A DNA stretch of 64,000 bases from Devriesea agamarum (GTDB taxonomy: Bacteria; Actinomycetota; Actinomycetes; Actinomycetales; Dermabacteraceae), in assembly GCF_900070355.1 (NCBI RefSeq), contig NZ_LN849456.1, positions 992,001-1,056,000 of the forward strand. Direction: 5' to 3'. Positions 1 to 64,000 of this stretch are shown in pieces (the stretch's first letter is position 1; every line of letters begins with the position of its first letter). The translations under genes were made by a program, and so were the position numbers. The notes beneath the pieces were generated by a model that saw nothing but the letters and a program-made list of their open reading frames with translations, searched no databases and was not told where the DNA came from.

Positions 1-520
1 CGGCGGCACCGAGCGCATGGGTCATGGCGTCGGCGATCTGCGAGGTGAGTCGCTCCTGGACCTGGGGGCGTCGAGCATATCCGCGCACGACCCGAGCAAG
101 TTTGGACAATCCCGCGACCCGGCCTGCGCCACCGGGAATGTAGCCCACATGAGCTCGCCCGTGAAACGGCAGCAGGTGATGCTCGCACATGGAGAACACC
201 GTGATGTCTCGAACCAGCACGAGTTCCTGGTGGGCAATGTCGAATGTTTTCGCCAGGTGATCGTGCGGATCTTCTGCTAGGCCGCCAAAGACCTCGGTGT
301 ACATCCGAGCGACCCGGGCCGGGGTTTCCCGCAAACCGTCGCGATCTGGGTCTTCACCAACCGCGATCAGAATTTCCCGGACGGCTGCCTGAATGCGTTC
401 CTGGTCAACGGCCACCCTCTGATCAGCATCACCGTCGTCTCCCGCACCTGGTGCAAAGGACTGACCCTCGACCGTTGCGGGGGATCTATCGTGCGTATCT
501 GTGCTCGGATCGCTGCTCAC
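1..520 (-). CDS. folE: GTP cyclohydrolase I, FolE (3' end cut by window edge)
   Basis: FolE converts GTP to 7,8-dihydroneopterin triphosphate, the first step of folate synthesis, in the cytoplasm. Reading the minus strand from a GTG at 520 gives an open frame with no stop before base 1. It contains the family signature around [18 protein letters not shown], then [20 protein letters not shown] with the zinc-binding Cys-Glu-His-His, and [13 protein letters not shown] near the edge. About 173 residues are present; the last few C-terminal residues are missing. The N-terminal ~45 residues are acidic and poorly conserved. A GGGGAG sequence that overlaps the ftsH stop precedes the GTG, and only two bases separate the two genes, so folE is translated from the end of the ftsH message. 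Confidence 0.93.
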
Positions 521-522
521 GC

Positions 523-2619
523 CTACTCCCCGTTCTGAGGACCCGGTGTTTGAGCGTCGGTCGCTGATCCGGGGTCGCTCGCCTCGCGCGATGAGGTGTC
601 ACGGGCGCCGGGGATGGAGGGACCGTCACCGCCGGGCTGTGGAAGCTCCGGGGGCGTCGGGGTCAGGGGATCTCCGGCGTCACCCATCTCGGTTCCGGTT
701 TGTTCATGCGTGGTTCCGACCAGCGGTTCGTGGAAAACTGGCCGGTCGGAGGAGGACTGCCAGATTTCGCGGGGTGCGCGCTTCTTAATGTCCTTGAAAA
801 TATCGGCGAGCTCTTTTTCGCCGAGGGTTTCCTTATCTAAGAGTTCCAGCACCAAACGATCCAGGACGGCCCGGTTGTCCCTGATAACGGCCCAGGCTTC
901 ATCGAGTGCATTGTCCAATAGACGACGGACCTCTTCGTCGACGAGCCGAGCAGTCTCATCCGAGTATTGCTGGCCCTGGCCGGACTGCATTCCCACGAAG
1001 ACTTCGTCCTGGCCCGAGCTGAGGGCAATTTGTCCGACCCGATCGCTCATACCGAGCTGGGTGACCATGGTCCGCGCAATCTTGGTGGCGTTTTGCAGAT
1101 CTGAGCTCGGCCCGGTGGTGACGTCGTGGAAGATGCCTTCCTCTACCGCATAACCGCCCATCGCATAGGCGAGGCGATCCAGCAGTTCGTTGCGCGACTG
1201 ATAGTTGCGGTCGGTGGTCGGCACCACCATGGTGTACCCGCCAGCGCGCCCGCGCGGCAAAATCGTTACCTTGGTAACCGGTGCCGAGTTCGGTAGGGCC
1301 GCCGCCACAATCGCGTGTCCACCTTCGTGGTACGCAGTCATCTGGCGGTCTCGTTCGCTCATCACTTTGGAGTACTTCTGCGGGCCCATTGAGACGCGGT
1401 CGATCGCTTCGTCCAGGGCACGGTTATCAATGATCTGGTTGCCTGATCGGGCGGTGAGCAGGGCTGCCTCGTTGAGAACATTGGCGAGGTCCGCACCGGA
1501 CATCCCAATACTGCGCCGAGCAATATTTTCGAGGTCTACATCAGGGGCCAGTGGTTTGCCCTGCGCGTGCACCTGGAGGATCTTCAGTCGTCCCTTGAGA
1601 TCGGGGGCGTCCACCGAGATCTGACGGTCGAACCGGCCCGGGCGCAGAAGAGCTGGATCCAAGATGTCGGGGCGGTTGGTGGCCGCGATCATGATGACGT
1701 TCTGGTGTTCTTCAAACCCGTCCATCTCGACGAGCATCTGGTTAAGCGTCTGCTCGCGTTCGTCGTGACCGCCGCCCATTCCTGCGCCACGATGGCGTCC
1801 GACGGCATCGATTTCATCAATGAAGATGATTGCCGGGGCGTTCTCTTTGGCCGTGTTGAACAGATCGCGCACACGCGAGGCACCCACGCCGACGAACATT
1901 TCGACGAAGTCGGAGCCGGAAATAGAGTAGAACGGCACGTTGGCCTCGCCGGCCACGGCCCGCGCAAGCAAGGTCTTACCGGTTCCGGGCGGGCCGTATA
2001 GAAGAACACCTTTGGGGATCTTGGCCCCAACCGCTTTGAAGCGATCGGCGTTTACCAGGAATTCCTTGATTTCTCCGAGTTCTTCGACGGCTTCATCAGC
2101 CCCGGCGACGTCTTTGAAGGTGACTTTCGGGGCTTCTTTGCTGAAGAGCTTCGCTTTGGACTTGCCGAACTGCATGGCTCGGCCACCGCCCTGTAGGCCC
2201 ATCATCAAGAACCAGAACAGACCGATCAGGATCAGCAGCGGCAAAAATGTTGCGAGCAGGGATGACCACCAGGAGGGGACGGACAGCTCGTCCGTGTAGC
2301 CCTTGGGTAGTTTCGCGTCGTCGACCGCTTTGACCACGGCGGGGCCGCGCGGTGTCACGTAGGAGAACTGAACCTTTTTACCTTTGTTGTCCCCGCCGGA
2401 CATGTAGTCCTTGTTCAGGACCAGATCGACGCGCTGCTGGTTGCCGTCGATGATCTTGGCCTGCTCAACCGTGTTGCCCTTGAGCAGTTCAAGACCCTGT
2501 TTGGTGTCGATCTCCTGGAAACCACTGCCCCCGAACAGGCTCGCGCCGATCAGGAATATCACGAGCAGTCCGATGATCCACACCAGGGGCCCGGTGAGGA
2601 AAGACTTCTTTTTCTTCAT
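523..2619 (-). CDS. ftsH: ATP-dependent zinc metalloprotease FtsH
   Basis: FtsH is the membrane-anchored AAA+ protease that extracts and degrades membrane and short-lived cytosolic proteins. The 698-residue product has a basic start (MKKKK), a first membrane segment at about 11-28, an extracytoplasmic domain, and a second membrane segment at about 118-142. Walker A is GPPGTGKT (209-216) and Walker B is IIFIDEID (264-271). The zinc site is HEGGH (431-435), with the third ligand Asp near 507 in TGPSSDL. The family usually reads HEAGH; the Ala-to-Gly change leaves the HExxH ligands intact. The C-terminal tail from about 630 is Pro/Gly-rich and low complexity. An in-frame TTG 39 bases upstream would add 13 residues, but the ATG at 2619 gives the normal N-terminus. 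It lies between hpt and folE. Confidence 0.97.
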
Positions 2620-2720
2620 AAGGTTCGGGGGCCTTCGGCTCTTGAGGTCGGGTACCAAGTAGAAGCGAACCTACCTGGCTTTTCTGTGTCGCGCCTTTGT
2701 CATCGCTGCCAGCGAACGGA

Positions 2721-3281
2721 TTAGGAGCTGTACACCGAGGGATCGAGGATACCGACGTACGGCAAGGAGCGATATTTCTCCGCGTAGTCCAGGCCGTATC
2801 CGATGACAAACTCGTTGGGGATGTCGAATCCGACGTACTTCACGTCGATGTCAACCTTGGCCGCCTCGGGCTTGCGCAGCAGGGTACAGATTTCGACGCT
2901 CTTAGGCTCACGCGACTGGAGGTTGGACAACAGCCACGACAGTGTCAGACCCGAATCGATGATGTCTTCGACGATCAGCACATCGCGGTTACTGATGTCT
3001 GTGGATAGGTCTTTCAGGATGCGAACGACGCCGCTGGATTTGGTGCCCGACCCGTAGGAGGACACGGCCATCCAATCCATTTCACAATCGAGGTCGATTG
3101 CCCGGGACAGGTCGGCCATCACCATCACGGCCCCTTTGAGAACACCGACCAAGATGGGGGGGTTATCGCGGTAATCCGCGGCGATCCGCTCGCCGAGCTC
3201 GGCAAGCCGGGACTGAATAGCGCTCTCATCGAGCAGAATTCGCGCGACATCGGGATGCGGAGTGGAACTGTCCACGCTCAT
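2721..3281 (-). CDS. hpt: Hypoxanthine (guanine) phosphoribosyltransferase
   Basis: This enzyme salvages hypoxanthine and guanine by transferring the phosphoribosyl group of PRPP to give IMP and GMP. The 186-residue protein carries the PRPP-binding motif [14 protein letters not shown], the early loop [13 protein letters not shown], and a C-terminal [16 protein letters not shown] block typical of the family. I chose the ATG at 3281, which has AAAGGA just upstream and gives a family-typical length. A GTG at 3356 overlapping the tilS stop would add 25 unconserved residues. The tilS-hpt-ftsH order is widespread in bacteria and supports a single operon read leftward from dacB. Confidence 0.96.
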
Positions 3282-3352
3282 AGTCCTTTGTGTGTCATGG
3301 GGATTACGTGACCGGTGCGAGGCCAAATGCGGTCGTCCCGGGTGAGAACTGG

Positions 3353-4447
3353 TCACGGTGTGCGCCGCCAGACAAGACGGTCACCGCACCGCAGCACCTC
3401 GATCTTACCGGGAAGGGGAACTGGTCCCTGCCCTCGCCAGGTGGTGAGAAGTGCGTCAATAGCCAAAATGTGCGAGCGGCCAAGGGTTTTACCGGGGTGG
3501 GAAGCTGCCGCTTGCCGTGAGGCGTCGCGTAAGACTCGGCGTCTGAGCGGCACTGGGGCGGCCATCAGAGTATGTGCGTCCAGGTAGAGAATGCCGCGGT
3601 CCACACGGTCGTGATCAGGTGTGGTTGGGGGGCTAGGTGATGCGGTGGCGGCTTCCAGCAGCTGCGCAGCCGAGTCTTCTAGGAAGTTGGAGTCTTCACG
3701 CAGCAGGTCAGCGCTGCGGCGTAAGTTGGCGCTGACGTGTGGGCCGAGCTGTTCATGTAAAACCGGCATCACCAGGTGCCGCACGCGAGCGCGCAGATAG
3801 GCAGGGTCTGCATTCATTGGGTCGTCCCACCACTGCACATCGTGCAGGCGACAGATTTCTTCGGTATCCGCGCGGGTGAGGGCCGTGTGTTCGTCACATC
3901 CGGTTCCAAGAAAGGGCCTTAAGAGAACCCCTCGGGTGCGGGGAATTCCCGCGAGCGCTAAGCCTCCCGATCCCCTGGCAAGTGCCAGTAAAACTTGTTC
4001 TGCCTGGTCATCTGCGGTGTGGGCGAGGAGCAGAGCGAGGGCGTCCCGCTCGTCGACAGTTCGGTTAAACGCTTCGTGCCGCGCCTGACGGGCGGCTTGT
4101 TCCACCCCGCCGGGATCATGGGTTGATACAGCCACGCTTCTCAGATGAACCGCATCGACCCCGAGGCGGTAGCAATTTTCCTCTGCGCGTGCCGCTACTG
4201 AAGCAGATCCCTCCTGCAACCCGTGGTCGATGATAATGGCCTCACAGCTCAGATCCATCCGATGCGCGACCCAGGCGGTGACGGCTGCTAGCGCTAGAGA
4301 ATCGGCTCCCCCGCTGACCCCGACGAGAACCCGGGGTGCAAGTCCGGTGGGATCGGTGCGATCAGCGAGCTCAGATAGGCGGTGAGTGAGGGCAGCTCTC
4401 ACCGCTAAACGGGCCCGGGCAATAACCCGCGGCGGTCCGGCGTTCAC
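3353..4447 (-). CDS. tilS: tRNA(Ile)-lysidine synthetase TilS
   Basis: TilS attaches lysine to C34 of the tRNA(Ile) CAU anticodon so that it reads AUA. The 364-residue protein has the PP-loop ATP pyrophosphatase signature SGGADS at 45-50, followed by the conserved IIDHGLQ and [12 protein letters not shown] segments of the N-terminal catalytic domain. The C-terminal part (about 230-364) is divergent, as is usual in actinobacteria. The GTG start overlaps the dacB stop by four bases (GTGA), so the two are translationally coupled. Confidence 0.95.
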
Positions 4448-5871
4448 AGCGTTCCCGTGAGTTCTGCTGCCATCGCGTCCGCAACCTTCTTAGCTTCAAT
4501 GCCGTCGCGTCCATCGAACCCGTACACGGCAATGGAGAAGGCCACCATCCGTCCGGAGGCCGTCATGGTGTATCCCGCCAGAGTGGTAGCCCCGCCCAAA
4601 TATCCGGTTTTCCCACGGATCAGACCATCGGCCCCTTGGGCTGCCGGCTCGTGGAATCGGTCCTCTAAGGTCCCGGAAAGCCCAGCAATGGGGAGGTCAT
4701 TGAGCATGGGGATGAGTCTGTGATCTTTTCCGTTGACAATGTCGGCCATTAACCCTGCAAGCAGTGCGGGAGCCACCCGGTTATCGACTCCGAGACCGCA
4801 GGTATCCACCAATGTCAGGCCGTCCGCCGGCAGGTTGTTGTCGCGGGCGAGCGCACGCACTTCAGCGGTGACCGCGTCGATTGCCCCTTGATAGGTCACG
4901 GGATGGCCGGTTTTCAGCGCGACAAGGCGGCCCATCACCTCAGCAATGGTGTTATCCGAGGTCAGCAACGTGTGACGGACAATTTCTGATAGCGGAGCTG
5001 AATGTATCTCGGTTCTCTGTCCGCCGTTTGGGGCCTTTGCTCGCGGGATTGCTTGACCGAGGGTGATGCCGCGCGCACGCAGCAACGTCGCAAAGGTTTT
5101 CGCTGCATCCATGGCGGGGTCCATGGATTTGGGGCCGTACTCCTGTGTGGTGAGGTTACCGCCGTTAATCCCCAGCGCCATGATCGGCGCTACCCAGCCG
5201 CGTTCTGGGGTGTTTCCCGCCCATCCGGGAGTGCGCGCTGAGCCTTGGAAGAAGGTGTCATCTAGGCGAAGCGACATGGCGCCAAGGCCTTGAGCGCGGA
5301 CGATATCAGCTGTCTGATCGGCCAGCGTCGCCAACGATGCATGACCGACAGCTCCCGGTTGCGGTGGTCCGGCGGTGAGCAGCATATCCCCACCTCCGAC
5401 CAGTGTGATCGTTCCATCCTTCACAACGGCGCTGGTCGTGAGGGTGTCACTGGAGGACCAGGTGCGCAATAGCGACACTGCGGTCAGCAGCTTGAGGGTT
5501 GAAGCCGGCGTTCGCGCGGTGCGATCGTCACGGGTTGCCAGTGGCTTGCCGCTGCGGGCGTCGAGAACCGCGAAGGCTACGTTCCCCTTGACCACTCTGC
5601 CGTCAGCCGGACGGCTCAGCCTGTCGGCGAGAGAGTGTGAATCCACGGCGGGTAGATCAGTGGGCGCGGGCTGAATGAAGGGCACCGGCGCGCTCGTGGC
5701 GTAGTCCTCCCCCACAGCGGGCGGCCGCCGATTGACCTCGGACTGTGTGGGTTTAAGCGTTAAAAATCCGGGGAAGGCATCGACCGCATCACCAAACGCA
5801 TAAAAGCCGATGGGCATTGCTGCACACAAGCTCACCGCCACAGCTCTCAAAGCGCGATCCTTGCCTCGCAC
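4444..5871 (-). CDS. dacB: D-alanyl-D-alanine carboxypeptidase/endopeptidase (PBP4 family)
   Basis: This class C penicillin-binding protein trims or cleaves peptidoglycan peptides outside the membrane. It has an N-terminal hydrophobic signal/anchor (about 8-30) and the active-site motifs STLK (124-127), SDN (305-307) and KTG (421-423). Length, 475 residues, fits the family. The segment that in PBP4 proteins usually reads D-G-S-G-L-S is here LVDTCGLGVDNR (about 355-366), an unusual replacement close to the active site. The start is a GTG at 5871 with AAAGGAC upstream. An ATG eight bases further upstream is out of frame. It is the first gene of the dacB-tilS-hpt-ftsH-folE unit and is divergent from ppa. 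Confidence 0.92.
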   Translation of the reverse strand: MRGKDRALRAVAVSLCAAMPIGFYAFGDAVDAFPGFLTLKPTQSEVNRRPPAVGEDYATSAPVPFIQPAPTDLPAVDSHSLADRLSRPADGRVVKGNVAFAVLDARSGKPLATRDDRTARTPASTLKLLTAVSLLRTWSSSDTLTTSAVVKDGTITLVGGGDMLLTAGPPQPGAVGHASLATLADQTADIVRAQGLGAMSLRLDDTFFQGSARTPGWAGNTPERGWVAPIMALGINGGNLTTQEYGPKSMDPAMDAAKTFATLLRARGITLGQAIPRAKAPNGGQRTEIHSAPLSEIVRHTLLTSDNTIAEVMGRLVALKTGHPVTYQGAIDAVTAEVRALARDNNLPADGLTLVDTCGLGVDNRVAPALLAGLMADIVNGKDHRLIPMLNDLPIAGLSGTLEDRFHEPAAQGADGLIRGKTGYLGGATTLAGYTMTASGRMVAFSIAVYGFDGRDGIEAKKVADAMAAELTGTL

Positions 5872-6362
5872 GTCAGCATCGTCCTTTCACGTCAATTCGT
5901 TTTCCCTGTGTGTGCCGCACGGCTACTACCGCACAGCAGATTCAGCTCGCCTCAAGCCTCAGCCAGTCCATCACGCACATATTCTGAATCAGCGTCCTTC
6001 TCACCCATCATCACTGCCATCTCTTACCCCGCCTTCAGACCCCATCCTCAGCGCCTATCCTTTATGGCCATCCTCAGTGGCCGCTGTTACCTAACCCTGA
6101 GCACTCCGCTCTCAGCCGTGCATTGACACCCCCACACGATAGGTCACCGGTACGACACACGACCCAACCGCCTCCCCCTCACCAGCGTCTTCATGAACCG
6201 TGCTGACCCGTTTTTCACCTCACATATGCAGGTCCTCCGGCGGCTGAGCGCTGCATATGTCATGATGATGGAGTCAGAGAACTTTCGTGCGCCCTACCAA
6301 CACGTAGCGGCGCGGTCGGCAAGTAAGCTGCGCGGCAGCATGAGGGCAACGGAGTCAAATCA
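5872..6362. other. Divergent intergenic region dacB / ppa
   Basis: This is a 491-base region between two divergent housekeeping genes. I see no convincing coding frame; the open frames in it lack ribosome-binding sites and family resemblance. It must hold the promoters of both genes, but I cannot point to a convincing -35/-10 pair. Its clearest structure is the 10-bp inverted repeat at 6222-6260. Confidence 0.6.
6222..6260. promoter_or_regulatory. Perfect 10-bp inverted repeat upstream of ppa
   Basis: ACATATGCAG (6222-6231) is repeated in inverted form as CTGCATATGT (6251-6260) around a 19-base centre. It lies about 100 bases before the ppa start. It could be an operator or an RNA stem-loop; the AT-rich outer arms and long centre make an operator with two half-sites on the same face of DNA (29-base centre spacing) as likely as a terminator. 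Confidence 0.45.
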
Positions 6363-6875
6363 GTGGAATTCGACGTCACGATCGAGATCCCCAAGGGTAA
6401 TCGCAACAAGTATGAGGTGGACCACCACAACGGTCGGATTCGACTGGATCGAATGCTATTTACAGCAACCCGCTATCCCGACGATTACGGGTTCATTGAG
6501 GGGACACTTGGTGAAGACGGCGACCCACTGGATTGCCTAGTCCTGCTTGAGGAACCCACCTTCCCGGGCTGCCTCGTCCGCTGCCGAGCTCTGGGCATGT
6601 TCCGAATGCGCGATGAATCCGGCGGCGACGACAAGATCATCGCGGTACCGGTCGGCGATAAGCGCCAGGTACGCAGGCAAGAACTCACCGATGTCTCCGA
6701 GTTTCACCGGCTCGAAATTCAGCACTTCTTCGAGGTGTACAAGGACCTAGAGCCCGGAAAGAGCGTTGAAGGCGCGCACTGGGAAGGCCGGGCCGATGCG
6801 GAGGCGGAAATTCGCCGCTCCTACGCTCGGGCGAAGGGAACTGAACACGAGAACGAGTTCACCCAGGACGTCTAA
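6363..6875 (+). CDS. ppa: Inorganic pyrophosphatase (family I)
   Basis: Ppa hydrolyses pyrophosphate in the cytoplasm and so drives biosynthetic reactions forward. The 170-residue protein has the family I active-site residues: the N-terminal [25 protein letters not shown], and the signature [10 protein letters not shown] with its metal-binding aspartates. The start is a GTG with GGAG ten bases upstream. It stands alone and is followed by a strong hairpin. Confidence 0.97.
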
Positions 6876-6923
6876 TCCTCGATCCCAAAGCGGACGTGGA
6901 CAATCGCCACACTGTACATACTT

Positions 6924-6956
6924 GAGGGCCCTTCCCGAATCCCGGGAAGGGCCCTC
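6924..6956. terminator. Bidirectional hairpin terminator after ppa
   Basis: Perfect 13-bp arms (6924-6936 and 6944-6956) enclose a seven-base loop. It lies between the convergent ends of ppa (6875) and the membrane-protein gene (7116). There is no long U tract, as is common in high-GC actinobacteria. Confidence 0.8.
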
Positions 6957-7115
6957 ATTGCTATGCGCGATTGCTATGCGTGGCAGGTTGCGCTACGAGA
7001 GCGATCACATTCCTAGCCAATAGCTCATTTTGCCTCTGAGATAGTTCATCATGTCCACCACATAGCCTCTTTGTACGGGCGCAGACCCGTATGTCAGCTG
7101 CTTCCAGCTCAGACC

Positions 7116-7895
7116 TCAGCTCGGGTGATTCGTCTGCGAGCCATGCCCTGCCGATCCCTCCACAGCATTTCCATTGGAGACGACCTCTCCTTCAATGGTC
7201 TTCACGACGTGGCCAAATACCTCGCGCTCAGCATCGATCACGGATTTAGCGATCATGAAGTTACCCGCGCCACCAATTACGGCACCGATCCCAAATGGAA
7301 TCATTCTGCCGGCCCAGACGCCACCCATGCGGGCTGCAACCCGACGCTTAATCCATTTCTTGACCTGCTTATTTACCGCGGTCATCACGAAGTCTGGAAC
7401 AGTGCCAGCGAGCAGGCTGTTCCACTGCACGCCTTGTTTACCCAAGGCTTTTGTGATGATCTCCGCGCCTTTTTCGCCGCCCAGGATTGCCAGGGCTACG
7501 GTGCGTCGTTTTGCGGGATCACGCATATCGACCCCGTGCAGTTCAGCGGCAGCCAGCGTAAGGAAAGCACAGGCTTCAGCAAATGCCGCACCCTCACCCA
7601 CTGTCATCGCCACTGCGGCCACCGTTCCCACTCCGGGAAGAGCCGCAGCCCCACCGATGCCAGCGCCGGTGGCGGTGAGCATTCCGCGGAACTTGCGTTC
7701 AATATTGCGCAGCAGTTCCTCTTCTGACTTCCCCGGGTTCTTTGCTCTCAGGCGGCGCACATAGGCGCGGGCCAGCGGTGCTTGCACCTGTAGTGCCCGA
7801 TCGACGATCGTGAGGTGTCCATCAGTTATACCCTCGGGAGTTTGTGCGCTCTCCACCACGCTGCCGTTCCCTTCGTCTGCAGTCCGTGCGTTCAC
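7116..7895 (-). CDS. Glycine-rich membrane protein, possibly EcsC-like
   Basis: I do not recognise this protein with certainty. The 259-residue product has a polar N-terminus, a basic segment RRLRAKNPGKSEEELLRNIERKF, and two glycine/alanine-rich hydrophobic stretches: one from about residue 68 (ATGAGIGGAAALPGVGTVAA) and one near 215 (MIPFGIGAVIGGAGNFMIA). Between them sits an amphipathic helical region with KQVKKWIKRRVAARMGG. The layout resembles EcsC-family proteins of unknown function, but the match is from memory and weak. I chose the GTG at 7895 because GAGGAG lies six bases upstream; a GTG at 7985 would add 30 residues without such a site. It is monocistronic. Confidence 0.75.
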   Translation of the reverse strand: MNARTADEGNGSVVESAQTPEGITDGHLTIVDRALQVQAPLARAYVRRLRAKNPGKSEEELLRNIERKFRGMLTATGAGIGGAAALPGVGTVAAVAMTVGEGAAFAEACAFLTLAAAELHGVDMRDPAKRRTVALAILGGEKGAEIITKALGKQGVQWNSLLAGTVPDFVMTAVNKQVKKWIKRRVAARMGGVWAGRMIPFGIGAVIGGAGNFMIAKSVIDAEREVFGHVVKTIEGEVVSNGNAVEGSAGHGSQTNHPS

Positions 7896-8015
7896 AGAGT
7901 TCTCCTCATCGGCTTGGTATCGGTCACCTACGGTCTCGACGATATCGCCGGGACGACGAGGAACCGTCAATGGTCTCGTCCTCACCTGCCACTGTAGCGG
8001 GCGTCACCGGCGACA

Positions 8016-8690
8016 TTACCCGAGCTCTACCTGGCCCGGTTCCAGGCGGGTGATGTCGCCGTACAGGCCGAGTTGCCGCACCGCCTGGCTGAGGTCGCGG
8101 TAGCGATGCACATACCGGTTCATGATCGTCGAGCGCGGGACGGCTAAGTCGTGGCACAGTGCGCCCGCAAGGTGGTCGGTTTCGTGCTGGAAGATTCTGG
8201 CGGGCCAGCCTTCCCAGGTTCCGCTGGCGGGAGTTGCCGTTGCCTGCGCACTGTTCCAATGCAGCGCAGTCCAATCGATCTGGACGGCGCGGGGAACGAT
8301 GCTCGAAAACCCTGCAACCGATAGGCAGCCTTCCCAGGCGTAGGCGCAGCGGGTGCCTCGAGCTCGGTACTCAGGGTTGAGGACAACCTGGAGGTCAAGT
8401 GGAGTACGACGCAGGAGGTTGTCGTCGGCTTCGGGCTCGAACGTGTCTTCTAGCACCGCCAGGCGCAGTGGAATCCCGACCTGTGGCGCGGCAAGTCCTA
8501 CCCCGGGCGCGTCACGCATGGTGATCACCATGGCGTCGATGAGTTCGTCGAGCAGGGCCGCAGGGAGCTGCCCATTCCAGGTTTGAGCTCGCCGACGAAG
8601 AGCGGGATGTCCAGTCTGGACGATGGGAAGAGGGTCATCGCTTCCGGACCGACGTGCGAGAATTCTCTCCACAAGGGCGACGAGTTTCAC
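8016..8690 (-). CDS. def: Peptide deformylase
   Basis: Def removes the formyl group from the N-terminal methionine of new proteins. The 224-residue protein has all three family motifs: GVGLAAPQVG (63-72), EGCLS (120-124, with the metal-binding Cys) and HETDH (169-173, the metal-binding histidines and catalytic Glu). The GTG start at 8690 follows GGAAGGAAG and gives a typical N-terminus (VKLVALVERILAR). Upstream in-frame starts add only unconserved residues. It is divergent from the msiK-type gene and is not next to fmt, unlike in many bacteria. Confidence 0.95.
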   Translation of the reverse strand: MKLVALVERILARRSGSDDPLPIVQTGHPALRRRAQTWNGQLPAALLDELIDAMVITMRDAPGVGLAAPQVGIPLRLAVLEDTFEPEADDNLLRRTPLDLQVVLNPEYRARGTRCAYAWEGCLSVAGFSSIVPRAVQIDWTALHWNSAQATATPASGTWEGWPARIFQHETDHLAGALCHDLAVPRSTIMNRYVHRYRDLSQAVRQLGLYGDITRLEPGQVELG

Positions 8691-8712
8691 ATTCTTCCTT
8701 CCGCATCGCGGG

Positions 8713-8718
8713 TATAGT
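8713..8718 (+). promoter_or_regulatory. Candidate -10 for the msiK-type gene
   Basis: TATAGT fits the -10 consensus and lies about 160 bases before the ATG at 8880, inside a GTATAGTGGTATAGCC stretch. The complementary strand of the same stretch reads CTATACCACTATACC and may serve def. No good -35 is visible for either, so the call is tentative. Confidence 0.35.
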
Positions 8719-8879
8719 GGTATAGCCGGTGGCGTTGGCGACAAGATCGCTGCGTATCCCTTCGGGACCTGCGCACCTCATAGGTACGACATCCGGCACA
8801 TCAAACAGTTCGCTACGGACTGACACTTCACAACGGATCGTCCGGCACGTACCTGCCGGTGAAGGGACAGTACGCCATC

Positions 8880-10028
8880 ATGGCAACAGTAACTTTCGAC
8901 AACGCCAGTCGCATCTACCCCGGCACCGAACGCCCCGCGGTAGATAGCCTCAACATCGAAATCGCCGACGGGGAATTCCTGGTTCTCGTGGGCCCCTCCG
9001 GCTGCGGTAAGTCAACCTCACTGCGCATGCTCGCCGGTCTGGAAGAAATTGACGCGGGCCGAATCCTGATCGGCGACCGGGATGTCACCGACGTTCCGCC
9101 GAAAGACCGTGACATTGCCATGGTGTTCCAGAACTACGCTCTGTACCCACACATGACCGTTGCGGACAACATGGGCTTCGCCCTGAAGATTGCAGGCGTC
9201 AACAAGGCTGAGATTCGCAAGCGCGTCGAAGAAGCAGCGAAGATCCTCGACCTCAGCGAATACCTCGACCGCAAGCCGAAGGCGCTGTCCGGTGGTCAGC
9301 GCCAGCGTGTGGCCATGGGTCGTGCCATCGTGCGTTCTCCCCAGGTGTTCCTGATGGATGAGCCGCTGTCGAACCTCGACGCCAAACTGCGTGTATCCAC
9401 CCGTACCCAGATTGCGTCCCTGCAGCGTCGTCTCGGCGTCACCACCGTGTACGTCACCCACGACCAGACCGAGGCCATGACCATGGGTGACCGCGTAGCC
9501 GTTCTGAAGGATGGCGTTTTGCAGCAGGTCGATACCCCTCGCCGCATGTACGACCACCCGAACAATGTGTTCGTCGCAGGCTTTATTGGCTCGCCCGCTA
9601 TGAACCTGATCGAACAGCCCCTCGGCCAGTCCGGTGTGCAGTTCGGCGGCGCAGTTCTTCCGGTTGATCGCAGCACTCTGTCCGACACCAATGAGTCCGC
9701 TGTCACGGTTGGCGTGCGTCCCGAGGACCTCGAACTCACCGCAGATGGCCAGGGCATCGCCGTGGAAGTTGACGTGGTCGAAGAGCTCGGCGCAGACGCC
9801 TACGTGTATGGACGCCTGGCGGGCCAGTCCGATACCACCAAGCCGATTATCGCGCGTGTCGATGGCCGCCGTCCTCCGATGAAGGGCGAGACCGTGCACT
9901 TCCGCCCCAAGCAGGGCCACGTTCACCTGTTCGACATCAAGAGCGGAGACCGTCTCGGCGACAGCACCCCTGATCGCGTCGAGGTTCAGACCGGTCGCCA
10001 CGCTGCCACGGAAACCCCGCAGGCTTGA
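8880..10028 (+). CDS. msiK: Multiple-sugar ABC transporter ATPase, MsiK/UgpC type
   Basis: This is the cytoplasmic ATP-hydrolysing subunit that in actinobacteria energises several carbohydrate ABC importers. The 382-residue protein has Walker A GPSGCGKST, Q-loop VFQNYALYPHMTV, signature LSGGQRQRVAMGRA, Walker B VFLMDEPLSNLDAK and a C-terminal OB-type regulatory domain (about 235-360). The N-terminus MATVTFDNASRIYPG is almost that of Streptomyces MsiK, which fixes the ATG at 8880. There is no permease or binding-protein gene beside it, as expected for a shared ATPase that serves distant transporters. Confidence 0.9.
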   Translation: MATVTFDNASRIYPGTERPAVDSLNIEIADGEFLVLVGPSGCGKSTSLRMLAGLEEIDAGRILIGDRDVTDVPPKDRDIAMVFQNYALYPHMTVADNMGFALKIAGVNKAEIRKRVEEAAKILDLSEYLDRKPKALSGGQRQRVAMGRAIVRSPQVFLMDEPLSNLDAKLRVSTRTQIASLQRRLGVTTVYVTHDQTEAMTMGDRVAVLKDGVLQQVDTPRRMYDHPNNVFVAGFIGSPAMNLIEQPLGQSGVQFGGAVLPVDRSTLSDTNESAVTVGVRPEDLELTADGQGIAVEVDVVEELGADAYVYGRLAGQSDTTKPIIARVDGRRPPMKGETVHFRPKQGHVHLFDIKSGDRLGDSTPDRVEVQTGRHAATETPQA

Positions 10029-10041
10029 TCGATTCCGCCGC

Positions 10042-10082
10042 CACCGTGCCGCTTGGCGACCTCTGTGTCACTCGGCACGGTG
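10042..10082 (+). terminator. First hairpin after msiK-type gene
   Basis: Arms CACCGTGCCG (10042-10051) and CGGCACGGTG (10073-10082) are perfect inverted repeats with a 21-base loop, starting 14 bases after the stop codon. Confidence 0.5.
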
Positions 10083-10126
10083 TGAGTGAAGGATTCACCT
10101 TAGCGGTGTGAAATTTCTTAGCAGAT

Positions 10127-10161
10127 GCAGGGCACGTCACCATCTCGGTGACGTGCCCTGC
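10127..10161. terminator. Second, stronger hairpin after msiK-type gene
   Basis: Perfect 14-bp arms (10127-10140 and 10148-10161) enclose a seven-base loop. With the preceding hairpin it forms a double terminator. The rest of the 359-base gap up to 10387 shows no gene; the last 60 bases must hold the promoter of the DUF4032 gene. Confidence 0.75.
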
Positions 10162-10375
10162 GCGCTATTGAGCCGCAGATTTGCGCCCGTTCCCTTCTAG
10201 CGGGCCGCTCGAGGCCCCCCGATCATCCCCGCAAACCCCCTGATCAGACGCCCAGTCGCGCCGAAATGGGAGGCGTAAATCTCCGTCGTCAGCAATCTGG
10301 GAACGATCTGGGTTCTGTGACCATCGCGCGAAAAATCGTGGCGAACCAGATCGCGCATTCACATCGGTGCGATGC

Positions 10376-10381
10376 AAGAAT
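10376..10381 (+). promoter_or_regulatory. Candidate -10, leaderless start of the DUF4032 gene
   Basis: AAGAAT lies exactly six bases before the ATG at 10388, within an A/T-rich run (GAATATATAC). There is no ribosome-binding site. The spacing matches the other leaderless candidates in this window, although the hexamer is weaker. Confidence 0.4.
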
Positions 10382-10387
10382 ATATAC

Positions 10388-11629
10388 ATGTCGGCTCTTG
10401 AGATCACCACGGCCCGCGCTGACCCCGCGCTGCTCGATCTGCCGTGGAACATCCCGCTAGAGGACTGGCCAGAGGACATCCTCGCAGCCCTTCCCCGTGG
10501 CATCTCCCGGCATGTCGTGCGCTTTATTCGGGTGTCGCATCGGGTACTCGCCTTAAAGGAAATAAATCATCGCCTGGCGAAGAACGAATATGATCTGCTA
10601 CGCGTTCTGAACAAGCTGGAAATTCCCAGTGTGGAACCGTTCGGGGTGGTCTCTGGTCGGACCACTCCCACCGGGGAACCCTTAGATGCCGTACTGATTA
10701 CCCGGCATTTGCAATTCTCTCTGCCATTTCGTGCGGTATTTGCCCAAATATCTCGGCCTGACACCGCGCGCCGCCTGATCGACGCACTCGCCGTATTGTT
10801 AGTGCGCCTGCATCTGGAAGGGTTTTTCTGGGGCGACGTCTCCCTATCAAACACGCTGTTCCGGCGGGATGCCGGGGCCTTTGCCGCCTACCTGGTGGAC
10901 GCTGAAACTGGCACCTTCCACGAGAAACTGACTGACGGTCAGCGTGCCTACGATCTCGATATCGCCCGCACAAACATCATCGGCGACATGATGGACCTTC
11001 AGGCCGGTGAACTCGTCGACGAAGAGGTTGACGTGGTCGAGGTGGGAGACATGCTGGTTGAGCGCTACCGGGAACTGTGGGCGGCGCTCACCGAACGTGA
11101 GAGCTTTTCTTCCACGGAACGGTGGCGGGTCTCCGCCCGTATTGAACGTCTAAACGAACTCGGCTTTGATGTGGGCGAGTTGGAAATCACCACCGACCTG
11201 GGCGGAACAACGGTTTCTATCCAGCCGAAAGTTGTTGATGCGGGCCACCATTCGCGTCGGCTCATGCGCTTGACAGGGATTGACGCCCAGGAAAATCAGG
11301 CGCGTCGGCTGCTGAACGACCTTGACCACTACCGCGCAATTACTGATCAGCAGGCCGAGGACGAAGAGTTTGTCGCGCATGAATGGTTGCAGCGCCAATA
11401 TGAGCCCGCCGTCCGGGCAATACCGCGCGATATGCGTGCCAAGTTAGAGGCCCCTGAGTTCTACCATGAGCTGCTTGAACACCGGTGGTATCTCTCGCAG
11501 CGCCGGGGCCATGATGTTCCGATGGCGGAAGCCGTGAAGTCTTATATCGCCGAGGTGCTCATGCACCGGCCTGACGAAAAATCGCTCATTACGTCGGAGA
11601 CTTCAGCCATCCCTATCCTGGGCATTTAG
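10388..11629 (+). CDS. DUF4032 protein with a kinase-like domain
   Basis: This 413-residue protein belongs to the actinobacterial DUF4032 group, whose function is not established. Its N-terminal half carries the residues of a small-molecule/lipopolysaccharide-kinase fold: Lys57 in LALKEIN, Glu67 on the next helix, GDVSLSNTLF (Asp150, Asn155) as the catalytic loop, and LVDAETG (Asp171) as the metal-binding loop. The C-terminal half (about 215-400) is helical, charged and holds the DUF4032 region. I infer an active cytosolic kinase; the substrate is unknown. ATG 10388 was chosen over an in-frame ATG at 10367 because of the -10-like hexamer. It is monocistronic. Confidence 0.85.
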   Translation: MSALEITTARADPALLDLPWNIPLEDWPEDILAALPRGISRHVVRFIRVSHRVLALKEINHRLAKNEYDLLRVLNKLEIPSVEPFGVVSGRTTPTGEPLDAVLITRHLQFSLPFRAVFAQISRPDTARRLIDALAVLLVRLHLEGFFWGDVSLSNTLFRRDAGAFAAYLVDAETGTFHEKLTDGQRAYDLDIARTNIIGDMMDLQAGELVDEEVDVVEVGDMLVERYRELWAALTERESFSSTERWRVSARIERLNELGFDVGELEITTDLGGTTVSIQPKVVDAGHHSRRLMRLTGIDAQENQARRLLNDLDHYRAITDQQAEDEEFVAHEWLQRQYEPAVRAIPRDMRAKLEAPEFYHELLEHRWYLSQRRGHDVPMAEAVKSYIAEVLMHRPDEKSLITSETSAIPILGI

Positions 11630-11711
11630 TCGCAGGAAGGGATGTCACCGCGGATGATGTTCTCGCGGTGGCCTCGACGCACGGATTGACAAGGGCCACT
11701 GCACACATAGT

Positions 11712-11747
11712 CCGGGCGGACACCCATGTGGATGGGTACCCGCCCGG
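11712..11747. terminator. Hairpin between convergent DUF4032 and rlmB genes
   Basis: CCGGGCGG (11712-11719) pairs with CCGCCCGG (11740-11747), and an inner ACCCAT/ATGGGT pair extends the stem. It sits midway between the two convergent gene ends and probably serves both. Confidence 0.65.
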
Positions 11748-11843
11748 AATACTCCATGGACGTGATCAGCTGCGGTTTACTCGTCCGGATTCAGGCCGTC
11801 TCCCCACCACGCCATGAGGCCCCGTCGAGCTGCGCTCCATAGA

Positions 11844-12854
11844 TCAGCCGCGACCCGCCTCAGCGCGCGCGGCGGCAAACTCGTACAACGCAATCCCTGC
11901 CGCCACCGACGCGTTCAGTGATTCGGTCGCCGCTTCAATCGGAATGGAGACAATCTCATCGCAGGTTTCGCGCACCAGACGGGACAGCCCCTTACCTTCT
12001 GATCCGATCACCAGACACACCGGCCCTGTGCTCAGGCTGCAGGAACGTACCGTGTGACTGCTCCCGGCATCCAAACCCACCACAAATACTCCGCGTGATT
12101 TCAGGTCTTGCAGAGCACGCGTCAGATTTACCACCTGGGCAACCGGAATCCGGCCTGCGGCGCCCGCCGCAACCTTCCACACTGCCGCGGTCATGCCGAC
12201 GCTGCGGCGCTCAGGAATCACGACTCCGTGCGCACCGAACGCTCCTGCCGAACGCAACACAGCACCCAGGTTACGAGGATCAGTGATTCCGTCGAGGGCG
12301 ATGAGTAACGGCTCATCAAATTCTTCCTGCGCACGAGTCAACAGATCGTCAGGATGCGCGTAACGGTACGGCGGAATCTTGAGCGCCACACCCTGGTGCA
12401 CCGCTCCGTCCGAAAGCCGGTCCAGATCTGTGCGAGTCCCTTCCATCAGGGGAAGACGACGTTCTGCGGCAAGTCGCATAATCTCGCGCACCCGATCATC
12501 GACGTCAATGCGGTGTGCAAGGTGGAGTGAGACCACCGGAACATCGCCTCGCAGCGCCTCCAGCACCGCATTGCGACCGGCGATCACTTCGGTATCGCTG
12601 CCCGCTCTTCGGCTTCGTCCTGCGCCCGCGGAGGAGCCTCTCACCGACTCGGATGCGCGCTGAGAATCACGTCGGTCTGTGCGCCCAGCACCGGACCCGT
12701 CTGCGTTCCGATAGGCCTTGTGACCGGGGCGATTCTCTGCCTTTGGCGTCGGCCCTTTGCCTTCAAGGCCGCGCCGACGCACTCCCCCTGAGCCCACGCT
12801 GCGCGCTTTTTTAGTGCGACGAACCGCGCCGCGTCGTGAGGAGTTTCCTGCCAT
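11844..12854 (-). CDS. rlmB: 23S rRNA (guanosine-2'-O)-methyltransferase RlmB (SpoU/TrmH family)
   Basis: RlmB methylates the 2'-OH of G2251 in the peptidyl-transferase P loop of 23S rRNA. The protein starts with a basic, low-complexity tail of about 80 residues (common in actinobacterial members). The substrate-binding domain follows (EVIAGRNAVLEALRG onward), then the SPOUT knot domain with DGITDPRNLGAVLRSA (motif 1), LVIGSEGKGLSRLV (motif 2) and IPIEAATESLNASVAAGIALYE (motif 3). ATG 12854 follows AAGGAG at five bases; another ATG directly upstream is too close to that site. The cysS-rlmB order is common in actinobacteria. Confidence 0.92.
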   Translation of the reverse strand: MAGNSSRRGAVRRTKKARSVGSGGVRRRGLEGKGPTPKAENRPGHKAYRNADGSGAGRTDRRDSQRASESVRGSSAGAGRSRRAGSDTEVIAGRNAVLEALRGDVPVVSLHLAHRIDVDDRVREIMRLAAERRLPLMEGTRTDLDRLSDGAVHQGVALKIPPYRYAHPDDLLTRAQEEFDEPLLIALDGITDPRNLGAVLRSAGAFGAHGVVIPERRSVGMTAAVWKVAAGAAGRIPVAQVVNLTRALQDLKSRGVFVVGLDAGSSHTVRSCSLSTGPVCLVIGSEGKGLSRLVRETCDEIVSIPIEAATESLNASVAAGIALYEFAAARAEAGRG

Positions 12855-13059
12855 CATGGCTCCTTGGTTGACGTTCTTCGTGGGCACGCGCCGTACCGCC
12901 GTCTAGCGGGTGTGCTGCATAGCCCTGGATTAAGGGTACTGGGATATCTGGGCCCAGCAGCCGTGATCCCATAGGGGATCTGGCACAGTTCCCACGACAC
13001 AACTGCGCAGTTCGCTAGTTCACATCGGGCTTAGCCGCGCAGGATGAGGACATCCGGAT

Positions 13060-14520
13060 TTAGGACAGGCTCCAGCGTGCACCTTGCGGGCTATCCTCAA
13101 TCTTGATCCCGACGGCGGTGAGTTCATCTCGAATAGCATCCGCGCGAGCCCAGTCTTTCTCCGCACGCGCCTGAGCCCGCTCTGCTAGACGTCCGCGAAC
13201 CAGAGCATCCAAGGCGTCGTGGCTGCTATCGTCGCCGTGGTCGACTGCCCAGGTTGGATCGAGAGGATCGAGCCCGAAAACATCCAACATGGCCCGCAAC
13301 CTGTGCAGTGTTCGGGCAATGTCTTCCGCCGGCGCCGACGTGTCCGCAATCAGCGCGTTGAGCGCACCTAGTTCTCGGTGAATCACCGCGAAAGCACCCG
13401 GGCTGCCTAGATCATCGTCCATAGCGGCGACAAAATCAGCGGGAAGCTCAGTCCCGCAAAGCGCCGAGGTCGGCAGCGGTTGCGTTATATCCCCCGTTGC
13501 GCCGGTCGCGACCCTCTCACCGCTGAGACGCTCGTAACCGCGCTGAACAGCCGCAGAAAAACGCGACCACACCGTCTGCGCCTCGCCAATGGCGTCGGTG
13601 TTGTATTCGACAACAGCCCGGTAATGACCGGTCACAAGGGCGAGTCGAACCACCGGTGCTGGATGGCTGCCCAGCGCATCACCGGCGGTCACAAAGTTAT
13701 CGAGACTCTTACCCATTTTCAGGCCATCCACGGTGAGCACACCGGAATGCATCCATCGCTGTGCGAAGCCATACCCCGCCGCATGGGATTGTGCCTGTTC
13801 GTTTTCATGGTGAGGAAAGCGAAGGTCAAGACCGCCGCCGTGAATATCGAAGGACTCCCCCAGGTACTTCAGCGACATCGCTGAGCATTCCAGGTGCCAT
13901 CCCGGACGCCCCCGTCCGAACGGGGTATCCCAGGACGCGTCCTCTGGCTCATCCACTTTCGCCTGTTTCCACAGTGCGAAGTCCAGGGCGTCCCGCTTGC
14001 CCGCTGCCGATTCTTCGCCGTTGTCCTGCATCGCCTCGACATCCTGCCGGGTGAGCTGACCGTAGGTCGGCAACGACCGCACATCAAAATAGACGCTGCC
14101 CTCACCGTCCGCATAGGCATGCCCCCGGTCAATCAGCCGCTGCATAAACGCGATCATTTCCGGGATATGCCCGGTGGCGCGCGGCTCATAATCGGGACGA
14201 CGGCACCCCAAACGATCTAGCACGTCATAGAACTCCCGTTCATGCCGCAACGACCACGCCCACCAGCGGGCGTCATTTTCAGCGGCCTTGGCGAGGATCT
14301 TGTCATCAATATCCGTGACGTTGCGCACGTAGGTCACGCGGTAGCCGCTGCGTTCGAGCCAGCGCACCAGCACATCGAAGCTGAGCAGTGTCCTCAGGTG
14401 CCCCAGATGCGGGCTTCCCTGGGTGGTCGGACCGCAAACATACACGCTTGCTCGACCCTCGCGTAAGGGCGTGAAGGGGCTGGTCGTGCGCGTGGCAGAG
14501 TCATACAGGTGCAAGGTCAC
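13060..14520 (-). CDS. cysS: Cysteinyl-tRNA synthetase
   Basis: CysS charges tRNA(Cys). The 486-residue class I enzyme has Cys29 of the zinc site in YVCGPTTQG, the HIGH signature as HLGH (38-41), the further zinc ligands in WHLECSAMS and FPHHENEQAQ, and the KMSKS loop as KMGKS near 270. The C-terminal anticodon-binding region ends in RADAIRDELTAVGIKIEDSPQG, typical of the family. The start is a GTG with no ribosome-binding site but a -10-like TAGGCT six bases before it, so the mRNA is probably leaderless. The ispDF genes often found upstream in relatives are absent here. Confidence 0.96.
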   Translation of the reverse strand: MTLHLYDSATRTTSPFTPLREGRASVYVCGPTTQGSPHLGHLRTLLSFDVLVRWLERSGYRVTYVRNVTDIDDKILAKAAENDARWWAWSLRHEREFYDVLDRLGCRRPDYEPRATGHIPEMIAFMQRLIDRGHAYADGEGSVYFDVRSLPTYGQLTRQDVEAMQDNGEESAAGKRDALDFALWKQAKVDEPEDASWDTPFGRGRPGWHLECSAMSLKYLGESFDIHGGGLDLRFPHHENEQAQSHAAGYGFAQRWMHSGVLTVDGLKMGKSLDNFVTAGDALGSHPAPVVRLALVTGHYRAVVEYNTDAIGEAQTVWSRFSAAVQRGYERLSGERVATGATGDITQPLPTSALCGTELPADFVAAMDDDLGSPGAFAVIHRELGALNALIADTSAPAEDIARTLHRLRAMLDVFGLDPLDPTWAVDHGDDSSHDALDALVRGRLAERAQARAEKDWARADAIRDELTAVGIKIEDSPQGARWSLS

Positions 14521-14526
14521 AGGCTA

Positions 14527-14532
14527 AGCCTA
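14527..14532 (-). promoter_or_regulatory. -10 element of cysS (leaderless)
   Basis: On the minus strand TAGGCT ends exactly six bases before the GTG start at 14520. This places the transcription start on the start codon. Confidence 0.5.
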
Positions 14533-14608
14533 ATCGACTCAGCCAGGGTGTTATCGGTGTGCGTCGGACAGCGCAGGATAGGCATCGGCGTATCAACACG
14601 TCGATACC

Positions 14609-15685
14609 TCAGCATGCGATGGCGCCCATCGCCTCATCGATGAGCTGAACCACCGCATGAGGACACTGTTCCGCTGGATAGTGCCCACCCGGCAATACCG
14701 TGGAGAGCTCGAGATAGTGCTCCGCCTCCGCTGCCCACACTTGCTGGTTTGTAGAATCATCATCGCCACCGCGGGGAACAAGCAGCGGGTCCTCCCGACC
14801 ATACCCGCGGATCAGCGGTGGCGCGCCCGCTCGCCCTGCCCACACTGCCAACTCTTCACACACGCTGTTTGCTGTTCGGCTATAAAACGCCATCGGCGAC
14901 GGCCAGGGCACGGAAAACCTCCTGAGCGAAGGCCCAGTCGCACCGTGCAGTGCACGAAAATACCTCCGTGCATACAGCATCGGGGCGCGCCCGCCATGGG
15001 GGCGCTGAAGCGCTGCCATGTACTCAGCATGCGCCGTGTTCCCAGCATCCGTCTTATGCTCAGCATGCGTCTTATGCTCAGCATGCGCCGTCACAGCTTC
15101 ACATGATCCCTCACGATCACCTGCCCAGCCTCGCAGCAACCGCTCCCCCAAGTCTCCATATTCCAGCGCTGCACTGGGCCGACGCCACGGGGCAAGCAGC
15201 AGGTAATCCCAGGTTGCCCGGGGCCGAGCTTGCCCGCGCACACCAGGTCGCGGAGCAGCCAGACAGATCGCGCCACGCAGCGTCGGCACAGCGTGCGCCC
15301 ATGCGGCATGAACCATCAATCCCCCGGCTCCGCTGCCGACATAAAGTGCCCCGTCAACCCCAATGCTCCGAACAATGGCATCGAGTTCAGTAACCAGGGC
15401 AGACCAGTGATAGCCGTTCGGTGGGCGGTCAGATTCCCCGCATCCCTTGAGGTCAACCGCCACTGCATGAACACCCCGATCATGCAGGGCACGCAAAACA
15501 TGCCGCCAGGCATACCAGGTTTGCAGCGCATCGTGCAGCAACAAAACCACCGGTGCACGGTTGCCACAAGGGTCACATGGCCGAGCGACTTCCACTAGGT
15601 GAAAACCCACGCCGTGCGCGCTCACCCACCGGTGACGCCAGGGATACTCTAAGGCAGGGGAATACGCAGCCTGTTCAGATGCCAC
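14609..15685 (-). CDS. Alpha/beta-hydrolase-fold protein lacking the usual nucleophile
   Basis: The N-terminal half resembles epoxide-hydrolase-like alpha/beta hydrolases: VVLLLHDALQTWYAWRHVL, AVDLKGCGESDRPPNGYHW, then the nucleophile elbow. The elbow reads G117-S-G-A-G-G, so the nucleophile position (normally Ser or Asp in GxNxG) is Gly119. An acid (GREDPLLVP) and a histidine (LPGGHYPAEQCP) are still present near the C-terminus. The cap region contains a four-fold six-residue repeat (about 195-220) encoded by the 18-bp tandem array at 15025-15096. I infer that the protein has lost or changed hydrolase activity. The GTG start has no clear ribosome-binding site, so the exact N-terminus is uncertain. 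Confidence 0.8.
   Translation of the reverse strand: MASEQAAYSPALEYPWRHRWVSAHGVGFHLVEVARPCDPCGNRAPVVLLLHDALQTWYAWRHVLRALHDRGVHAVAVDLKGCGESDRPPNGYHWSALVTELDAIVRSIGVDGALYVGSGAGGLMVHAAWAHAVPTLRGAICLAAPRPGVRGQARPRATWDYLLLAPWRRPSAALEYGDLGERLLRGWAGDREGSCEAVTAHAEHKTHAEHKTDAGNTAHAEYMAALQRPHGGRAPMLYARRYFRALHGATGPSLRRFSVPWPSPMAFYSRTANSVCEELAVWAGRAGAPPLIRGYGREDPLLVPRGGDDDSTNQQVWAAEAEHYLELSTVLPGGHYPAEQCPHAVVQLIDEAMGAIAC
15025..15096. repeat. 18-bp tandem repeat, four copies, inside the hydrolase gene
   Basis: Four consecutive 18-base units begin at 15025, 15043, 15061 and 15079, each starting CAGCATSCG. The two middle copies differ by one base. Because 18 is a multiple of three, the array keeps the frame and encodes repeats rich in His, Ala, Glu and Lys. 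Confidence 0.85.
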
Positions 15686-15707
15686 CGTATTCGCACAACC
15701 GACTCAA

Positions 15708-16208
15708 CTATTTCGAGTTCGGAACCTGCTTACCGTAAAGATCCTCAAACACGTCGTCATAGGAGACGGAATTGGAGCTCCCGGTCCCCTTGAGCGCGTT
15801 CACGGCACTCTTGCCAGTGCGAATCGTGGTTTCCGGAGCCCGCACTGCCTTCACCCGGTTTAACCCGATGAGCGCTGCGATCAGCGACAACACAATGAAC
15901 ACACCAGCGATGATGAGGAACGCTGCCCAATGCGGCAACCCGAGTGCTACAAGGCCCCAGGCCGCAGCGAAGAGCAACATCACATAGGCGCTCAGGAGGA
16001 GGAACAAAGCAATCAGGAATCCTACGATTCCAATACCGGCTTTAATCGCCTGTGCTTTGAGTTCCTTCTTCGCAATGGCAATCTCTTGGTGAACAACGCC
16101 GACGAGCTCGTCGCGAATGGATCCAACCAGCTCACCAATGCTGCGCTGGGTTGAGGTCGGAGCCTTATGCCCGGGAGCAGACGTACTCCCCTGCGAAGTA
16201 TCGATCAT
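15708..16208 (-). CDS. Actinobacterial Holin-X (phage holin superfamily III-like) membrane protein
   Basis: The 166-residue protein has a polar N-terminus with an amphipathic helix (SIGELVGSIRDELVGVVHQEI, then KKELKAQAIKAG), two adjacent membrane segments (about 60-80 and 90-113), and a polar tail. This is the layout of the Holin-X family, common in actinobacterial genomes outside prophages; a real holin role is unproven. No lysin or phage gene is nearby. A TAGGCT hexamer lies six bases before the ATG, so the mRNA is probably leaderless; that hexamer abuts the stop codon of the lacI gene upstream. Confidence 0.85.
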   Translation of the reverse strand: MIDTSQGSTSAPGHKAPTSTQRSIGELVGSIRDELVGVVHQEIAIAKKELKAQAIKAGIGIVGFLIALFLLLSAYVMLLFAAAWGLVALGLPHWAAFLIIAGVFIVLSLIAALIGLNRVKAVRAPETTIRTGKSAVNALKGTGSSNSVSYDDVFEDLYGKQVPNSK

Positions 16209-16214
16209 GATGAG

Positions 16215-16220
16215 AGCCTA
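16215..16220 (-). promoter_or_regulatory. -10 element of the Holin-X gene (leaderless)
   Basis: On the minus strand TAGGCT stands six bases before the ATG at 16208, directly after the lacI-family stop codon (16221). Confidence 0.5.
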
Positions 16221-17471
16221 TCAGTCAATGTGAACCCGCTGACGGCGCGGAGCGGCTGGCCGCGGACCTGCCGAGGTTGAACGGCGGATCACCAGTTCCG
16301 GGGCAACCGCGACATCGCGCGGAGGTTCCGCAAATCCTCCGATCCGTTCCACAAGGAACTGCGCTGCTAGCGCACCAAGCCGATCCGAGTTCGGGTCAAT
16401 GCTGGTGATATCCGTTGCTCCTGAGGCGGCCAGCGAGGTGTTGCCGTAGCCAGCTAGCGCCAGTTCACTGGGTACGTCGTATCCAGCATCCCTGGCCGCA
16501 GACAAAACACCCACCGCGGCCGGGTCATTGACGCAGGTGACCGCAGTCGGAACGGATGATCCACGAAGCAGCATGGAGCCTGCGGTCTGGCCCACCTGCT
16601 CGGTGAAGTCCGCGGGTTCGACCCGGGCATGATCGGTCAGTCCGTGCACTTCCATGGCTTTGCGGAATGCTTCAGCCCGTTCCTTAGCCACCTCGGAACC
16701 GACCCCACCCACATGGGCGATATCGCGATGCCCCAGGCTCACCAGGTGGGACACGATCAGGCCCTGGCCGGTTTCATCGTCAATGCGAACCGTGTCATAA
16801 GAACCGGTCCGCTCTTTCGACCCGCCAATGCTCACAATCGGGGTCGAACCAACGCAGTCCAAGATGGTGTCGATATCCGACAGCTCCGAGACCATCACAA
16901 AGCCGTCCACACCCAGTTTGCGGACTGCTTCAATAGCTTCGGTGTCCGCGGCAATGGGAAACTCGGGAAGCCGCCGACGGGTGGGAACCACCACCACCGA
17001 GCGGCCAGTTGCCGACAGTTCAATGCGAATAGCGCGCACCAGATCAGAAATCCAGGTATTGCGCATCGTGTTCACGAGGACGGCCACCACACCGTTGCGG
17101 TCCTCTTCCGCAGATACTTCCTCGAGCGGAAAGTTCAGTCGCTCAGCCTCATCGTGAACGCGACTAACCAGCTTATGGGTGATATCAGATTCCCCGCGCA
17201 GAGCACGCAGAGCCACCGCGGTGGAAATTCCTAAGCTAGCCGCCACGTCCTTCAACGTCGCTCGGCGCTGTCCGCTGGCAGTCTGTTCCGCAATTGTGCG
17301 CGCGACGGTATCGCCTTGTTCAATGATTTGGTTTGTGTGCTGAACAGAAGAGTGCTTCGTCGCGCTCTCGCTCCCCTGATCGGCATGAGCGGCAGCGTCG
17401 CCACTCAGATGCTCACGGCCCGGTTCAACACCCTCGGCGGAGGGATTCGTGTTCTCAGTCATGCGCTCCAT
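16221..17471 (-). CDS. LacI-family transcriptional regulator with long N-terminal extension
   Basis: The DNA-binding helix-turn-helix (ATLKDVAASLGISTAVALRALRGE, about 71-94) is followed by a periplasmic-binding-protein-like effector domain (about 125-395) with VVAVLVNTMRNTWISDLVRAI, VDGFVMVSELSD and ELALAGYGNTSLAASGATDITSI. LacI proteins normally start within a few residues of the HTH; here some 70 polar, Gln/Thr/Ser/Ala-rich residues precede it. AAGGAAC precedes the ATG at 17471, and no start closer to the HTH has a clear ribosome-binding site. The ligand and targets are unknown; no sugar-transport genes adjoin it. Confidence 0.9.
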   Translation of the reverse strand: MERMTENTNPSAEGVEPGREHLSGDAAAHADQGSESATKHSSVQHTNQIIEQGDTVARTIAEQTASGQRRATLKDVAASLGISTAVALRALRGESDITHKLVSRVHDEAERLNFPLEEVSAEEDRNGVVAVLVNTMRNTWISDLVRAIRIELSATGRSVVVVPTRRRLPEFPIAADTEAIEAVRKLGVDGFVMVSELSDIDTILDCVGSTPIVSIGGSKERTGSYDTVRIDDETGQGLIVSHLVSLGHRDIAHVGGVGSEVAKERAEAFRKAMEVHGLTDHARVEPADFTEQVGQTAGSMLLRGSSVPTAVTCVNDPAAVGVLSAARDAGYDVPSELALAGYGNTSLAASGATDITSIDPNSDRLGALAAQFLVERIGGFAEPPRDVAVAPELVIRRSTSAGPRPAAPRRQRVHID

Positions 17472-17564
17472 TGTTCCTTACCCATGCGACGTGCGGGCGC
17501 ACCCCGGGGAAACCCCCACGAAAAGACGGAGGCGGACCACGCGTCGAGACGGCTATGCGACCTC

Positions 17565-17570
17565 TAGGCT
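17565..17570 (+). promoter_or_regulatory. -10 element of the histidine kinase gene (leaderless)
   Basis: TAGGCT ends exactly six bases before the ATG at 17577, and no ribosome-binding site is present. A weak -35-like GTCGAG lies at 17543-17548. Confidence 0.5.
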
Positions 17571-17576
17571 GGTGTC

Positions 17577-18992
17577 ATGTCGCTGCCCAAGGCTCCTCGA
17601 TTTGCGCCGCTTCCAGCCTGCGCAAATGTGGTGGCTTCGGGGCTGCTGTCCCTGGTCCTTCTGTGGTTATCACCCACGCTACTGATCGTCGGAATTAGCA
17701 CCGTTCCAGCCCTGGGATCGGGAATATTCTTGATTCTGCTGTGGGTCCTCATGATGCGGGCAATCATTCCAGCGGAACGAATGCGGGCGGTTGCCGTCCA
17801 CCGTTTAACGCTGCACGTTCCGCCGATGCAGCGATCCACCCTGACCGGGTTGCCTGGACTCGCCCATACCCTCGCACTGGATGTGATGTCGTGGTGGTTT
17901 TGGCGTGGGGTCCTCCACCACCACCTCAAGCTTATTCTCGGAGCCTTAGGTTCGGGCCTCAGCCTTTTTTGCCTGCTCGTGGCGTGGGAATTTGGTGATG
18001 CCGCCTGGCATCAGACGCATGTCAGCATATTTGGATACGGCATGGCCACCACGTCCCTTGCGCTCACCGCTATCGCGGCGATGCTGCTGTCAGTGATCTT
18101 TTTATGTATTGCTGCATTCGGTGATCGACAGCTTGACCGGGCGATGCTCCCCGGCACCGAAGCGGAGTGGTTGCGACACGAGGTTGCTGACCTGACCCGG
18201 CAGCGGCAAGGTGCGGTCGATGCCGCTGAAGAAGAACGTCTGCGCATCGAACGAGACCTTCACGACGGCGTGCAGCCGCGGCTTGTGGCCCTGGCCATGA
18301 CGCTGGGAATGGCCACGGCCAAAATTGACACCGATCCAGCCGCAGCTAAGGCCCTGTTACAGGAGGGGCACCGGGAAGCGAAAGCAACCATCACGGACCT
18401 GCGGGAACTAGTTCGAGGAATACACCCGGCGGTGCTCACCGATCGCGGCCTCGACGCCGCACTGTCGGCGGTTGCGGCCCGCTCTCCCGTGCCGTGTGAG
18501 TTGGTCGTTGATCTTCCCACTCGTGTGGGGCGTGAACAAGAAGCGGTCGCGTATTTCGTGGTGTCTGAAGCGCTGACCAATATTGCTAAGCATTCCTCGG
18601 CCCAGCGAGCGCAGGTCTATGTCCGGTGGCTGCCTGACCCCGGACACAATCACGCGGACAATCAGCGAAACATGTCCGAAGCTAGGCGCAGGGCTGAAAA
18701 CCCACAGGATTGTTTTCCCGGGCCGAGATACGGCACGGTCGAGGTCGTGGTGTGCGATGACGGACAAGGCGGAGCCCAGATGTATCCAGACGGTCCATCG
18801 ACGGGGTTGCGCGGTCTGACCAGCCGAGTCGCCGCAGCTGGCGGAACCTTGCGCATTGATAGTCCTCCGGGTGGCCCCACCCGCCTGATCGCATTTGTGC
18901 CCGCCTCTATTTCTACAAGCCCTCGCGCCGAGTCGGCATCTCCCGCCCACACCGACGACGGCACCCACCACTCCCAGGAGCGTCCCGCATGA
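17577..18992 (+). CDS. Sensor histidine kinase (HisKA_3 type)
   Basis: The 471-residue protein has two pairs of hydrophobic segments in its first 185 residues, then a dimerisation/phosphoacceptor helix with ERDLHDG (His229). The ATPase domain follows, with EALTNIAKHSSAQ (N box), CDDGQGG (G1) and GLRGLTSRVAAAGGTL (G2). This is the NarL-partner kinase class. An extra hydrophilic loop of about 40 residues (PDPGHNHADNQRNMS onward) interrupts the ATPase domain between the N and G1 boxes. The stop overlaps the start of the response regulator by four bases (ATGA), so they form a coupled pair. Confidence 0.92.
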   Translation: MSLPKAPRFAPLPACANVVASGLLSLVLLWLSPTLLIVGISTVPALGSGIFLILLWVLMMRAIIPAERMRAVAVHRLTLHVPPMQRSTLTGLPGLAHTLALDVMSWWFWRGVLHHHLKLILGALGSGLSLFCLLVAWEFGDAAWHQTHVSIFGYGMATTSLALTAIAAMLLSVIFLCIAAFGDRQLDRAMLPGTEAEWLRHEVADLTRQRQGAVDAAEEERLRIERDLHDGVQPRLVALAMTLGMATAKIDTDPAAAKALLQEGHREAKATITDLRELVRGIHPAVLTDRGLDAALSAVAARSPVPCELVVDLPTRVGREQEAVAYFVVSEALTNIAKHSSAQRAQVYVRWLPDPGHNHADNQRNMSEARRRAENPQDCFPGPRYGTVEVVVCDDGQGGAQMYPDGPSTGLRGLTSRVAAAGGTLRIDSPPGGPTRLIAFVPASISTSPRAESASPAHTDDGTHHSQERPA

Positions 18993-19633
18993 GAATCGTC
19001 ATTGCCGAAGACTCGGTCCTGCTCCGCGCCGGCCTGGAACGTCTGCTCAGCGATGCCGGGCACGAAGTCGTTGCAGCCGTATCCGATGCCACCGGGCTCT
19101 TAGACGCGGTGTCGCGGCTGACGCCAGATCTTGCCATTGTGGATGTGCGCATGCCACCGACTTTCACCGATGAAGGAATTCGTGCCGCCCTGCTGATCCG
19201 TGCCCAGAATCCGGGCGTCGCCTTGCTGGTGCTGTCGCAGTATGTCGAAGAGCGATACGCCTCTGAACTCATCGCCGATTCTCCCGGCGCACTCGGGTAC
19301 GTCTTAAAAGACCGGGTAGCCGACGTGGCCGATTTCCTCCAAATTCTCAACACCGTAGGAGCTGGGGGTACGTCGTTGGACCCCGAGGTCATCCACCAGA
19401 TTTTGGTGCGTTCACGCCGGCGTTCCGGCCTCAATCAATTAACTCCGCGTGAACGCGAAGTCCTCCAGCTCATGGCTGAGGGTCGATCTAATGCCGCGAT
19501 TGCCGGGGCACTGTTCATCTCCGAAGGGTCAGTTGAGAAACACATTTCATCACTGTTTGGAAAACTAGGCCTGATTCATGTGGAGGGCGAAAACCGTCGC
19601 GTCATGGCGGTTTTACGCTATCTGGAGTCCTGA
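18989..19633 (+). CDS. NarL/LuxR-type response regulator
   Basis: The receiver domain has the acidic pair EDS (7-9), the phosphoacceptor Asp52 (LAIVDVRMPP) and Lys in VLKDRV. The C-terminal LuxR-type HTH starts at LTPREREVLQLMAEGRSNAA and contains the recognition helix in SEGSVEKHISSLFGKLGL. It is the partner of the upstream kinase and shares one base with the following gene, so the three are one operon. The likely target is this operon or cell-envelope genes, by inference from the third gene. Confidence 0.95.
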   Translation: MRIVIAEDSVLLRAGLERLLSDAGHEVVAAVSDATGLLDAVSRLTPDLAIVDVRMPPTFTDEGIRAALLIRAQNPGVALLVLSQYVEERYASELIADSPGALGYVLKDRVADVADFLQILNTVGAGGTSLDPEVIHQILVRSRRRSGLNQLTPREREVLQLMAEGRSNAAIAGALFISEGSVEKHISSLFGKLGLIHVEGENRRVMAVLRYLES

Positions 19634-20517
19634 TGCCACGCACCCGGCCCCCTCATACCCCACTGAGAACGCAGCAGATTCCGGCACGAACCATATCGAT
19701 TCCCACTCCGCAGGCAAAGGCAGTTCGCATCTCTCTGATCACAATTGCCGCCATGTGCCTAGCGACATTGGTGGGCCTGCTCAGCAGTGGATCGATACTC
19801 CAATCTGAGAACATGCGCGCCTTTCCGCAGGTCCCAGCGGTCACCAATCTTCCGGCGGGCACCGAGCAGCTGACTGTGCACTCCAATCACCGCGAAATAG
19901 CAGTACGCCCCTCCCCCGCGGTCAACCACCCGGTATTGGTTTTCATCCCGCACAATCGCTCGGCCGATGACATCCAGACTCCTCAAGACGGTGCACCGAA
20001 CGCACGCGCCCACATCGAGGTCACCCAAAAGGGCCAGAAAGCAACCGTGACCGCCACCGTCCCTTACCAGCGAAGCGTTAACCTCATTGGGCTCAGCCGA
20101 CAAACAGTCACCCGGGGAATCGTTCTGCTTATACCCACCCACCATCCCTCAAACATTCATCTGATCAGTGAAAATGGCGATATCAACGTGTCTGGATCAT
20201 TCGAGAATCTTCAGGTAAGTTCGCAGAGCGGCGACATCGTTATCCGTCACGCAGACGCGGTGGGCGCTGTGAGCGCTGTATCGCTACTTGGCAATGTCAC
20301 GGTGCAGCTCACAGATGCGTCGGGCCACGTGCCCGCCCAGGTCACCCTCGGCTCTCAAACGGGGGATCTCGCGGCGAAGCTGCCAGCCGGGCATGAGTAC
20401 CGCGTCAAAACCACCACGTTCGGCGGGACGACCACCAATAGTGTGCCGTCCTCGCCGTCCGGGATCCCGGTCACCCTCAACACCAAAACAGGTGAGGTTT
20501 CGGTGTCCCTCGAGTGA
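19633..20517 (+). CDS. DUF4097-like membrane-anchored beta-helix protein
   Basis: The 294-residue protein has a basic cytoplasmic N-terminus, one membrane segment (about 32-54) and an extracytoplasmic part. That part has repeating short beta-strand units such as LISENGDINVSG, VSSQSGDIVIRH and VTLGSQTGDLAAKL, typical of the DUF4097 putative-adhesin family. Its ATG overlaps the response-regulator stop by one base. DUF4097 genes often accompany two-component systems, and I infer an envelope-stress sensing or accessory role. The function is not established. Confidence 0.8.
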   Translation: MPRTRPPHTPLRTQQIPARTISIPTPQAKAVRISLITIAAMCLATLVGLLSSGSILQSENMRAFPQVPAVTNLPAGTEQLTVHSNHREIAVRPSPAVNHPVLVFIPHNRSADDIQTPQDGAPNARAHIEVTQKGQKATVTATVPYQRSVNLIGLSRQTVTRGIVLLIPTHHPSNIHLISENGDINVSGSFENLQVSSQSGDIVIRHADAVGAVSAVSLLGNVTVQLTDASGHVPAQVTLGSQTGDLAAKLPAGHEYRVKTTTFGGTTTNSVPSSPSGIPVTLNTKTGEVSVSLE

Positions 20518-20522
20518 GATCG

Positions 20523-20563
20523 GCGCACCGCACGGTGACATGCCAAGGCACCGTACGGCGCGC
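20523..20563. terminator. Terminator between DUF4097 gene and acs
   Basis: Arms at 20523-20537 and 20549-20563 pair over 15 positions with two mismatches around an 11-base loop. On the plus strand a T-rich stretch (20578-20607) follows. It lies between convergent gene ends. Confidence 0.6.
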
Positions 20564-20595
20564 TCGCCCTTCCTGGTCTTTTAATTTCTTTACTT

Positions 20596-22590
20596 TTATT
20601 TCTTTGCTTTCAGGCCTTGCTGAATCAGGTCCATCACCGCGCTATCGGCGAGAGTCTGGGTATCACCAACCTGACGGTCTTCGGCCACATCGCGCAGCAG
20701 ACGGCGCATGATCTTGCCGGACCTCGTCTTCGGCAATTCGCCCACCAGCAGCACTTTTTTCGGCTTCGCGATGGGACCGATATCGGCGCCGACGTGCTGA
20801 CGCAAGGTCTCGGCCACCGCGTCGCTTCCACCCTCGTCCTCTAGGCGGTCAGTAGCATCTCCGCGCAAAATCACGAATGCGATCACCGCCTGACCTGTCG
20901 TGTCATCACTGGCGCCGACTACCGCAGCCTCAGCGACCCACGGGTGCGCCACTAGGGAAGATTCGATCTCCGTGGTCGAGAGGCGGTGGCCCGACACGTT
21001 CATCACGTCATCGACCCGGCCAAGCAGCCAGATATCGCCGTCCTCATCTTTCTTCGCCCCATCACCTGCAAAGTAGTATCCGGGAAAGCGCGACCAATAC
21101 GTGTCCACAAACCGTTGCGGGTTACCCCAGATTCCGCGGAGCATTGACGGCCACGGCTCGGTGAGCACTAAATATCCCGCCTCGCCGTTTGCAACCGGCT
21201 CCCCGGCGTCGTCTACGACCTCCGCGCAGATTCCCGGGAGCGGAACCTGGGCCGAGCCCGGCTTGGTCGAGGTCACCCCCGGCAGAGGCGAGATCATGAT
21301 GGAACCGGTTTCGGTCTGCCACCAGGTATCGACAATCGGGCACCGCTGGCCTCCGATCACCCGGTAAAACCACATCCAGGCCTCCGGGTTGATGGCTTCT
21401 CCGACGCTCCCCAGCAGCCTTAGGCTCGACAGATCGTACTGCGCAGGTATTTCTTCACCCCATTTCATGCAGGTGCGCACCGCTGTGGGCGAGGTGTATA
21501 GAACGCTCACCTTGTACTTCTCGACAACTTCCCACCAACGACCCTGGTGCGGAGTGTCCGGCGTGCCCTCATAAATCACCTGGGTTGCGCGGTTAGCTAA
21601 CGGTCCGTACACCACATAGGTATGCCCGGTAATCCACCCGATGTCAGCCGTGCACCAGTAGATATCCTGCGACGGTTTTAGGTCGAACACATTGCGATGC
21701 GTGTAGGCCGCGCCGGTCAAATACCCGCCGGTGCTGTGCACGATTCCCTTCGGCTGCCCGGTCGTTCCCGACGTGTAGAGAATGAACAGCGGATGCTCGG
21801 CCTCAACCCAGACCGGCTCACACTCGGTGCTCACTGTCTCCCGGGCCTCATGCCACCAGACATCGCGTTCAGGATCCCAGTACACCTCGGTGTCTGTCCT
21901 GCGCACCACCAGCACCTTGCGCACCGACTTCCCACCTTCGTCCAGAGCCGTATCAACCGCGCTCTTCAACGGGAGGCTGCGCCCGCGCCGGAACTGACCA
22001 TCCGCGGTGATCACTACCTTTGCCTGCGCATCGTCAATCCGCGAGCGCAACGCTGCAGCCGAAAACCCTCCGAATACCACCGAGTGCGGCGCGCCAAGAC
22101 GAGCACAGGCCAGCATTGCGACGGTTGCTTCCGGAATCATCGGCATGTAGATCGCAACTCGGTCCCCGGTCTCTACTCCGAGATCGCGCAGAACATTGGC
22201 CATCCGACCAACCTCGTCCATGAGGTCCCGGTAGGTCAGCGTACGGGTATCCCCGCCTTCCCCCTCAAACAATAAAGCTGCCTGATCCCCGTATCCGGCT
22301 TCCACATGACGATCAACGCAGTTGTAGCAAGCGTTTAATGTTCCGTCGGCAAACCAGCGTGCATGCGGAGGATTCGACCAGTCCAGCACCTCCATCGGGG
22401 TTTTCTCCCAGCTCAACAGTGATGCCCGGTCTCGCCAGAACGCCAGCCGGTCGCGGGCGGCCTCGTCGTAGAGGTATGGCCTCGCATTCGCATTCTGCAC
22501 AAACAGAGAGTTCGGGGCAAAGATCCTGCGTTCAGAGGAGAGCTGATCAGCTCCCGATGCGGCTGCGGACGCGCTGGTGGTGTCGGCCAT
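20596..22590 (-). CDS. acs: Acetyl-CoA synthetase (acetate-CoA ligase)
   Basis: Acs activates acetate to acetyl-CoA through an acetyl-AMP intermediate. The 664-residue protein has the phosphate-binding YTSGTTGQPKG (around 268-278), VDTWWQTETGSIM, the hinge region LGRVDDVMNVSGHRLST, and the C-terminal LPKTRSGKIMRRLLR, whose Lys is the known acetylation site in this family. ATG 22590 has AGAGGA seven bases upstream. It is divergent from the Old Yellow Enzyme gene and is probably monocistronic. Confidence 0.96.
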   Translation of the reverse strand: MADTTSASAAASGADQLSSERRIFAPNSLFVQNANARPYLYDEAARDRLAFWRDRASLLSWEKTPMEVLDWSNPPHARWFADGTLNACYNCVDRHVEAGYGDQAALLFEGEGGDTRTLTYRDLMDEVGRMANVLRDLGVETGDRVAIYMPMIPEATVAMLACARLGAPHSVVFGGFSAAALRSRIDDAQAKVVITADGQFRRGRSLPLKSAVDTALDEGGKSVRKVLVVRRTDTEVYWDPERDVWWHEARETVSTECEPVWVEAEHPLFILYTSGTTGQPKGIVHSTGGYLTGAAYTHRNVFDLKPSQDIYWCTADIGWITGHTYVVYGPLANRATQVIYEGTPDTPHQGRWWEVVEKYKVSVLYTSPTAVRTCMKWGEEIPAQYDLSSLRLLGSVGEAINPEAWMWFYRVIGGQRCPIVDTWWQTETGSIMISPLPGVTSTKPGSAQVPLPGICAEVVDDAGEPVANGEAGYLVLTEPWPSMLRGIWGNPQRFVDTYWSRFPGYYFAGDGAKKDEDGDIWLLGRVDDVMNVSGHRLSTTEIESSLVAHPWVAEAAVVGASDDTTGQAVIAFVILRGDATDRLEDEGGSDAVAETLRQHVGADIGPIAKPKKVLLVGELPKTRSGKIMRRLLRDVAEDRQVGDTQTLADSAVMDLIQQGLKAKK

Positions 22591-22926
22591 GACAGTTCCT
22601 CTCAAGTCCTCAAAGATAGGCCTGGGCAGTCGGCGTGACCGGGCCGGGCGCCGCAAAGCGCACCCACCCCACACCTCACGTGCCCTGGGTCACAGAAGAG
22701 ACTACAGGAGCTCCCTTTCAATTGCGTGATGGTCTCCACAATGCGTCGCGGTCCTCGCGATAAGCCACAGTCCTCACGACAGGTCAGGGTCCTCTTGACA
22801 GGTCAGAGTCCTCACGACAGATCAAGTTCTTACGACAGGTCAGGGTCCTTACGATGCACCACAGTCCGCACAATGGGTTGGGGTGTGCCCGAGACCAAAC
22901 CCAGCCGCCCATGATTCACTGCTGAT
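22591..22926. other. Divergent intergenic region acs / Old Yellow Enzyme
   Basis: A 336-base non-coding region. Its right two-thirds is occupied by the eight-copy 19-bp tandem array at 22733-22883. Promoters of both flanking genes must lie here, but I see no clear hexamer pair. The 43 bases between the array and the ATG at 22927 lack a ribosome-binding site. Confidence 0.6.
22733..22883. repeat. 19-bp degenerate tandem repeat, eight copies
   Basis: Units start at 22733, 22752, 22771, 22790, 22809, 22828 (18 bases), 22846 and 22865. The core of the better copies reads TCCTCACGACAGGTCAGGG. The central copies are most alike and the outer ones more diverged, as expected for an array growing from the middle. 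It fills most of the upstream region of the Old Yellow Enzyme gene. Confidence 0.8.
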
Positions 22927-24021
22927 ATGGCTCACAGTGAATTGTTCACCCCGTTAACCCTGCGCGGCCTGACCCTGCGCAACCGCATTGCACTCTCCCC
23001 TATGTGTCAGTATTCCGTCGACACCGAGGACGGCATACCCACACCCTGGCATCTTGTTCACCTAGGCGCGAGAGCCCAGGGCGGCTTCGGGCTTCTCATT
23101 GCCGAAGCCGCCGCCGTTGCCCCAGCCGGGCGTATCAGCCCTCGCGACGTCGGATTATGGAGCGATGCGCAAGCGCACGCCTGGGCCCAAATCGTAGACT
23201 TTTGCCACACGCAATCGGTTCCGGTCGGAATCCAGCTGGCACATGCTGGACGCAAAGCATCAACCTGGCCCTGGCTTCCCGCCTACGACAACGCGGACCA
23301 CCCATCCGTACCCGAGTCAGAAGGCGGATGGCAACCGATCGGTCCCAGCGCCATTCCCGCCGAGGGACACCACACCCCTCGCACAATGAGCCTCGGAGAG
23401 ATTTCCGGAACAGTCGCCGACTTCGCGGAGGCCGCCCGCCGCGCCGTCAACGCCGGATTCGACGTCATCGAACTGCACTGTGCCCACGGATACCTGGTCC
23501 ACGAGTTTCTCTCGCCGTTATCCAACCAGCGCACCGACGAATACGGCGGCAGTCTCGATAAACGGATGCGACTTGCTTTAGAGATTGTCGAGGCCGTGCG
23601 CTCCGTTCTGCCCGATGCCATGCCGCTCCTGGCCCGGATTAGCGCAAGCGACTGGAATGCCGACGGCTGGAACATCGAAGATTCCATCATCCTGACCCGG
23701 GAGATGACCGACCGGGGCGTGGATCTCATTGACGTGTCCAGCGGAGGTAACGTTCCCGCCCCGATCCCTGCACGCCCCGGATACCAAGTTCCGTTCGCCC
23801 GCGACATTCGCCGCGCCACCGGGGCAGCAGTCGGTACGGTCGGGCTAATCACCGAACCTCACCAGGCAGAGCAAATCCTGATCGACGGGTCCGCTGACCT
23901 GATCTTCATTGGACGGGCCGCTCTGCGCGAACCGTCCTGGCCGCAAAAAGCAGCGTTTGCCCTGCGCGAACGCAATGCCAACCCTTATCCGCCGCAGTAT
24001 GCGCGCGGGGCCTGGCGTTAA
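22927..24021 (+). CDS. NADH:flavin oxidoreductase, Old Yellow Enzyme family (YqjM-like)
   Basis: This FMN enzyme probably reduces activated C=C bonds with NAD(P)H. The 364-residue TIM barrel has the class-typical Cys in LSPMCQYS, the IQLAHAGRKAS substrate loop, the histidine pair HCAHGYL, HEFLSPLSNQRTDEYGGS, RISASDWNADGW and the FMN phosphate-binding DLIFIGRAALREP. These are the marks of the thermophilic-like YqjM/XenA subclass. The natural substrate is unknown. It is downstream of the 19-bp tandem array and appears to be single. Confidence 0.92.
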   Translation: MAHSELFTPLTLRGLTLRNRIALSPMCQYSVDTEDGIPTPWHLVHLGARAQGGFGLLIAEAAAVAPAGRISPRDVGLWSDAQAHAWAQIVDFCHTQSVPVGIQLAHAGRKASTWPWLPAYDNADHPSVPESEGGWQPIGPSAIPAEGHHTPRTMSLGEISGTVADFAEAARRAVNAGFDVIELHCAHGYLVHEFLSPLSNQRTDEYGGSLDKRMRLALEIVEAVRSVLPDAMPLLARISASDWNADGWNIEDSIILTREMTDRGVDLIDVSSGGNVPAPIPARPGYQVPFARDIRRATGAAVGTVGLITEPHQAEQILIDGSADLIFIGRAALREPSWPQKAAFALRERNANPYPPQYARGAWR

Positions 24022-24039
24022 GCCATAACCCCGGCGCGC
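24001..24039. terminator. Imperfect GC-rich hairpin over the end of the Old Yellow Enzyme gene
   Basis: GCGCGCGGGG (24001-24010) pairs with CCCCGGCGCGC (24029-24039) with a one-base bulge. The stop codon lies in the loop. The following gene (sdaA) is convergent and ends at 24147. Confidence 0.5.
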
Positions 24040-24146
24040 CCGAGCATGGGCGGGTGGTTTGTCGTCACTATGCGATGCCTTGTGATCGTGGAGTCGTGAG
24101 CTGTAGACGCTATGAGAAATAGCAGCGGTTTAACACCCCGCCGCGT

Positions 24147-25541
24147 TTAGCACTCCACGACATTCACGGGGAGCACGGTGACCGCGAGCCCGCCCATGGC
24201 GGTTTCCTTGTAGCGCTCGTTCATATCCTTACCGGTTTGACGCATCGTCTCAATCACGGTGTCGAGCGACACATGGTGTTCCCCGGTGCCGCGCAAAGCA
24301 AACCGGGCCGCCGTAATCGCTTTGACCGCCGCCATCGCATTGCGTTCAATGCACGGAATCTGCACCAGACCACCCACCGGATCACAGGTAAGTCCCAGAT
24401 TGTGTTCCATCGCAATTTCAGCGGCGTTCTCCACCTGCGCCGGCTTGCCGCCCATCACTTCACACAATCCCGCCGCAGCCATCGAACACGCCGAACCGAC
24501 TTCACCCTGACAACCGACCTCCGCACCCGAAATAGACGCACGTTCTTTGTACAGGGAGCCAATCGCACCGGCCGTGAGCAAGAAACGCACCGCCGCCTCG
24601 TCGGGATCAATCCCGTCGACATAGGTGGTCGCAAAATGCATCACCGCGGGAATCACACCCGCTGCACCGTTGGTGGGAGCGGTCACCACCCGGCCACCCG
24701 CCGCATTTTCTTCATTGACAGCCAGCGCAGCCAGTGACACCCACTCAAAAGCATTCATGGGCAAGCGCGCCGGATCCTCGATGCTGAGCGAGTCGTACCA
24801 TGCGCTGGCGCGTCGTTCCACCCCGAGACCCCCGGGCAATATTCCACGGCTGCTGGTGCCCTGGTCGATGCACGCTTTCATGGTGTGCCAGATGCGCAGG
24901 GCACCCGCTCTGATCTCTTCATCGCTGCGCCACTGCCGTTCCCGGCGAAGCATGGCTTCCGAAATTGAAATACCCTCTTCGGCACACACCCGCAGCAGCT
25001 CACCCGCGGTGGTGAACACTGCCAGACCGTTATCTTCGGCGACCACCTGGGCCACGCTGAGCGCCGAATCCGCCTCATCCACGACGAACCCGCCGCCAAT
25101 GGAGTACATGGTTCGCACCTGAAGCTCCTGGCCCTTGGAGTCCAGCGCGATAAAGCGCATTCCGTTCGGATGTGCAGGCAACACGGTCAGGGGGTGCAGC
25201 ACCAGGTTGGATGGCCGGGTAGTAATCGGCACTTTCCCAGCGAGCATCGCCCCACCATCGGCTTCAATGGTGGCGATGCGATCTCTGCCAGCTGCGGGAT
25301 CAATCGTCTCCGGGTCGGCACCCTCGAGCCCGAGGACCACTGCATCTAGGGTGCCGTGCCCTTTGCCCGTGGCTGCGAGCGAGCCGTACAGATGCACCAC
25401 AACGTCGCTAACCTGCGGTCCTAGGCGCGGGTCGGCGAGAATATCCGTAGCAAATGTGGAGGCCGCACGCATGGGGCCCACCGTGTGCGACGACGACGGA
25501 CCAATACCGATCTTAAATAGGTCAAATAGGCTAACGCTCAT
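24147..25541 (-). CDS. sdaA: L-serine ammonia-lyase, single-chain iron-sulfur type
   Basis: SdaA deaminates L-serine to pyruvate and ammonia using a [4Fe-4S] cluster. The 464-residue protein begins [24 protein letters not shown], the family hallmark, and has cluster cysteines in [15 protein letters not shown] and in the later TCDPVGG / IPCIERN region. ATG 25541 fits the conserved N-terminus, although GGGG/AAAGG upstream is very close. The start overlaps the end of the helicase gene by 11 bases in the same direction, so translation may be coupled. Confidence 0.95.
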
Positions 25542-27117
25542 CCTTTACCCCGTCCCAGGTTGCGGCGGGAGCCTCGCGACGATCCGCCAGATCCGCGCCG
25601 GGAGGTCCCGGCATGTCCTTGACGCTGCACGCCCCCCCTTTGTGCTGCGCCGCGTTCCCTTGATTCCGAGTGCGTCCTGATGCGCCGCGTGCGCTGGTAC
25701 GTGCACCGCCACGAGTAGCGCTTTGACCACCGCCACGGCCCGATCGAGACGTTTTAGGCTGGTCGGCGGCCTGCTCGTCCCAGGCGGCGCGCAGCTGTTC
25801 ATTCATTCGCCGCTCGTCAGCAATGCGCGCATTCGCCCCCTTCTTGCGCGACAGATCCAGTTTGCGCGGCGCACCTTTGTACTTCGTGAGCGCCGGATCG
25901 TCTACCGGCTGACCTGACGGGGTCCGAGCGCCGACCTCACTCAAGGACTCATGCTGCTCGGTCACCTCATCCACCCATTCGGGTTCGACCTTCGCCCCAG
26001 CGAGAACTTTGCGCATGGGCTCGACCTGATGCGGAAGCACCAAGGTGGCAACCATTCCCTGCGCACCCGCCCTGGCAGTGCGACCAGACCTGTGGACGTA
26101 TTCCTTAATGTCGGTAGCTGGATCGACATGAAGCACTAAAGACACGTCGTCAATATGCAGCCCGCGGGCCGCCACATCGGTAGCGACCAGCACGTCGTAT
26201 CCCCCGTCATGCCCACCCTGCCGGAATCCCGCCAGCACATTGGTGCGTAGCCCCTGCTGTTTGCTGCCGTGCAGAGCAGCGGCCGCGATCCCCACTTCAC
26301 ACAATTCCTGAGCAACCCGCTCTGCTCCCAACTGAGTCCGGGTGAACAGAAGCGTCCGCCCCGAACGGGCCGCAATCTGAGCCGTGACCTGTCGTTTCCG
26401 CTTCGGGTCGATGGCAAACGCATAGTGCCGCATGGTTTGTACCGCCGCGGCAACCGGCACCATTTCGTGTGTGATGGGGTCCACTAAAAAACGATCCACG
26501 AGTTCATCCGCGGCGTCATCCAATGTCGCGGAGAACAGCATTTTCTGGGTGCCCATCGGGATGTGCTGCAAGATCTCCACCAGCACCGGGAAAAATCCGA
26601 GCTCGGTCATGTGATCTGCTTCGTCAATGACGGTCGTCTCGACCCGGTCCAACATGAGCGCATTGCGCTCAGCCAGGTCAACCAGCCGCCCGGGCGTAGC
26701 CACAATGATTTCACATCCGGCGCGCAAAGCCTCAGCCTGCTTATCGAGGTTCATCCCACCGGCCACCAGCTGGGCCTTAATTCCGCAGGCCCGGGCGAAC
26801 GGGTGAATGGTGTCCACCACCTGTGAGGCGAGTTCACGGGTCGGCACCAACACCACGCCGAGCGGGCGGTGGCGGTGCGAGCTGCGGCCTCGGAACCTCG
26901 CGCACATGGCGAGGGTGAAGGCAAGAGTTTTACCCGAACCAGTTTCGGCACGCGCAAGGACGTCGCGTCCAGCCAGAGCGTCTGGAAGGATCGCCTCTTG
27001 AATCTCGAACGCGTGGGTTAACCCCTGCCGGGCGAGGACATCCAGAGCCTCCTGCGGCAGCGCCATGTCCTCAAATTTCGCGCTGTGGTGTCTCGCACGG
27101 CGACGGGCCTTGGGCAT
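25531..27117 (-). CDS. DEAD-box RNA helicase
   Basis: This ATP-dependent RNA helicase probably acts in ribosome assembly or mRNA turnover. In order it has the Q motif (FEIQEAILP), motif I AETGSGKT, Ia PTRELA, Ib TPGR, II DEAD, III SAT, motif [13 protein letters not shown] and [12 protein letters not shown]. The C-terminal tail (about 440-528) is basic and Gly/Arg/Ser-rich, typical for RNA binding. ATG 27117 has GAGGAG six bases upstream. The sdaA gene follows with an 11-base overlap, an odd pairing of functions. Confidence 0.94.
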
Positions 27118-27283
27118 GGAATTCTCCTCGAAACGGGGACAGTCAGTGGCCCCGCGAGCGGTCAGGCATCCCGGGGTGTCCTTCTATCTTCTCGCATACC
27201 TGTCCGGCCCGGCGCCAACGCGGACGCTCAACGCCGCGGGAATCACGTCGGCTGCCGTGGATCACCGCCTAACCCGCGTGGAA

Positions 27284-27289
27284 CAATGT
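27284..27289 (+). promoter_or_regulatory. Candidate -10 of panD (leaderless)
   Basis: CAATGT lies exactly six bases before the ATG at 27296. The hexamer is weak, but the spacing matches the leaderless pattern elsewhere and there is no ribosome-binding site. Confidence 0.3.
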
Positions 27290-27295
27290 GCCGTG

Positions 27296-27703
27296 ATGAT
27301 GCGTACTCTCATGACTTCAAAGATCCACCGCGCCACCGTGACCCAGGCCGACCTGCACTACGTCGGGTCCGTCACGGTGGATTCAGACCTGCTGGCTGCC
27401 GCGGGGATTCTGGAAAACGAACAGGTCACAATTGTCGATGTCACCAACGGAAGCCGGCTGGTGACCTATGCGATTAACGGCCCAGCCGGCTCCGGTCAGA
27501 TCTGCATTAACGGCCCGGCAGCCCACCTGGTGGGTGTGGGCGATGTGGTGATTCTGATCGCGTACGGTCTCTTCACCGATGAGGAAGCACATCGGCACCG
27601 TCCTACCGTGGTCCATGTGGACGCGGACAATCGCATCACTGGGATTGGGCATGATCCCGCTGAAGCCCCTCCGGGCGATCCCACGCTGCATTCCAGTCGC
27701 TGA
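27296..27703 (+). CDS. panD: Aspartate 1-decarboxylase PanD
   Basis: PanD decarboxylates L-aspartate to beta-alanine for pantothenate and CoA. The 135-residue proenzyme has Lys9 and the self-cleavage site Gly24-Ser25 ([11 protein letters not shown]), where Ser25 becomes the pyruvoyl group. The later [21 protein letters not shown] is also conserved. ATG 27296 aligns with the family N-terminus; the longer open frame upstream is not conserved. panB and panC are not nearby. The last six codons and the stop are part of a strong hairpin. Confidence 0.96.
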
Positions 27704-27725
27704 TATTGCGACTGGAATGCAGCGT
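27683..27725. terminator. Bidirectional terminator containing the panD stop codon in its loop
   Basis: Perfect 18-bp arms (27683-27700 and 27708-27725) flank the loop TGATATT, whose first three bases are the panD stop. The left arm is coding sequence for the last six residues of PanD. The convergent peptidase gene ends at 27730, so the hairpin serves both. Confidence 0.85.
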
Positions 27726-27729
27726 GAGG

Positions 27730-29865
27730 TCAGCCAAGCAGCCGGGGCCGCTGCCACGGCTCGCCGAGCACATGCTGGGCGAGGAACGCGAACACCGTCT
27801 CGTACCAGACCGCTGAATTATTCGGGCTGAGAACCCAATGGTTTTCGTCGGGGAAGTACAGGAACTTGTGCCTGCTTTCCCCCGGACCCGCATTTTCGTG
27901 GCTCAGCAGGTCGTACCACAGGCGCAGGCCTTCACCAATCGGGACCCGATAGTCCTTATCCCCGTGGATCACCAACATCGGCACCTCAATGTTTGAGGCG
28001 AACAGGTGCGGGCTGAACAGCTCATTGTGCTGGTCAGAGAGGTTCGCCGACCAGAAGTCTGCACAGTCCGTCGTCGCCCGCATCTGATCCAGTGCCCACA
28101 GTGAGGCATGGGTGATCACGCAGTTAAAGAACGTGCCCGTATGCCCGGCGATCCAGTTCGCCATATAGCCGCCGTAGGATCCGCCCATCGCGGCCTTGCG
28201 CGTGTCGTCAATGTCCTCACGGTCCAGGGCGACCCGGGTCAGGCGCATGATGTCATCAAACGGGGTGCCACCGAGCTGGCCCCAGCCGCGGTCGATCATG
28301 GCCTGACCGTACCCGGTGGAGATCGCCGGATCGGGAAGCAGCACAGCGTAGCCGCGGGCAGTTGCCGTCCACGGATTCCAGCGCCAGCTCCATCCATTCC
28401 ACGACCCCATCGGGCCACCGTGAACCCACAGCAGGAATGGGGCCGGGGATTGCGGGCTGACGCCATCGGGTAGACACAGCCAGGCGCGCAGCGGCGTGCC
28501 GTCTTCTGCCGTGGTGGTGATCTCGGTCAGCTGCCCGGGCACCTGGACGGGTTCGATCGGCGTCGGGGTGGCCTCCGCTTGGATAGCCTGCCGGGGCCTC
28601 CCCGAGGCCGCAGCACCGCGCAACACCACCGGGAAGGGCGCGCGATCAATCGCATTGGCGAGGGCATGGACGTCACCGCTGGCCTCGTCGAGACTGATCG
28701 ACGTGAACATGAACTTATCGTCGGTGAGCAGATACACCACGCCGCTGTCGAGGTCGCAGTAGTAAATAGCGCCGTATCCGAGCCGATCAGCGGTCAGCAG
28801 CACTCCCCGGGAGTCGGCGGTGGGGACCAGCTGCTCGGGCCAATCAGTGAACGGTTCTCCGTCGGGCGTATGCAGATCCAGTGATCGCAGCTGGCCCGAG
28901 TCGAGATCCACCACGCTCAATCCCACCGCAAGCGGGCGGTCTACCGAGGCGATGGTTTGACGAAGCAGAACTGCCCGCCGATCATCCGGGGTGATGACCG
29001 GCGCGATGAGGTCATACCCTTCCTCACTCGCCAGAATCGCGCTCATTCCGCTATTGACATCCACCGCGAGAATCTCTGACCGCCGCTGAACCCCGCGGAC
29101 GGTCCGGGACACCTGCGCCACAAGTAGGGTCCCGTCGGAATTCACCGCGAATTCGCTGAGCTGTTGGTCTTGCTCCAGAGCCGTCACCCGATGCAGCGAC
29201 AGCTGGGCGTCCGGATGGGCAGCATCGCGAGGATCAGCGAAGAACACCTGTGGCACGGCGGGGCCGAGGTCTTCATCCCAGGCCCGAACCGGGAACCCTT
29301 CATGCAAAATCGCGGAGGTTTTGGTCTCCCGACGATCTTTAGCGAAGTCCTCGTCGTCTGAGGCCGCGAGCGCCCGCGGGGAGGACGGAGCGATAAAGAA
29401 CATGCGTCCGCCCGTGCGAGCTGGAAGCAGATGCTCAATGGAACCATCGCGGGTGAGCACCGGGAACGCTTCCCCACCGCTGCGAGGTAGAAGGTAGAGG
29501 GTCGTTTTCCCTTCGTCGTCGTTGTCCGCGCGTTTTCCGGTAAAGAGAATGTCACCTTCGGGAGTGAACCCAATCAGGCTCTCTCCCTCACGACCTCGGG
29601 TCAGCCGGACCGGGGCATCGACCGAACCGGGCCGTCCCGTCGGCAATTCCCACAGGGAAGACACGTAACTGTTCTTCTTCTCCCCGAGCTCGCTCACCAC
29701 CGCGATCAGTCGGGTGCCATCGGGCGATAGCCTAAGGCCGTTGTGCCGGCGCAAGGCCACATAGTCGGACAGGGATGCGAAGCTTCCCGCCGATCCGGTG
29801 GCGGCATATCCCGGTCCTTCGGAATCCGGTCGGTTATGTGCATCCGTGCGCTGTGAATCATCCAT
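27730..29865 (-). CDS. S9-family prolyl oligopeptidase / acylaminoacyl peptidase
   Basis: The N-terminal ~420 residues form a beta-propeller with repeated strands, and the C-terminal alpha/beta-hydrolase domain has the triad. The nucleophile Ser563 is in GGSYGGYMAN, the Asp near 637 is in HGDKDYRVP, and the His near 675 is in DENHWV. These are the marks of S9C-like exopeptidases that act on short peptides. No signal peptide is visible, so it is probably cytosolic. The ATG at 29865 follows a weak GGGATGG. It is convergent with panD. Confidence 0.92.
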   Translation of the reverse strand: MDDSQRTDAHNRPDSEGPGYAATGSAGSFASLSDYVALRRHNGLRLSPDGTRLIAVVSELGEKKNSYVSSLWELPTGRPGSVDAPVRLTRGREGESLIGFTPEGDILFTGKRADNDDEGKTTLYLLPRSGGEAFPVLTRDGSIEHLLPARTGGRMFFIAPSSPRALAASDDEDFAKDRRETKTSAILHEGFPVRAWDEDLGPAVPQVFFADPRDAAHPDAQLSLHRVTALEQDQQLSEFAVNSDGTLLVAQVSRTVRGVQRRSEILAVDVNSGMSAILASEEGYDLIAPVITPDDRRAVLLRQTIASVDRPLAVGLSVVDLDSGQLRSLDLHTPDGEPFTDWPEQLVPTADSRGVLLTADRLGYGAIYYCDLDSGVVYLLTDDKFMFTSISLDEASGDVHALANAIDRAPFPVVLRGAAASGRPRQAIQAEATPTPIEPVQVPGQLTEITTTAEDGTPLRAWLCLPDGVSPQSPAPFLLWVHGGPMGSWNGWSWRWNPWTATARGYAVLLPDPAISTGYGQAMIDRGWGQLGGTPFDDIMRLTRVALDREDIDDTRKAAMGGSYGGYMANWIAGHTGTFFNCVITHASLWALDQMRATTDCADFWSANLSDQHNELFSPHLFASNIEVPMLVIHGDKDYRVPIGEGLRLWYDLLSHENAGPGESRHKFLYFPDENHWVLSPNNSAVWYETVFAFLAQHVLGEPWQRPRLLG

Positions 29866-29949
29866 CCCAGAAGTTCATCACACAGCGCGGGTTGATGCCT
29901 GCCTATTGAGTCCCTAGCGCGGCACAAGATGGGAACGATGCGCCACCGA

Positions 29950-30180
29950 CTACGCCTGACGCGCACGGGATGCGGCAAGCTTTTCCTGCAGCATCGCCCG
30001 CAATTCGGGATCGTCCATCACCAGGCGCACGGTGGGACAGTCTTGTGGACCGGTCGCACCCGGTACACAGAGGGAGCACGGGTCTCCTGGACGCAGCGGA
30101 CATTTAGGCATGGCTTTGCCCGACTGGTGGCGGCCACCCGTCACCGGACGGACTGAACGGGCATCGGTCCGGTTCTCCAT
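29950..30180 (-). CDS. Small cysteine-containing actinobacterial protein (DUF6767-like)
   Basis: The 76-residue frame contains the block PKCPLRPGDPCSLCVPGATG, then DCPTVRLVMDDPELRAMLQE. The four closely spaced cysteines suggest a metal site. I recognise the block as that of a small conserved actinobacterial family, which I believe is DUF6767; its function is unknown. An ATG at 30180 has a TACTGT hexamer seven bases upstream, suggesting a leaderless mRNA. An upstream ATG at 30231 and an internal one at 30111 are alternatives. Confidence 0.65.
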   Translation of the reverse strand: MENRTDARSVRPVTGGRHQSGKAMPKCPLRPGDPCSLCVPGATGPQDCPTVRLVMDDPELRAMLQEKLAASRARQA

Positions 30181-30436
30181 GTCCCTGACAGTACGCCCGC
30201 TACCCGAGAGCTCACCGACAAGGTGCGCCATAAAAAAATTTTCACGTGGAGGTTGAGTGCCGCCATGACACCGCCATCACAGACCCATCACAACGATGTA
30301 CCTATTTCACGTCCCGTCGGCGTGCCGAATCGTTCATGAGAGCCTCCATCGTTAGGGTTGACCTCCCGTTAAAAGGGATTTCTCTGTGTCAACGGGATCA
30401 TTCATCTGCAGAGATGTGTCATTCGGAGGGATGCGA

Positions 30437-31684
30437 ATGCCGTCACCATCCGCCACCGTGATCGATCCGCCTCGCACATCCGACTACACCCGGTCCCCTG
30501 ACTTCACCCGTCTATGGTTTGCCCGCGCAGCCTCCGACGCCGCGACCGCCATTGCCATGGGAGCGATCCCTTTAATTGCGGTGCGTATCTTGGATGCATC
30601 TACTCTGATGATCTCGTTGATCACTGCGGTGTCGGGAATCGTCGGAGCCTTGTGCGCTCTCCCCCTGGGCCCTAGCGTCGATAGACGGCGTAAACGTCCG
30701 ACGATGATCGCAATGGACATATCGCGTGCCATTTTGCTGATGTCGGTTCCCATCGCCTCGGGTTTTGGACTGTTGACATTCACCCACCTCCTCGTGGTTG
30801 CATCCGTGACCTCACTGGGCGCCATCCTGTTCAGCGGTGCATCCACCGCCCATCTCAAAGACCTCGTTCCATCCCGAGACCGCACCCATGCCATCGGCAA
30901 GCTTGAATCCACCTTCTGGGTTTTCAACATGGTCGGTCCAGCAGCGGGTGGAGCAGTGGTCCAAGTCCTCGGGGCAACCGCCACCCTCGCATTGCAAGCT
31001 ATCGGCCTGCTGCTGTCCGCTCTAGGCGTATCACGCATACAAAAACCGGAGTCCACGCCACCCCGCACACCCACACACCACTTCTTCGCAGAGGCTGGAG
31101 CCGGATTCACAGAAATATTCCGACACCCCATTTTGCGGGCACTCTTTATCAACTCGACACTCTTTGCTGGCATGATCGCCTGGCTCAGCCCGCTAGAACT
31201 GGTGCTACTGCTGCGCGATCTTCACCTTCCGGCGTGGCAATATGGTCTCGCGTTAGCGCTTCCCAGCCTCGGCGGAGTCATCGGTTCCTGGATCGCCTCA
31301 CGGTATGCGAGCCGGCACGGGCAGATACCCACTTTGATCACTAGCTCGGTTCTGCGCGGGTTGCCGGTTGTTGCCATCGCTTTTACTCCCACCGGCCTCA
31401 TCGGCGTCCTCATCTATATTGTGGCGAATTCACTGCTCCTTACGGCGGCGGGGGTCTTTCGCCCCGTGTATTCGGCGGTGCGTCTGGACGCCACCCCCGA
31501 CGCCTATCTCGCGCGGGTCACCACCGCATTTACCCTCGGCTCACGCGGCGCCGCTCCCATCTTCGCGCTGCTCGGCGGCATACTCGCCTCGATCCTCGGT
31601 ATCCGCAGCGCACTCTTGATCGGGGCGATACTACTCATCGCATCCACCCTCATCCTTCCGTGGCGCCACCGAGCCGCCGCCTAA
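30437..31684 (+). CDS. MFS exporter (EntS/MFS_3-like)
   Basis: This 415-residue protein has about twelve hydrophobic segments split by a central hydrophilic loop (around RIQKPESTPPRTPTHH). The cytoplasmic loop between helices 2 and 3 reads GPSVDRRRKRPTM, the MFS motif-A position. The C-terminal repeat ends in WRHRAAA. Proteins of this shape export macrolides, siderophores or other small molecules; the substrate cannot be told from sequence. ATG 30437 was chosen because GGAGG lies seven bases upstream; ATG 30431 is too close to that site. Confidence 0.88.
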   Translation: MPSPSATVIDPPRTSDYTRSPDFTRLWFARAASDAATAIAMGAIPLIAVRILDASTLMISLITAVSGIVGALCALPLGPSVDRRRKRPTMIAMDISRAILLMSVPIASGFGLLTFTHLLVVASVTSLGAILFSGASTAHLKDLVPSRDRTHAIGKLESTFWVFNMVGPAAGGAVVQVLGATATLALQAIGLLLSALGVSRIQKPESTPPRTPTHHFFAEAGAGFTEIFRHPILRALFINSTLFAGMIAWLSPLELVLLLRDLHLPAWQYGLALALPSLGGVIGSWIASRYASRHGQIPTLITSSVLRGLPVVAIAFTPTGLIGVLIYIVANSLLLTAAGVFRPVYSAVRLDATPDAYLARVTTAFTLGSRGAAPIFALLGGILASILGIRSALLIGAILLIASTLILPWRHRAAA

Positions 31685-31816
31685 GGCGTCTTGTGAGCGC
31701 CCCCCTGTAATGGCTTCCGTTGATGCGTCGCACATCGACACTCCTTAGCTAAACCACCCCGTCCGCAGGTGTCCGTATGCGCTGATCCTCACGCTCTGAT
31801 CCCTCCCGGTGATGCG

Positions 31817-31822
31817 TACACT
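31817..31822 (+). promoter_or_regulatory. -10 element of the leuS leader transcript
   Basis: TACACT ends six bases before the ATG of the short leucine-rich reading frame at 31829. The transcript would start at or next to the A of that ATG. The -35 region (around 31793-31800) is poor. Confidence 0.55.
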
Positions 31823-31828
31823 GGGTGC

Positions 31829-31855
31829 ATGGCCATGCTGCGACTCCTTCCGTAG
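31829..31855 (+). CDS. Leader peptide MAMLRLLP upstream of leuS
   Basis: An eight-codon frame reads Met-Ala-Met-Leu-Arg-Leu-Leu-Pro-stop (codons CTG, CTC and CTT for leucine). Three of eight residues are leucine, and the gene downstream is leucyl-tRNA synthetase. The ATG coincides with the predicted transcription start, so it would be translated without a leader. This is the arrangement expected for ribosome-mediated attenuation: shortage of charged tRNA(Leu) stalls the ribosome and favours read-through of the hairpin at 31984-32005. It is too short to be recognised by gene finders. The evidence is positional and compositional; no expression data are available. Confidence 0.6.
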   Translation: MAMLRLLP

Positions 31856-31937
31856 CCGCGTCGAACAAAGCCCGTCCCGTTCGCCTCGCCGTCAGCTGCC
31901 GGTGGTTGATGTTCGTTATTGACACCGGCGACGCTCA

Positions 31938-31986
31938 GTCGGCAGAGCGCGACCCACGGTCAGTTGCGGGCATCGGCGCGGCCGAC
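31938..31986 (+). promoter_or_regulatory. Candidate alternative stem in the leuS leader
   Basis: GTCGGC (31938-31943) and CGCG (31948-31951) can pair with the contiguous CGCG-GCCGAC at 31977-31986. This uses three bases (31984-31986) of the 5' arm of the terminator hairpin. An earlier stem GCCGGTG/CACCGGC (31898-31904 with 31923-31929) could be the pause structure. Mutual exclusion is partial, so this is a weak model. Confidence 0.35.
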
Positions 31987-32005
31987 CCCTGTTCACACAG
32001 GGGTC
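31984..32005 (+). terminator. Attenuator-type hairpin before leuS
   Basis: Perfect 9-bp arms (31984-31992 and 31997-32005) with a TCAC loop are followed by TCTTTGTG. It stands 104 bases before the leuS ATG and after the leader peptide, so it would stop leader transcripts. The rest of 31685-31816 holds nothing I can identify. Confidence 0.6.
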
Positions 32006-32108
32006 TCTTTGTGCGATAACACTCGCCGCCAGTTAAGGACCCACCCGAGTTGAATTGCCGATGCGCGGCACGCATGGAGCCCGCCGGCGCCTGAGGACGA
32101 GGAAAAAC

Positions 32109-35100
32109 ATGACCGAGGTATCTCACCGCTACACCGCTGAGACAGCGGGCACCATCGAAGAGCACTGGCAGGAGGTGTGGGCCCGCACCGGTGCCTTCGA
32201 GGCTCCGAACCCCGTGGGTGATCTCGCCCCGTCCGATGGGTCCGCCATCCCTGGCGATAAAATGTTTATTATGGACATGTTCCCCTATCCTTCGGGTCGG
32301 GGCATGCACGTGGGCCACCCCCTGGGTTACATTGCGACCGATGTCGTCGCGCGATACCACCGAATGCTCGGCAAAAACGTGCTCTACACCATGGGCTATG
32401 ACGCGTTTGGTTTGCCCGCTGAACAGTACGCGGTGCAGACCGGAACCCACCCCAGAGTCAGCACGGAACAAAACATTGAGACCATCCGCAAACAGCTGCG
32501 GCGCCTCGGACAGTCCCACGACCTGCGTCGTTCCTTCGCCACCATTGACGACGACTATGTGAAGTGGACCCAGTGGATCTTTTTGCAGATCTTCAACTCC
32601 TGGTACGACCCGGACGCAGTGCGCGAGGACGGCGGCACGGGTAAAGCGCGTCCGATTTCTGAGCTCAAAGGCGCAATTCAGGACCGCGATATCGACCCGT
32701 GGGCGCTTGCGGATCGTCTCGGCATCGAGCTGCCTAAGTACTGGCGGGGTCGTAAACCCGCCGAGGAACACTGGGATCCAGCGAAGAACACCCCGTTTGA
32801 CTTCCTGGTGCAGTACGAACCGCATCACATGCGCGAATTGGTGGACTGTTTCCGATTGGCATACATCTCTGACACGCCGGTGAACTGGTGCCCGGGCCTT
32901 GGAACCGTGCTGGCTAATGAAGAGGTCACCGCCGAAGGACGCTCGGAGCGCGGCAACTTCCCGGTATTCCGCTCGACCCTGCGACAGTGGAATATGCGGA
33001 TCACCGCCTACGCTGACCGCTTAATTGATGATCTAGAGAAGGTCAACTGGCCGGACGCCATTAAGTCTATGCAGCGGCATTGGATTGGTCGCAGCCACGG
33101 GGCCGAGGTGACGTTTGAGATCGCTGACACGGAGGAGAAAGCAGAGCAGAGCTCTCCTCGCGTTCAAGCCCAGGCCCGCGCACACTTTGACGTGTTCACC
33201 ACTCGTATCGACACCCTGTTCGGCGCCACGTTCTGCGTCCTCGCGCCCGAGCATCCGTTGCTGGCTGACCCGGCGACGTTGCCTAAGCAGTGGCCGGCCG
33301 AGTGTCGGGATAGGTGGACCGGCGGCGCATCCAGTCCTCGCGAGGCGGTCGCGGCCTACCAGGCGCAGGCTGCGGCAAAGGACGACGACGAACGCACCAC
33401 CGATGACAAAGCAAAAACCGGTGTGTTTACCGGCTTGTTCGCAATTAATCCGATGGACGGTCGCCATCTGCCCGTCTTTACTGCCGACTATGTGCTCACC
33501 GGTTACGGGACTGGGGCGATCATGGCGGTTCCCGCTGAGGACGAACGCGACTACGCCTTCGCTGAGGCGTATGACCTCGACGTGATCCGTACGGTGCAGC
33601 CTCCGGCTGACTTTGAGGGCGGCGCCTACACGGGTGACGGCGAAAAGATCAATTCCGCCAACGACGACCTAGATTTGAATGGCCTGTCAAAAGATGAAGC
33701 GAAGGCTCGCGCCACCGACTATGCGCAGGAGCGCGGTTTCGGACGTGCCCGGACCACGTTCCGGCTTCGAGACTGGCTGTTCTCGCGGCAGCGGTATTGG
33801 GGCGAACCCTTCCCGATTGTCTATGACCTGGACGACCCAGACGTCCCGATTGCTCTACCCGCTGATCAGCTGCCGTTGACTCTGCCGGAAGTGGACGACT
33901 TCTCCCCGCAGACCTTTGATCCGGAGGACGCAGATTCCGTTCCGGTCACTCCGCTCTCCCGCGCAACCGACTGGGCCGAGGTGACATTGGATCTCGGCAA
34001 AGGCCCTCGCCGCTACCGGCGCGAGACCAACACGATGCCCAACTGGGCAGGCTCGTCGTGGTACGAGATTCGATACATTGACCCCACGAACGCCGACTGC
34101 ATCGTCGAACCCGCCAACGAAAAGTATTGGATGGGTCCGCGGCATGACGGCGATGTCGGCGGCGTGGATTTGTACGTCGGCGGCGTGGAACATGCCGTGC
34201 TTCACCTGCTGTATGCACGCTTTTGGCACAAGGTCCTGTTCGACCTTGGGCATTTGTCGAGCCAGGAGCCATTCCAGCAGCTGTTTAACCAGGGTTATGT
34301 ACAGGCGTACGCCTACACGGATGCCCGGGGCGTGTATGTTCCCGCTGAGGAGGTGGTTGAGAGCTCCGATGGCCGCTTCACCTGGAACGGAGAAGAGGTC
34401 CAGCGCGAGTACGGCAAAATGGGCAAGTCGCTGAAGAACATGGTGGCGCCTGACCAAATTTATGCGGATTACGGTGCCGATACCTTCCGCGTGTACGAAA
34501 TGAGCATGGGGCCGTTGGATATGTCCCGCCCGTGGGAAACGCGCGCCGTGGTCGGCTCCCAGCGATTCCTGCAGCGCCTGTGGCGGCTCGTGATTGATGA
34601 AGAAACCGGTGAAGTGATTGTCTCCGAGGAGGAGGCCGATAAAGCGACCAGGCAGGCTGTTCACCGTACCATCGACGGTGTTCGCTGCGATATGGACGGC
34701 ATGCGCTTTAACACCGTCGTCGCTAAGCTCATCGAGCTGGTCAACTATCTGACGAAGCTGAGCGGCAACGGAACGCGTATTCCGCGAGAAGCGGTGGAAC
34801 CGCTGGTGTTGATGACGGCTCCGCTCGCCCCGCATATGTGCGAGGAACTGTGGCAGCGTCTCGGGCATAAGCAGTCTTTGGTTCGTGCTCCCTATCCGGT
34901 TGCTGATCCGGAATATCTGGTGCGCGAGGCTGTGACTTGCGTGGTCCAGATCAAGGGGAAGGTTCGTCACCGGCTCGACGTGTCCCCGGAGATCAGCGAA
35001 GCAGACCTGGAGGCTCTGGTTCTTGCCGATCAAAAAGTCATCGATATCCTCAACGGTGCACCCGTGCGCAAAGTGATCGTGCGCGCACCGAAGCTCGTAA

Positions 35101-35114
35101 GTATCGTGATCTGA
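32109..35114 (+). CDS. leuS: Leucyl-tRNA synthetase
   Basis: LeuS charges tRNA(Leu). The 1001-residue class I synthetase has HVGH (67-70, HIGH signature) in [14 protein letters not shown], a long CP1 editing domain (about 260-560) with [14 protein letters not shown], and KMGKS (about 770-774, KMSKS signature). The anticodon-binding domain and the C-terminal domain ending [19 protein letters not shown] follow. ATG 32109 has GAGGA six bases upstream. The upstream leader peptide and hairpin suggest control by leucine supply. Confidence 0.97.
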
Positions 35115-35140
35115 TCATCGCGTAAAGCCACCAATGGTGG

Positions 35141-35179
35141 GCTGGGGCGCGCAGTGTTTATCACACTGCGCGCCCCAGC
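35141..35179. terminator. Strong bidirectional terminator after leuS
   Basis: Perfect 17-bp arms (35141-35157 and 35163-35179) with a five-base loop stand between the convergent leuS and MFS gene ends, only seven bases before the latter's stop. Confidence 0.85.
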
Positions 35180-35185
35180 TGCGTA

Positions 35186-36571
35186 TTAGGCCTCGGGGCT
35201 CTCCCCTAGATCCTTGCCCTTTGTTTCAGGCAGGGTTAGCACTGTCGCCGAGGAAATTAAGAGCAGGGCAATCGAATACCCCACAAATGCCGTGGTTCCC
35301 AGAGCCGGTAGCAAATAGCCGGCGGTGCCACCGAAGAGAGCAATGGAAATGGCGTACGGAATTCCGAAACCCGATGCCCGCTGCCCGGTCGGGAACATTT
35401 CCGCATAGGTCGCTGGAGCGTGGCTGAGGAACCCTGCGAGCAGCATCAGCTGGATACAGATCGCGACAATCAGCTGCCACAAATGACCGCCCTGAAGCAG
35501 CGTCACCAATGGCACGTAGGCCACCGCGCTGCCGAGCAGCGCAATCAAGATCGAGGGCTTGCGTCCTATACGGTCCGAGAGCGCACCCCAGAACGGCAGG
35601 GCAATAATCAGCGCGATATTGCCGATGAAGGAGGCAACAAAAGCGTCCCGGGCTGAATACCCGAAACTCTCTTGCGCTAGCGCGGGCATTGTGACCGACC
35701 ATACGTAATAGGCGACCGTCAAACCAGCGGTCATACCGATGACCTGGAGGGCAACGCGCCAGTTCCGAGCCACCGATATATAGACGTTTTCGCGCGGACC
35801 GGTTTTAGCTTTTTCCTGTTCAAAGACTTCGGATTCATCCATAGAGGAGCGAATCCACAGGGCGATCAGACCCAGCACCGCACCGACTGCGAACGGAATA
35901 CGCCAACCCCAGGCATTCATCTGTTCTGTGGTCAGCGAGGTCTCCAAGAGCAAACCGAGTGCGATACCGGCCAGAAGACCGATCGTTCCGGTGACATAAA
36001 TGGAAGACGCCCACAAACCGCGTCGCTCACGGGGAGCATGCTCTGCTAAATAGGTTTGCGCAGACGGCAGCTCCCCACCGTGAGCAAGTCCCTGTATCAG
36101 CCTAGCGACCAGCAGTAACGCGGACGAGAACCAGCCGACTTGGTCGTAAGTGGGGCACAGTGCAATCAGCAGCGACCCCAAGGAGGCGCACACCACCGCC
36201 ATGGTCAGAGCATGTTTGCGTCCGACTCGGTCACCTAACCAGCCGAACACCACACCCCCGAAGGGGCGCGCTACGAAACCAACCGCGAAAATCGCCATGG
36301 TGGATAGAAACGCCGAGGTTTTATCACCGTGGTTGAACACCTGCGTTGAGAAGAACACCGCGAAGGTCGCGTAAACGTTCCAGTCGTACCATTCGAGCGC
36401 GTTCCCTACGCCCGTTCCGAGAATAGTTTTAACCGCTGATTGGCGCGGTGGCCGAGCGGCACGTTCAGGCGGGTCACTGTGCGGCTGAACTGTACGGCTG
36501 AGCGACTGATTGGCATCGCCATTGATCTTGTCTCGTGTGCTGACGGAATCGGGTCCGGGGATAAGGGACAT
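35186..36571 (-). CDS. MFS transporter of the metabolite:H+ symporter (MHS) family
   Basis: The 461-residue protein has twelve hydrophobic segments and the MHS hallmarks: GNALEWYDWNVYATFAVFF at the first helix, the motif-A loop GWLGDRVGRKHAL, GLAHGGELPSAQTYLAEHAP, and GALSDRIGRKPSI in the second half. Relatives (ProP, KgtP, ShiA) import osmolytes, dicarboxylates or shikimate with protons. The substrate here is not clear. ATG 36571 has GGAGG six bases upstream. It is single and convergent with leuS. Confidence 0.9.
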   Translation of the reverse strand: MSLIPGPDSVSTRDKINGDANQSLSRTVQPHSDPPERAARPPRQSAVKTILGTGVGNALEWYDWNVYATFAVFFSTQVFNHGDKTSAFLSTMAIFAVGFVARPFGGVVFGWLGDRVGRKHALTMAVVCASLGSLLIALCPTYDQVGWFSSALLLVARLIQGLAHGGELPSAQTYLAEHAPRERRGLWASSIYVTGTIGLLAGIALGLLLETSLTTEQMNAWGWRIPFAVGAVLGLIALWIRSSMDESEVFEQEKAKTGPRENVYISVARNWRVALQVIGMTAGLTVAYYVWSVTMPALAQESFGYSARDAFVASFIGNIALIIALPFWGALSDRIGRKPSILIALLGSAVAYVPLVTLLQGGHLWQLIVAICIQLMLLAGFLSHAPATYAEMFPTGQRASGFGIPYAISIALFGGTAGYLLPALGTTAFVGYSIALLLISSATVLTLPETKGKDLGESPEA

Positions 36572-36687
36572 CGGTACCTCCGAGGGAATGAGTGTCGCAC
36601 ACACTACGACGCTCACCGGGAGGCGATGGCTCATGCCCACCAGTCGGACCCGGAACAGAGGATGCGGGCGGGGCGGATGGCAGCCTC

Positions 36688-36727
36688 GCTAAGCTCCCCA
36701 GACGCACCGGCCTCTGGGGAGCTTAGC
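36688..36727 (-). terminator. Terminator of clpB
   Basis: Perfect 15-bp arms (36688-36702 and 36713-36727) around a ten-base loop, 28 bases past the clpB stop codon. It also insulates the MFS gene downstream. Confidence 0.8.
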
Positions 36728-36755
36728 CGAGTCGCGAGCCGATCTCGTGCTCAGA

Positions 36756-39416
36756 TCATGACCTGCTGGACGATTCACCGTGATCACCGGCGGCGTCTGC
36801 CTTGTGATCCGGTGCATCTGCGTCGGTTGCCACAACAGTCAGGCCGTCGTGGTCGGCCGCAAGGTCAACCTGCACCGTCTGCCCGTCGCGAACCTTCCCT
36901 TCCAAAATCAGCCGGGCGAGGTTGTCGCCGATCTCCTTTTGCACCAGCCTGCGCAATGGGCGCGCACCGTAGGCCGGGTCGAAGCCCTTTTCAGCCAGCC
37001 AGGCGGTTGCGGCGTCAGACACGTCGAGGCTGATCCGGCGGTCCTTCAGGCGCTTGGCCACGTCTTTAACCTGGAGGGTGACGATCTTGCCGAGTTCGCT
37101 CTGGGTGAGCGAGTCAAACATGACGATGTCATCCAACCGGTTGAGGAACTCCGGTTTGAACGCCGAGCGGACGATTCCCATCACGGCCTCGTGTTTAGCG
37201 CTTTCGCTCAGAGTCGAATCCTGTAGCGCATGCGACCCGAGATTCGAGGTGAGAATCAGGATCGTATTGCGGAAGTCCACGGTGCGACCCTGCCCGTCGG
37301 TTAGCCGGCCATCATCGAGCACCTGCAATAGGATGTCGAAAACATCCGGGTGGGCTTTTTCTACCTCGTCCATGAGCACAACCGAGTAGGGCCGACGACG
37401 CACAGATTCGGTGAGCTGGCCGCCCTCTTCGTAGCCGACATATCCCGGAGGGGCACCGACGAGCCGAGCCACACTGTGCTTCTCCCCGTATTCAGACATG
37501 TCGATACGCACCATGGCGCGTTCATCGTCGAAGAGGAATTCGGCCAGTGCTTTTGCAAGCTCGGTTTTGCCGACTCCGGTCGGGCCGAGGAAGAGGAATG
37601 AACCGGTGGGACGATTCGGATCAGATATTCCAGCGCGTGCGCGGCGCACCGCGTCGGCCACTTCGGCTACGGCGCGCTGCTGCCCAATCAGCCGGGCACC
37701 GATGATGGTTTCCATGTCTAGTAGCTTCTGGGTCTCTGACTGCAGTAGCCGCCCGGCAGGAATTCCGGTCCACGACGAGACAACTTCCGCGATATCGTCC
37801 GGTCCAACTTTTTCGGCTACCAGCGGCCGCTCTGCGAGGTCTTCTTTTTCCTCGCGTTCTTCGGCGTTTTCCAGCTCTTTTTTAAGCTGCGGAATATCGC
37901 CGTAGAGGATCTTCGAGGCGGTGGTTAGATCGCCTTCACGCTGAGCCCTATCGGCTTGCATCCTCAGGTTCTCGAGTCTGGCTTTGAGTTCACCGACCTG
38001 GTTTAATCCCGCTTTTTCGCGCTCCCATCGGGCGGATAGTGCGTCAGCCTTTTCTTTCTTGTCGGCGAGTTGCCGCCGCACAGATTCCAGCTGCGCTTCG
38101 CTCCCGGGATCATCAGTTCCCTTAAGAGCCATTTCTTCCATCCGCAGGCGGTCTACCATGCGCCGCAGCATGTCGAGTTCCACGGGGCTGGAGTCCAATT
38201 CCATCCGTTGCCGGGAGGCTGCTTCGTCGACGAGGTCAATCGCTTTGTCCGGTAGCTGGCGCCCGGTGATGTACCGGTCTGACAGGGTGGCAGCAGCGAC
38301 TAAAGCCGCATCGGTGATGGAGACTTTGTGGTGGGCTTCGTATTTGTCTTTGAGCCCGCGCAATATGGTCACGGTGTCTTCAACACTCGGTTCGCCGACG
38401 AAGACCTGCTGGAAGCGGCGTTCCAGGGCCGGATCTTTTTCGATTCGTTCGCGGTATTCATCGAGTGTGGTTGCACCCACCATCCGCAGTTCACCGCGGG
38501 CCAGCATCGGCTTGAGCATGTTCCCCGCGTCCATGGCACCCTCGGAGCCTCCGCCTGCTCCGACGACGGTGTGCAGCTCGTCGATAAAGGTGATGACCTG
38601 GCCGTCTGAATTGCGAATTTCGTCGAGCACTGCTTTCATGCGCTCTTCAAATTCGCCGCGATATTTAGAGCCGGCCACCATCGAGCCCAGGTCGAGGGAT
38701 ACGAGGGATTTCCCTTTCAGGGAATCGGGTACGTCTCCTTCCACGATCCGCTGCGCAAGGCCTTCTACGACTGCGGTTTTCCCGACACCGGGTTCACCGA
38801 TCAGCACCGGGTTGTTCTTCGTGCGCCGAGATAGCACCTGGACAACCCGGCGAATTTCAGCGTCACGGCCAATAACGGGGTCAAGTTTGCCTTCGCGGGC
38901 GGCAGCGGTGAGGTCAACACCGAACTTTTCGAGGCTGTTCAGGGTGCCCTCTGGGTTTTGTGTGTTCATGGACTGTTCTCCTCGGATCGCGGGAATCGCC
39001 TCTCGCAATGCTTTAGTGGTGGCACCTACCTGCCTGAGCAGTTTGGCGGCGTCGTCTTTGCCCTGTGAAATACCGACGAGCAGGTGCTCGGTTGAGATGT
39101 AGGTCTGGTGGTTCTCGACGGCTTCCTGGCGGGCGTAGTCAAGTGCGTCGTAGCCGGTGCCAGCGAATGTTGGATGCTCGGGGGCACCGGTTCCGCTGAC
39201 GCTCGGTAGGGCATACAGTTTGCGCATGACCTGCTGGCGCAGGTGGTCGATGTCGGCGCCGAGGTGTTTCAAAAGCGCGTATGCGATGCCGTCGCGTTGA
39301 TCTAGCAGTGCGCCCAGAAGGTGCAATGCGAGAACCTGGGGGTTCCTGGATTGTTCGGCGCGTTCTGCGGCGGCCGCGACCGCTTCCTGAGACTTAGTGG
39401 TGAATTGAAATTCCAC
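36756..39416 (-). CDS. clpB: ATP-dependent disaggregase ClpB
   Basis: ClpB is the Hsp100 ring that, with DnaK, pulls apart aggregated proteins after stress. The 886-residue protein has the Clp N-domain (1-145), AAA1 with Walker A GEPGVGKT (207-214) and [15 protein letters not shown], the ClpB-specific coiled-coil middle domain (about 400-525), and AAA2 with [19 protein letters not shown] and a GARPLRR sensor-2. The C-tail is longer than usual and ends in an Asp/His/Ala-rich stretch. The GTG start has AAGGAG five bases upstream. A HAIR operator lies 81 bases upstream, pointing to HspR repression. Confidence 0.97.
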
Positions 39417-39496
39417 GGCGCTCCTTCGTCATGCCTTTGGTTCTCACGGGTGCTGTGGCACAGCTCCCGGGGTACACCGAGAACAACGATCCCAAG

Positions 39497-39517
39497 GTTG
39501 AGTCTATTCCACTCAAC
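39497..39517 (-). promoter_or_regulatory. HAIR operator (HspR-binding inverted repeat) of clpB
   Basis: GTTGAGT-N7-ACTCAAC matches the HspR-associated inverted repeat CTTGAGT-N7-ACTCAAG in 12 of 14 defined positions, and the two mismatches (the outer bases) preserve the symmetry. HspR is the actinobacterial repressor of dnaK and clpB. The site is in the clpB upstream region, where it can overlap the -35. The remaining bases of the 322-base gap up to 39738 show no gene. Confidence 0.85.
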
Positions 39518-39738
39518 TATCTAGATATGAGCCGGATCTCAGGACTCCCAATCCGCCAGCCTCACCGCCTCGCGAGGCGCAAACATCCCAAACCTAGTCA
39601 ATATCCACGGCGACAACACGACATGTCGTACCTCACCTTTATCCTAGATCGAGATGCCGGAGTTCTCTGTGACACATCCTCCCGATGCCCACGCCCAAAC
39701 TTCGCGCGACCGACGTACCGTTTCACAAAGGACTGGTC

Positions 39739-41058
39739 ATGCCGTTTACCCCGCTTCCCCCCGGCTATACCGGCAACCAGCCCGATACCGGTCCGCGCCA
39801 GCCAGCCGCCCCAGACCGCCTCAGGTTTACCTCCGTCAACGCAACCATCGCGGCAACCCCCCTGCGCACCATTCTGCTCTGGATCGCCGCATCCCTACTC
39901 GGCGTCGGTTTACTGATCGCCCTAGCGTTCCCTCTACTCTGGGCGGGCCTGGGCACCGTGACCTTCTTTTCGGTCATGGCATTTTTCTCCCTCGCCACAG
40001 TCACGGCCATCATGATGCTGGCAAATTTCTGGCATCCGCAGCCCATCGTGCTCACCATCTTGGCAATTCTCTGGGGAGCCGTCCCCACCGCCGGCATCGC
40101 AATACTCCTAGAAACAGTGTTAGACCTCATCGTTTTCACACTGACTAACTCCCCCGAGCTCGCCCATCAGTTCTCAATGGCGCTGAGCGCTCCCGTCATC
40201 GAAGAAGTGCTCAAGGGGCTCGGCCTGCTGGCCCTCCTCTTAGCGGCGCGGAAAAACTTTAACGGCCCTCTCGATGGCCTCGTCTTTGGAGCCCTGATCG
40301 GAGGCGGCTTCGCCTTTATCGAAAATATCCAGTACTACATCAGCGGCTATGAAGAGTACGGCGCAATCGGCGGCGGCGTTTTAATCCTGATGCGTGGAGT
40401 GGGAAGCATCTTCTTACACCCGCTATTCACCTCGTTGACGGGGCTCATCATGGGTGCGGCCACCCGCGCATGGGGCACCGTTGCGGGGGCGCTGATATTT
40501 TTTGGTGCTGTCTGGCCCGCGATTGTCTTGCACTTTGGCTGGAACCTCGCTGCCTTAACGTCCGATGGGGCAATAGTTTTAATCAGCTTCCTCGTGCTCT
40601 TCACCCTCTCCGCTCTATGGCTCGCGCTAATTGGCCTGCTCCTTTACGACCAGGCGCGCCTGATGCGGGCTCGCCTCACCGATTACGTCCATGAAGGGTG
40701 GCTCTTACCCCAGGAAGTCCACATGCTCGGCAGCTCGAAAGGGCGCCGCGAGGCCAAACGCTGGGCAGCGACATTCGGTGCGACCACGCTCATGCAAAGA
40801 TTCATCAAAGACGCTGCTGAACTCGCCTTAGCCCGGCAGCGCATCCTGGCCGACGGCCCCTCACCCGCCCGCCTCACTGAGGAGCGGCACCTGCTGAGCC
40901 AGGCCATCGCCGACCGTCAAGAATTGCTGTCCCGAGCATCTTCAATGACGATCCAGCAACCGGTCCAGCTCCCGCCGCTCCTTCTTAGTGGGCCGCCCAC
41001 TACCGGGATCACGCCGCGGGGGCCGAGCCAGCATCTGGGGCAGTGGCGGGGGCGTTAA
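39739..41058 (+). CDS. PrsW-family intramembrane metalloprotease
   Basis: PrsW proteases cleave membrane-bound anti-sigma factors or other substrates within the membrane. The 439-residue protein has eight or so hydrophobic segments and the family motifs EEVLK (155-159), FIENIQYY (about 192-199) and a conserved His in FLHPLFTSLTG. The C-terminal ~120 residues are soluble and not part of the core. ATG 39739 has AAAGGA six bases upstream. The final 39 codons lie antisense to the end of the S4-protein gene, giving a 117-base convergent overlap. Confidence 0.9.
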   Translation: MPFTPLPPGYTGNQPDTGPRQPAAPDRLRFTSVNATIAATPLRTILLWIAASLLGVGLLIALAFPLLWAGLGTVTFFSVMAFFSLATVTAIMMLANFWHPQPIVLTILAILWGAVPTAGIAILLETVLDLIVFTLTNSPELAHQFSMALSAPVIEEVLKGLGLLALLLAARKNFNGPLDGLVFGALIGGGFAFIENIQYYISGYEEYGAIGGGVLILMRGVGSIFLHPLFTSLTGLIMGAATRAWGTVAGALIFFGAVWPAIVLHFGWNLAALTSDGAIVLISFLVLFTLSALWLALIGLLLYDQARLMRARLTDYVHEGWLLPQEVHMLGSSKGRREAKRWAATFGATTLMQRFIKDAAELALARQRILADGPSPARLTEERHLLSQAIADRQELLSRASSMTIQQPVQLPPLLLSGPPTTGITPRGPSQHLGQWRGR

Positions 41059-41457
41059 ATCCTCATAAGCAGTCACGGCAATCGGAGCCCCTACACGGCG
41101 GGCAATGATCCGGCGCACCCGATAAATATGCTCAACACCGGGTTTCCGCAGCCGCACCTCATCACCGACCCGGACCGCCTGAGCAGCCTTCACCGGAGCA
41201 CCATTTAACCGCACATGGCCGCCCCGGCACTGCGCCGTAGCCGCAGACCTGGTCTTCGTCAGTCTCACCGCCCACAGCCAAACATCTAGCCGGACGCTTG
41301 CGGGGTCACCCGGCAACGGGCCTGGACTCGGTTCGAGCGCGGACACCTCGGACGGCTGTTTCACATCCCCACTCACAGCGCCCACTGCACCGCCCCCACG
41401 GCCAGGATCCTGCCCAAGCCCGTGACTGCTAGGGCCACCGTGTCTCGACGCACTCAT
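40942..41457 (-). CDS. S4-domain RNA-binding protein (HslR/RqcP-like)
   Basis: The S4 fold runs from about residue 56 (VRLDVWLWAVRLTKTRSAATAQCRGG) through HVRLNGAPVKAAQAVRVGDEVRL. This resembles Hsp15/RqcP proteins, which bind 50S-nascent-chain complexes during ribosome rescue. The first 50 residues are Gly/Pro-rich and unconserved. The C-terminal tail with RPTKKERRELDRLL is common in actinobacterial members, so the stop position is credible despite the antisense overlap with prsW. ATG 41457 has GGAAAGG upstream. Confidence 0.88.
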   Translation of the reverse strand: MSASRHGGPSSHGLGQDPGRGGGAVGAVSGDVKQPSEVSALEPSPGPLPGDPASVRLDVWLWAVRLTKTRSAATAQCRGGHVRLNGAPVKAAQAVRVGDEVRLRKPGVEHIYRVRRIIARRVGAPIAVTAYEDLTPPPLPQMLARPPRRDPGSGRPTKKERRELDRLLDRH

Positions 41458-41606
41458 GCTGCTGCCTTTCCATCAACGCCAGGCTCTAATACTTTGCCGT
41501 CAACCGCTAGCCTTCTAACACCAGTCCCCGTCTCTGTGCCACGAATAACCGTGAACCTTGAGCTCCAATCCCCACAAACTAAACCAATCCAGCGACAGGC
41601 CGGGGG

Positions 41607-42587
41607 TTAACGGCCAACGCGTGCGCCCGCCCCATCGCCGAAAGCTACTCCAGGTCCGTCGGTGGACACCACCCCATCGCCAGAGACCTCCTCGTCACCA
41701 GATGCACAGTCAGCCTGACTCACGAGGTCTATCACCGCGGGACGCATCGCGCCCAACCACACCGCCCGCAGCGACCGAGTGAGATCCAACCCAGGAACCT
41801 CCAGCGCAACCAGATTCCCGGCAGCGACCGCACCATCTACCGCCGAAATACCGAGCACTGCCGGAGCTGTGCCCGCCAGCGCCGCGGTGCGCACGGCCTG
41901 GTTACTGGACACTTCCAATGCGGGCGGCACGGGATGAAACGGCGCAAGTTCCTCGTCGAGAACCTGCCTGGTCCCACTTCCTTCCTCACGAACAATCAAA
42001 GGCATCGACGCGACCTCGCTCGGACTAACCCATTCCCGATGTGCCCAGCGATGAGTCGGGGCAACCACCAGCACCAGCCGATCCGTCGCCACGATTTCAG
42101 AGGACAACCCCTCCAAAGTGCCCCGATTTTCGACGAATCCAAGGTCGCACTGCTTAGAGCGCACCTTATGGAGAACCGTCGCGGAATTGTGGACGGCCAG
42201 GTCTAGGCACAGATGCGGCGAGCGCGCTCGCAACCGGGCAAGGAACGCCGGGACCAAATGGTCGGCAACAGTTTGACTCGCCGTGACCCGCAACCTGCCC
42301 GGACCCGATGCACCGGAACACTCATCCGCAACAGCGAGCAGAGCCTCCATCGCCTCCAAAACGGTTCGCGCCTCAGCAATAAGACGACGACCCGCAGGCG
42401 TCGGGGCAGCGCCCCGAGCATGTCTGGTCATGAGCTCCACGCCGAGTCCCCGTTCTAGTTTGCGCAGAGCACGCGAAGCATTAGGTTGAGCGATTCTCAG
42501 TGCACGGGCAGCACCCCCGACCGATCCGGTGTCCGCGATAGCGACCAGAAGCCGCAGTTCCATCAGGTCGGGACAGCGAGTAGGCAT
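41607..42587 (-). CDS. LysR-family transcriptional regulator
   Basis: The winged HTH (about 9-66) reads LMELRLLVAIADTGSVGGAARALRIAQPNASRALRKLERGLG, followed by the periplasmic-binding-like effector domain (about 95-295). An acidic Gly/Asp-rich tail of about 30 residues closes the protein. It is divergent from a YeiH-type transporter, as in the known LysR/YeiH pairs, and so is its likely activator. The ATG lies within a palindrome and has a TATCAT -10 six bases upstream, which suggests a leaderless, self-repressed gene. Confidence 0.93.
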   Translation of the reverse strand: MPTRCPDLMELRLLVAIADTGSVGGAARALRIAQPNASRALRKLERGLGVELMTRHARGAAPTPAGRRLIAEARTVLEAMEALLAVADECSGASGPGRLRVTASQTVADHLVPAFLARLRARSPHLCLDLAVHNSATVLHKVRSKQCDLGFVENRGTLEGLSSEIVATDRLVLVVAPTHRWAHREWVSPSEVASMPLIVREEGSGTRQVLDEELAPFHPVPPALEVSSNQAVRTAALAGTAPAVLGISAVDGAVAAGNLVALEVPGLDLTRSLRAVWLGAMRPAVIDLVSQADCASGDEEVSGDGVVSTDGPGVAFGDGAGARVGR

Positions 42588-42604
42588 ACCTAAATGATAT
42601 GCCT
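42582..42604. promoter_or_regulatory. Palindromic operator over the lysR start
   Basis: AGGCATA (42582-42588) and TATGCCT (42598-42604) are perfect inverted repeats with a nine-base centre. The repeat covers the lysR start codon (42585-42587) and its -10 hexamer (minus strand TATCAT at 42594-42599). A protein bound here would block lysR and could act on the divergent transporter promoter. Confidence 0.65.
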
Positions 42605-42659
42605 AACATGGCAAACCGAGGACTACTGCTGGTCATTGCAAACCGTCAAGCTTGACCGC

Positions 42660-43751
42660 ATGACCGATACCCAATTAGCGACCCGACCCGCACCCCCAAC
42701 TCAAGCTGCTTCACCCATACCCGGCCTTATTTTTTGTGCACTTGGCGCCATCGCCAGTGTTCTGATCAACCACTGGGTACCATCCGTCAGCGCCCTGCTC
42801 GTGGCCATTTTGCTCGGTGCAATCCTCGCCAACCTGCGCCCGTTACCCACGGGTTTCGCCCCGGGGATCGCCATCTCATCGCGGCGCCTGCTCCGGCTCG
42901 GAATTGTCCTATTGGGTTTAAATCTCCTTCTCACAGATGTTTTAGCGCTGGGATGGGCCATGATCCTGGTGGTCATCGCCATCGTGGGGATCGGCCTACT
43001 CACCGGCATCATGGTCGGACGAGCTCTCGGCCTGAGCCCAACCCAGTCCCTTTTGATTGCGTGCGGGTTCTCCATCTGCGGCGCAGCCGCCGTCGCCGCA
43101 GCCGACGGGGTGTTAGTCGATGAGTCAACGCGCACCCACCACAGCGCTCGCAGCAACCAAGCAGCCTCGGCCACAACCCGCATCACCTCCAAGGAAGAAG
43201 AAGTGGTGACGGCCGTCGCCCTCGTGGTGATCTTCGGCACAATCATGATTCCGCTCATCCCCCTGCTCTCCCACCTTCTCGGGCTCAGCTCCGAGCAAGC
43301 CGGACTGTGGGCGGGCGGATCCATCCACGAAGTGGCCCAGGTGGTGGCCGCCGGAGGCATTATCAGCGGCGGGGCGCTGGCGGTTGCGGTCGTCGTCAAA
43401 CTAGCTCGCGTGCTGATGCTCGCCCCCGTCATGACCATCATCGCGGTGCGGCAAAGACGCAAAATCGGCGACAACCCCGCTATTCGCAAACCGCCATTGG
43501 TTCCGCTTTTTGTGATCGGTTTTTGCTGCGCCGTCGCGGTACGCTCATTCGGCCTAATTCCAGTGGGGTGGCTGGGCCCCGTATCGGTAGTGCAGACCTT
43601 TCTTCTGGCCGCCGCTATGTTCGCGCTCGGCACCGGGGTCCGGATATCCACTCTGCGCGGGGTCGGACTTCGCCCGTTCGTACTCGGCGCTATCGTGACC
43701 GCGGTGGTCTCCGCGGTATCACTGGGCGGGGTGCTGCTTACCCACCCTTAA
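42660..43751 (+). CDS. YeiH-family putative sulfate/anion exporter
   Basis: The 363-residue protein has about ten membrane segments and the family blocks RLLRLGIVLLGLNLL, CGFSICGAAAVAA and GGSIHEVAQVVAAGGIISG. YeiH proteins (Cons_hypoth698/UPF0324) are called putative sulfate exporters, but substrates are poorly defined. A hydrophilic insert of about 30 residues lies around 155-180. ATG 42660 is the best start; no ribosome-binding site is visible, and the -10-like AAGCTT six bases upstream is weak. It is divergent from the LysR regulator. Confidence 0.88.
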   Translation: MTDTQLATRPAPPTQAASPIPGLIFCALGAIASVLINHWVPSVSALLVAILLGAILANLRPLPTGFAPGIAISSRRLLRLGIVLLGLNLLLTDVLALGWAMILVVIAIVGIGLLTGIMVGRALGLSPTQSLLIACGFSICGAAAVAAADGVLVDESTRTHHSARSNQAASATTRITSKEEEVVTAVALVVIFGTIMIPLIPLLSHLLGLSSEQAGLWAGGSIHEVAQVVAAGGIISGGALAVAVVVKLARVLMLAPVMTIIAVRQRRKIGDNPAIRKPPLVPLFVIGFCCAVAVRSFGLIPVGWLGPVSVVQTFLLAAAMFALGTGVRISTLRGVGLRPFVLGAIVTAVVSAVSLGGVLLTHP

Positions 43752-43761
43752 ATAGCCGGGC

Positions 43762-44274
43762 CTAGCACTCACAATGAGTGCGCACGTAGTCAACAACCCC
43801 GGCGACTGCCGGACGAAGAACCGTCAGCGTACGCTCGAAATCTTCTGAACCGCCGTACCAGGGATCACGGATCCCGAGATCAGCACCGGGACCCGACGGC
43901 GCCTCAGGATCAAAAGAACGCATGAGATGGATCCGCCCGGCCACCGAATCGGCCTGCGGTCCGAGCGAATCCGTGAGGGCCCGCAGGCCGTCCAGATGAT
44001 CGTGATCCATTGCCAAAATCAGATCGCGTTCTCGCAGCATGTCAGCAGATACTTCCCGTGCCCGGTGCGCCAACGTATCAATACCGAGCTCATCCATAAC
44101 AGCTGCCGCCCGGCGGTCAATGGGGTTGCCAACTTCCCAGTGGGAGGTCGCCGCGGAATCAATTTCAACCTGATCAGCCAGCCCTGCCTCGTCAAAAGCG
44201 CGGCGCAACAGATATTCAGCCATAGGTGAGCGACAAATATTGCCGGTGCACACGGTCACGATGCGAAAGGTCAT
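43762..44274 (-). CDS. Low-molecular-weight protein-tyrosine phosphatase
   Basis: The active-site loop C9-TGNIC-R15-S and the general acid Asp137 in RDPWYGG define the family. The protein is 170 residues. Such phosphatases often act on bacterial tyrosine kinases of polysaccharide export, but no such kinase is near. A minus-strand TACGAT hexamer lies six bases before the ATG, so the gene is probably leaderless. It is divergent from the nucleoside hydrolase. Confidence 0.94.
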   Translation of the reverse strand: MTFRIVTVCTGNICRSPMAEYLLRRAFDEAGLADQVEIDSAATSHWEVGNPIDRRAAAVMDELGIDTLAHRAREVSADMLRERDLILAMDHDHLDGLRALTDSLGPQADSVAGRIHLMRSFDPEAPSGPGADLGIRDPWYGGSEDFERTLTVLRPAVAGVVDYVRTHCEC

Positions 44275-44280
44275 AGCAGC

Positions 44281-44286
44281 ATCGTA
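44281..44286 (-). promoter_or_regulatory. -10 element of the tyrosine phosphatase gene (leaderless)
   Basis: Minus-strand TACGAT stands exactly six bases before the ATG at 44274. Confidence 0.5.
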
Positions 44287-44314
44287 AAAGGAAATGCGAA
44301 ACCAGCGCGATCAG

Positions 44315-44320
44315 TACACT
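44315..44320 (+). promoter_or_regulatory. -10 element of the nucleoside hydrolase operon (leaderless)
   Basis: TACACT ends six bases before a GTG at 44327. The same hexamer and spacing occur at the leuS leader. No good -35 is visible. Confidence 0.45.
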
Positions 44321-44326
44321 GTCGGG

Positions 44327-45421
44327 GTGCTGCCGCTCTCATCTGATCGCGCCACCCGCCGCAAAGTCCTCCTTGACTGCGACACCGGGATCGACGACTC
44401 CCTCGCGCTGTGTTATCTGCTCGCGCGTGATGACGTTGATCTCCTCGGCATCGCATGCACGGCGGGTAATGTCCCGGTGGATGCGGTCGTGCGCAATAAC
44501 CAAGGCTGGCTTGAACTCACCGGGAATACCGGAATTCCAATCGCCCGCGGCAGCGAGCAACCACTCGCCTGCGCGCTCATGACCTGCGAAGATACCCACG
44601 GCCCCGAAGGGGTCGGATACGCCCATCTGCCACCTGGACGCAACCCCCTCGATTCGCGCAGCGCCGCTCAGCTGTGGGTCGATACGGTGCGAGCGTATCC
44701 CGGTGAGGTCACCGGAATCGTGATCGGCCCCACCACGAACCTCGCACTAGCCCTAGACCTCGAACCAGACCTGCCGCGGCTATTAAAAACACTCGTCATC
44801 ATGGGCGGGGCCATCAATCATCGCGGCAATACCATGCCCACCACAGAGTGGAATGTCGCCGTCGATCCAGAAGCGCTAGCCCGGGTTATCGACGCATTTT
44901 CTGTTCTGCCACCGCAACGGCTCCCGATCCTCGCGCCCCTGGATGCTACCGAACGGATTGAACTCTTGCCAGAGCACCTGGATGCTCTTGCCCCCACCGG
45001 ACAGGACGGCACCCCCCTGCCAGAATCCGAGGTGCTCACCGCCCTGCGAGATGCGTTCCGCTTCTATTTCGCGTTCCATGAGGCCGACGGGCTCGGATAT
45101 CTCGCTCACGCCCACGATCCGTTCGTGACGGCTGTCGCCACGACTCTCTCCGAGTCCGGTAAGACACCGTTTGCGCGCACGACGCCGGTGGCCGTCGGGG
45201 TTGAACTCATCGGTACGTTGACCCGGGGGCAGGTGGTGGCTGATTGGCTCGGACGCTGGAACAAGCCCGCGACCCTGCGCATTCTGGTTAATCCCAACCC
45301 GGAAGCTTTTTTTGTCCACCTCACCGATACTGTGCGGCCCTGGCTCGCTGACCAGGCACAGTCTGCCTCTTCGGGGTATAATCCCTCACCCCTTGCGCCA
45401 GCACCTCGCGACTATAGGTAG
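44327..45421 (+). CDS. Inosine/uridine-preferring nucleoside hydrolase
   Basis: The enzyme cleaves ribonucleosides to base and ribose. It has the calcium-binding LLDCDTGIDDSLAL near the N-terminus, GIPIARGSEQPL, VIGPTTNLALAL, LVIMGGAINHRGN, EWNVAVDPEA and a C-terminal HDPFVTAVA with the conserved His-Asp. Length is 364 residues. The start is uncertain: GTG 44327 fits the leaderless pattern, and an ATG at 44294 has AAAGGA only two bases before it. It is followed after 56 bases by an ECF transporter, which suggests that imported nucleosides are its substrate. Confidence 0.9.
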   Translation: MLPLSSDRATRRKVLLDCDTGIDDSLALCYLLARDDVDLLGIACTAGNVPVDAVVRNNQGWLELTGNTGIPIARGSEQPLACALMTCEDTHGPEGVGYAHLPPGRNPLDSRSAAQLWVDTVRAYPGEVTGIVIGPTTNLALALDLEPDLPRLLKTLVIMGGAINHRGNTMPTTEWNVAVDPEALARVIDAFSVLPPQRLPILAPLDATERIELLPEHLDALAPTGQDGTPLPESEVLTALRDAFRFYFAFHEADGLGYLAHAHDPFVTAVATTLSESGKTPFARTTPVAVGVELIGTLTRGQVVADWLGRWNKPATLRILVNPNPEAFFVHLTDTVRPWLADQAQSASSGYNPSPLAPAPRDYR

Positions 45422-45477
45422 GATCCCCTACCGACCTCTCGCTCTTCTCTCTCCCCCCACCACCAGGAGGACCAGCC

Positions 45478-46299
45478 ATGACAGTGAACACCAGTAACTC
45501 AGAGGAACCTGCCTCTGGATGGGGGCCACGGAGTGTTCGCTCCTGGCCCCTCATCACCCTCGGTGCGGTGATCATCGCCGCCACTTACCTGGGGATCATC
45601 CTCACCCAATCGACGACCCTCGGACACGATCTCGGCCCCACCACGCTGGTGGTGCTCGCGGGCTACCTGGCGGGCGCTGTGCTGATTGCGATGGGCACCT
45701 TACCCACCCTGACAACCCGCACCTTGGTGCTGGTGCCCGGCGCCATCGCAACCAATATTGTCGCTGGTCAGATCGTGGGGGTGAGTCCTCTCCCGCTGTA
45801 TCTCGATTCACTCGGCACGGTGCTCGTGGCGATTCTCGCCGGTCCTGCGGCCGGTGCCGCAACCGGGGTCTTGACCAATCTGCTGTGGGGTCTGGTGACT
45901 CCCAGCGCCATTCCTTTCGCGGCTGGATCTGCGCTGGTGGGTTGCGCAGCCGGTTTATGGGCTCGCCTGCTGTTGCGGCGTAGGATCCAAAGCCACATCT
46001 TGCGCCTTGGCCTGTTTACTGTGGCCGGTGGACTCACAGGGGTCCTCACCGGGATGCTGTCGGCGCCAGTGGCGGCCTTTGTGTTCGGCGGCGGCCTCGG
46101 GGTTGGAACCGGTTCGCTGGTGGCGGTACTGCAAGCAAGTGGACAGTCGATGCTCGAGGCAGCCACCGTGCAATCACTCATTTCTGATCCGCTCGACAAA
46201 GCCCTTTGCTTCCTGATCGCCGTAACCGCTGCCGGGCTCTTGCCGACCCGGCTACTCGCCCGGTTTCCAGCTCCCGCCCGCGGCATATACCTGCGGTAG
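45478..46299 (+). CDS. ECF transporter substrate-binding (S) component
   Basis: The 273-residue protein has six or more hydrophobic segments and the block PLYLDSLGTVLVAILAGPAAGAATGVLTNLLWGL, which recurs in ECF S components of unassigned or nucleoside-like specificity. It binds the substrate in the membrane. GGAGG lies seven bases before the ATG, the strongest ribosome-binding site of the region. The neighbouring nucleoside hydrolase points to a nucleoside or nucleobase as substrate, by inference. Confidence 0.85.
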   Translation: MTVNTSNSEEPASGWGPRSVRSWPLITLGAVIIAATYLGIILTQSTTLGHDLGPTTLVVLAGYLAGAVLIAMGTLPTLTTRTLVLVPGAIATNIVAGQIVGVSPLPLYLDSLGTVLVAILAGPAAGAATGVLTNLLWGLVTPSAIPFAAGSALVGCAAGLWARLLLRRRIQSHILRLGLFTVAGGLTGVLTGMLSAPVAAFVFGGGLGVGTGSLVAVLQASGQSMLEAATVQSLISDPLDKALCFLIAVTAAGLLPTRLLARFPAPARGIYLR

Positions 46300-46303
46300 T
46301 TCG

Positions 46304-47224
46304 GTGAATACTCGCTCCACGTCGGCAGATCCCGACCCTCAAGCCCCAATACCTGCCGCAGCCAGCACCAATGCCCCCCGCACCGGTGGGCCCGATCACA
46401 ACGATCCACTGCGCCTTGCCCTTGCGCGATGGCACCCGGTCACCCCTGCGGTGGCTGCGCTCAGCGGTGCTTGTGCCGCGTTCGCCCCAGGTCCATGGTG
46501 GGTGCCCCTTCCGTTTCTAGGCGGGGCGCTGATTGTGGCTATGCGGACGAGGCATCTGCGCGCGGTGTTCGCAACCCTAGTGATTCTGACGGGACCGGTC
46601 ATGGTGATGCTGACCCTAATCCAGGGATTCACCTATCCTGAGGCGCGCACCGTCCTGGCGCATCTTGGCCCCATTCGCCTCAATGTCGAGGGGTTATTAC
46701 TGGCCGCAGGTTTGTCATCGCGTCTCGCCACGGCGAGCGCTTGCCTCATCCTGGCGGGGCTGTGCACCCGTCCCGCAGATCTTTTCGCCGGTATGCGCAG
46801 CATCGGGTTCCCCCCTCGATTCGCACTGCTGACCGCGACCACCATGGGGCTGATCCCCCAATACCGAGAGCGACTCACCGCGATTCGTCAGGCTCGCATC
46901 GCCCGAGGACTTCTCCCACCGGGAAAGGTCCGTCTGATCGGACGCCTTCGTTCTCTGCCGTCTCTTGCGGCGCCTTTGCTGGTGGGGGCGGTCCTCGATC
47001 TGGATCAGCGGGTAGATGCGCTCATCGCCCGCGGTGTCGTACCCCCGCCGGGAACCCGCAGTCAAGCTGAAGGTGCCCTCTCTCGTTCTTTCTCGCGGGT
47101 TATCACCCTGCGCCCCTACCCCATCCGCCGACGCGACCGGATAGTGATGTGGGGAACTGCCCTGTTCGCGTGCCTGTGGCTTGCCCTCTGGCTCATCATG
47201 ACGTCGCTATCCGGAGGTTCTTGA
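46304..47224 (+). CDS. ECF transporter transmembrane (T) component
   Basis: EcfT couples the ATPases to the S component. The 306-residue protein has about five hydrophobic segments and the two coupling-helix motifs with Ala-Arg-Gly: RQARIARGLLPPG and DQRVDALIARGVV. The start is a GTG four bases after the S-component stop, and the stop overlaps the next gene by one base. The N-terminus (about 40 residues) is Pro/Ala-rich and polar. Confidence 0.9.
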   Translation: MNTRSTSADPDPQAPIPAAASTNAPRTGGPDHNDPLRLALARWHPVTPAVAALSGACAAFAPGPWWVPLPFLGGALIVAMRTRHLRAVFATLVILTGPVMVMLTLIQGFTYPEARTVLAHLGPIRLNVEGLLLAAGLSSRLATASACLILAGLCTRPADLFAGMRSIGFPPRFALLTATTMGLIPQYRERLTAIRQARIARGLLPPGKVRLIGRLRSLPSLAAPLLVGAVLDLDQRVDALIARGVVPPPGTRSQAEGALSRSFSRVITLRPYPIRRRDRIVMWGTALFACLWLALWLIMTSLSGGS

Positions 47225-48840
47225 TGAGTGCACACTTCCCTGATGGCCCCGGGCCTCACAGCGGGCCGGTGCTCGACCCTCCGCCAGTGGCATGGTGCCG
47301 TCAGCTAGTGCTGACGCCAGCGGGAATGGACAATCCGCTGATCACCGGTGCGGACCTGGTGATTCCGCGGGATCGCCTAACCGTTTTAGTCGGCGATGAC
47401 CATTCGGGGCGCGAGCTCTTGATCCGTCACCTCGCGGGCCTGTTTGACCCTCACGACGCGACCATCGCCGGTGAGTTGCATCCCGCTCGCGGTGCTTGTC
47501 TGGTGGGGCCTGATCCTGCCAACCAGTCGACTGGTCTGGCGCGGACCGTGGCGGAAGAACTTGCATTGCCACTGATGACGTCGGGGCTAAGCCGCGACGA
47601 TATGCGTGAGCAGATCTCTCGTATCGCCCATACGCTGGGGATTCAGGCGTTGCTTGGGCGCAGTCCGGCAACCCTATCGGGAGGCGAACGTCAGCTCATG
47701 GGTATTGCCACGGCTGTGCTTGGAATGGGTGACCTGCTGGTGCTGGATAATCCGACGGCGGCTCTGGATGCGCGGGCTGAAGAGCGGGTGGCGAGGTTAC
47801 TGAGCAATCTCCTCGGTGATTCCGAATCGCGCTGCGCCATTTTATTAACGGGTAGTGACCCGTCAGCACTCGCCCGGCTAGTCGGGCCACAGCAACCAGC
47901 GACGGTGCTGTCTCAGGGGCAGTGCCACTTAGCGCCTACCCTTCGCGATGCTATCGCCGCGTTAGGAGACTTCGCTGGTGTGTATGCAGCAGGGTATGAC
48001 TCTCATTCTGCTGCCCCGCACAGACCCCCACGCGACCAGGTCATATCCTGCGCGCCGACGCCGCACGCCCACGACATTGCTCTGGCTGTGCACGATATCC
48101 GCTACACCCACGCCGGCGCACAGGGTGATACCTCCTCCCCTGGTCACCGAGCGCCCGCGCTGCGCGGAGTCGATCTCACGCTGCGGCGCGGGTGCGTCAC
48201 GGCGTTGCTGGGGGCAAATGGAAGCGGGAAGTCGACATTGATCGGCTATCTGGCCGGGATCTTTGACGCATCCCCGCAACTGCGCTCGCGACCCTCACGG
48301 CGGTGGCCCGGCCTGCGTCGAAACTCCCACCAAAACCCTGCTGACAAGCGTCCGACGGTCCTAGCCGTCATGCAAAATCCCGATGTTCAGATCACGACGT
48401 CACGGGTGCTGTCGGAAGTCATGGCGGGATGGCGAAGTCGCTGGCGGCGTCGGGCCGAGGCCGAACAGGCCGCCCGAGCGGCCCTTGACCTGTGCGGTTT
48501 ACGCGATCTGATCGATGCCCATCCGCACGATCTCACCCGTGGTGAACGCGTTCTGATTCTGATGGCCGCGACCCTTGCGCGGCGCCCCGATGTTCTCATC
48601 GTGGATGAGCCCACCGCGGGGTGCGATCAAATCTCGCGTGCGCGGATCGCGGAGGCTATTCTGCGGGCACGGCAACAGGGCATCGCGATACTGGTCGCTA
48701 CCCATGATGTCGAGTTCGCCGCTGTTATTTGCGGCGATGCTGTAGTGCTGAAGGACGGTACGGTGATTGCCAGCGGAGTTGCCCGCGACATCACCGCCCG
48801 CCCTCATCCCGGGGTGCGAGCCTGTGGTGAACTCGCCTAG
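47224..48840 (+). CDS. ECF transporter ATPase, fused double domain with degenerate N-half
   Basis: Two ABC ATPase domains are fused in 538 residues. The C-half has Walker A GANGSGKST (330-338), Q-loop QNP (384-386), Walker B VLIVDEP with catalytic Glu462, and His494 in THD. Its signature is changed to LTRGE. The N-half keeps an intact LSGGE signature (151-155), but its Walker A reads GDDHSGRE (57-64), lacking Lys and Ser/Thr. Its Walker B Glu is Asn176, and the switch His is absent (LTGSDP). One composite site is therefore complete and the other degenerate. ATG 47224 has GGAGG six bases upstream and overlaps the T-component stop by one base. Confidence 0.9.
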   Translation: MSAHFPDGPGPHSGPVLDPPPVAWCRQLVLTPAGMDNPLITGADLVIPRDRLTVLVGDDHSGRELLIRHLAGLFDPHDATIAGELHPARGACLVGPDPANQSTGLARTVAEELALPLMTSGLSRDDMREQISRIAHTLGIQALLGRSPATLSGGERQLMGIATAVLGMGDLLVLDNPTAALDARAEERVARLLSNLLGDSESRCAILLTGSDPSALARLVGPQQPATVLSQGQCHLAPTLRDAIAALGDFAGVYAAGYDSHSAAPHRPPRDQVISCAPTPHAHDIALAVHDIRYTHAGAQGDTSSPGHRAPALRGVDLTLRRGCVTALLGANGSGKSTLIGYLAGIFDASPQLRSRPSRRWPGLRRNSHQNPADKRPTVLAVMQNPDVQITTSRVLSEVMAGWRSRWRRRAEAEQAARAALDLCGLRDLIDAHPHDLTRGERVLILMAATLARRPDVLIVDEPTAGCDQISRARIAEAILRARQQGIAILVATHDVEFAAVICGDAVVLKDGTVIASGVARDITARPHPGVRACGELA

Positions 48841-48848
48841 GGTGCGTC

Positions 48849-50357
48849 TTAGCCCTTGGTAACTGGCTGGCTGGTCTGCCTCGAGGTAGAGCCGTCATCA
48901 GATAGGCCCACATCAGCCTTTTCCCAGCACTCGATACCTTGCAGATCAGGCATCGTGGAGCTGAGGAAGACGGGTTCGCGACCCGCGCGTTTCTGGCTCG
49001 TATAGTCCTTGAGCAGCCGCATGGCGATCCCAGACAGCAGCGCGATGGATACCAGGTTCAACAGGGCCATGACGCCCATGACGGCATCTGCGAGATCCCA
49101 CACCACGCTCACCGATAGCATCGCGCCGACCAGGATCGCGATCACCGCGCAGCAGCGGAAGACGAACATGACCTTCGGCGACGTGGAGATGAAGAAAACG
49201 TTCGACTCCCCGTAGTAGTAGTTACCGAGGATTGACGAAAACGCGAGCAGGAAGATGATCAGGATGAGGAGATAGGCGGACCACGGTCCGAGTGCTTCCA
49301 CCAGCGCGGACTGGGTGAGCTGGACACCGCCTGCATCTGCGGCAATGGCATCTTGGGATACCAAAATGATGAACGCGGTAATGGAGCACACCAGGAAGGT
49401 ATCGAAGTAGACCCCGAGGGTTTGCACAAGGCCCTGTTTCACGGGGTGGGAGACCGCAGCGGTAGCACCGGCGTTCGGGGCCGATCCGAGACCTGCCTCA
49501 TTGGAGAACATACCGCGTTTTACGCCGGTCAGCAGCACGCTAGTGAACCAGCCTGCGAAGCCACCGGTCGCTTCCCGCAGCCCGAAAGCGCTTTCGATAA
49601 TGCGCACGAACATGTCTGGCACATGCTCAATGTTTACCGCGACCACCACGATCCCTGCGAGCAGATAGATCAGCGCCATAACCGGGACAATGGTTTCCGT
49701 CCAGTGCACGATGCGCCGGATACCTCCGAACACCACGAGACCGGTGAGCAGGGCGAGCACAATACCGATGCCGAAGGCGAGCGGTCGCGAGGCTTCCCCT
49801 TCGGGAAGTGCTCCGCCGATGGTCGCCACGATGGTGTTGGCCTGGAGCATGGAGAAAGCAAATGGGAAGCACACGATCAAAACGATGGCGAAGATGATCC
49901 CGAGCCACGGCGCTTTGAGCCCCTGGCGCATGTAGTAGGCCGGGCCGCCGCGATATGAACCGTCGCGGTCGCGGACCTTGTACAACTGGCCGAGGGTGGA
50001 TTCAACGAAGCTCGATGCGCCGCCGATGAAAGCCATCACCCACATCCAGAACACTGCACCCGCGCCACCGGTGGCAATGGCGGTGCCGACGCCCGCGATG
50101 TTTCCCACCCCGACACGACTGGCGGCAGAGACGGTGAAGGCTTGGAACGCCGAGATGGTCTTGCGGCCGGCAGCATCCGGAAGAGCCTTGTCTCCCAGGC
50201 TCGTGAGCATCGCGGGAATCAACCGAGCCTGGACCACACCGGAACGCACCGTGAAGTACAGGCCGATGATGACTACAACAGGCAGCACCACAAAGGTCCA
50301 CATGACAGACCCAGTGTCGATGATCCACTCGATAACGGGGGTGATGAAATCGGGCAT
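48849..50357 (-). CDS. Alanine/sodium symporter (AGCS family)
   Basis: The 502-residue protein has about eleven membrane segments and the AGCS hallmarks ASRVGVGNIAGVGTAIATGG, FVESTLGQLYKVRD, GGPAYYMRQGL and KRGMFSNEAGLGSAPN. It imports alanine or glycine with sodium ions. The C-terminal ~60 residues are polar. A TACGGT hexamer lies seven bases before the ATG on the minus strand. The GNAT gene ends 65 bases upstream on the same strand. It is convergent with the ECF operon, with only eight bases between stops and no room for a terminator. Confidence 0.93.
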   Translation of the reverse strand: MPDFITPVIEWIIDTGSVMWTFVVLPVVVIIGLYFTVRSGVVQARLIPAMLTSLGDKALPDAAGRKTISAFQAFTVSAASRVGVGNIAGVGTAIATGGAGAVFWMWVMAFIGGASSFVESTLGQLYKVRDRDGSYRGGPAYYMRQGLKAPWLGIIFAIVLIVCFPFAFSMLQANTIVATIGGALPEGEASRPLAFGIGIVLALLTGLVVFGGIRRIVHWTETIVPVMALIYLLAGIVVVAVNIEHVPDMFVRIIESAFGLREATGGFAGWFTSVLLTGVKRGMFSNEAGLGSAPNAGATAAVSHPVKQGLVQTLGVYFDTFLVCSITAFIILVSQDAIAADAGGVQLTQSALVEALGPWSAYLLILIIFLLAFSSILGNYYYGESNVFFISTSPKVMFVFRCCAVIAILVGAMLSVSVVWDLADAVMGVMALLNLVSIALLSGIAMRLLKDYTSQKRAGREPVFLSSTMPDLQGIECWEKADVGLSDDGSTSRQTSQPVTKG

Positions 50358-50422
50358 GAGCCGTACCGTACACGGCAGAACGTCCTGGTCGCACGCGGGT
50401 ACGTCCTGTGGCCAGGTTTAGG

Positions 50423-50731
50423 TTAGGCGATCAGGTCCGCATATTCAGGGTGACGATCGATCACGCCAGCAGCAAACCAGCAGGTAGTTCTGGCTTTTAG
50501 ACCATCTGCCCGCACCCCATCGAGCACGGCCCGCACCAGGGTGCTGCCGTGGCCCTCGCCACTATAACGAGGGTCAACGACGGTGGAGCGAATATCACGC
50601 ACGATAACGCCGTCCGGACCCTCGGTGTCGACGTAGGCGAGGATGGCGATCAGGTCACCGTCCGCAGATCCTGCCCGCAATTCGTAGCGGTCTCGTTCGG
50701 TGGTGTGAACCACGACGGTGGAGGGTTCCAT
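50423..50731 (-). CDS. Small GNAT-like N-acetyltransferase (YjdJ type)
   Basis: A 102-residue protein with the compact GNAT core: RDIRSTVVDPRYSGEGHGSTLVRAVLDGVRADGLK carries the acetyl-CoA loop (Gly-x-Gly-x-x) and helix, and HPEYADL closes it. The related family reads CPFV...HPEY; here CWFAAGVIDRHPEYADL fits. The substrate is unknown. TAACGT lies six bases before the ATG, pointing to a leaderless mRNA, although AAGGAC also precedes the ATG at too short a distance. Confidence 0.85.
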   Translation of the reverse strand: MEPSTVVVHTTERDRYELRAGSADGDLIAILAYVDTEGPDGVIVRDIRSTVVDPRYSGEGHGSTLVRAVLDGVRADGLKARTTCWFAAGVIDRHPEYADLIA

Positions 50732-50737
50732 GTCCTT

Positions 50738-50743
50738 ACGTTA
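50738..50743 (-). promoter_or_regulatory. -10 element of the GNAT gene (leaderless)
   Basis: Minus-strand TAACGT stands exactly six bases before the ATG at 50731. Confidence 0.45.
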
Positions 50744-50864
50744 CTCCCGGGCCGGCATGTTCATCGGGGTTCGCCCGTAGACTGGCCAGATCCGGGCGGT
50801 TCTCCTCCCGCCACGGTCTTGTAACTCCTGAACAACCCGACCCAGCCGACCGGGAGGCGTAGGT

Positions 50865-52568
50865 ATGAGTTCGCTTGATCGACCGTGGCTTAGGCATTAC
50901 CAAGACGGGGTTCCGGCAGATATTGTCCCGCCGGACAGCTCGGTGGCCCAACTCGTTCAGGAGTCGGTCGCCAAATTTGCTGATCGTCCCGCGTTGGAGT
51001 TCTTCGGGCATCGGGTGAGCTACGGCCAATTTGGCAACCGAGTGTTGCGGCTTGCGGAATGGTTGCGTCGCCGTGGGGTGCAGGCCGGGGATCGAGTCGC
51101 GTTGGTGCTTCCAAACTGTCCTCAGGCGGTGATCGCATTTCACGCGGTGTTGCGGTTGGGAGCCGTCGCGGTGCAGCATAATCCGCTGTATACGGAACCG
51201 GAGCTGCGAGCCCTGTTTTCCGATCATGGCGCCAAGGTGGCGATTGCGTGGACCTCAGCGGTTCAGGCGTTGCAGCAGCTTCCGCACGGGATCGGCCCTG
51301 AGACTATCGTAGCCGTAAATCCGATCGATGCGATGCCGTTGAAGACCCGTCTGGCGCTGCGGGTACCGGTAGCCAGAGCTAAGGCCATGCGGGCAAGGCT
51401 GACAACCCCGGTTCGGAACGCGGTGTCGTGGCGCACTGCTCTGCGCACCACGTCTTTAGCGACGAGCCACCCGCACCCAGGCCCGGATGATCTCGCGGTT
51501 ATTCAATACACCTCAGGCACGACCGGTGAGCCCAAAGGTGCCATGCTCTCCCACCGCAATCTGGTGGCTAATGCTCGTCAGGGCGAGGCGTGGATGCACG
51601 GGGCGGTGGATGGGCAGGAAGTCTCGTACGCGATTTTGCCGCTCTTCCACGCGTTCGGTATGACGCTGTTTCTCACGTTCGGTATTTCCAAGGGAATGTT
51701 GCTGGTTCTCTTCCCAAGTTTCGATGTCGGGCTGGTTCTCCAGGCGGCTCAGATTTCTCCTCCGACGGTATTCTGTGCGGCGCCTCCTATTTACGATAAA
51801 ACAGCCACGGCAGCGAAGAAACAGGGTGTTGACCTCAGCTCGGTGCGCTACGCGATTTCTGGCGCCATGACTCTTCCGCAGCGGGTGGTGGAGGAATGGG
51901 AGGCGGTCACCAGTGGATTACTGGTGGAGGGGTACGGTCTGACCGAGTGCTCTCCGGTGGCGTTGGGGAACCCGTTTGCTCCGGGTCGACGCACCGGAAC
52001 GATCGGGGTTCCTTTTCCATCGACCTGGATGCGGGTTGCGGCCCTGGATGATCCGGTGCGGGAGGTCGCCCCTGGTGAACCGGGCGAATTGTGGGTGCGG
52101 GGGCCTCAGGTGTTTCAGGGGTATTGGAATAAGCCGGAGGCAACCGCCGAGGTGTTGTCGGCCGATGGGTGGCTGCGCACGGGCGATGTGGTCACCGTCG
52201 ATGCTGATGGATTTGCCACCATTGTGGACCGCAAAAAGGAAATTATCATTGTCGGCGGCTTCAATGTGTCACCGTCCGAAGTGGAGGCACAGTTAGACAC
52301 CCTAGATGACGTCGCAGAGTCGGCTGTGGTGGGTGTGCCGACGGCTAATGGCGATGATCGTTTAGCGGCGGCGGTGGTTGTAAAAGAAGGGGTGACTTTG
52401 CATCCCGGGCAGCTGCGCAAGCAACTTAAAGATAGGCTCGCCCCCTATAAGATCCCGGTGAAGTTCGTGGCGGTGGATTCACTGCCGCGTAATCTGCTCG
52501 GCAAGGTGTTGCGACGCGAGGTCGCTGAGCTGGTCACGCGTTCGTTAGGGCGGGACCAAAGTTCATAA
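50865..52568 (+). CDS. Long-chain fatty-acid-CoA ligase (AMP-forming)
   Basis: The enzyme activates a carboxylic acid, probably a fatty acid, to its CoA thioester. The 567-residue protein has the P-loop YTSGTTGEPKGAMLSHRNL, the GYGLTECSPVALGNP segment, the hinge DRKKEIIIVGGFNVSPSEVE and the catalytic Lys in LPRNLLGKVLRRE. This is the FadD pattern, but chain-length preference cannot be judged. ATG 50865 has GGGAGG seven bases upstream. Confidence 0.92.
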   Translation: MSSLDRPWLRHYQDGVPADIVPPDSSVAQLVQESVAKFADRPALEFFGHRVSYGQFGNRVLRLAEWLRRRGVQAGDRVALVLPNCPQAVIAFHAVLRLGAVAVQHNPLYTEPELRALFSDHGAKVAIAWTSAVQALQQLPHGIGPETIVAVNPIDAMPLKTRLALRVPVARAKAMRARLTTPVRNAVSWRTALRTTSLATSHPHPGPDDLAVIQYTSGTTGEPKGAMLSHRNLVANARQGEAWMHGAVDGQEVSYAILPLFHAFGMTLFLTFGISKGMLLVLFPSFDVGLVLQAAQISPPTVFCAAPPIYDKTATAAKKQGVDLSSVRYAISGAMTLPQRVVEEWEAVTSGLLVEGYGLTECSPVALGNPFAPGRRTGTIGVPFPSTWMRVAALDDPVREVAPGEPGELWVRGPQVFQGYWNKPEATAEVLSADGWLRTGDVVTVDADGFATIVDRKKEIIIVGGFNVSPSEVEAQLDTLDDVAESAVVGVPTANGDDRLAAAVVVKEGVTLHPGQLRKQLKDRLAPYKIPVKFVAVDSLPRNLLGKVLRREVAELVTRSLGRDQSS

Positions 52569-52570
52569 CC

Positions 52571-52600
52571 TTGGGCCTGGGCAAGGTCGGGTCCTACACT
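52571..52600 (+). promoter_or_regulatory. Promoter of the yciO-like gene
   Basis: TTGGGC (52571-52576) and TACACT (52595-52600) are separated by 18 bases, and the ATG at 52606 is five bases further on. This gives a promoter within the short gap after fadD and a leaderless or nearly leaderless mRNA. Confidence 0.5.
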
Positions 52601-52605
52601 GAGGT

Positions 52606-53226
52606 ATGGCTCGCTATCTGGACGTGCATCCCGTCGACCCCCAGCCTCGGCGTCTCGAGCAGGCCGTATCGGTGCTGCGCGACGGAGGTTTGATCGCCTA
52701 TCCCACGGACTCGTGCTACGCACTCGGCTGCTCCCTGGGTGCGCACGAAGCGCTGGAACGTATCCGACGGATTCGACAGGTTGGCAAGAACCACCATTTT
52801 ACGCTGGTGTGCAGTGATTTTGCTCAGCTTGGGCAGATGGTAGTGGTCAGTAATCCAATGTTTCGACTGGTCAAGAACGCCACCCCGGGCCCGTATACGT
52901 TCATCTTGCCTGCGACCAAAGAAGTCCCGCGCCGTATGCTCCACCCGAAAAAGCACACGGTGGGGGTGCGTATCCCTGATCACCGGGTGGTCTCGCGCCT
53001 GCTAGACGCGTTAGGGGAACCGGTGGTCTCCTCCACTCTGCTTCTGCCGGGGTATGAGGAGCCTCCCACTGATGGCTGGGAGATCAAGGAGCTTCTGGAT
53101 CACCAGGTGGATTTGGTGATTGACGCGGGTGAATGCGGGAAGGATCCGACCAGCGTCATTAACTTGTCCGGAGGAACCGTGGAGGTTGCACGCGAGGGTG
53201 CAGGGGATGTGTCGCGGTTTATGTAG
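52606..53226 (+). CDS. YciO/Sua5-type threonylcarbamoyl-AMP synthase family protein
   Basis: The 206-residue YrdC-fold protein has LRDGGLIAYPTDSCYALGC, the KNHHFTLVCSDF segment, TPGPYTFILPATKEVPRRM and VGVRIPDHRV. The wording KxxHFTLVC is closer to YciO than to TsaC/Sua5, so it may not be the main t6A enzyme. YciO proteins have weak threonylcarbamoyl-AMP synthase activity in the literature I know. A small 18-bp tandem array follows the gene. Confidence 0.88.
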   Translation: MARYLDVHPVDPQPRRLEQAVSVLRDGGLIAYPTDSCYALGCSLGAHEALERIRRIRQVGKNHHFTLVCSDFAQLGQMVVVSNPMFRLVKNATPGPYTFILPATKEVPRRMLHPKKHTVGVRIPDHRVVSRLLDALGEPVVSSTLLLPGYEEPPTDGWEIKELLDHQVDLVIDAGECGKDPTSVINLSGGTVEVAREGAGDVSRFM

Positions 53227-53290
53227 GCCAGCGCATGGTGTCCTGGACGACTGTTGGACCCACCAATCGTGCCCACACAGAGCTCATTGT

Positions 53291-53361
53291 GTTCGTACCG
53301 CTGATCGCGTTCATACCGTTAATCGTGTTCATGCCGTTAACCGTGTTCATAACGCTAAAGT
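53291..53361. repeat. 18-bp tandem repeat between yciO-like and MFS genes
   Basis: Three full units start at 53291, 53309 and 53327, and a partial fourth at 53345. The better copies read GTTCATACCGTTAATCGT. The array ends at the base before the MFS stop codon (53362). Confidence 0.8.
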
Positions 53362-54660
53362 TCAGCTGCCGACGGGCACCTTCCGCTGTTGACGGGGCGC
53401 TAAAACACCCGACGTCATGAAGACGCCGACCGCGTAGATGGGCACTAGCCAGAGCGCATAACGCAGTGTCAGCCGGTCCGCGATGGCACCGACGAGTGGC
53501 GGGGAGACCAGAAAACCAACCCTGGTTACCCAGCCCACGAAGGTGATCCCCACTCCGGGCGCCAGATCAGATCGTTCGTCTGCGGCGTGGAAAACGGCGG
53601 GAAACAGCGTGGCCACGCCCCACCCTGCGCAGGCGAAACCGATAATGGTGGTGGGTACGGAGGGGACGAGCAGGGCGAGACTCATGCCTCCTGCGGACAC
53701 CACGGCCCCGATCCGCGCCATTCCCCGGTCACCGATACGATCCACCAGTGCGTCACCGGTGAGCCGGCCCACGGTTTGCGCTCCTTGCAGAGCGACGAAC
53801 GCGAGGCCTGCGACCAGCGGCGCAGCCTGGAATTGCCCCTGCATGTACAGAGCTCCCCAGGTGTTACCGGCATCTTCTGTGGCTCCGGCGAAGACTGCGG
53901 TGGTACCGAGCACGATGAACACGCCGAGGGTGTGCAGGCTCAGCGTTGGGATGATGCGGCGCAGCCCGCGCGATGTGCTCGTGGGCTTGTTGGGGTCAGA
54001 AAGCTCAGCCGCGGTGTCGGGCACCGGCGAGTTCGCGGTGCGTTCTGTGTTATCCGCCCCCGGGAGGATCATGGTACGCGCCCACAGCGCAATGGCCGCA
54101 AAAACCACGAGGCTGCATCCGGCTTGGATTGAGAGCGGAATCCCCACCTGGGCTAGCCCTGCCCCGATCAGACCACCGCAGACCGCGCCGACACTCCACC
54201 ATCCGTGGAAGGAATTGATCACGCTGCGTCCGTAGCGGCGTTGCACTCGCATACCGTGTGCGTTCATGGCGATGTCGGTGACCGCATCACACGCGGATGC
54301 GATGAAGAAGGATGCGGTGAGCATCCACCAGGCGGGCGCCAGCACGATGAGCAGGATCGATGCGCTGGCCAATATTTGAGTGAACACGCTCAGCGGGCCG
54401 GAGCCGAATCGACGCATGAGCCGGGCGGCCGCGATCCCCGCAATCAATCCGCCGATCGGTCCGATTCCGACGGCCAGGCCGAACATTGTTTTGTCGAGCC
54501 CGAGCGCCGCCACGATTTCTGGGTACCGGGGCATGATCGCGCTCATTGACGCCCCGTTGATCCAGAAAATGATGGTGACTGCGAGGCGGGCCCGCCGCGC
54601 ATCGATGGGGACGGATGGTCGCGCCGTAGTATCGGGCGTGGATGGGTAGGGGGAAGACAT
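53362..54660 (-). CDS. MFS transporter
   Basis: The 432-residue protein has about twelve hydrophobic segments, with MSAIMPRYPEIVAALGL in the first outer loop and MRRFGSGPLSVF at the motif-A position. It resembles sugar-type or uncharacterised MFS efflux proteins with internal duplication. A central hydrophilic loop (about 200-228) is Pro/Thr/Asp-rich. The substrate is unknown. ATG 54660 is preceded by GAGGA at 12 bases. It is convergent with the yciO-like gene. Confidence 0.85.
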   Translation of the reverse strand: MSSPYPSTPDTTARPSVPIDARRARLAVTIIFWINGASMSAIMPRYPEIVAALGLDKTMFGLAVGIGPIGGLIAGIAAARLMRRFGSGPLSVFTQILASASILLIVLAPAWWMLTASFFIASACDAVTDIAMNAHGMRVQRRYGRSVINSFHGWWSVGAVCGGLIGAGLAQVGIPLSIQAGCSLVVFAAIALWARTMILPGADNTERTANSPVPDTAAELSDPNKPTSTSRGLRRIIPTLSLHTLGVFIVLGTTAVFAGATEDAGNTWGALYMQGQFQAAPLVAGLAFVALQGAQTVGRLTGDALVDRIGDRGMARIGAVVSAGGMSLALLVPSVPTTIIGFACAGWGVATLFPAVFHAADERSDLAPGVGITFVGWVTRVGFLVSPPLVGAIADRLTLRYALWLVPIYAVGVFMTSGVLAPRQQRKVPVGS

Positions 54661-55047
54661 GACGTGCGTGATCCTCGGGCGCGGGACTAGTAGCTGCGGA
54701 CTATCGGTGTGCAGGGTGTCATGCAGGATTCAGGTATCGGTTTGAGGTCCACAATATGCAGGATTTACAACCGGGAGGACTGACACGACCTTGCCAGCAG
54801 CGCACCCGCGAGTCCATAGCCTACGTCGTTGTCCCGCATAGTCGACCTGTACCGACATCACAAAAAGGTAAGCCATCCGGAATCATAGAAACCGGATGGC
54901 TCAGTGAGGACTAGGGTCCTGGATTGTCGCGGAATACGGAATGCCAGCGTCAGTATGCCGCCCTCGATGCCATGGTCACCGTGGCGGCTGGATTTTGCGC
55001 AGACAGTTCGGCCTATCGCGCAAAAACCTCACATCGCAACAAGGGCC
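54661..55047. other. Intergenic region upstream of the MFS gene
   Basis: A 387-base region without a credible gene. Its right part holds the terminator of the small membrane protein (54871-54901); its left part must hold the MFS promoter, which I cannot locate. Confidence 0.5.
54871..54901 (-). terminator. Rho-independent terminator after the 87-residue membrane protein
   Basis: Arms AGCCATCCGG and CCGGATGGCT enclose an 11-base loop; on the minus strand the hairpin is followed by TACCTTTTTG, the clearest U tract after a hairpin in the window. It is about 150 bases past the stop codon of the gene at 55048. Confidence 0.7.
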
Positions 55048-55311
55048 TTACTTCGTAAGGAATTTCGGCACTAGCGCAAATACCCCAAACAAAGCGATGA
55101 GGTCAATGATCATCCCCGCCACAAACCAGTACGGGTTCGGGAATAGACCTAGAAAGTACAGGCCGAGCACAAACAGCCCGAAGAGCAGAACAAAAAGAAT
55201 GATACTGACGGCAAGATTGTTGCCCTCGGAGATCTGGGCAACTTCGGCGTCGCGCTGGACCCCTGCTTGCACCGAGGTGGAATGGGGGCCGTCTGTTGCC
55301 GGTTGGGACAT
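55048..55311 (-). CDS. Small two-helix membrane protein of unknown function
   Basis: I do not recognise the family. The 87-residue product has a polar N-terminus (about 1-35) and two hydrophobic segments (about 36-58 and 62-84) joined by FPNPYW. ATG 55311 has GGAGG four to six bases upstream, so translation is likely. It lies between puuD and a terminator and may share the puuD transcript (56 bases between them). Confidence 0.75.
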   Translation of the reverse strand: MSQPATDGPHSTSVQAGVQRDAEVAQISEGNNLAVSIILFVLLFGLFVLGLYFLGLFPNPYWFVAGMIIDLIALFGVFALVPKFLTK

Positions 55312-55367
55312 GGTTCCTCCGTGATCCGTGTTGCGCAACGAGGTGACCCTTCTATCTTAGGGCACGT

Positions 55368-56147
55368 TTAGGACACCGTGCAGGCGTTTGCCTCCGACTG
55401 GGTGGTCACGGCGTGATGAACGAAATGCTCTAGAAGGGCACACGAGCCCGGGTTTGTTTCCGGATGCCACTGCACAGCGAGCACCGGGCTGCCCGCTTCG
55501 GCTTCGAGCGCCAAGATCACGCCGGATGCGTGCCGGGCTACCGCGCGCAGCGTCGGTGGCACCTGGTTCACGGCCTGGTGGTGAAAACAATTCACGCGGG
55601 CGCGGCTACCCAGGGCCAGCGCGAGGTCACTAGCGGCATCGATGTCCACATCGACCTGGGTGAGCCGGTTCCCGGTTGATGGATAGGCGGGTACATCGTG
55701 CGGAACATGCTGGTAGAGCGTTCCACCTTCGGCCACTGCAATGATTTGGAGGCCTCGGCAGATGCCTAGCACCGGGATGCCTGCTTGACGAGCACAGCGA
55801 TACAGACCGAGTTCAAACTCATCTCGCTGAGCATCCACGCCGACGGTGTGGATGCTGGCGCGGCATCCGTACTGGGCGGGGGCGATATCTCCTCCACCGG
55901 TTAACACTAGTCCGTCGAGGTCGGCGAGTTCTTCAGCGGTCCAGGTCTCCTGCGGGGCCAGCACCACCGGTCGGGCTCCAACCGCGCGCAGCACATCAAT
56001 GTAGGCAGAGGTGAGGGAGAGTCCTCGCTCACCCCTCCAGGCACCGTGGGTGATCTCGGCGTTTCCTGCGGTCACCCCGATCAAGGGCCGACGACGGGGA
56101 CGCGACATGGTGGCGCGCTCCGAAGCGAGCGTGGTCTGGCTATCCAT
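55368..56147 (-). CDS. Gamma-glutamyl-gamma-aminobutyrate hydrolase family protein (class I amidotransferase fold)
   Basis: The 259-residue protein has the nucleophile Cys in PVLGICRGLQII, the catalytic His-Glu in VQWHPETN, and the early LTGGGDIAPAQYG loop. These are the marks of the PuuD/peptidase C26 group, which hydrolyses gamma-glutamyl amides such as gamma-glutamyl-GABA. The physiological substrate is not known here; no putrescine-pathway genes adjoin. ATG 56147 has GGGAG seven bases upstream; an in-frame GTG at 56168 is less likely. Confidence 0.9.
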   Translation of the reverse strand: MDSQTTLASERATMSRPRRRPLIGVTAGNAEITHGAWRGERGLSLTSAYIDVLRAVGARPVVLAPQETWTAEELADLDGLVLTGGGDIAPAQYGCRASIHTVGVDAQRDEFELGLYRCARQAGIPVLGICRGLQIIAVAEGGTLYQHVPHDVPAYPSTGNRLTQVDVDIDAASDLALALGSRARVNCFHHQAVNQVPPTLRAVARHASGVILALEAEAGSPVLAVQWHPETNPGSCALLEHFVHHAVTTQSEANACTVS

Positions 56148-56401
56148 GGCGTCTCTCCCTTCGGGCACGTGACCAGGCGCGGTGTTCGCAGGTCGCTGAT
56201 ACCCCTATCTGATACCGCCGGGGATATCTCGGCAAAGTGGCGTGACCGTTTGTGAACCAGATCCGCAACACAGCGCGGAGAGTCCGGACGCGTTCGCCAA
56301 ACCCCGCTTGGCGATCTGCCGGAGGTCAAGAGTTCGTGCTCGGTGACCAGTCGGTGCCGATCCCCACACACCTAGCGCCGCCAAATCACGGCTATGACCT
56401 G

Positions 56402-56432
56402 GCCGGTCACCACCGGGTATGTGGTGACCGGC
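56402..56432. terminator. Perfect hairpin after the DUF2871 gene
   Basis: Twelve-base arms (56402-56413 and 56421-56432) with a seven-base loop lie 15 bases past the DUF2871 stop codon. The rest of the 300-base gap 56148-56447 shows nothing I can name. Confidence 0.65.
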
Positions 56433-56447
56433 TCCCCTGTGTCAGTT

Positions 56448-56894
56448 CTACGACTGGTTATGGGAGGCGTCGAGACGGCGAGTGCGCTCGGCTTCGGAGA
56501 CTGCGCGCCCCAGGCAGATCAGCAGCAAGGCGAGCCCGACGGCCAAGGCGATGTGACCCAGACCAGCAATTCCCGACAGGGCGGGCAGAGGGGATTCATT
56601 ACCGAGTGCTTGCAAACATCCGCGGACGGTCATGAGCGCGGTCGTGAGGATGAGACCGCCGTTGTACACCCAGAAGAACCCTGAGAAATAACGGGTGCGG
56701 TCGAGATCAAAGACCTTGACCAGAAGCAGGACGATCAGGAAAACGAGCGTTCCTAGTGCCAGGAAGTGGGTGTGAAGAGTTGCGAGCTGAGTGTGCCCGG
56801 TAAATCCGAGAGCTTTGGTGAACTCCCGGTAAAACACCCCGGCGACCAGGCCGAGCACGGTGTACAGAACAACGGACCAGTAGATGCGTTTCAT
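56448..56894 (-). CDS. DUF2871 membrane protein
   Basis: The 148-residue protein has four hydrophobic segments. The block GHTQLATLHTHFLALGTLVFLIVLLL, with several histidines at a membrane edge, is the family hallmark and suggests haem or metal binding. The function is not established. The last 20 residues are polar. ATG 56894 has AAGGATGGG upstream. Confidence 0.85.
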   Translation of the reverse strand: MKRIYWSVVLYTVLGLVAGVFYREFTKALGFTGHTQLATLHTHFLALGTLVFLIVLLLVKVFDLDRTRYFSGFFWVYNGGLILTTALMTVRGCLQALGNESPLPALSGIAGLGHIALAVGLALLLICLGRAVSEAERTRRLDASHNQS

Positions 56895-57191
56895 AGTCCC
56901 ATCCTTGCGTGTCGTGGCAGTTGCGCGCTCAACCGTTCGATGGACGTACGGTGTGAGCTACAGCATGACAGGACGCTGCAGGATTCGTGCGATCGCCCAC
57001 ACCGTCTGAACCAGATGTCGCCGCCCGCCCGGTATCGAGCTTGCCTGACGTCTAGCATCATCCACCCGATGGGATCACGCGAATCACACACAGCCCCGTC
57101 ATCACGGCGATTGGGGGCGCCGAATACTCATGCAGGGGCTACCGAATACACCGGCGGGGAGCGCCGAAGCGTCCTGCGAGGAGAATCCGAA

Positions 57192-58343
57192 GTGTGGCTT
57201 TGGCACACTGAAGTGGTGTCCGAGCCCTCTCGCCCTTCAGCGCGCCAGATTCCTCCACCATCCCACGCTGCCGACGAACCGTGCCACCACAGCCCTGCGC
57301 AGATTGCACGGTGGCGTCGATATCTAGCCGATGAAATCGCTGAGGCAGAGATATACCGGACCTTCGCAGCCCACCGAACGGGCGAAGAACGAGAGATTCT
57401 GCTTGCAATTGCTGACGCTGAGAAGCGTCACGAGGCCCATTGGCGAACACTGCTTGGACCTCACGCTGATTCCCTTCCCCGGATCCGAGTCCGCAGGAAA
57501 CTGTATGCCCTGCTTTCTCGCCTGTTCGGGTCTTTATTCGTCCTGGTTTTGCTACAGCGCGCCGAAGCTCGTTCCCCGTACGAAAGCGAAAATGATGCGA
57601 CGGAGCAGATGGCTGCCGATGAGCGGATCCACAGTGAGGTCATCCGGGGTTTAGCGGCACGCGGCCGATCCCGACTGTCTGGCACGTTCCGCGCCGCTGT
57701 GTTTGGCGCTAACGACGGTCTGGTCTCGAACCTCGCTCTGGTGATGGGTATGGCGGCCACCGGGGTGTCATCGTCCATTGTCCTGGCCTCAGGTATTTCG
57801 GGCCTGCTCGCTGGCGCCTTATCGATGGCAGCCGGCGAGTACGTGTCGGTGTCTAGTCAGCGGGAATTGTTAGAAGCATCCTCCGCTGACCCTGAGGCGT
57901 CCGATGCCATTCCCTATCTCGACTTGGACCGCAATGAGCTCGCACTGGTGTACCGGGCCCGCGGCATGAGCGAAAGTGAGGCCGATGCGCATGCCAGCAA
58001 AGTCATTGCCGGGCAGCAGGCCATGCACGAGGCTGCTGAACTGAACACGAATGATCTGGAGGAGATTGGATCAGGCCGCGGGGCCGCTCTGTCATCCTTC
58101 CTTTTCTTTGCGTTGGGTGCGATTATTCCTGTCCTGCCCTATCTTTTGGGGCTCACGGGCACCGCGGCCCTGATCGTTGCCCTGGTCCTGGTCGGGATTT
58201 CCCTTCTGGTCACGGGTGGTGTCGTCGGAGTGTTGTCCGGCGCGAGTCCTCTCCGGCGCGGGCTGAGGCAGCTGGCTATTGGATACGGCGCAGCGATTGC
58301 CACCTACATTCTGGGGCTACTATTTGGCACGACGTTGAGCTGA
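57192..58343 (+). CDS. Ferritin-like/VIT1 membrane protein (MbfA-like)
   Basis: The 383-residue protein fuses a soluble ferritin-like domain (about 45-150; iron-ligand-type residues in EIAEAEIY, AEKRHEAHW and ADERIHSEV) to a CCC1/VIT1 domain. The latter has VFGANDGLVSNLALVMG, GALSMAAGEYVSVSSQRE and four to five membrane segments. Relatives such as MbfA bind iron and move iron or manganese out of the cytoplasm. The start is a GTG at 57192 with GAGGAG eight bases upstream; a second GTG at 57216 has CACACT six bases before it. A FhuF-like gene and a siderophore transporter follow. Confidence 0.88.
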   Translation: MWLWHTEVVSEPSRPSARQIPPPSHAADEPCHHSPAQIARWRRYLADEIAEAEIYRTFAAHRTGEEREILLAIADAEKRHEAHWRTLLGPHADSLPRIRVRRKLYALLSRLFGSLFVLVLLQRAEARSPYESENDATEQMAADERIHSEVIRGLAARGRSRLSGTFRAAVFGANDGLVSNLALVMGMAATGVSSSIVLASGISGLLAGALSMAAGEYVSVSSQRELLEASSADPEASDAIPYLDLDRNELALVYRARGMSESEADAHASKVIAGQQAMHEAAELNTNDLEEIGSGRGAALSSFLFFALGAIIPVLPYLLGLTGTAALIVALVLVGISLLVTGGVVGVLSGASPLRRGLRQLAIGYGAAIATYILGLLFGTTLS

Positions 58344-58390
58344 ATCGCTCGACATTGAGTTGAGTTACACGACATTGAACTGACTTACAT
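58331..58390. repeat. 20-bp tandem repeat over the end of the VIT1 gene
   Basis: Three units start at 58331, 58351 and 58371 and read GAC(G/A)TTGA-like 5' halves followed by more variable halves. The first contains the last codons and the stop of the VIT1 gene, so the array grew from the gene end. Confidence 0.75.
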
Positions 58391-58507
58391 GATTCGGTCT
58401 ATTCTCAGGACTGTCCAAGCCAATTAGTCCTCATCGCAGCACGAGATTGCACCCATCTAGCGCAAAGATCAGGTTGCTACGGTCCTCCCAGAGCCGGGAG
58501 GATAACG

Positions 58508-59404
58508 ATGACATCACATGCGATGCAGGAGCCTCTAGATCACGCTTGTCGCGCTGTGACTGGCCCGCATTCCCCTTTAGCGTGGGAAAACTATCCAGCT
58601 AGGGCACGCGATGATCAGCCGTTGCCGGCATGGCGCACCACGACCCTTCTCACCACGAGCGATTTTTGGCGAAACGCCGCCCATCGTTACGCCGTAGCCA
58701 TTGGCGCCCGCCATGATCCACCCGGTGCTGCGTGCGCACTTCAGCATTACACAGGACGGCTCATCCCGATTGTGCTGAGCCTTTGGTGGCGGACCGGGAT
58801 CATTCCCGATCTTCATCACCACCTGTGGAAGGCATGTCTGGATACCGGAGCAGCAACCAGGGCTATATCCGCCGACCTGGTCCACACGAACACACGCACC
58901 TCAGCTGCTGGACCGCGCGAGGTCGCGGCTGCGCTCTATACCCATATTGACCATATGGCGCAGGCGTTGCTTGCCGTCTCACCATTGCGCCCGCGAGTTG
59001 CCTGGGGCGGACCGGCCGCTTCCCTAGCTGGATCATGGCAGCTTCTCGTGCGCTCTCTTCCCGCACAGGAGCGCGATATAGCCATTGCCTCAGCGCACGA
59101 ATGTGTTGACGTCTGGGCCCGCGATCTCGTGCAGCTACATGAGATCCGAAGCGAGCAGGGCCCACGACTTTGGCATGAACGCACTACCTGCTGTCTTATG
59201 CGCCTGGGCTCTGACAAGGAAGCATGTGCATCCTGCAGCAATTTGCCAACCACTACGCGTCGCCAACGAGCGCCCTCTGAGGAGCTCGCCTGCCGCCGGA
59301 GTATTCCAGGTCTGACCAAAGCGCCCTATGAATCGGTTCTTCACACCGCCCATACACCGCCGCACAGCCAGCACCATAAACCCACCGGCGGCACAAAGGT
59401 TTAA
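58508..59404 (+). CDS. FhuF-like [2Fe-2S] ferric-siderophore reductase
   Basis: FhuF proteins reduce iron in siderophores to release it in the cytoplasm. The C-terminal part has the family cluster motif Cys228-Cys229-X10-Cys240-X2-Cys243. The N-terminal 220 residues are helical, His/Trp-rich and divergent, with RLIPIVLSLWWRTGIIPD resembling the conserved FhuF helix. Unusually, about 55 residues follow the cluster motif, ending His/Pro-rich; in most FhuF proteins the cysteines are near the end. GGGAGG lies six bases before the ATG. It is convergent with the siderophore ABC operon, which supports the role. Confidence 0.8.
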   Translation: MTSHAMQEPLDHACRAVTGPHSPLAWENYPARARDDQPLPAWRTTTLLTTSDFWRNAAHRYAVAIGARHDPPGAACALQHYTGRLIPIVLSLWWRTGIIPDLHHHLWKACLDTGAATRAISADLVHTNTRTSAAGPREVAAALYTHIDHMAQALLAVSPLRPRVAWGGPAASLAGSWQLLVRSLPAQERDIAIASAHECVDVWARDLVQLHEIRSEQGPRLWHERTTCCLMRLGSDKEACASCSNLPTTTRRQRAPSEELACRRSIPGLTKAPYESVLHTAHTPPHSQHHKPTGGTKV

Positions 59405-59476
59405 GCAGCACCGTCGAACTCACAATCGGCGCGACATATTCCTCAGGACAACCACCGCTAGCGGGATGGTGCCGGA

Positions 59477-60265
59477 CTATGCGGATTCGACGGGACGACG
59501 ACCAAAAATAATCCGGTCATCCAGCCACTGCCATATCTGCGCGGTTTCAACAAAGCCCGCGGCGCGCAGGGCAGACAGATGGAATTGCACACTCACGGGG
59601 ATCGTCATGTGTTTTTCGCTCCACCGCTCATGCCACTGCGCGGCTTCCTTTTCCCAACCCGGTTGTGAGCGAGCCACCTCCCACCATTCATCCCACCCCA
59701 TCGCCCCATCGTTGAGGTGTTCCCGCTGCACGCGGTCTCGGTCGGCCTGGGAGAACTTATCCAAAAATGGTTGGTGCACCTGATCAAAGAAAAGGTGATC
59801 GGCATTCATGAATACGGCGCCGTCTCCTAAAAGAGAACCTAGCCGTTGATAGAGGGCTACTAACTGGTCCGGGCCGAGCCAGTGCAGGGCCGTGGCGCTG
59901 ATGGCGGCGTCATAGGTCCCGTCGGGGACGGCGGTCACCCAATCCGGTCCGGCCAGGTCAGCGTCAATGAAAACATGCTGGTCACCGTGCCGGTTGGTCT
60001 CCTTGGCAAGGCGCAACAGGATCGGATCTCGATCCACGGCCACAACCTGAGCATCGGGCATCCGGTCGAGAACGGCGGTGCCTAACGAGCCAGGCCCGCA
60101 TCCTAAATCGAGAACTCGCACGGGTCGGCCACGCTCATCGGCTAGACCAGACAACACATCCATCATGCAGCGAGTGCGCTGGGCCCGAAACTCAATGAAT
60201 GCGGTCTGCTGAATATGCCAGGCCGCGAGAAGCTCATTCGGAGTCATACGTGTATCAGTGCTCAT
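59477..60265 (-). CDS. Class I SAM-dependent methyltransferase
   Basis: The 262-residue protein has motif I VRVLDLGCGPGSLGTAVL, the acidic post-I VVAVDRD and motif II-like DAAISATALHWL, close to trans-aconitate-methyltransferase-like proteins. The substrate is unknown. Its ATG overlaps the stop of the siderophore ATPase gene by four bases (ATGA), so it is the last gene of the iron-uptake operon and is coupled to it. That position suggests action on a siderophore or its breakdown product, by inference only. Confidence 0.85.
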   Translation of the reverse strand: MSTDTRMTPNELLAAWHIQQTAFIEFRAQRTRCMMDVLSGLADERGRPVRVLDLGCGPGSLGTAVLDRMPDAQVVAVDRDPILLRLAKETNRHGDQHVFIDADLAGPDWVTAVPDGTYDAAISATALHWLGPDQLVALYQRLGSLLGDGAVFMNADHLFFDQVHQPFLDKFSQADRDRVQREHLNDGAMGWDEWWEVARSQPGWEKEAAQWHERWSEKHMTIPVSVQFHLSALRAAGFVETAQIWQWLDDRIIFGRRPVESA

Positions 60266-61068
60266 GGTGTCCTTTCCAGTGACATAGGGGTCGCCGGTGT
60301 GACCGGCACATCATCGAGCGGATCAAACAGAAGGTGCGGACGATCGCCGTGATCGAGACGATGAACCCGAACCTGATAGACCGGTTCCAGGATCTGGGGC
60401 CTGAGAACCTCATCGGGGGTACCATCGGCCACCAGCTGACCAGCATGTAATAGCGCAATCCGATCGCAGCAGCGCGCTGCAAGGTTCAGGTCGTGTAACA
60501 CGATGATGGTGGTGGCACCGATTGTCCGCACTAGCTGGAGCAGTCCGAATTGGTGGCGTAGGTCTAGGTGATTCGTCGGTTCGTCGAGCAGCAGATGCCC
60601 TGCGTCCTGAACAATGGCGCGGGCAATCATGACCCGTTGTTTTTCGCCGCCGGACAGTTCTGTGATCAGCCGATCAGCCAGCTCCGTGAGGCCGACTCTG
60701 GCTAAGGCCGCATCAACGAGCGCCTGATCTGCCTGGTCTCCATACCTGAGCAGTGTGCGGCTGGGCAAACGACCTAGGCCGACCGCATGTCGCACGGATA
60801 AGGGTATAGACGAGTCTGTTTCCTGGGCGACGACGGCGATTTTGCGGGCGATGTCGTGCCGGCGCATACGAGCCAGGTCGTATCCGTCCACGACAATGGC
60901 GCCGCTATCAATGCTTAGTTCTCGGTACAGCACCTGCAGGAGTGTTGATTTACCCGCACCGTTAGGCCCGACGATTCCGATCACCTCGGACTGGTGCGCG
61001 CACAGGTCGACACCACCGAGCACAAGCTGTCCGCCCCGACGGGCAATCAGGTGATGCGCGGTGATCAT
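60262..61068 (-). CDS. Ferric-siderophore ABC transporter ATPase (FecE-like)
   Basis: The 268-residue ATPase has Walker A GPNGAGKST (34-42), Q-loop VAQETDSSI, signature LSGGEKQRVMIAR and Walker B HLLLDEPTNHLD, in the FecE/BtuD pattern of iron-siderophore importers. Its start overlaps the binding-protein stop by four bases, and its stop overlaps the methyltransferase start. Confidence 0.93.
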   Translation of the reverse strand: MITAHHLIARRGGQLVLGGVDLCAHQSEVIGIVGPNGAGKSTLLQVLYRELSIDSGAIVVDGYDLARMRRHDIARKIAVVAQETDSSIPLSVRHAVGLGRLPSRTLLRYGDQADQALVDAALARVGLTELADRLITELSGGEKQRVMIARAIVQDAGHLLLDEPTNHLDLRHQFGLLQLVRTIGATTIIVLHDLNLAARCCDRIALLHAGQLVADGTPDEVLRPQILEPVYQVRVHRLDHGDRPHLLFDPLDDVPVTPATPMSLERTP

Positions 61069-62111
61069 TGAGCCGTCAGCAGTTTTGAGAGTTCGACGGC
61101 ACCTTTGACGGACAGCGGCGAGGGTGGATCGGTCCAGGCGAAGGGCAGAACCACAACATGCTGTTCGCGCACGGCTTTAAGGTCTTGTACTCCGTTGAAG
61201 CTCATAAAGGTTTCGCGTGCTTGTTGCGCGTTGCCCTGGTCAGATAGCAGCACAATCCAATCCGGGTTCCGGTCGAGCAGGTTTTCCATGGAGGCGTCGA
61301 ACACTCGCTTATTCTCATTCCCATAACTATTGGCTAAGCCGTTTGCAGTGAAAATGGGGTCGACCATGCTCGCGGTGCCGTAGGCGTAAAAGGTCGAGAC
61401 ACCGGGCATGACATAGAGCGCAGCCGCCGTGCGGCCTTTCCCTCCTGGGGTCATCGCAGAAATCTGGTCCGTCAGTTTTTTCGTGAGTTCAGGGATCTTA
61501 TTCTTCATCCCGAAGATTGTGGCCACGCGCTCAACTTCGTCGTTCACGAGCGCAAAGCTAGCCTTTTTCACCGAGTAGTTGGGGCAAAACGCCTCCGGTG
61601 AATAGAGGCTGACGCCTGCTTTGCTGAGCTGTTCGCGGTTGACACCGGCGTCGTAGCCGAGCACCAGATCGGGTTTGGCCGACAGCACTGCCTCCGTGGA
61701 CACTTTTGCACCACCGGTTCCGGTGCCGACGCTGGGCAGCAGCGGAATCTCGGTGAGCTTCTGTTCGGTCACAGCGTCATAGGCACCCGGGCGAACCGTT
61801 CCCGCCCTAGCGACTACTCGGTCGAGTAGCCCCAGATCGAGGAGGATTGATGCGTCTGTGGTGTCCAGCATGACGATTCGTTCGGGTGCTTTGTCGAAGC
61901 GAATGGTCTGGTCACAGCTTTTTACCGCGGCGGGGAATCCGCTTGCTGCGCCGGTGTGGACCGTTGACGGGGCGGGTGATTGTTGTGCACGGTCGGCGCT
62001 AGAGGGTCCGCATCCGGTAAGAGCCAGTGCCACCGCTACCAGGAGCGGGGCAAAGCAGCGCAGGCGCGCCCGGGAGGGGGCCTGAGACTGTGTGTGAGCT
62101 GGAGTTTTCAT
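61065..62111 (-). CDS. Ferric-siderophore ABC transporter substrate-binding lipoprotein
   Basis: The 348-residue protein has a lipoprotein signal peptide with lipobox LTGC (Cys34), then the Fe-siderophore-binding fold: PERIVMLDTTDASILLDLGLLDRVVARAG, the SAKPDLVLGYDAG hinge region and NPDWIVLLSDQG. It captures the ferric ligand outside the membrane. ATG 62111 has AAAGGA four bases upstream; longer frames upstream are unlikely. The permease gene lies 196 bases upstream. Confidence 0.92.
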   Translation of the reverse strand: MKTPAHTQSQAPSRARLRCFAPLLVAVALALTGCGPSSADRAQQSPAPSTVHTGAASGFPAAVKSCDQTIRFDKAPERIVMLDTTDASILLDLGLLDRVVARAGTVRPGAYDAVTEQKLTEIPLLPSVGTGTGGAKVSTEAVLSAKPDLVLGYDAGVNREQLSKAGVSLYSPEAFCPNYSVKKASFALVNDEVERVATIFGMKNKIPELTKKLTDQISAMTPGGKGRTAAALYVMPGVSTFYAYGTASMVDPIFTANGLANSYGNENKRVFDASMENLLDRNPDWIVLLSDQGNAQQARETFMSFNGVQDLKAVREQHVVVLPFAWTDPPSPLSVKGAVELSKLLTAQ

Positions 62112-62307
62112 AGCGTCCTTTCGACGATAGCGCGGCACGCCGCTGTGGTCTAGGTAACACCCGGTGGCGGTCAGATTAATAGCCAAGGACTACTGCGATC
62201 AGGCTCGCGAGCGTTGCTCAAAGCCCGTCTCGATGGGCGAAAGCTTCGCCCGATGTCGAAGCGAGCTCGGATGGATAGCAGGACGGGTAGCAAGTCATCC
62301 AACGGGG

Positions 62308-63381
62308 TTACATCCCCCTATTCAGGCGTCGGATCAGCACCAGCAAAAAAGGGGCTCCGATTAGTCCGGTCATGACTCCGATCAGGAGTTCTGCCGGGGC
62401 AAAGACAATGCGCGCCACCGCGTCTGTCCAGACCAGGAAAAGGGATGCAGCCAGTGCAGATCCGAGGATGAGAACGCGATGAGAGTGTCCGAGGAGGTGG
62501 CGGATGACGTGCGGAATAATCAACCCGACAAACCCGATGCCGCCGGCAACAGCCACGGACGCGGCGACCGCGCCAGAGACGGGAATCAGTAGCAGAAGTC
62601 GAGCCTTGACGGGGTTAACGCCGACGGCAAGCGCGGTGCGATCACCGCTGCCTAAGGCGTCGAGGATCGGGCCGCAGATCGCCATCAGCAGCGCAAGCAC
62701 GAGACCGATCACGAGAATGGTGAGTGCATCGGACCATTGCGTGCGCGCTAGTGAACCGAGGGTCCAAAACATGACCGCCCGCGAGGTTTCTGCGTTGTCA
62801 CTGGAAAACACGATGATGTTGGTGAGCGCTTGGAAACCGAACCCGATGGCGAGGCCGGCCAAAATCAGGTGCAGGGCTGTGCTGCGGGAACCTCCCGCGA
62901 TGAGCAGCACCAACATGGTTGCAATCAAAGCGCCACCGAACGCGAAGAGGCCGACTGACCAGCCCGCTGTTGCCCCAAGCATGATCATGGCGATGGCTGC
63001 GCCGGTAGATGCGCCAGAGCTCACGCCGAGAACGTATGGTTCCGCCAGCGGATTCCTGATGATCGCCTGCAACACAACCCCGCTCACCCCAAGCACGGCT
63101 CCCACTCCGAGGCCGGAGACGATCCGGGGTAGACGAGTCTGCCAAACAATCGCATCGGTAATACGATCCCAGGTGATCTCGACGTTCAGCCCGGGGATGT
63201 GACTTGCAATCACTCCGATGACGTCAGACAGCGGAACGGAGGCGGGGCCCACGATGATGGTCAGTGCCGGGGTGATGAGCACAAGCAGGGCAAGAATAGC
63301 CAGCCGTCCGATAGGTCGTCGGGGGTGCGCGGCGTCCGAGCTGGCCCCTGTTGTGAGCGCGGACGGCGCTGTGGTTTTCAC
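62308..63381 (-). CDS. Ferric-siderophore ABC transporter permease (FecCD family)
   Basis: The 357-residue permease has about ten membrane segments and the family blocks WQTRLPRIVSGLGVGAVLGVSGVVLQAIIRNPLAEPYVLGVSSGAS and GGIGFVGLIIPHVIRHLLGHSHR. Only one permease gene is present, so it probably acts as a homodimer. GTG 63381 was chosen with a close GAGG; a TTG at 63432 would add 17 residues. The 196-base gap before the binding-protein gene (62112-62307) shows no gene and may hold a second promoter. Confidence 0.9.
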   Translation of the reverse strand: MKTTAPSALTTGASSDAAHPRRPIGRLAILALLVLITPALTIIVGPASVPLSDVIGVIASHIPGLNVEITWDRITDAIVWQTRLPRIVSGLGVGAVLGVSGVVLQAIIRNPLAEPYVLGVSSGASTGAAIAMIMLGATAGWSVGLFAFGGALIATMLVLLIAGGSRSTALHLILAGLAIGFGFQALTNIIVFSSDNAETSRAVMFWTLGSLARTQWSDALTILVIGLVLALLMAICGPILDALGSGDRTALAVGVNPVKARLLLLIPVSGAVAASVAVAGGIGFVGLIIPHVIRHLLGHSHRVLILGSALAASLFLVWTDAVARIVFAPAELLIGVMTGLIGAPFLLVLIRRLNRGM

Positions 63382-63741
63382 ACCCTCATCGTTTCTCGGC
63401 CAGCCTCGGCGACGAGCTGATTTGTCGTACAACGATGGTGTATCAACATCATGAGATCCCTTCCCAATAGGCGGCCTATGCTAGCGACGCACAACCGGGC
63501 TGTCGGCAACATCTCATCAACGCGTCCCTACGACCCGACGGGCACAAAACCTCACACATGGCTATATTCTCTCTGGCTCGGATGCAGATAATGCGCCCCG
63601 GCGGTGGCACCTTCCAACATTTGCCGCATAAGCCTGGACGCACAGCCCGGGAAAATCCGATTCTTAACATTGATGTAGCTTGTTTATTTAATGATTGCGC
63701 ATATAAGAACAACCGTGTTGCGTTCATCACTCATCGAGCGC
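63382..63741. other. Upstream region of the iron-uptake operon
   Basis: A 360-base gap between the FecCD gene and the end of another ABC gene. It holds a 13-bp palindrome at 63467-63479 and an A/T-rich stretch near 63655-63720. I see no full DtxR/IdeR box and no credible gene. Confidence 0.5.
63467..63479. promoter_or_regulatory. Perfect short palindrome upstream of the FecCD gene
   Basis: ATAGGC-G-GCCTAT is a perfect 6+1+6 palindrome 86 bases before the permease start. It could be an operator for an iron regulator, but it does not match the 19-bp DtxR/IdeR consensus. Confidence 0.3.
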
Positions 63742-64000
63742 TTATGTGCCGGACGATAGATATCCCGCAGCCTGCAGGTCGAACGCCTCTCGATACCACG
63801 CAGAGTTTTGGTAGACCTCACGGGGCGTGCCGCTAGCGGTGATGCGCCCCTCCTCAACCACAAGCACCTGGTCAGCGCGGGCCGCATGCGATAAACGGTG
63901 GGTTACCAGCACGAGCGTTCCGTCGGAATCATTGCGTCGATCCCCCGAAACAGCCATGCGCTCCCCGCAGATCTCACTCTCGATAAAATCCAGCAGATCT
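63742..64000 (-). CDS. ABC exporter ATPase domain, C-terminal end (cut by window edge)
   Basis: The minus-strand frame is open to the window edge and ends with TAA at 63742. It contains the switch-histidine block LVLVTHRLSHAARADQVLVVEEGRI and the usual C-terminal TASGTPREVYQNSAWYREAFDLQ of fused permease-ATPase exporters. The frame starts DLLDFIESEICGER at the edge, where a Walker B D-loop would be just beyond. Its cargo is unknown; it might belong to the siderophore locus. Confidence 0.85.
   Translation of the reverse strand, partial: DLLDFIESEICGERMAVSGDRRNDSDGTLVLVTHRLSHAARADQVLVVEEGRITASGTPREVYQNSAWYREAFDLQAAGYLSSGT

Follow-up and report, generated by a model that had tools for sequence, protein, structure and literature searches.

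The leuS upstream region of Devriesea agamarum raises the question of whether a short leucine-rich reading frame and the hairpin that follows it form a regulatory leader and, if so, how such a leader might govern the leucyl-tRNA synthetase gene. The window, i.e. the whole 64,000-nucleotide stretch that was analysed, holds the elements listed in Table 1. A preliminary description had placed TACACT six bases before the ATG at 31829, the start of MAMLRLLP, and a perfect 9-bp hairpin 128 nt beyond the stop codon and ahead of leuS; a reading of the sequence bears out each of these elements. The spacer between the hexamer and the start codon is GGGTGC (6 nt), the frame reads ATG (31829–31831) GCC ATG CTG CGA CTC CTT CCG TAG, and the hairpin joins GACCCCTGT (31984–31992) to ACAGGGGTC (31997–32005) around a TCAC loop, so that an intrinsic terminator lies between the leader frame and leuS. 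The short U-rich tail that had been described is indeed there, but with TCTTTGTG it is only moderately U-rich. A search of both strands with the leader signature (TAnnnT, 6–7 nt, ATG or GTG, and a short ORF with at least three Leu in five codons) returned a single occurrence in the window, at 31829. On the 3' side of leuS, a long frame lies on the opposite strand.

Table 1. Elements of the predicted leuS leader of D. agamarum; positions are those of the window.
Element	Position	Strand	Basis or remark
-10 hexamer TACACT of the leader promoter	31817–31822	+	Sequence; spacing kept in relatives
Predicted leaderless leader ORF, MAMLRLLP*	31829–31855	+	Sequence and leader scans of relatives
Leu control codons of the leader ORF	CTG 31838–31840, CTC 31844–31846, CTT 31847–31849	+	
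Leader stop codon TAG	31853–31855	+	
Strand 1 of the conserved helix, GCCGCGUCGA	31855–31864	+	Starts on the final stop-codon base, 5 nt past CUU
Variable loop of the conserved helix	31865–31972	+	108 nt here, 6–58 nt in relatives; folds as a long rod
Strand 2 of the conserved helix, UCGGCGCGGC	31973–31982	+	1 nt ahead of the terminator
Intrinsic terminator hairpin, 9 bp	31984–32005	+	Sequence; terminator helix kept in relatives
U-rich tail, UCUUUGUG	32006–32013	+	Many relatives have a stronger tail, UUUUUU
leuS, leucyl-tRNA synthetase	32109–35114	+	ATG at 32109

The leader recurs widely among relatives. Upstream regions of leuS were taken from Dermabacteraceae, Actinomycetaceae and a class-wide sample, the Devriesea window genome being the sole representative of its genus among the genomes searched. 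A leader precedes leuS in 39 of the 46 Dermabacteraceae genomes examined (46 of 53 regions with duplicates unmerged) and in 45 of 89 regions sampled across the class. The scan of Actinomycetaceae gave one match in 55 regions, a chance-like yield, and otherwise no leader. The leader is likewise missing from three Dermabacter-group genomes, from Helcobacillus, from the two TAE3-ERU Dermabacteraceae and from one further genus. Where leuS regions of the first three of these groups were read (L034, L036, L037, L031, L032), a -10-like box lies near leuS instead. Control scans for runs of Ala, Gly, Val, Ser or Thr produced 0–1 matches per set, and the matches for Arg and Pro can be put down to the tails of the same leader ORFs, which are rich in these residues. 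A scan of the phylum, with filters strict enough to miss Devriesea's own leader, detected the element upstream of leuS in Streptomyces, in several further families and in a genus from another class, g153 (L239, L240, L243; MAAHLLLIWPR and similar), where it is either old or transferred.

Among the leader peptides of the relatives are MASTLLLP, VARRLLLP, VTRRLLLMQPRRTRPAPTPRS, MRAVRLLLSEPR and VRGLLLLIGPR, and MAMLRLLP* is the counterpart of their endings RLLLP*, RLLLSEPR* and GLLLLIGPR* (asterisk, stop). The preliminary description had staked its proposal on conservation of the Leu codons, and these are kept. In 69 of 79 leaders the -10 box stands 6 nt from the start codon and in the other 10 it stands 7 nt away, the scan having permitted 5–8 nt. 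Such conservation strongly supports the leucine leader of predicted leaderless type, with its terminator, that had been proposed before leuS. The last Leu codon is CUU in all but one of the leaders (78/79), while CTT accounts for 3 of the 44 Leu codons in the first two thirds of Devriesea leuS. Because this near-invariant last control codon is an uncommon one in such GC-rich genomes, it hints that one particular tRNA-Leu may be the sensor.

The conserved core of the leader is a helix that the preliminary description overlooked (strands 1 and 2 in Table 1). It comprises 10–11 bp, its 5' strand starting in the stop codon and its 3' strand ending 0–3 nt ahead of the terminator; 5 nt separate the last Leu codon from the GCCG of strand 1, and the loop is free to vary from 6 to 108 nt, Devriesea having the longest. 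Within the Devriesea leader, strand 2 is the sole partner that matches strand 1 at 10 of 10 positions, and such a partner arises in 1.2% of shuffles. In a MAFFT alignment of 34 leaders, helix and terminator together show 95.3% paired cells and 18 both-sided changes, compared with 4.4 ± 1.6 after shuffling (0/500), a signal that collapses on sliding; the helix alone yields 64 both-sided cells against a shuffle maximum of 39 (1000 shuffles, 53 distinct blocks), and although relatedness inflates these covariation counts, swaps of C-G to U-A and of G-C to A-U occur in separate groups. Strand 1 overlaps the stop codon in some relatives, and others (LLLMQPRRT...) read the frame through it with the RNA sequence kept, which suggests that the helix is under selection as RNA. 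The competing stem that had been drawn earlier between 31938–31951 and 31977–31986 can be formed, as GTCGGC with GCCGAC plus CGCG with CGCG, but it appears in no minimum-energy fold and inspection by eye revealed no counterpart in relatives; we rejected it as an antiterminator.

A covariance model of the leader (R1) was built from 34 relatives with the Devriesea sequence left out. Its best match in the window spans 31829–32012 over the full model length (41.1 bits, E = 1.9e-8), and its runner-up there has E = 0.16. Rfam families, T-box included, gave no gathering match at the locus and nothing relevant at E ≤ 1, and no family matched the leaders of six relatives either. Elsewhere in the window, at 8818–8872 on the forward strand, lies an msiK RNA (Rfam RF01747, 58.9 bits). 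An alternative is a short ORF that arose by chance and a terminator that has nothing to do with it but serves the transporter gene upstream, which lies on the same strand as leuS and ends at 31684. Conservation, covariation, the held-out R1 match and the single signature in the window refute this explanation, to which we attach a negligible probability.

Attenuation of leuS through a leaderless leader, which the preliminary description put forward, has precedents. Seliverstov 2005 (PMC1262725) predicted leuS attenuators for two species of Streptomyces, S. coelicolor and S. avermitilis, and an RNA-seq transcriptome of S. lividans (2021, PMC8079986) reports a leaderless LeuL2 with a hairpin and U-run before leuS. 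Because of these two reports, we regard the leuS leader as an already described type. The peptide MRAVRLLLSEPR of our sampled relatives is identical to S. lividans LeuL2. Devriesea shares with the Streptomyces leaders a Leu-rich frame of leaderless type, 6–7 nt past a -10 box, and the R1 match identifies the same helix and terminator as in the MRAVRLLLSEPR sequences. In contrast, its peptide is MAMLRLLP, a UAG at the position of the Streptomyces GAG ends the frame earlier, and its helix loop measures 108 nt as opposed to about 30 nt. The constant distance from the -10 box, together with the mapped homologue in S. lividans, leads us to infer a leaderless transcript start at 31829. We found no description of a leuS leader outside Streptomyces in the open-access literature, closed-access papers being beyond reach; with that caution, what the present analysis adds is a wider distribution, a covarying helix and the near-fixed CUU. 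The polycysteine attenuators of mycobacteria (Canestrari 2020), as far as their citation in PMC13236596 presents them, are likewise leaderless, amino-acid-responsive short ORFs, but respond to cysteine and precede other genes.

Weaker relatives of the element were found in the phylum scan before leuA (L246, L248), leuC (L249) and ilvB (L250), the gene names being recognised from the translated proteins. L246, from another lineage of the phylum, departs from the usual leuA LEU element in that its LLLLS* leader precedes a hairpin and a strong terminator; the leuC locus carries the Leu-rich frame CTG ATC GCT CGC CTC CTC CTT AGC with a GCCGCGACGAG × CTCGTCGCGG helix. Devriesea leuA (L252, G000:C1, reverse strand) has a leaderless-type leader, MVLRMLLLRCRDESSKI (TATCGT, 6 nt, ATG), and then GCCGCGACGAG ... 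CTCGTCGCGG, a helix like that of the LEU element. The actinobacterial LEU element shares with the leuS leader a Leu-rich peptide and a GCCGCG helix; unlike in leuS, no terminator adjoins the helix before Devriesea leuA. Hallmarks of the LEU element are a pseudoknot and pairing of the Leu codons with the ribosome-binding site, neither of which was seen in the few leuS leaders checked by eye. The leuS leader, too, might act mainly via translation or RNA stability, with the hairpin of minor importance: the leuA leaders combine the same Leu codons and GCCGCG helix with no obvious terminator, the Devriesea U-tract is weak, and the scan found no good U-run terminator in the leuS leaders L019, L181, L188 and L191. 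However, nearly all leuS leaders keep a terminator with a U-rich tail, set 0–3 nt beyond strand 2, and a visual check showed no conserved base pairing between the Leu run and the ribosome-binding site of leuS, so that we consider this mode of action very unlikely.

The ilvB attenuators of actinobacteria resemble the leuS leader in having control codons, a helix that contains the stop codon and then a terminator, an order also found in Devriesea, but their codons are for Val, Ile and Leu. Before Devriesea ilvB (L254, G000:C1, reverse strand), the leader MHKLLVVVITGRG is followed by a helix, GGGCGCGGTTA × TACCGCGCCC, that overlaps the 5' arm of the terminator by a few bases. By folding, this leader would be a three-state attenuator: with ribosome footprints masked, terminator probability is 1.0 when the ribosome is at the stop codon, while with the ribosome on the control codons the helix forms and three basal terminator pairs fall to 0.32–0.73.

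Taking the sequence comparisons together, we consider it highly probable that the leuS leader is a leucine-responsive, ribosome-mediated attenuator, for which we propose the following steps: (i) RNA polymerase would start at 31829, the transcript opening with the leader AUG for leaderless initiation; (ii) the translating ribosome would stall at CUG, CUC or CUU when charged tRNA-Leu is scarce and proceed to UAG when it is plentiful; (iii) strand 1 would stay accessible while the ribosome occupies the first Leu codons and would be wholly covered once it stands at the stop codon, pairing of strands 1 and 2 reading the ribosome's position; (iv) the terminator would then end the RNA or be passed into leuS. 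Both the leucine response and its direction we infer. Counted from the first P-site base, a ribosome footprint extends for about 15 nt, and by that measure a ribosome holding CUU in its A site would cover one half of strand 1.

As to the direction, we prefer to place the helix on the antitermination side, a reading that we give about an even chance, because of this ribosome geometry and because the ilvB helix of Devriesea overlaps and weakens its own terminator. In the Devriesea leuS leader, folding with masked footprints left terminator probability at 1.0 in all four modelled ribosome states, and the terminator stays near 1 in most leuS leaders, which led us to reject a thermodynamic switch through the masked footprint. 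The leuS helix lies directly against the terminator but shares no bases with it, and no conserved antiterminator that overlaps the terminator was found in the leaders compared. The abutting helices may bear some relation to the helix chains and triplexes in attenuators attributed, in PMC4833913, to Lopatovskaya 2010, from the group of PMC1262725.

Within the same attenuator, helix 1:2 could instead favour termination as a classical protector. A stall with CUU in the A site would mask the first half of strand 1 and free strand 2 to pre-empt the 5' side of the terminator, whereas after release at the stop codon helix 1:2 would form and the terminator would work. Consistent with this possibility, such a stall masks 5 of the 10 strand 1 bases and lowers modelled 1:2 pairing to about 0.3 on average, the near-invariant last CUU would serve as the control codon, and most sequences would allow strand 2 to pair with the loop of the terminator (92.6% of cells). 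That pairing, however, shows no covariation (0 both-sided cells) and is no more stable than in shuffles (mean z about 0), and was rejected as an antiterminator; moreover, a stall on the earlier Leu codons would free strand 1 and give the wrong sign. We therefore regard the protector as possible but rather doubtful. In one species (L135, 1297–1407, forward strand), strand 2 could join the loop of the terminator in a striking 9-bp helix, TCAGCGCGG × CTGTGCTGA, a possible antiterminator there.

Returning to the antitermination side, the helix might act with no overlapping antiterminator at all, as a splint that closes a loop of any length (6–108 nt). By our estimate, a ribosome stalled on the Leu codons would then be separated from the polymerase at the terminator by about 40 nt of effective RNA; alternatively, the helix would be jammed at the terminator base. 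Either way, the hairpin would be unable to close in the RNA exit channel. We hold this version to be improbable; if true, it would account for why only the distances from Leu codon to strand 1 (5 nt) and from strand 2 to terminator (0–3 nt) are fixed.

In summary, our study defines a predicted RNA element that would sense leucine ahead of leuS, shared among actinobacterial families and also present in a single genus outside the class. Rfam holds no family for this leader element, which is here wider and better defined. The combination of control codons and helix is seen again upstream of leuA and leuC, where the codons are for Leu, and upstream of ilvB, where the codons differ. The fixed geometry of codon, helix and terminator offers a testable case of whether an abutting, non-overlapping helix may control termination.
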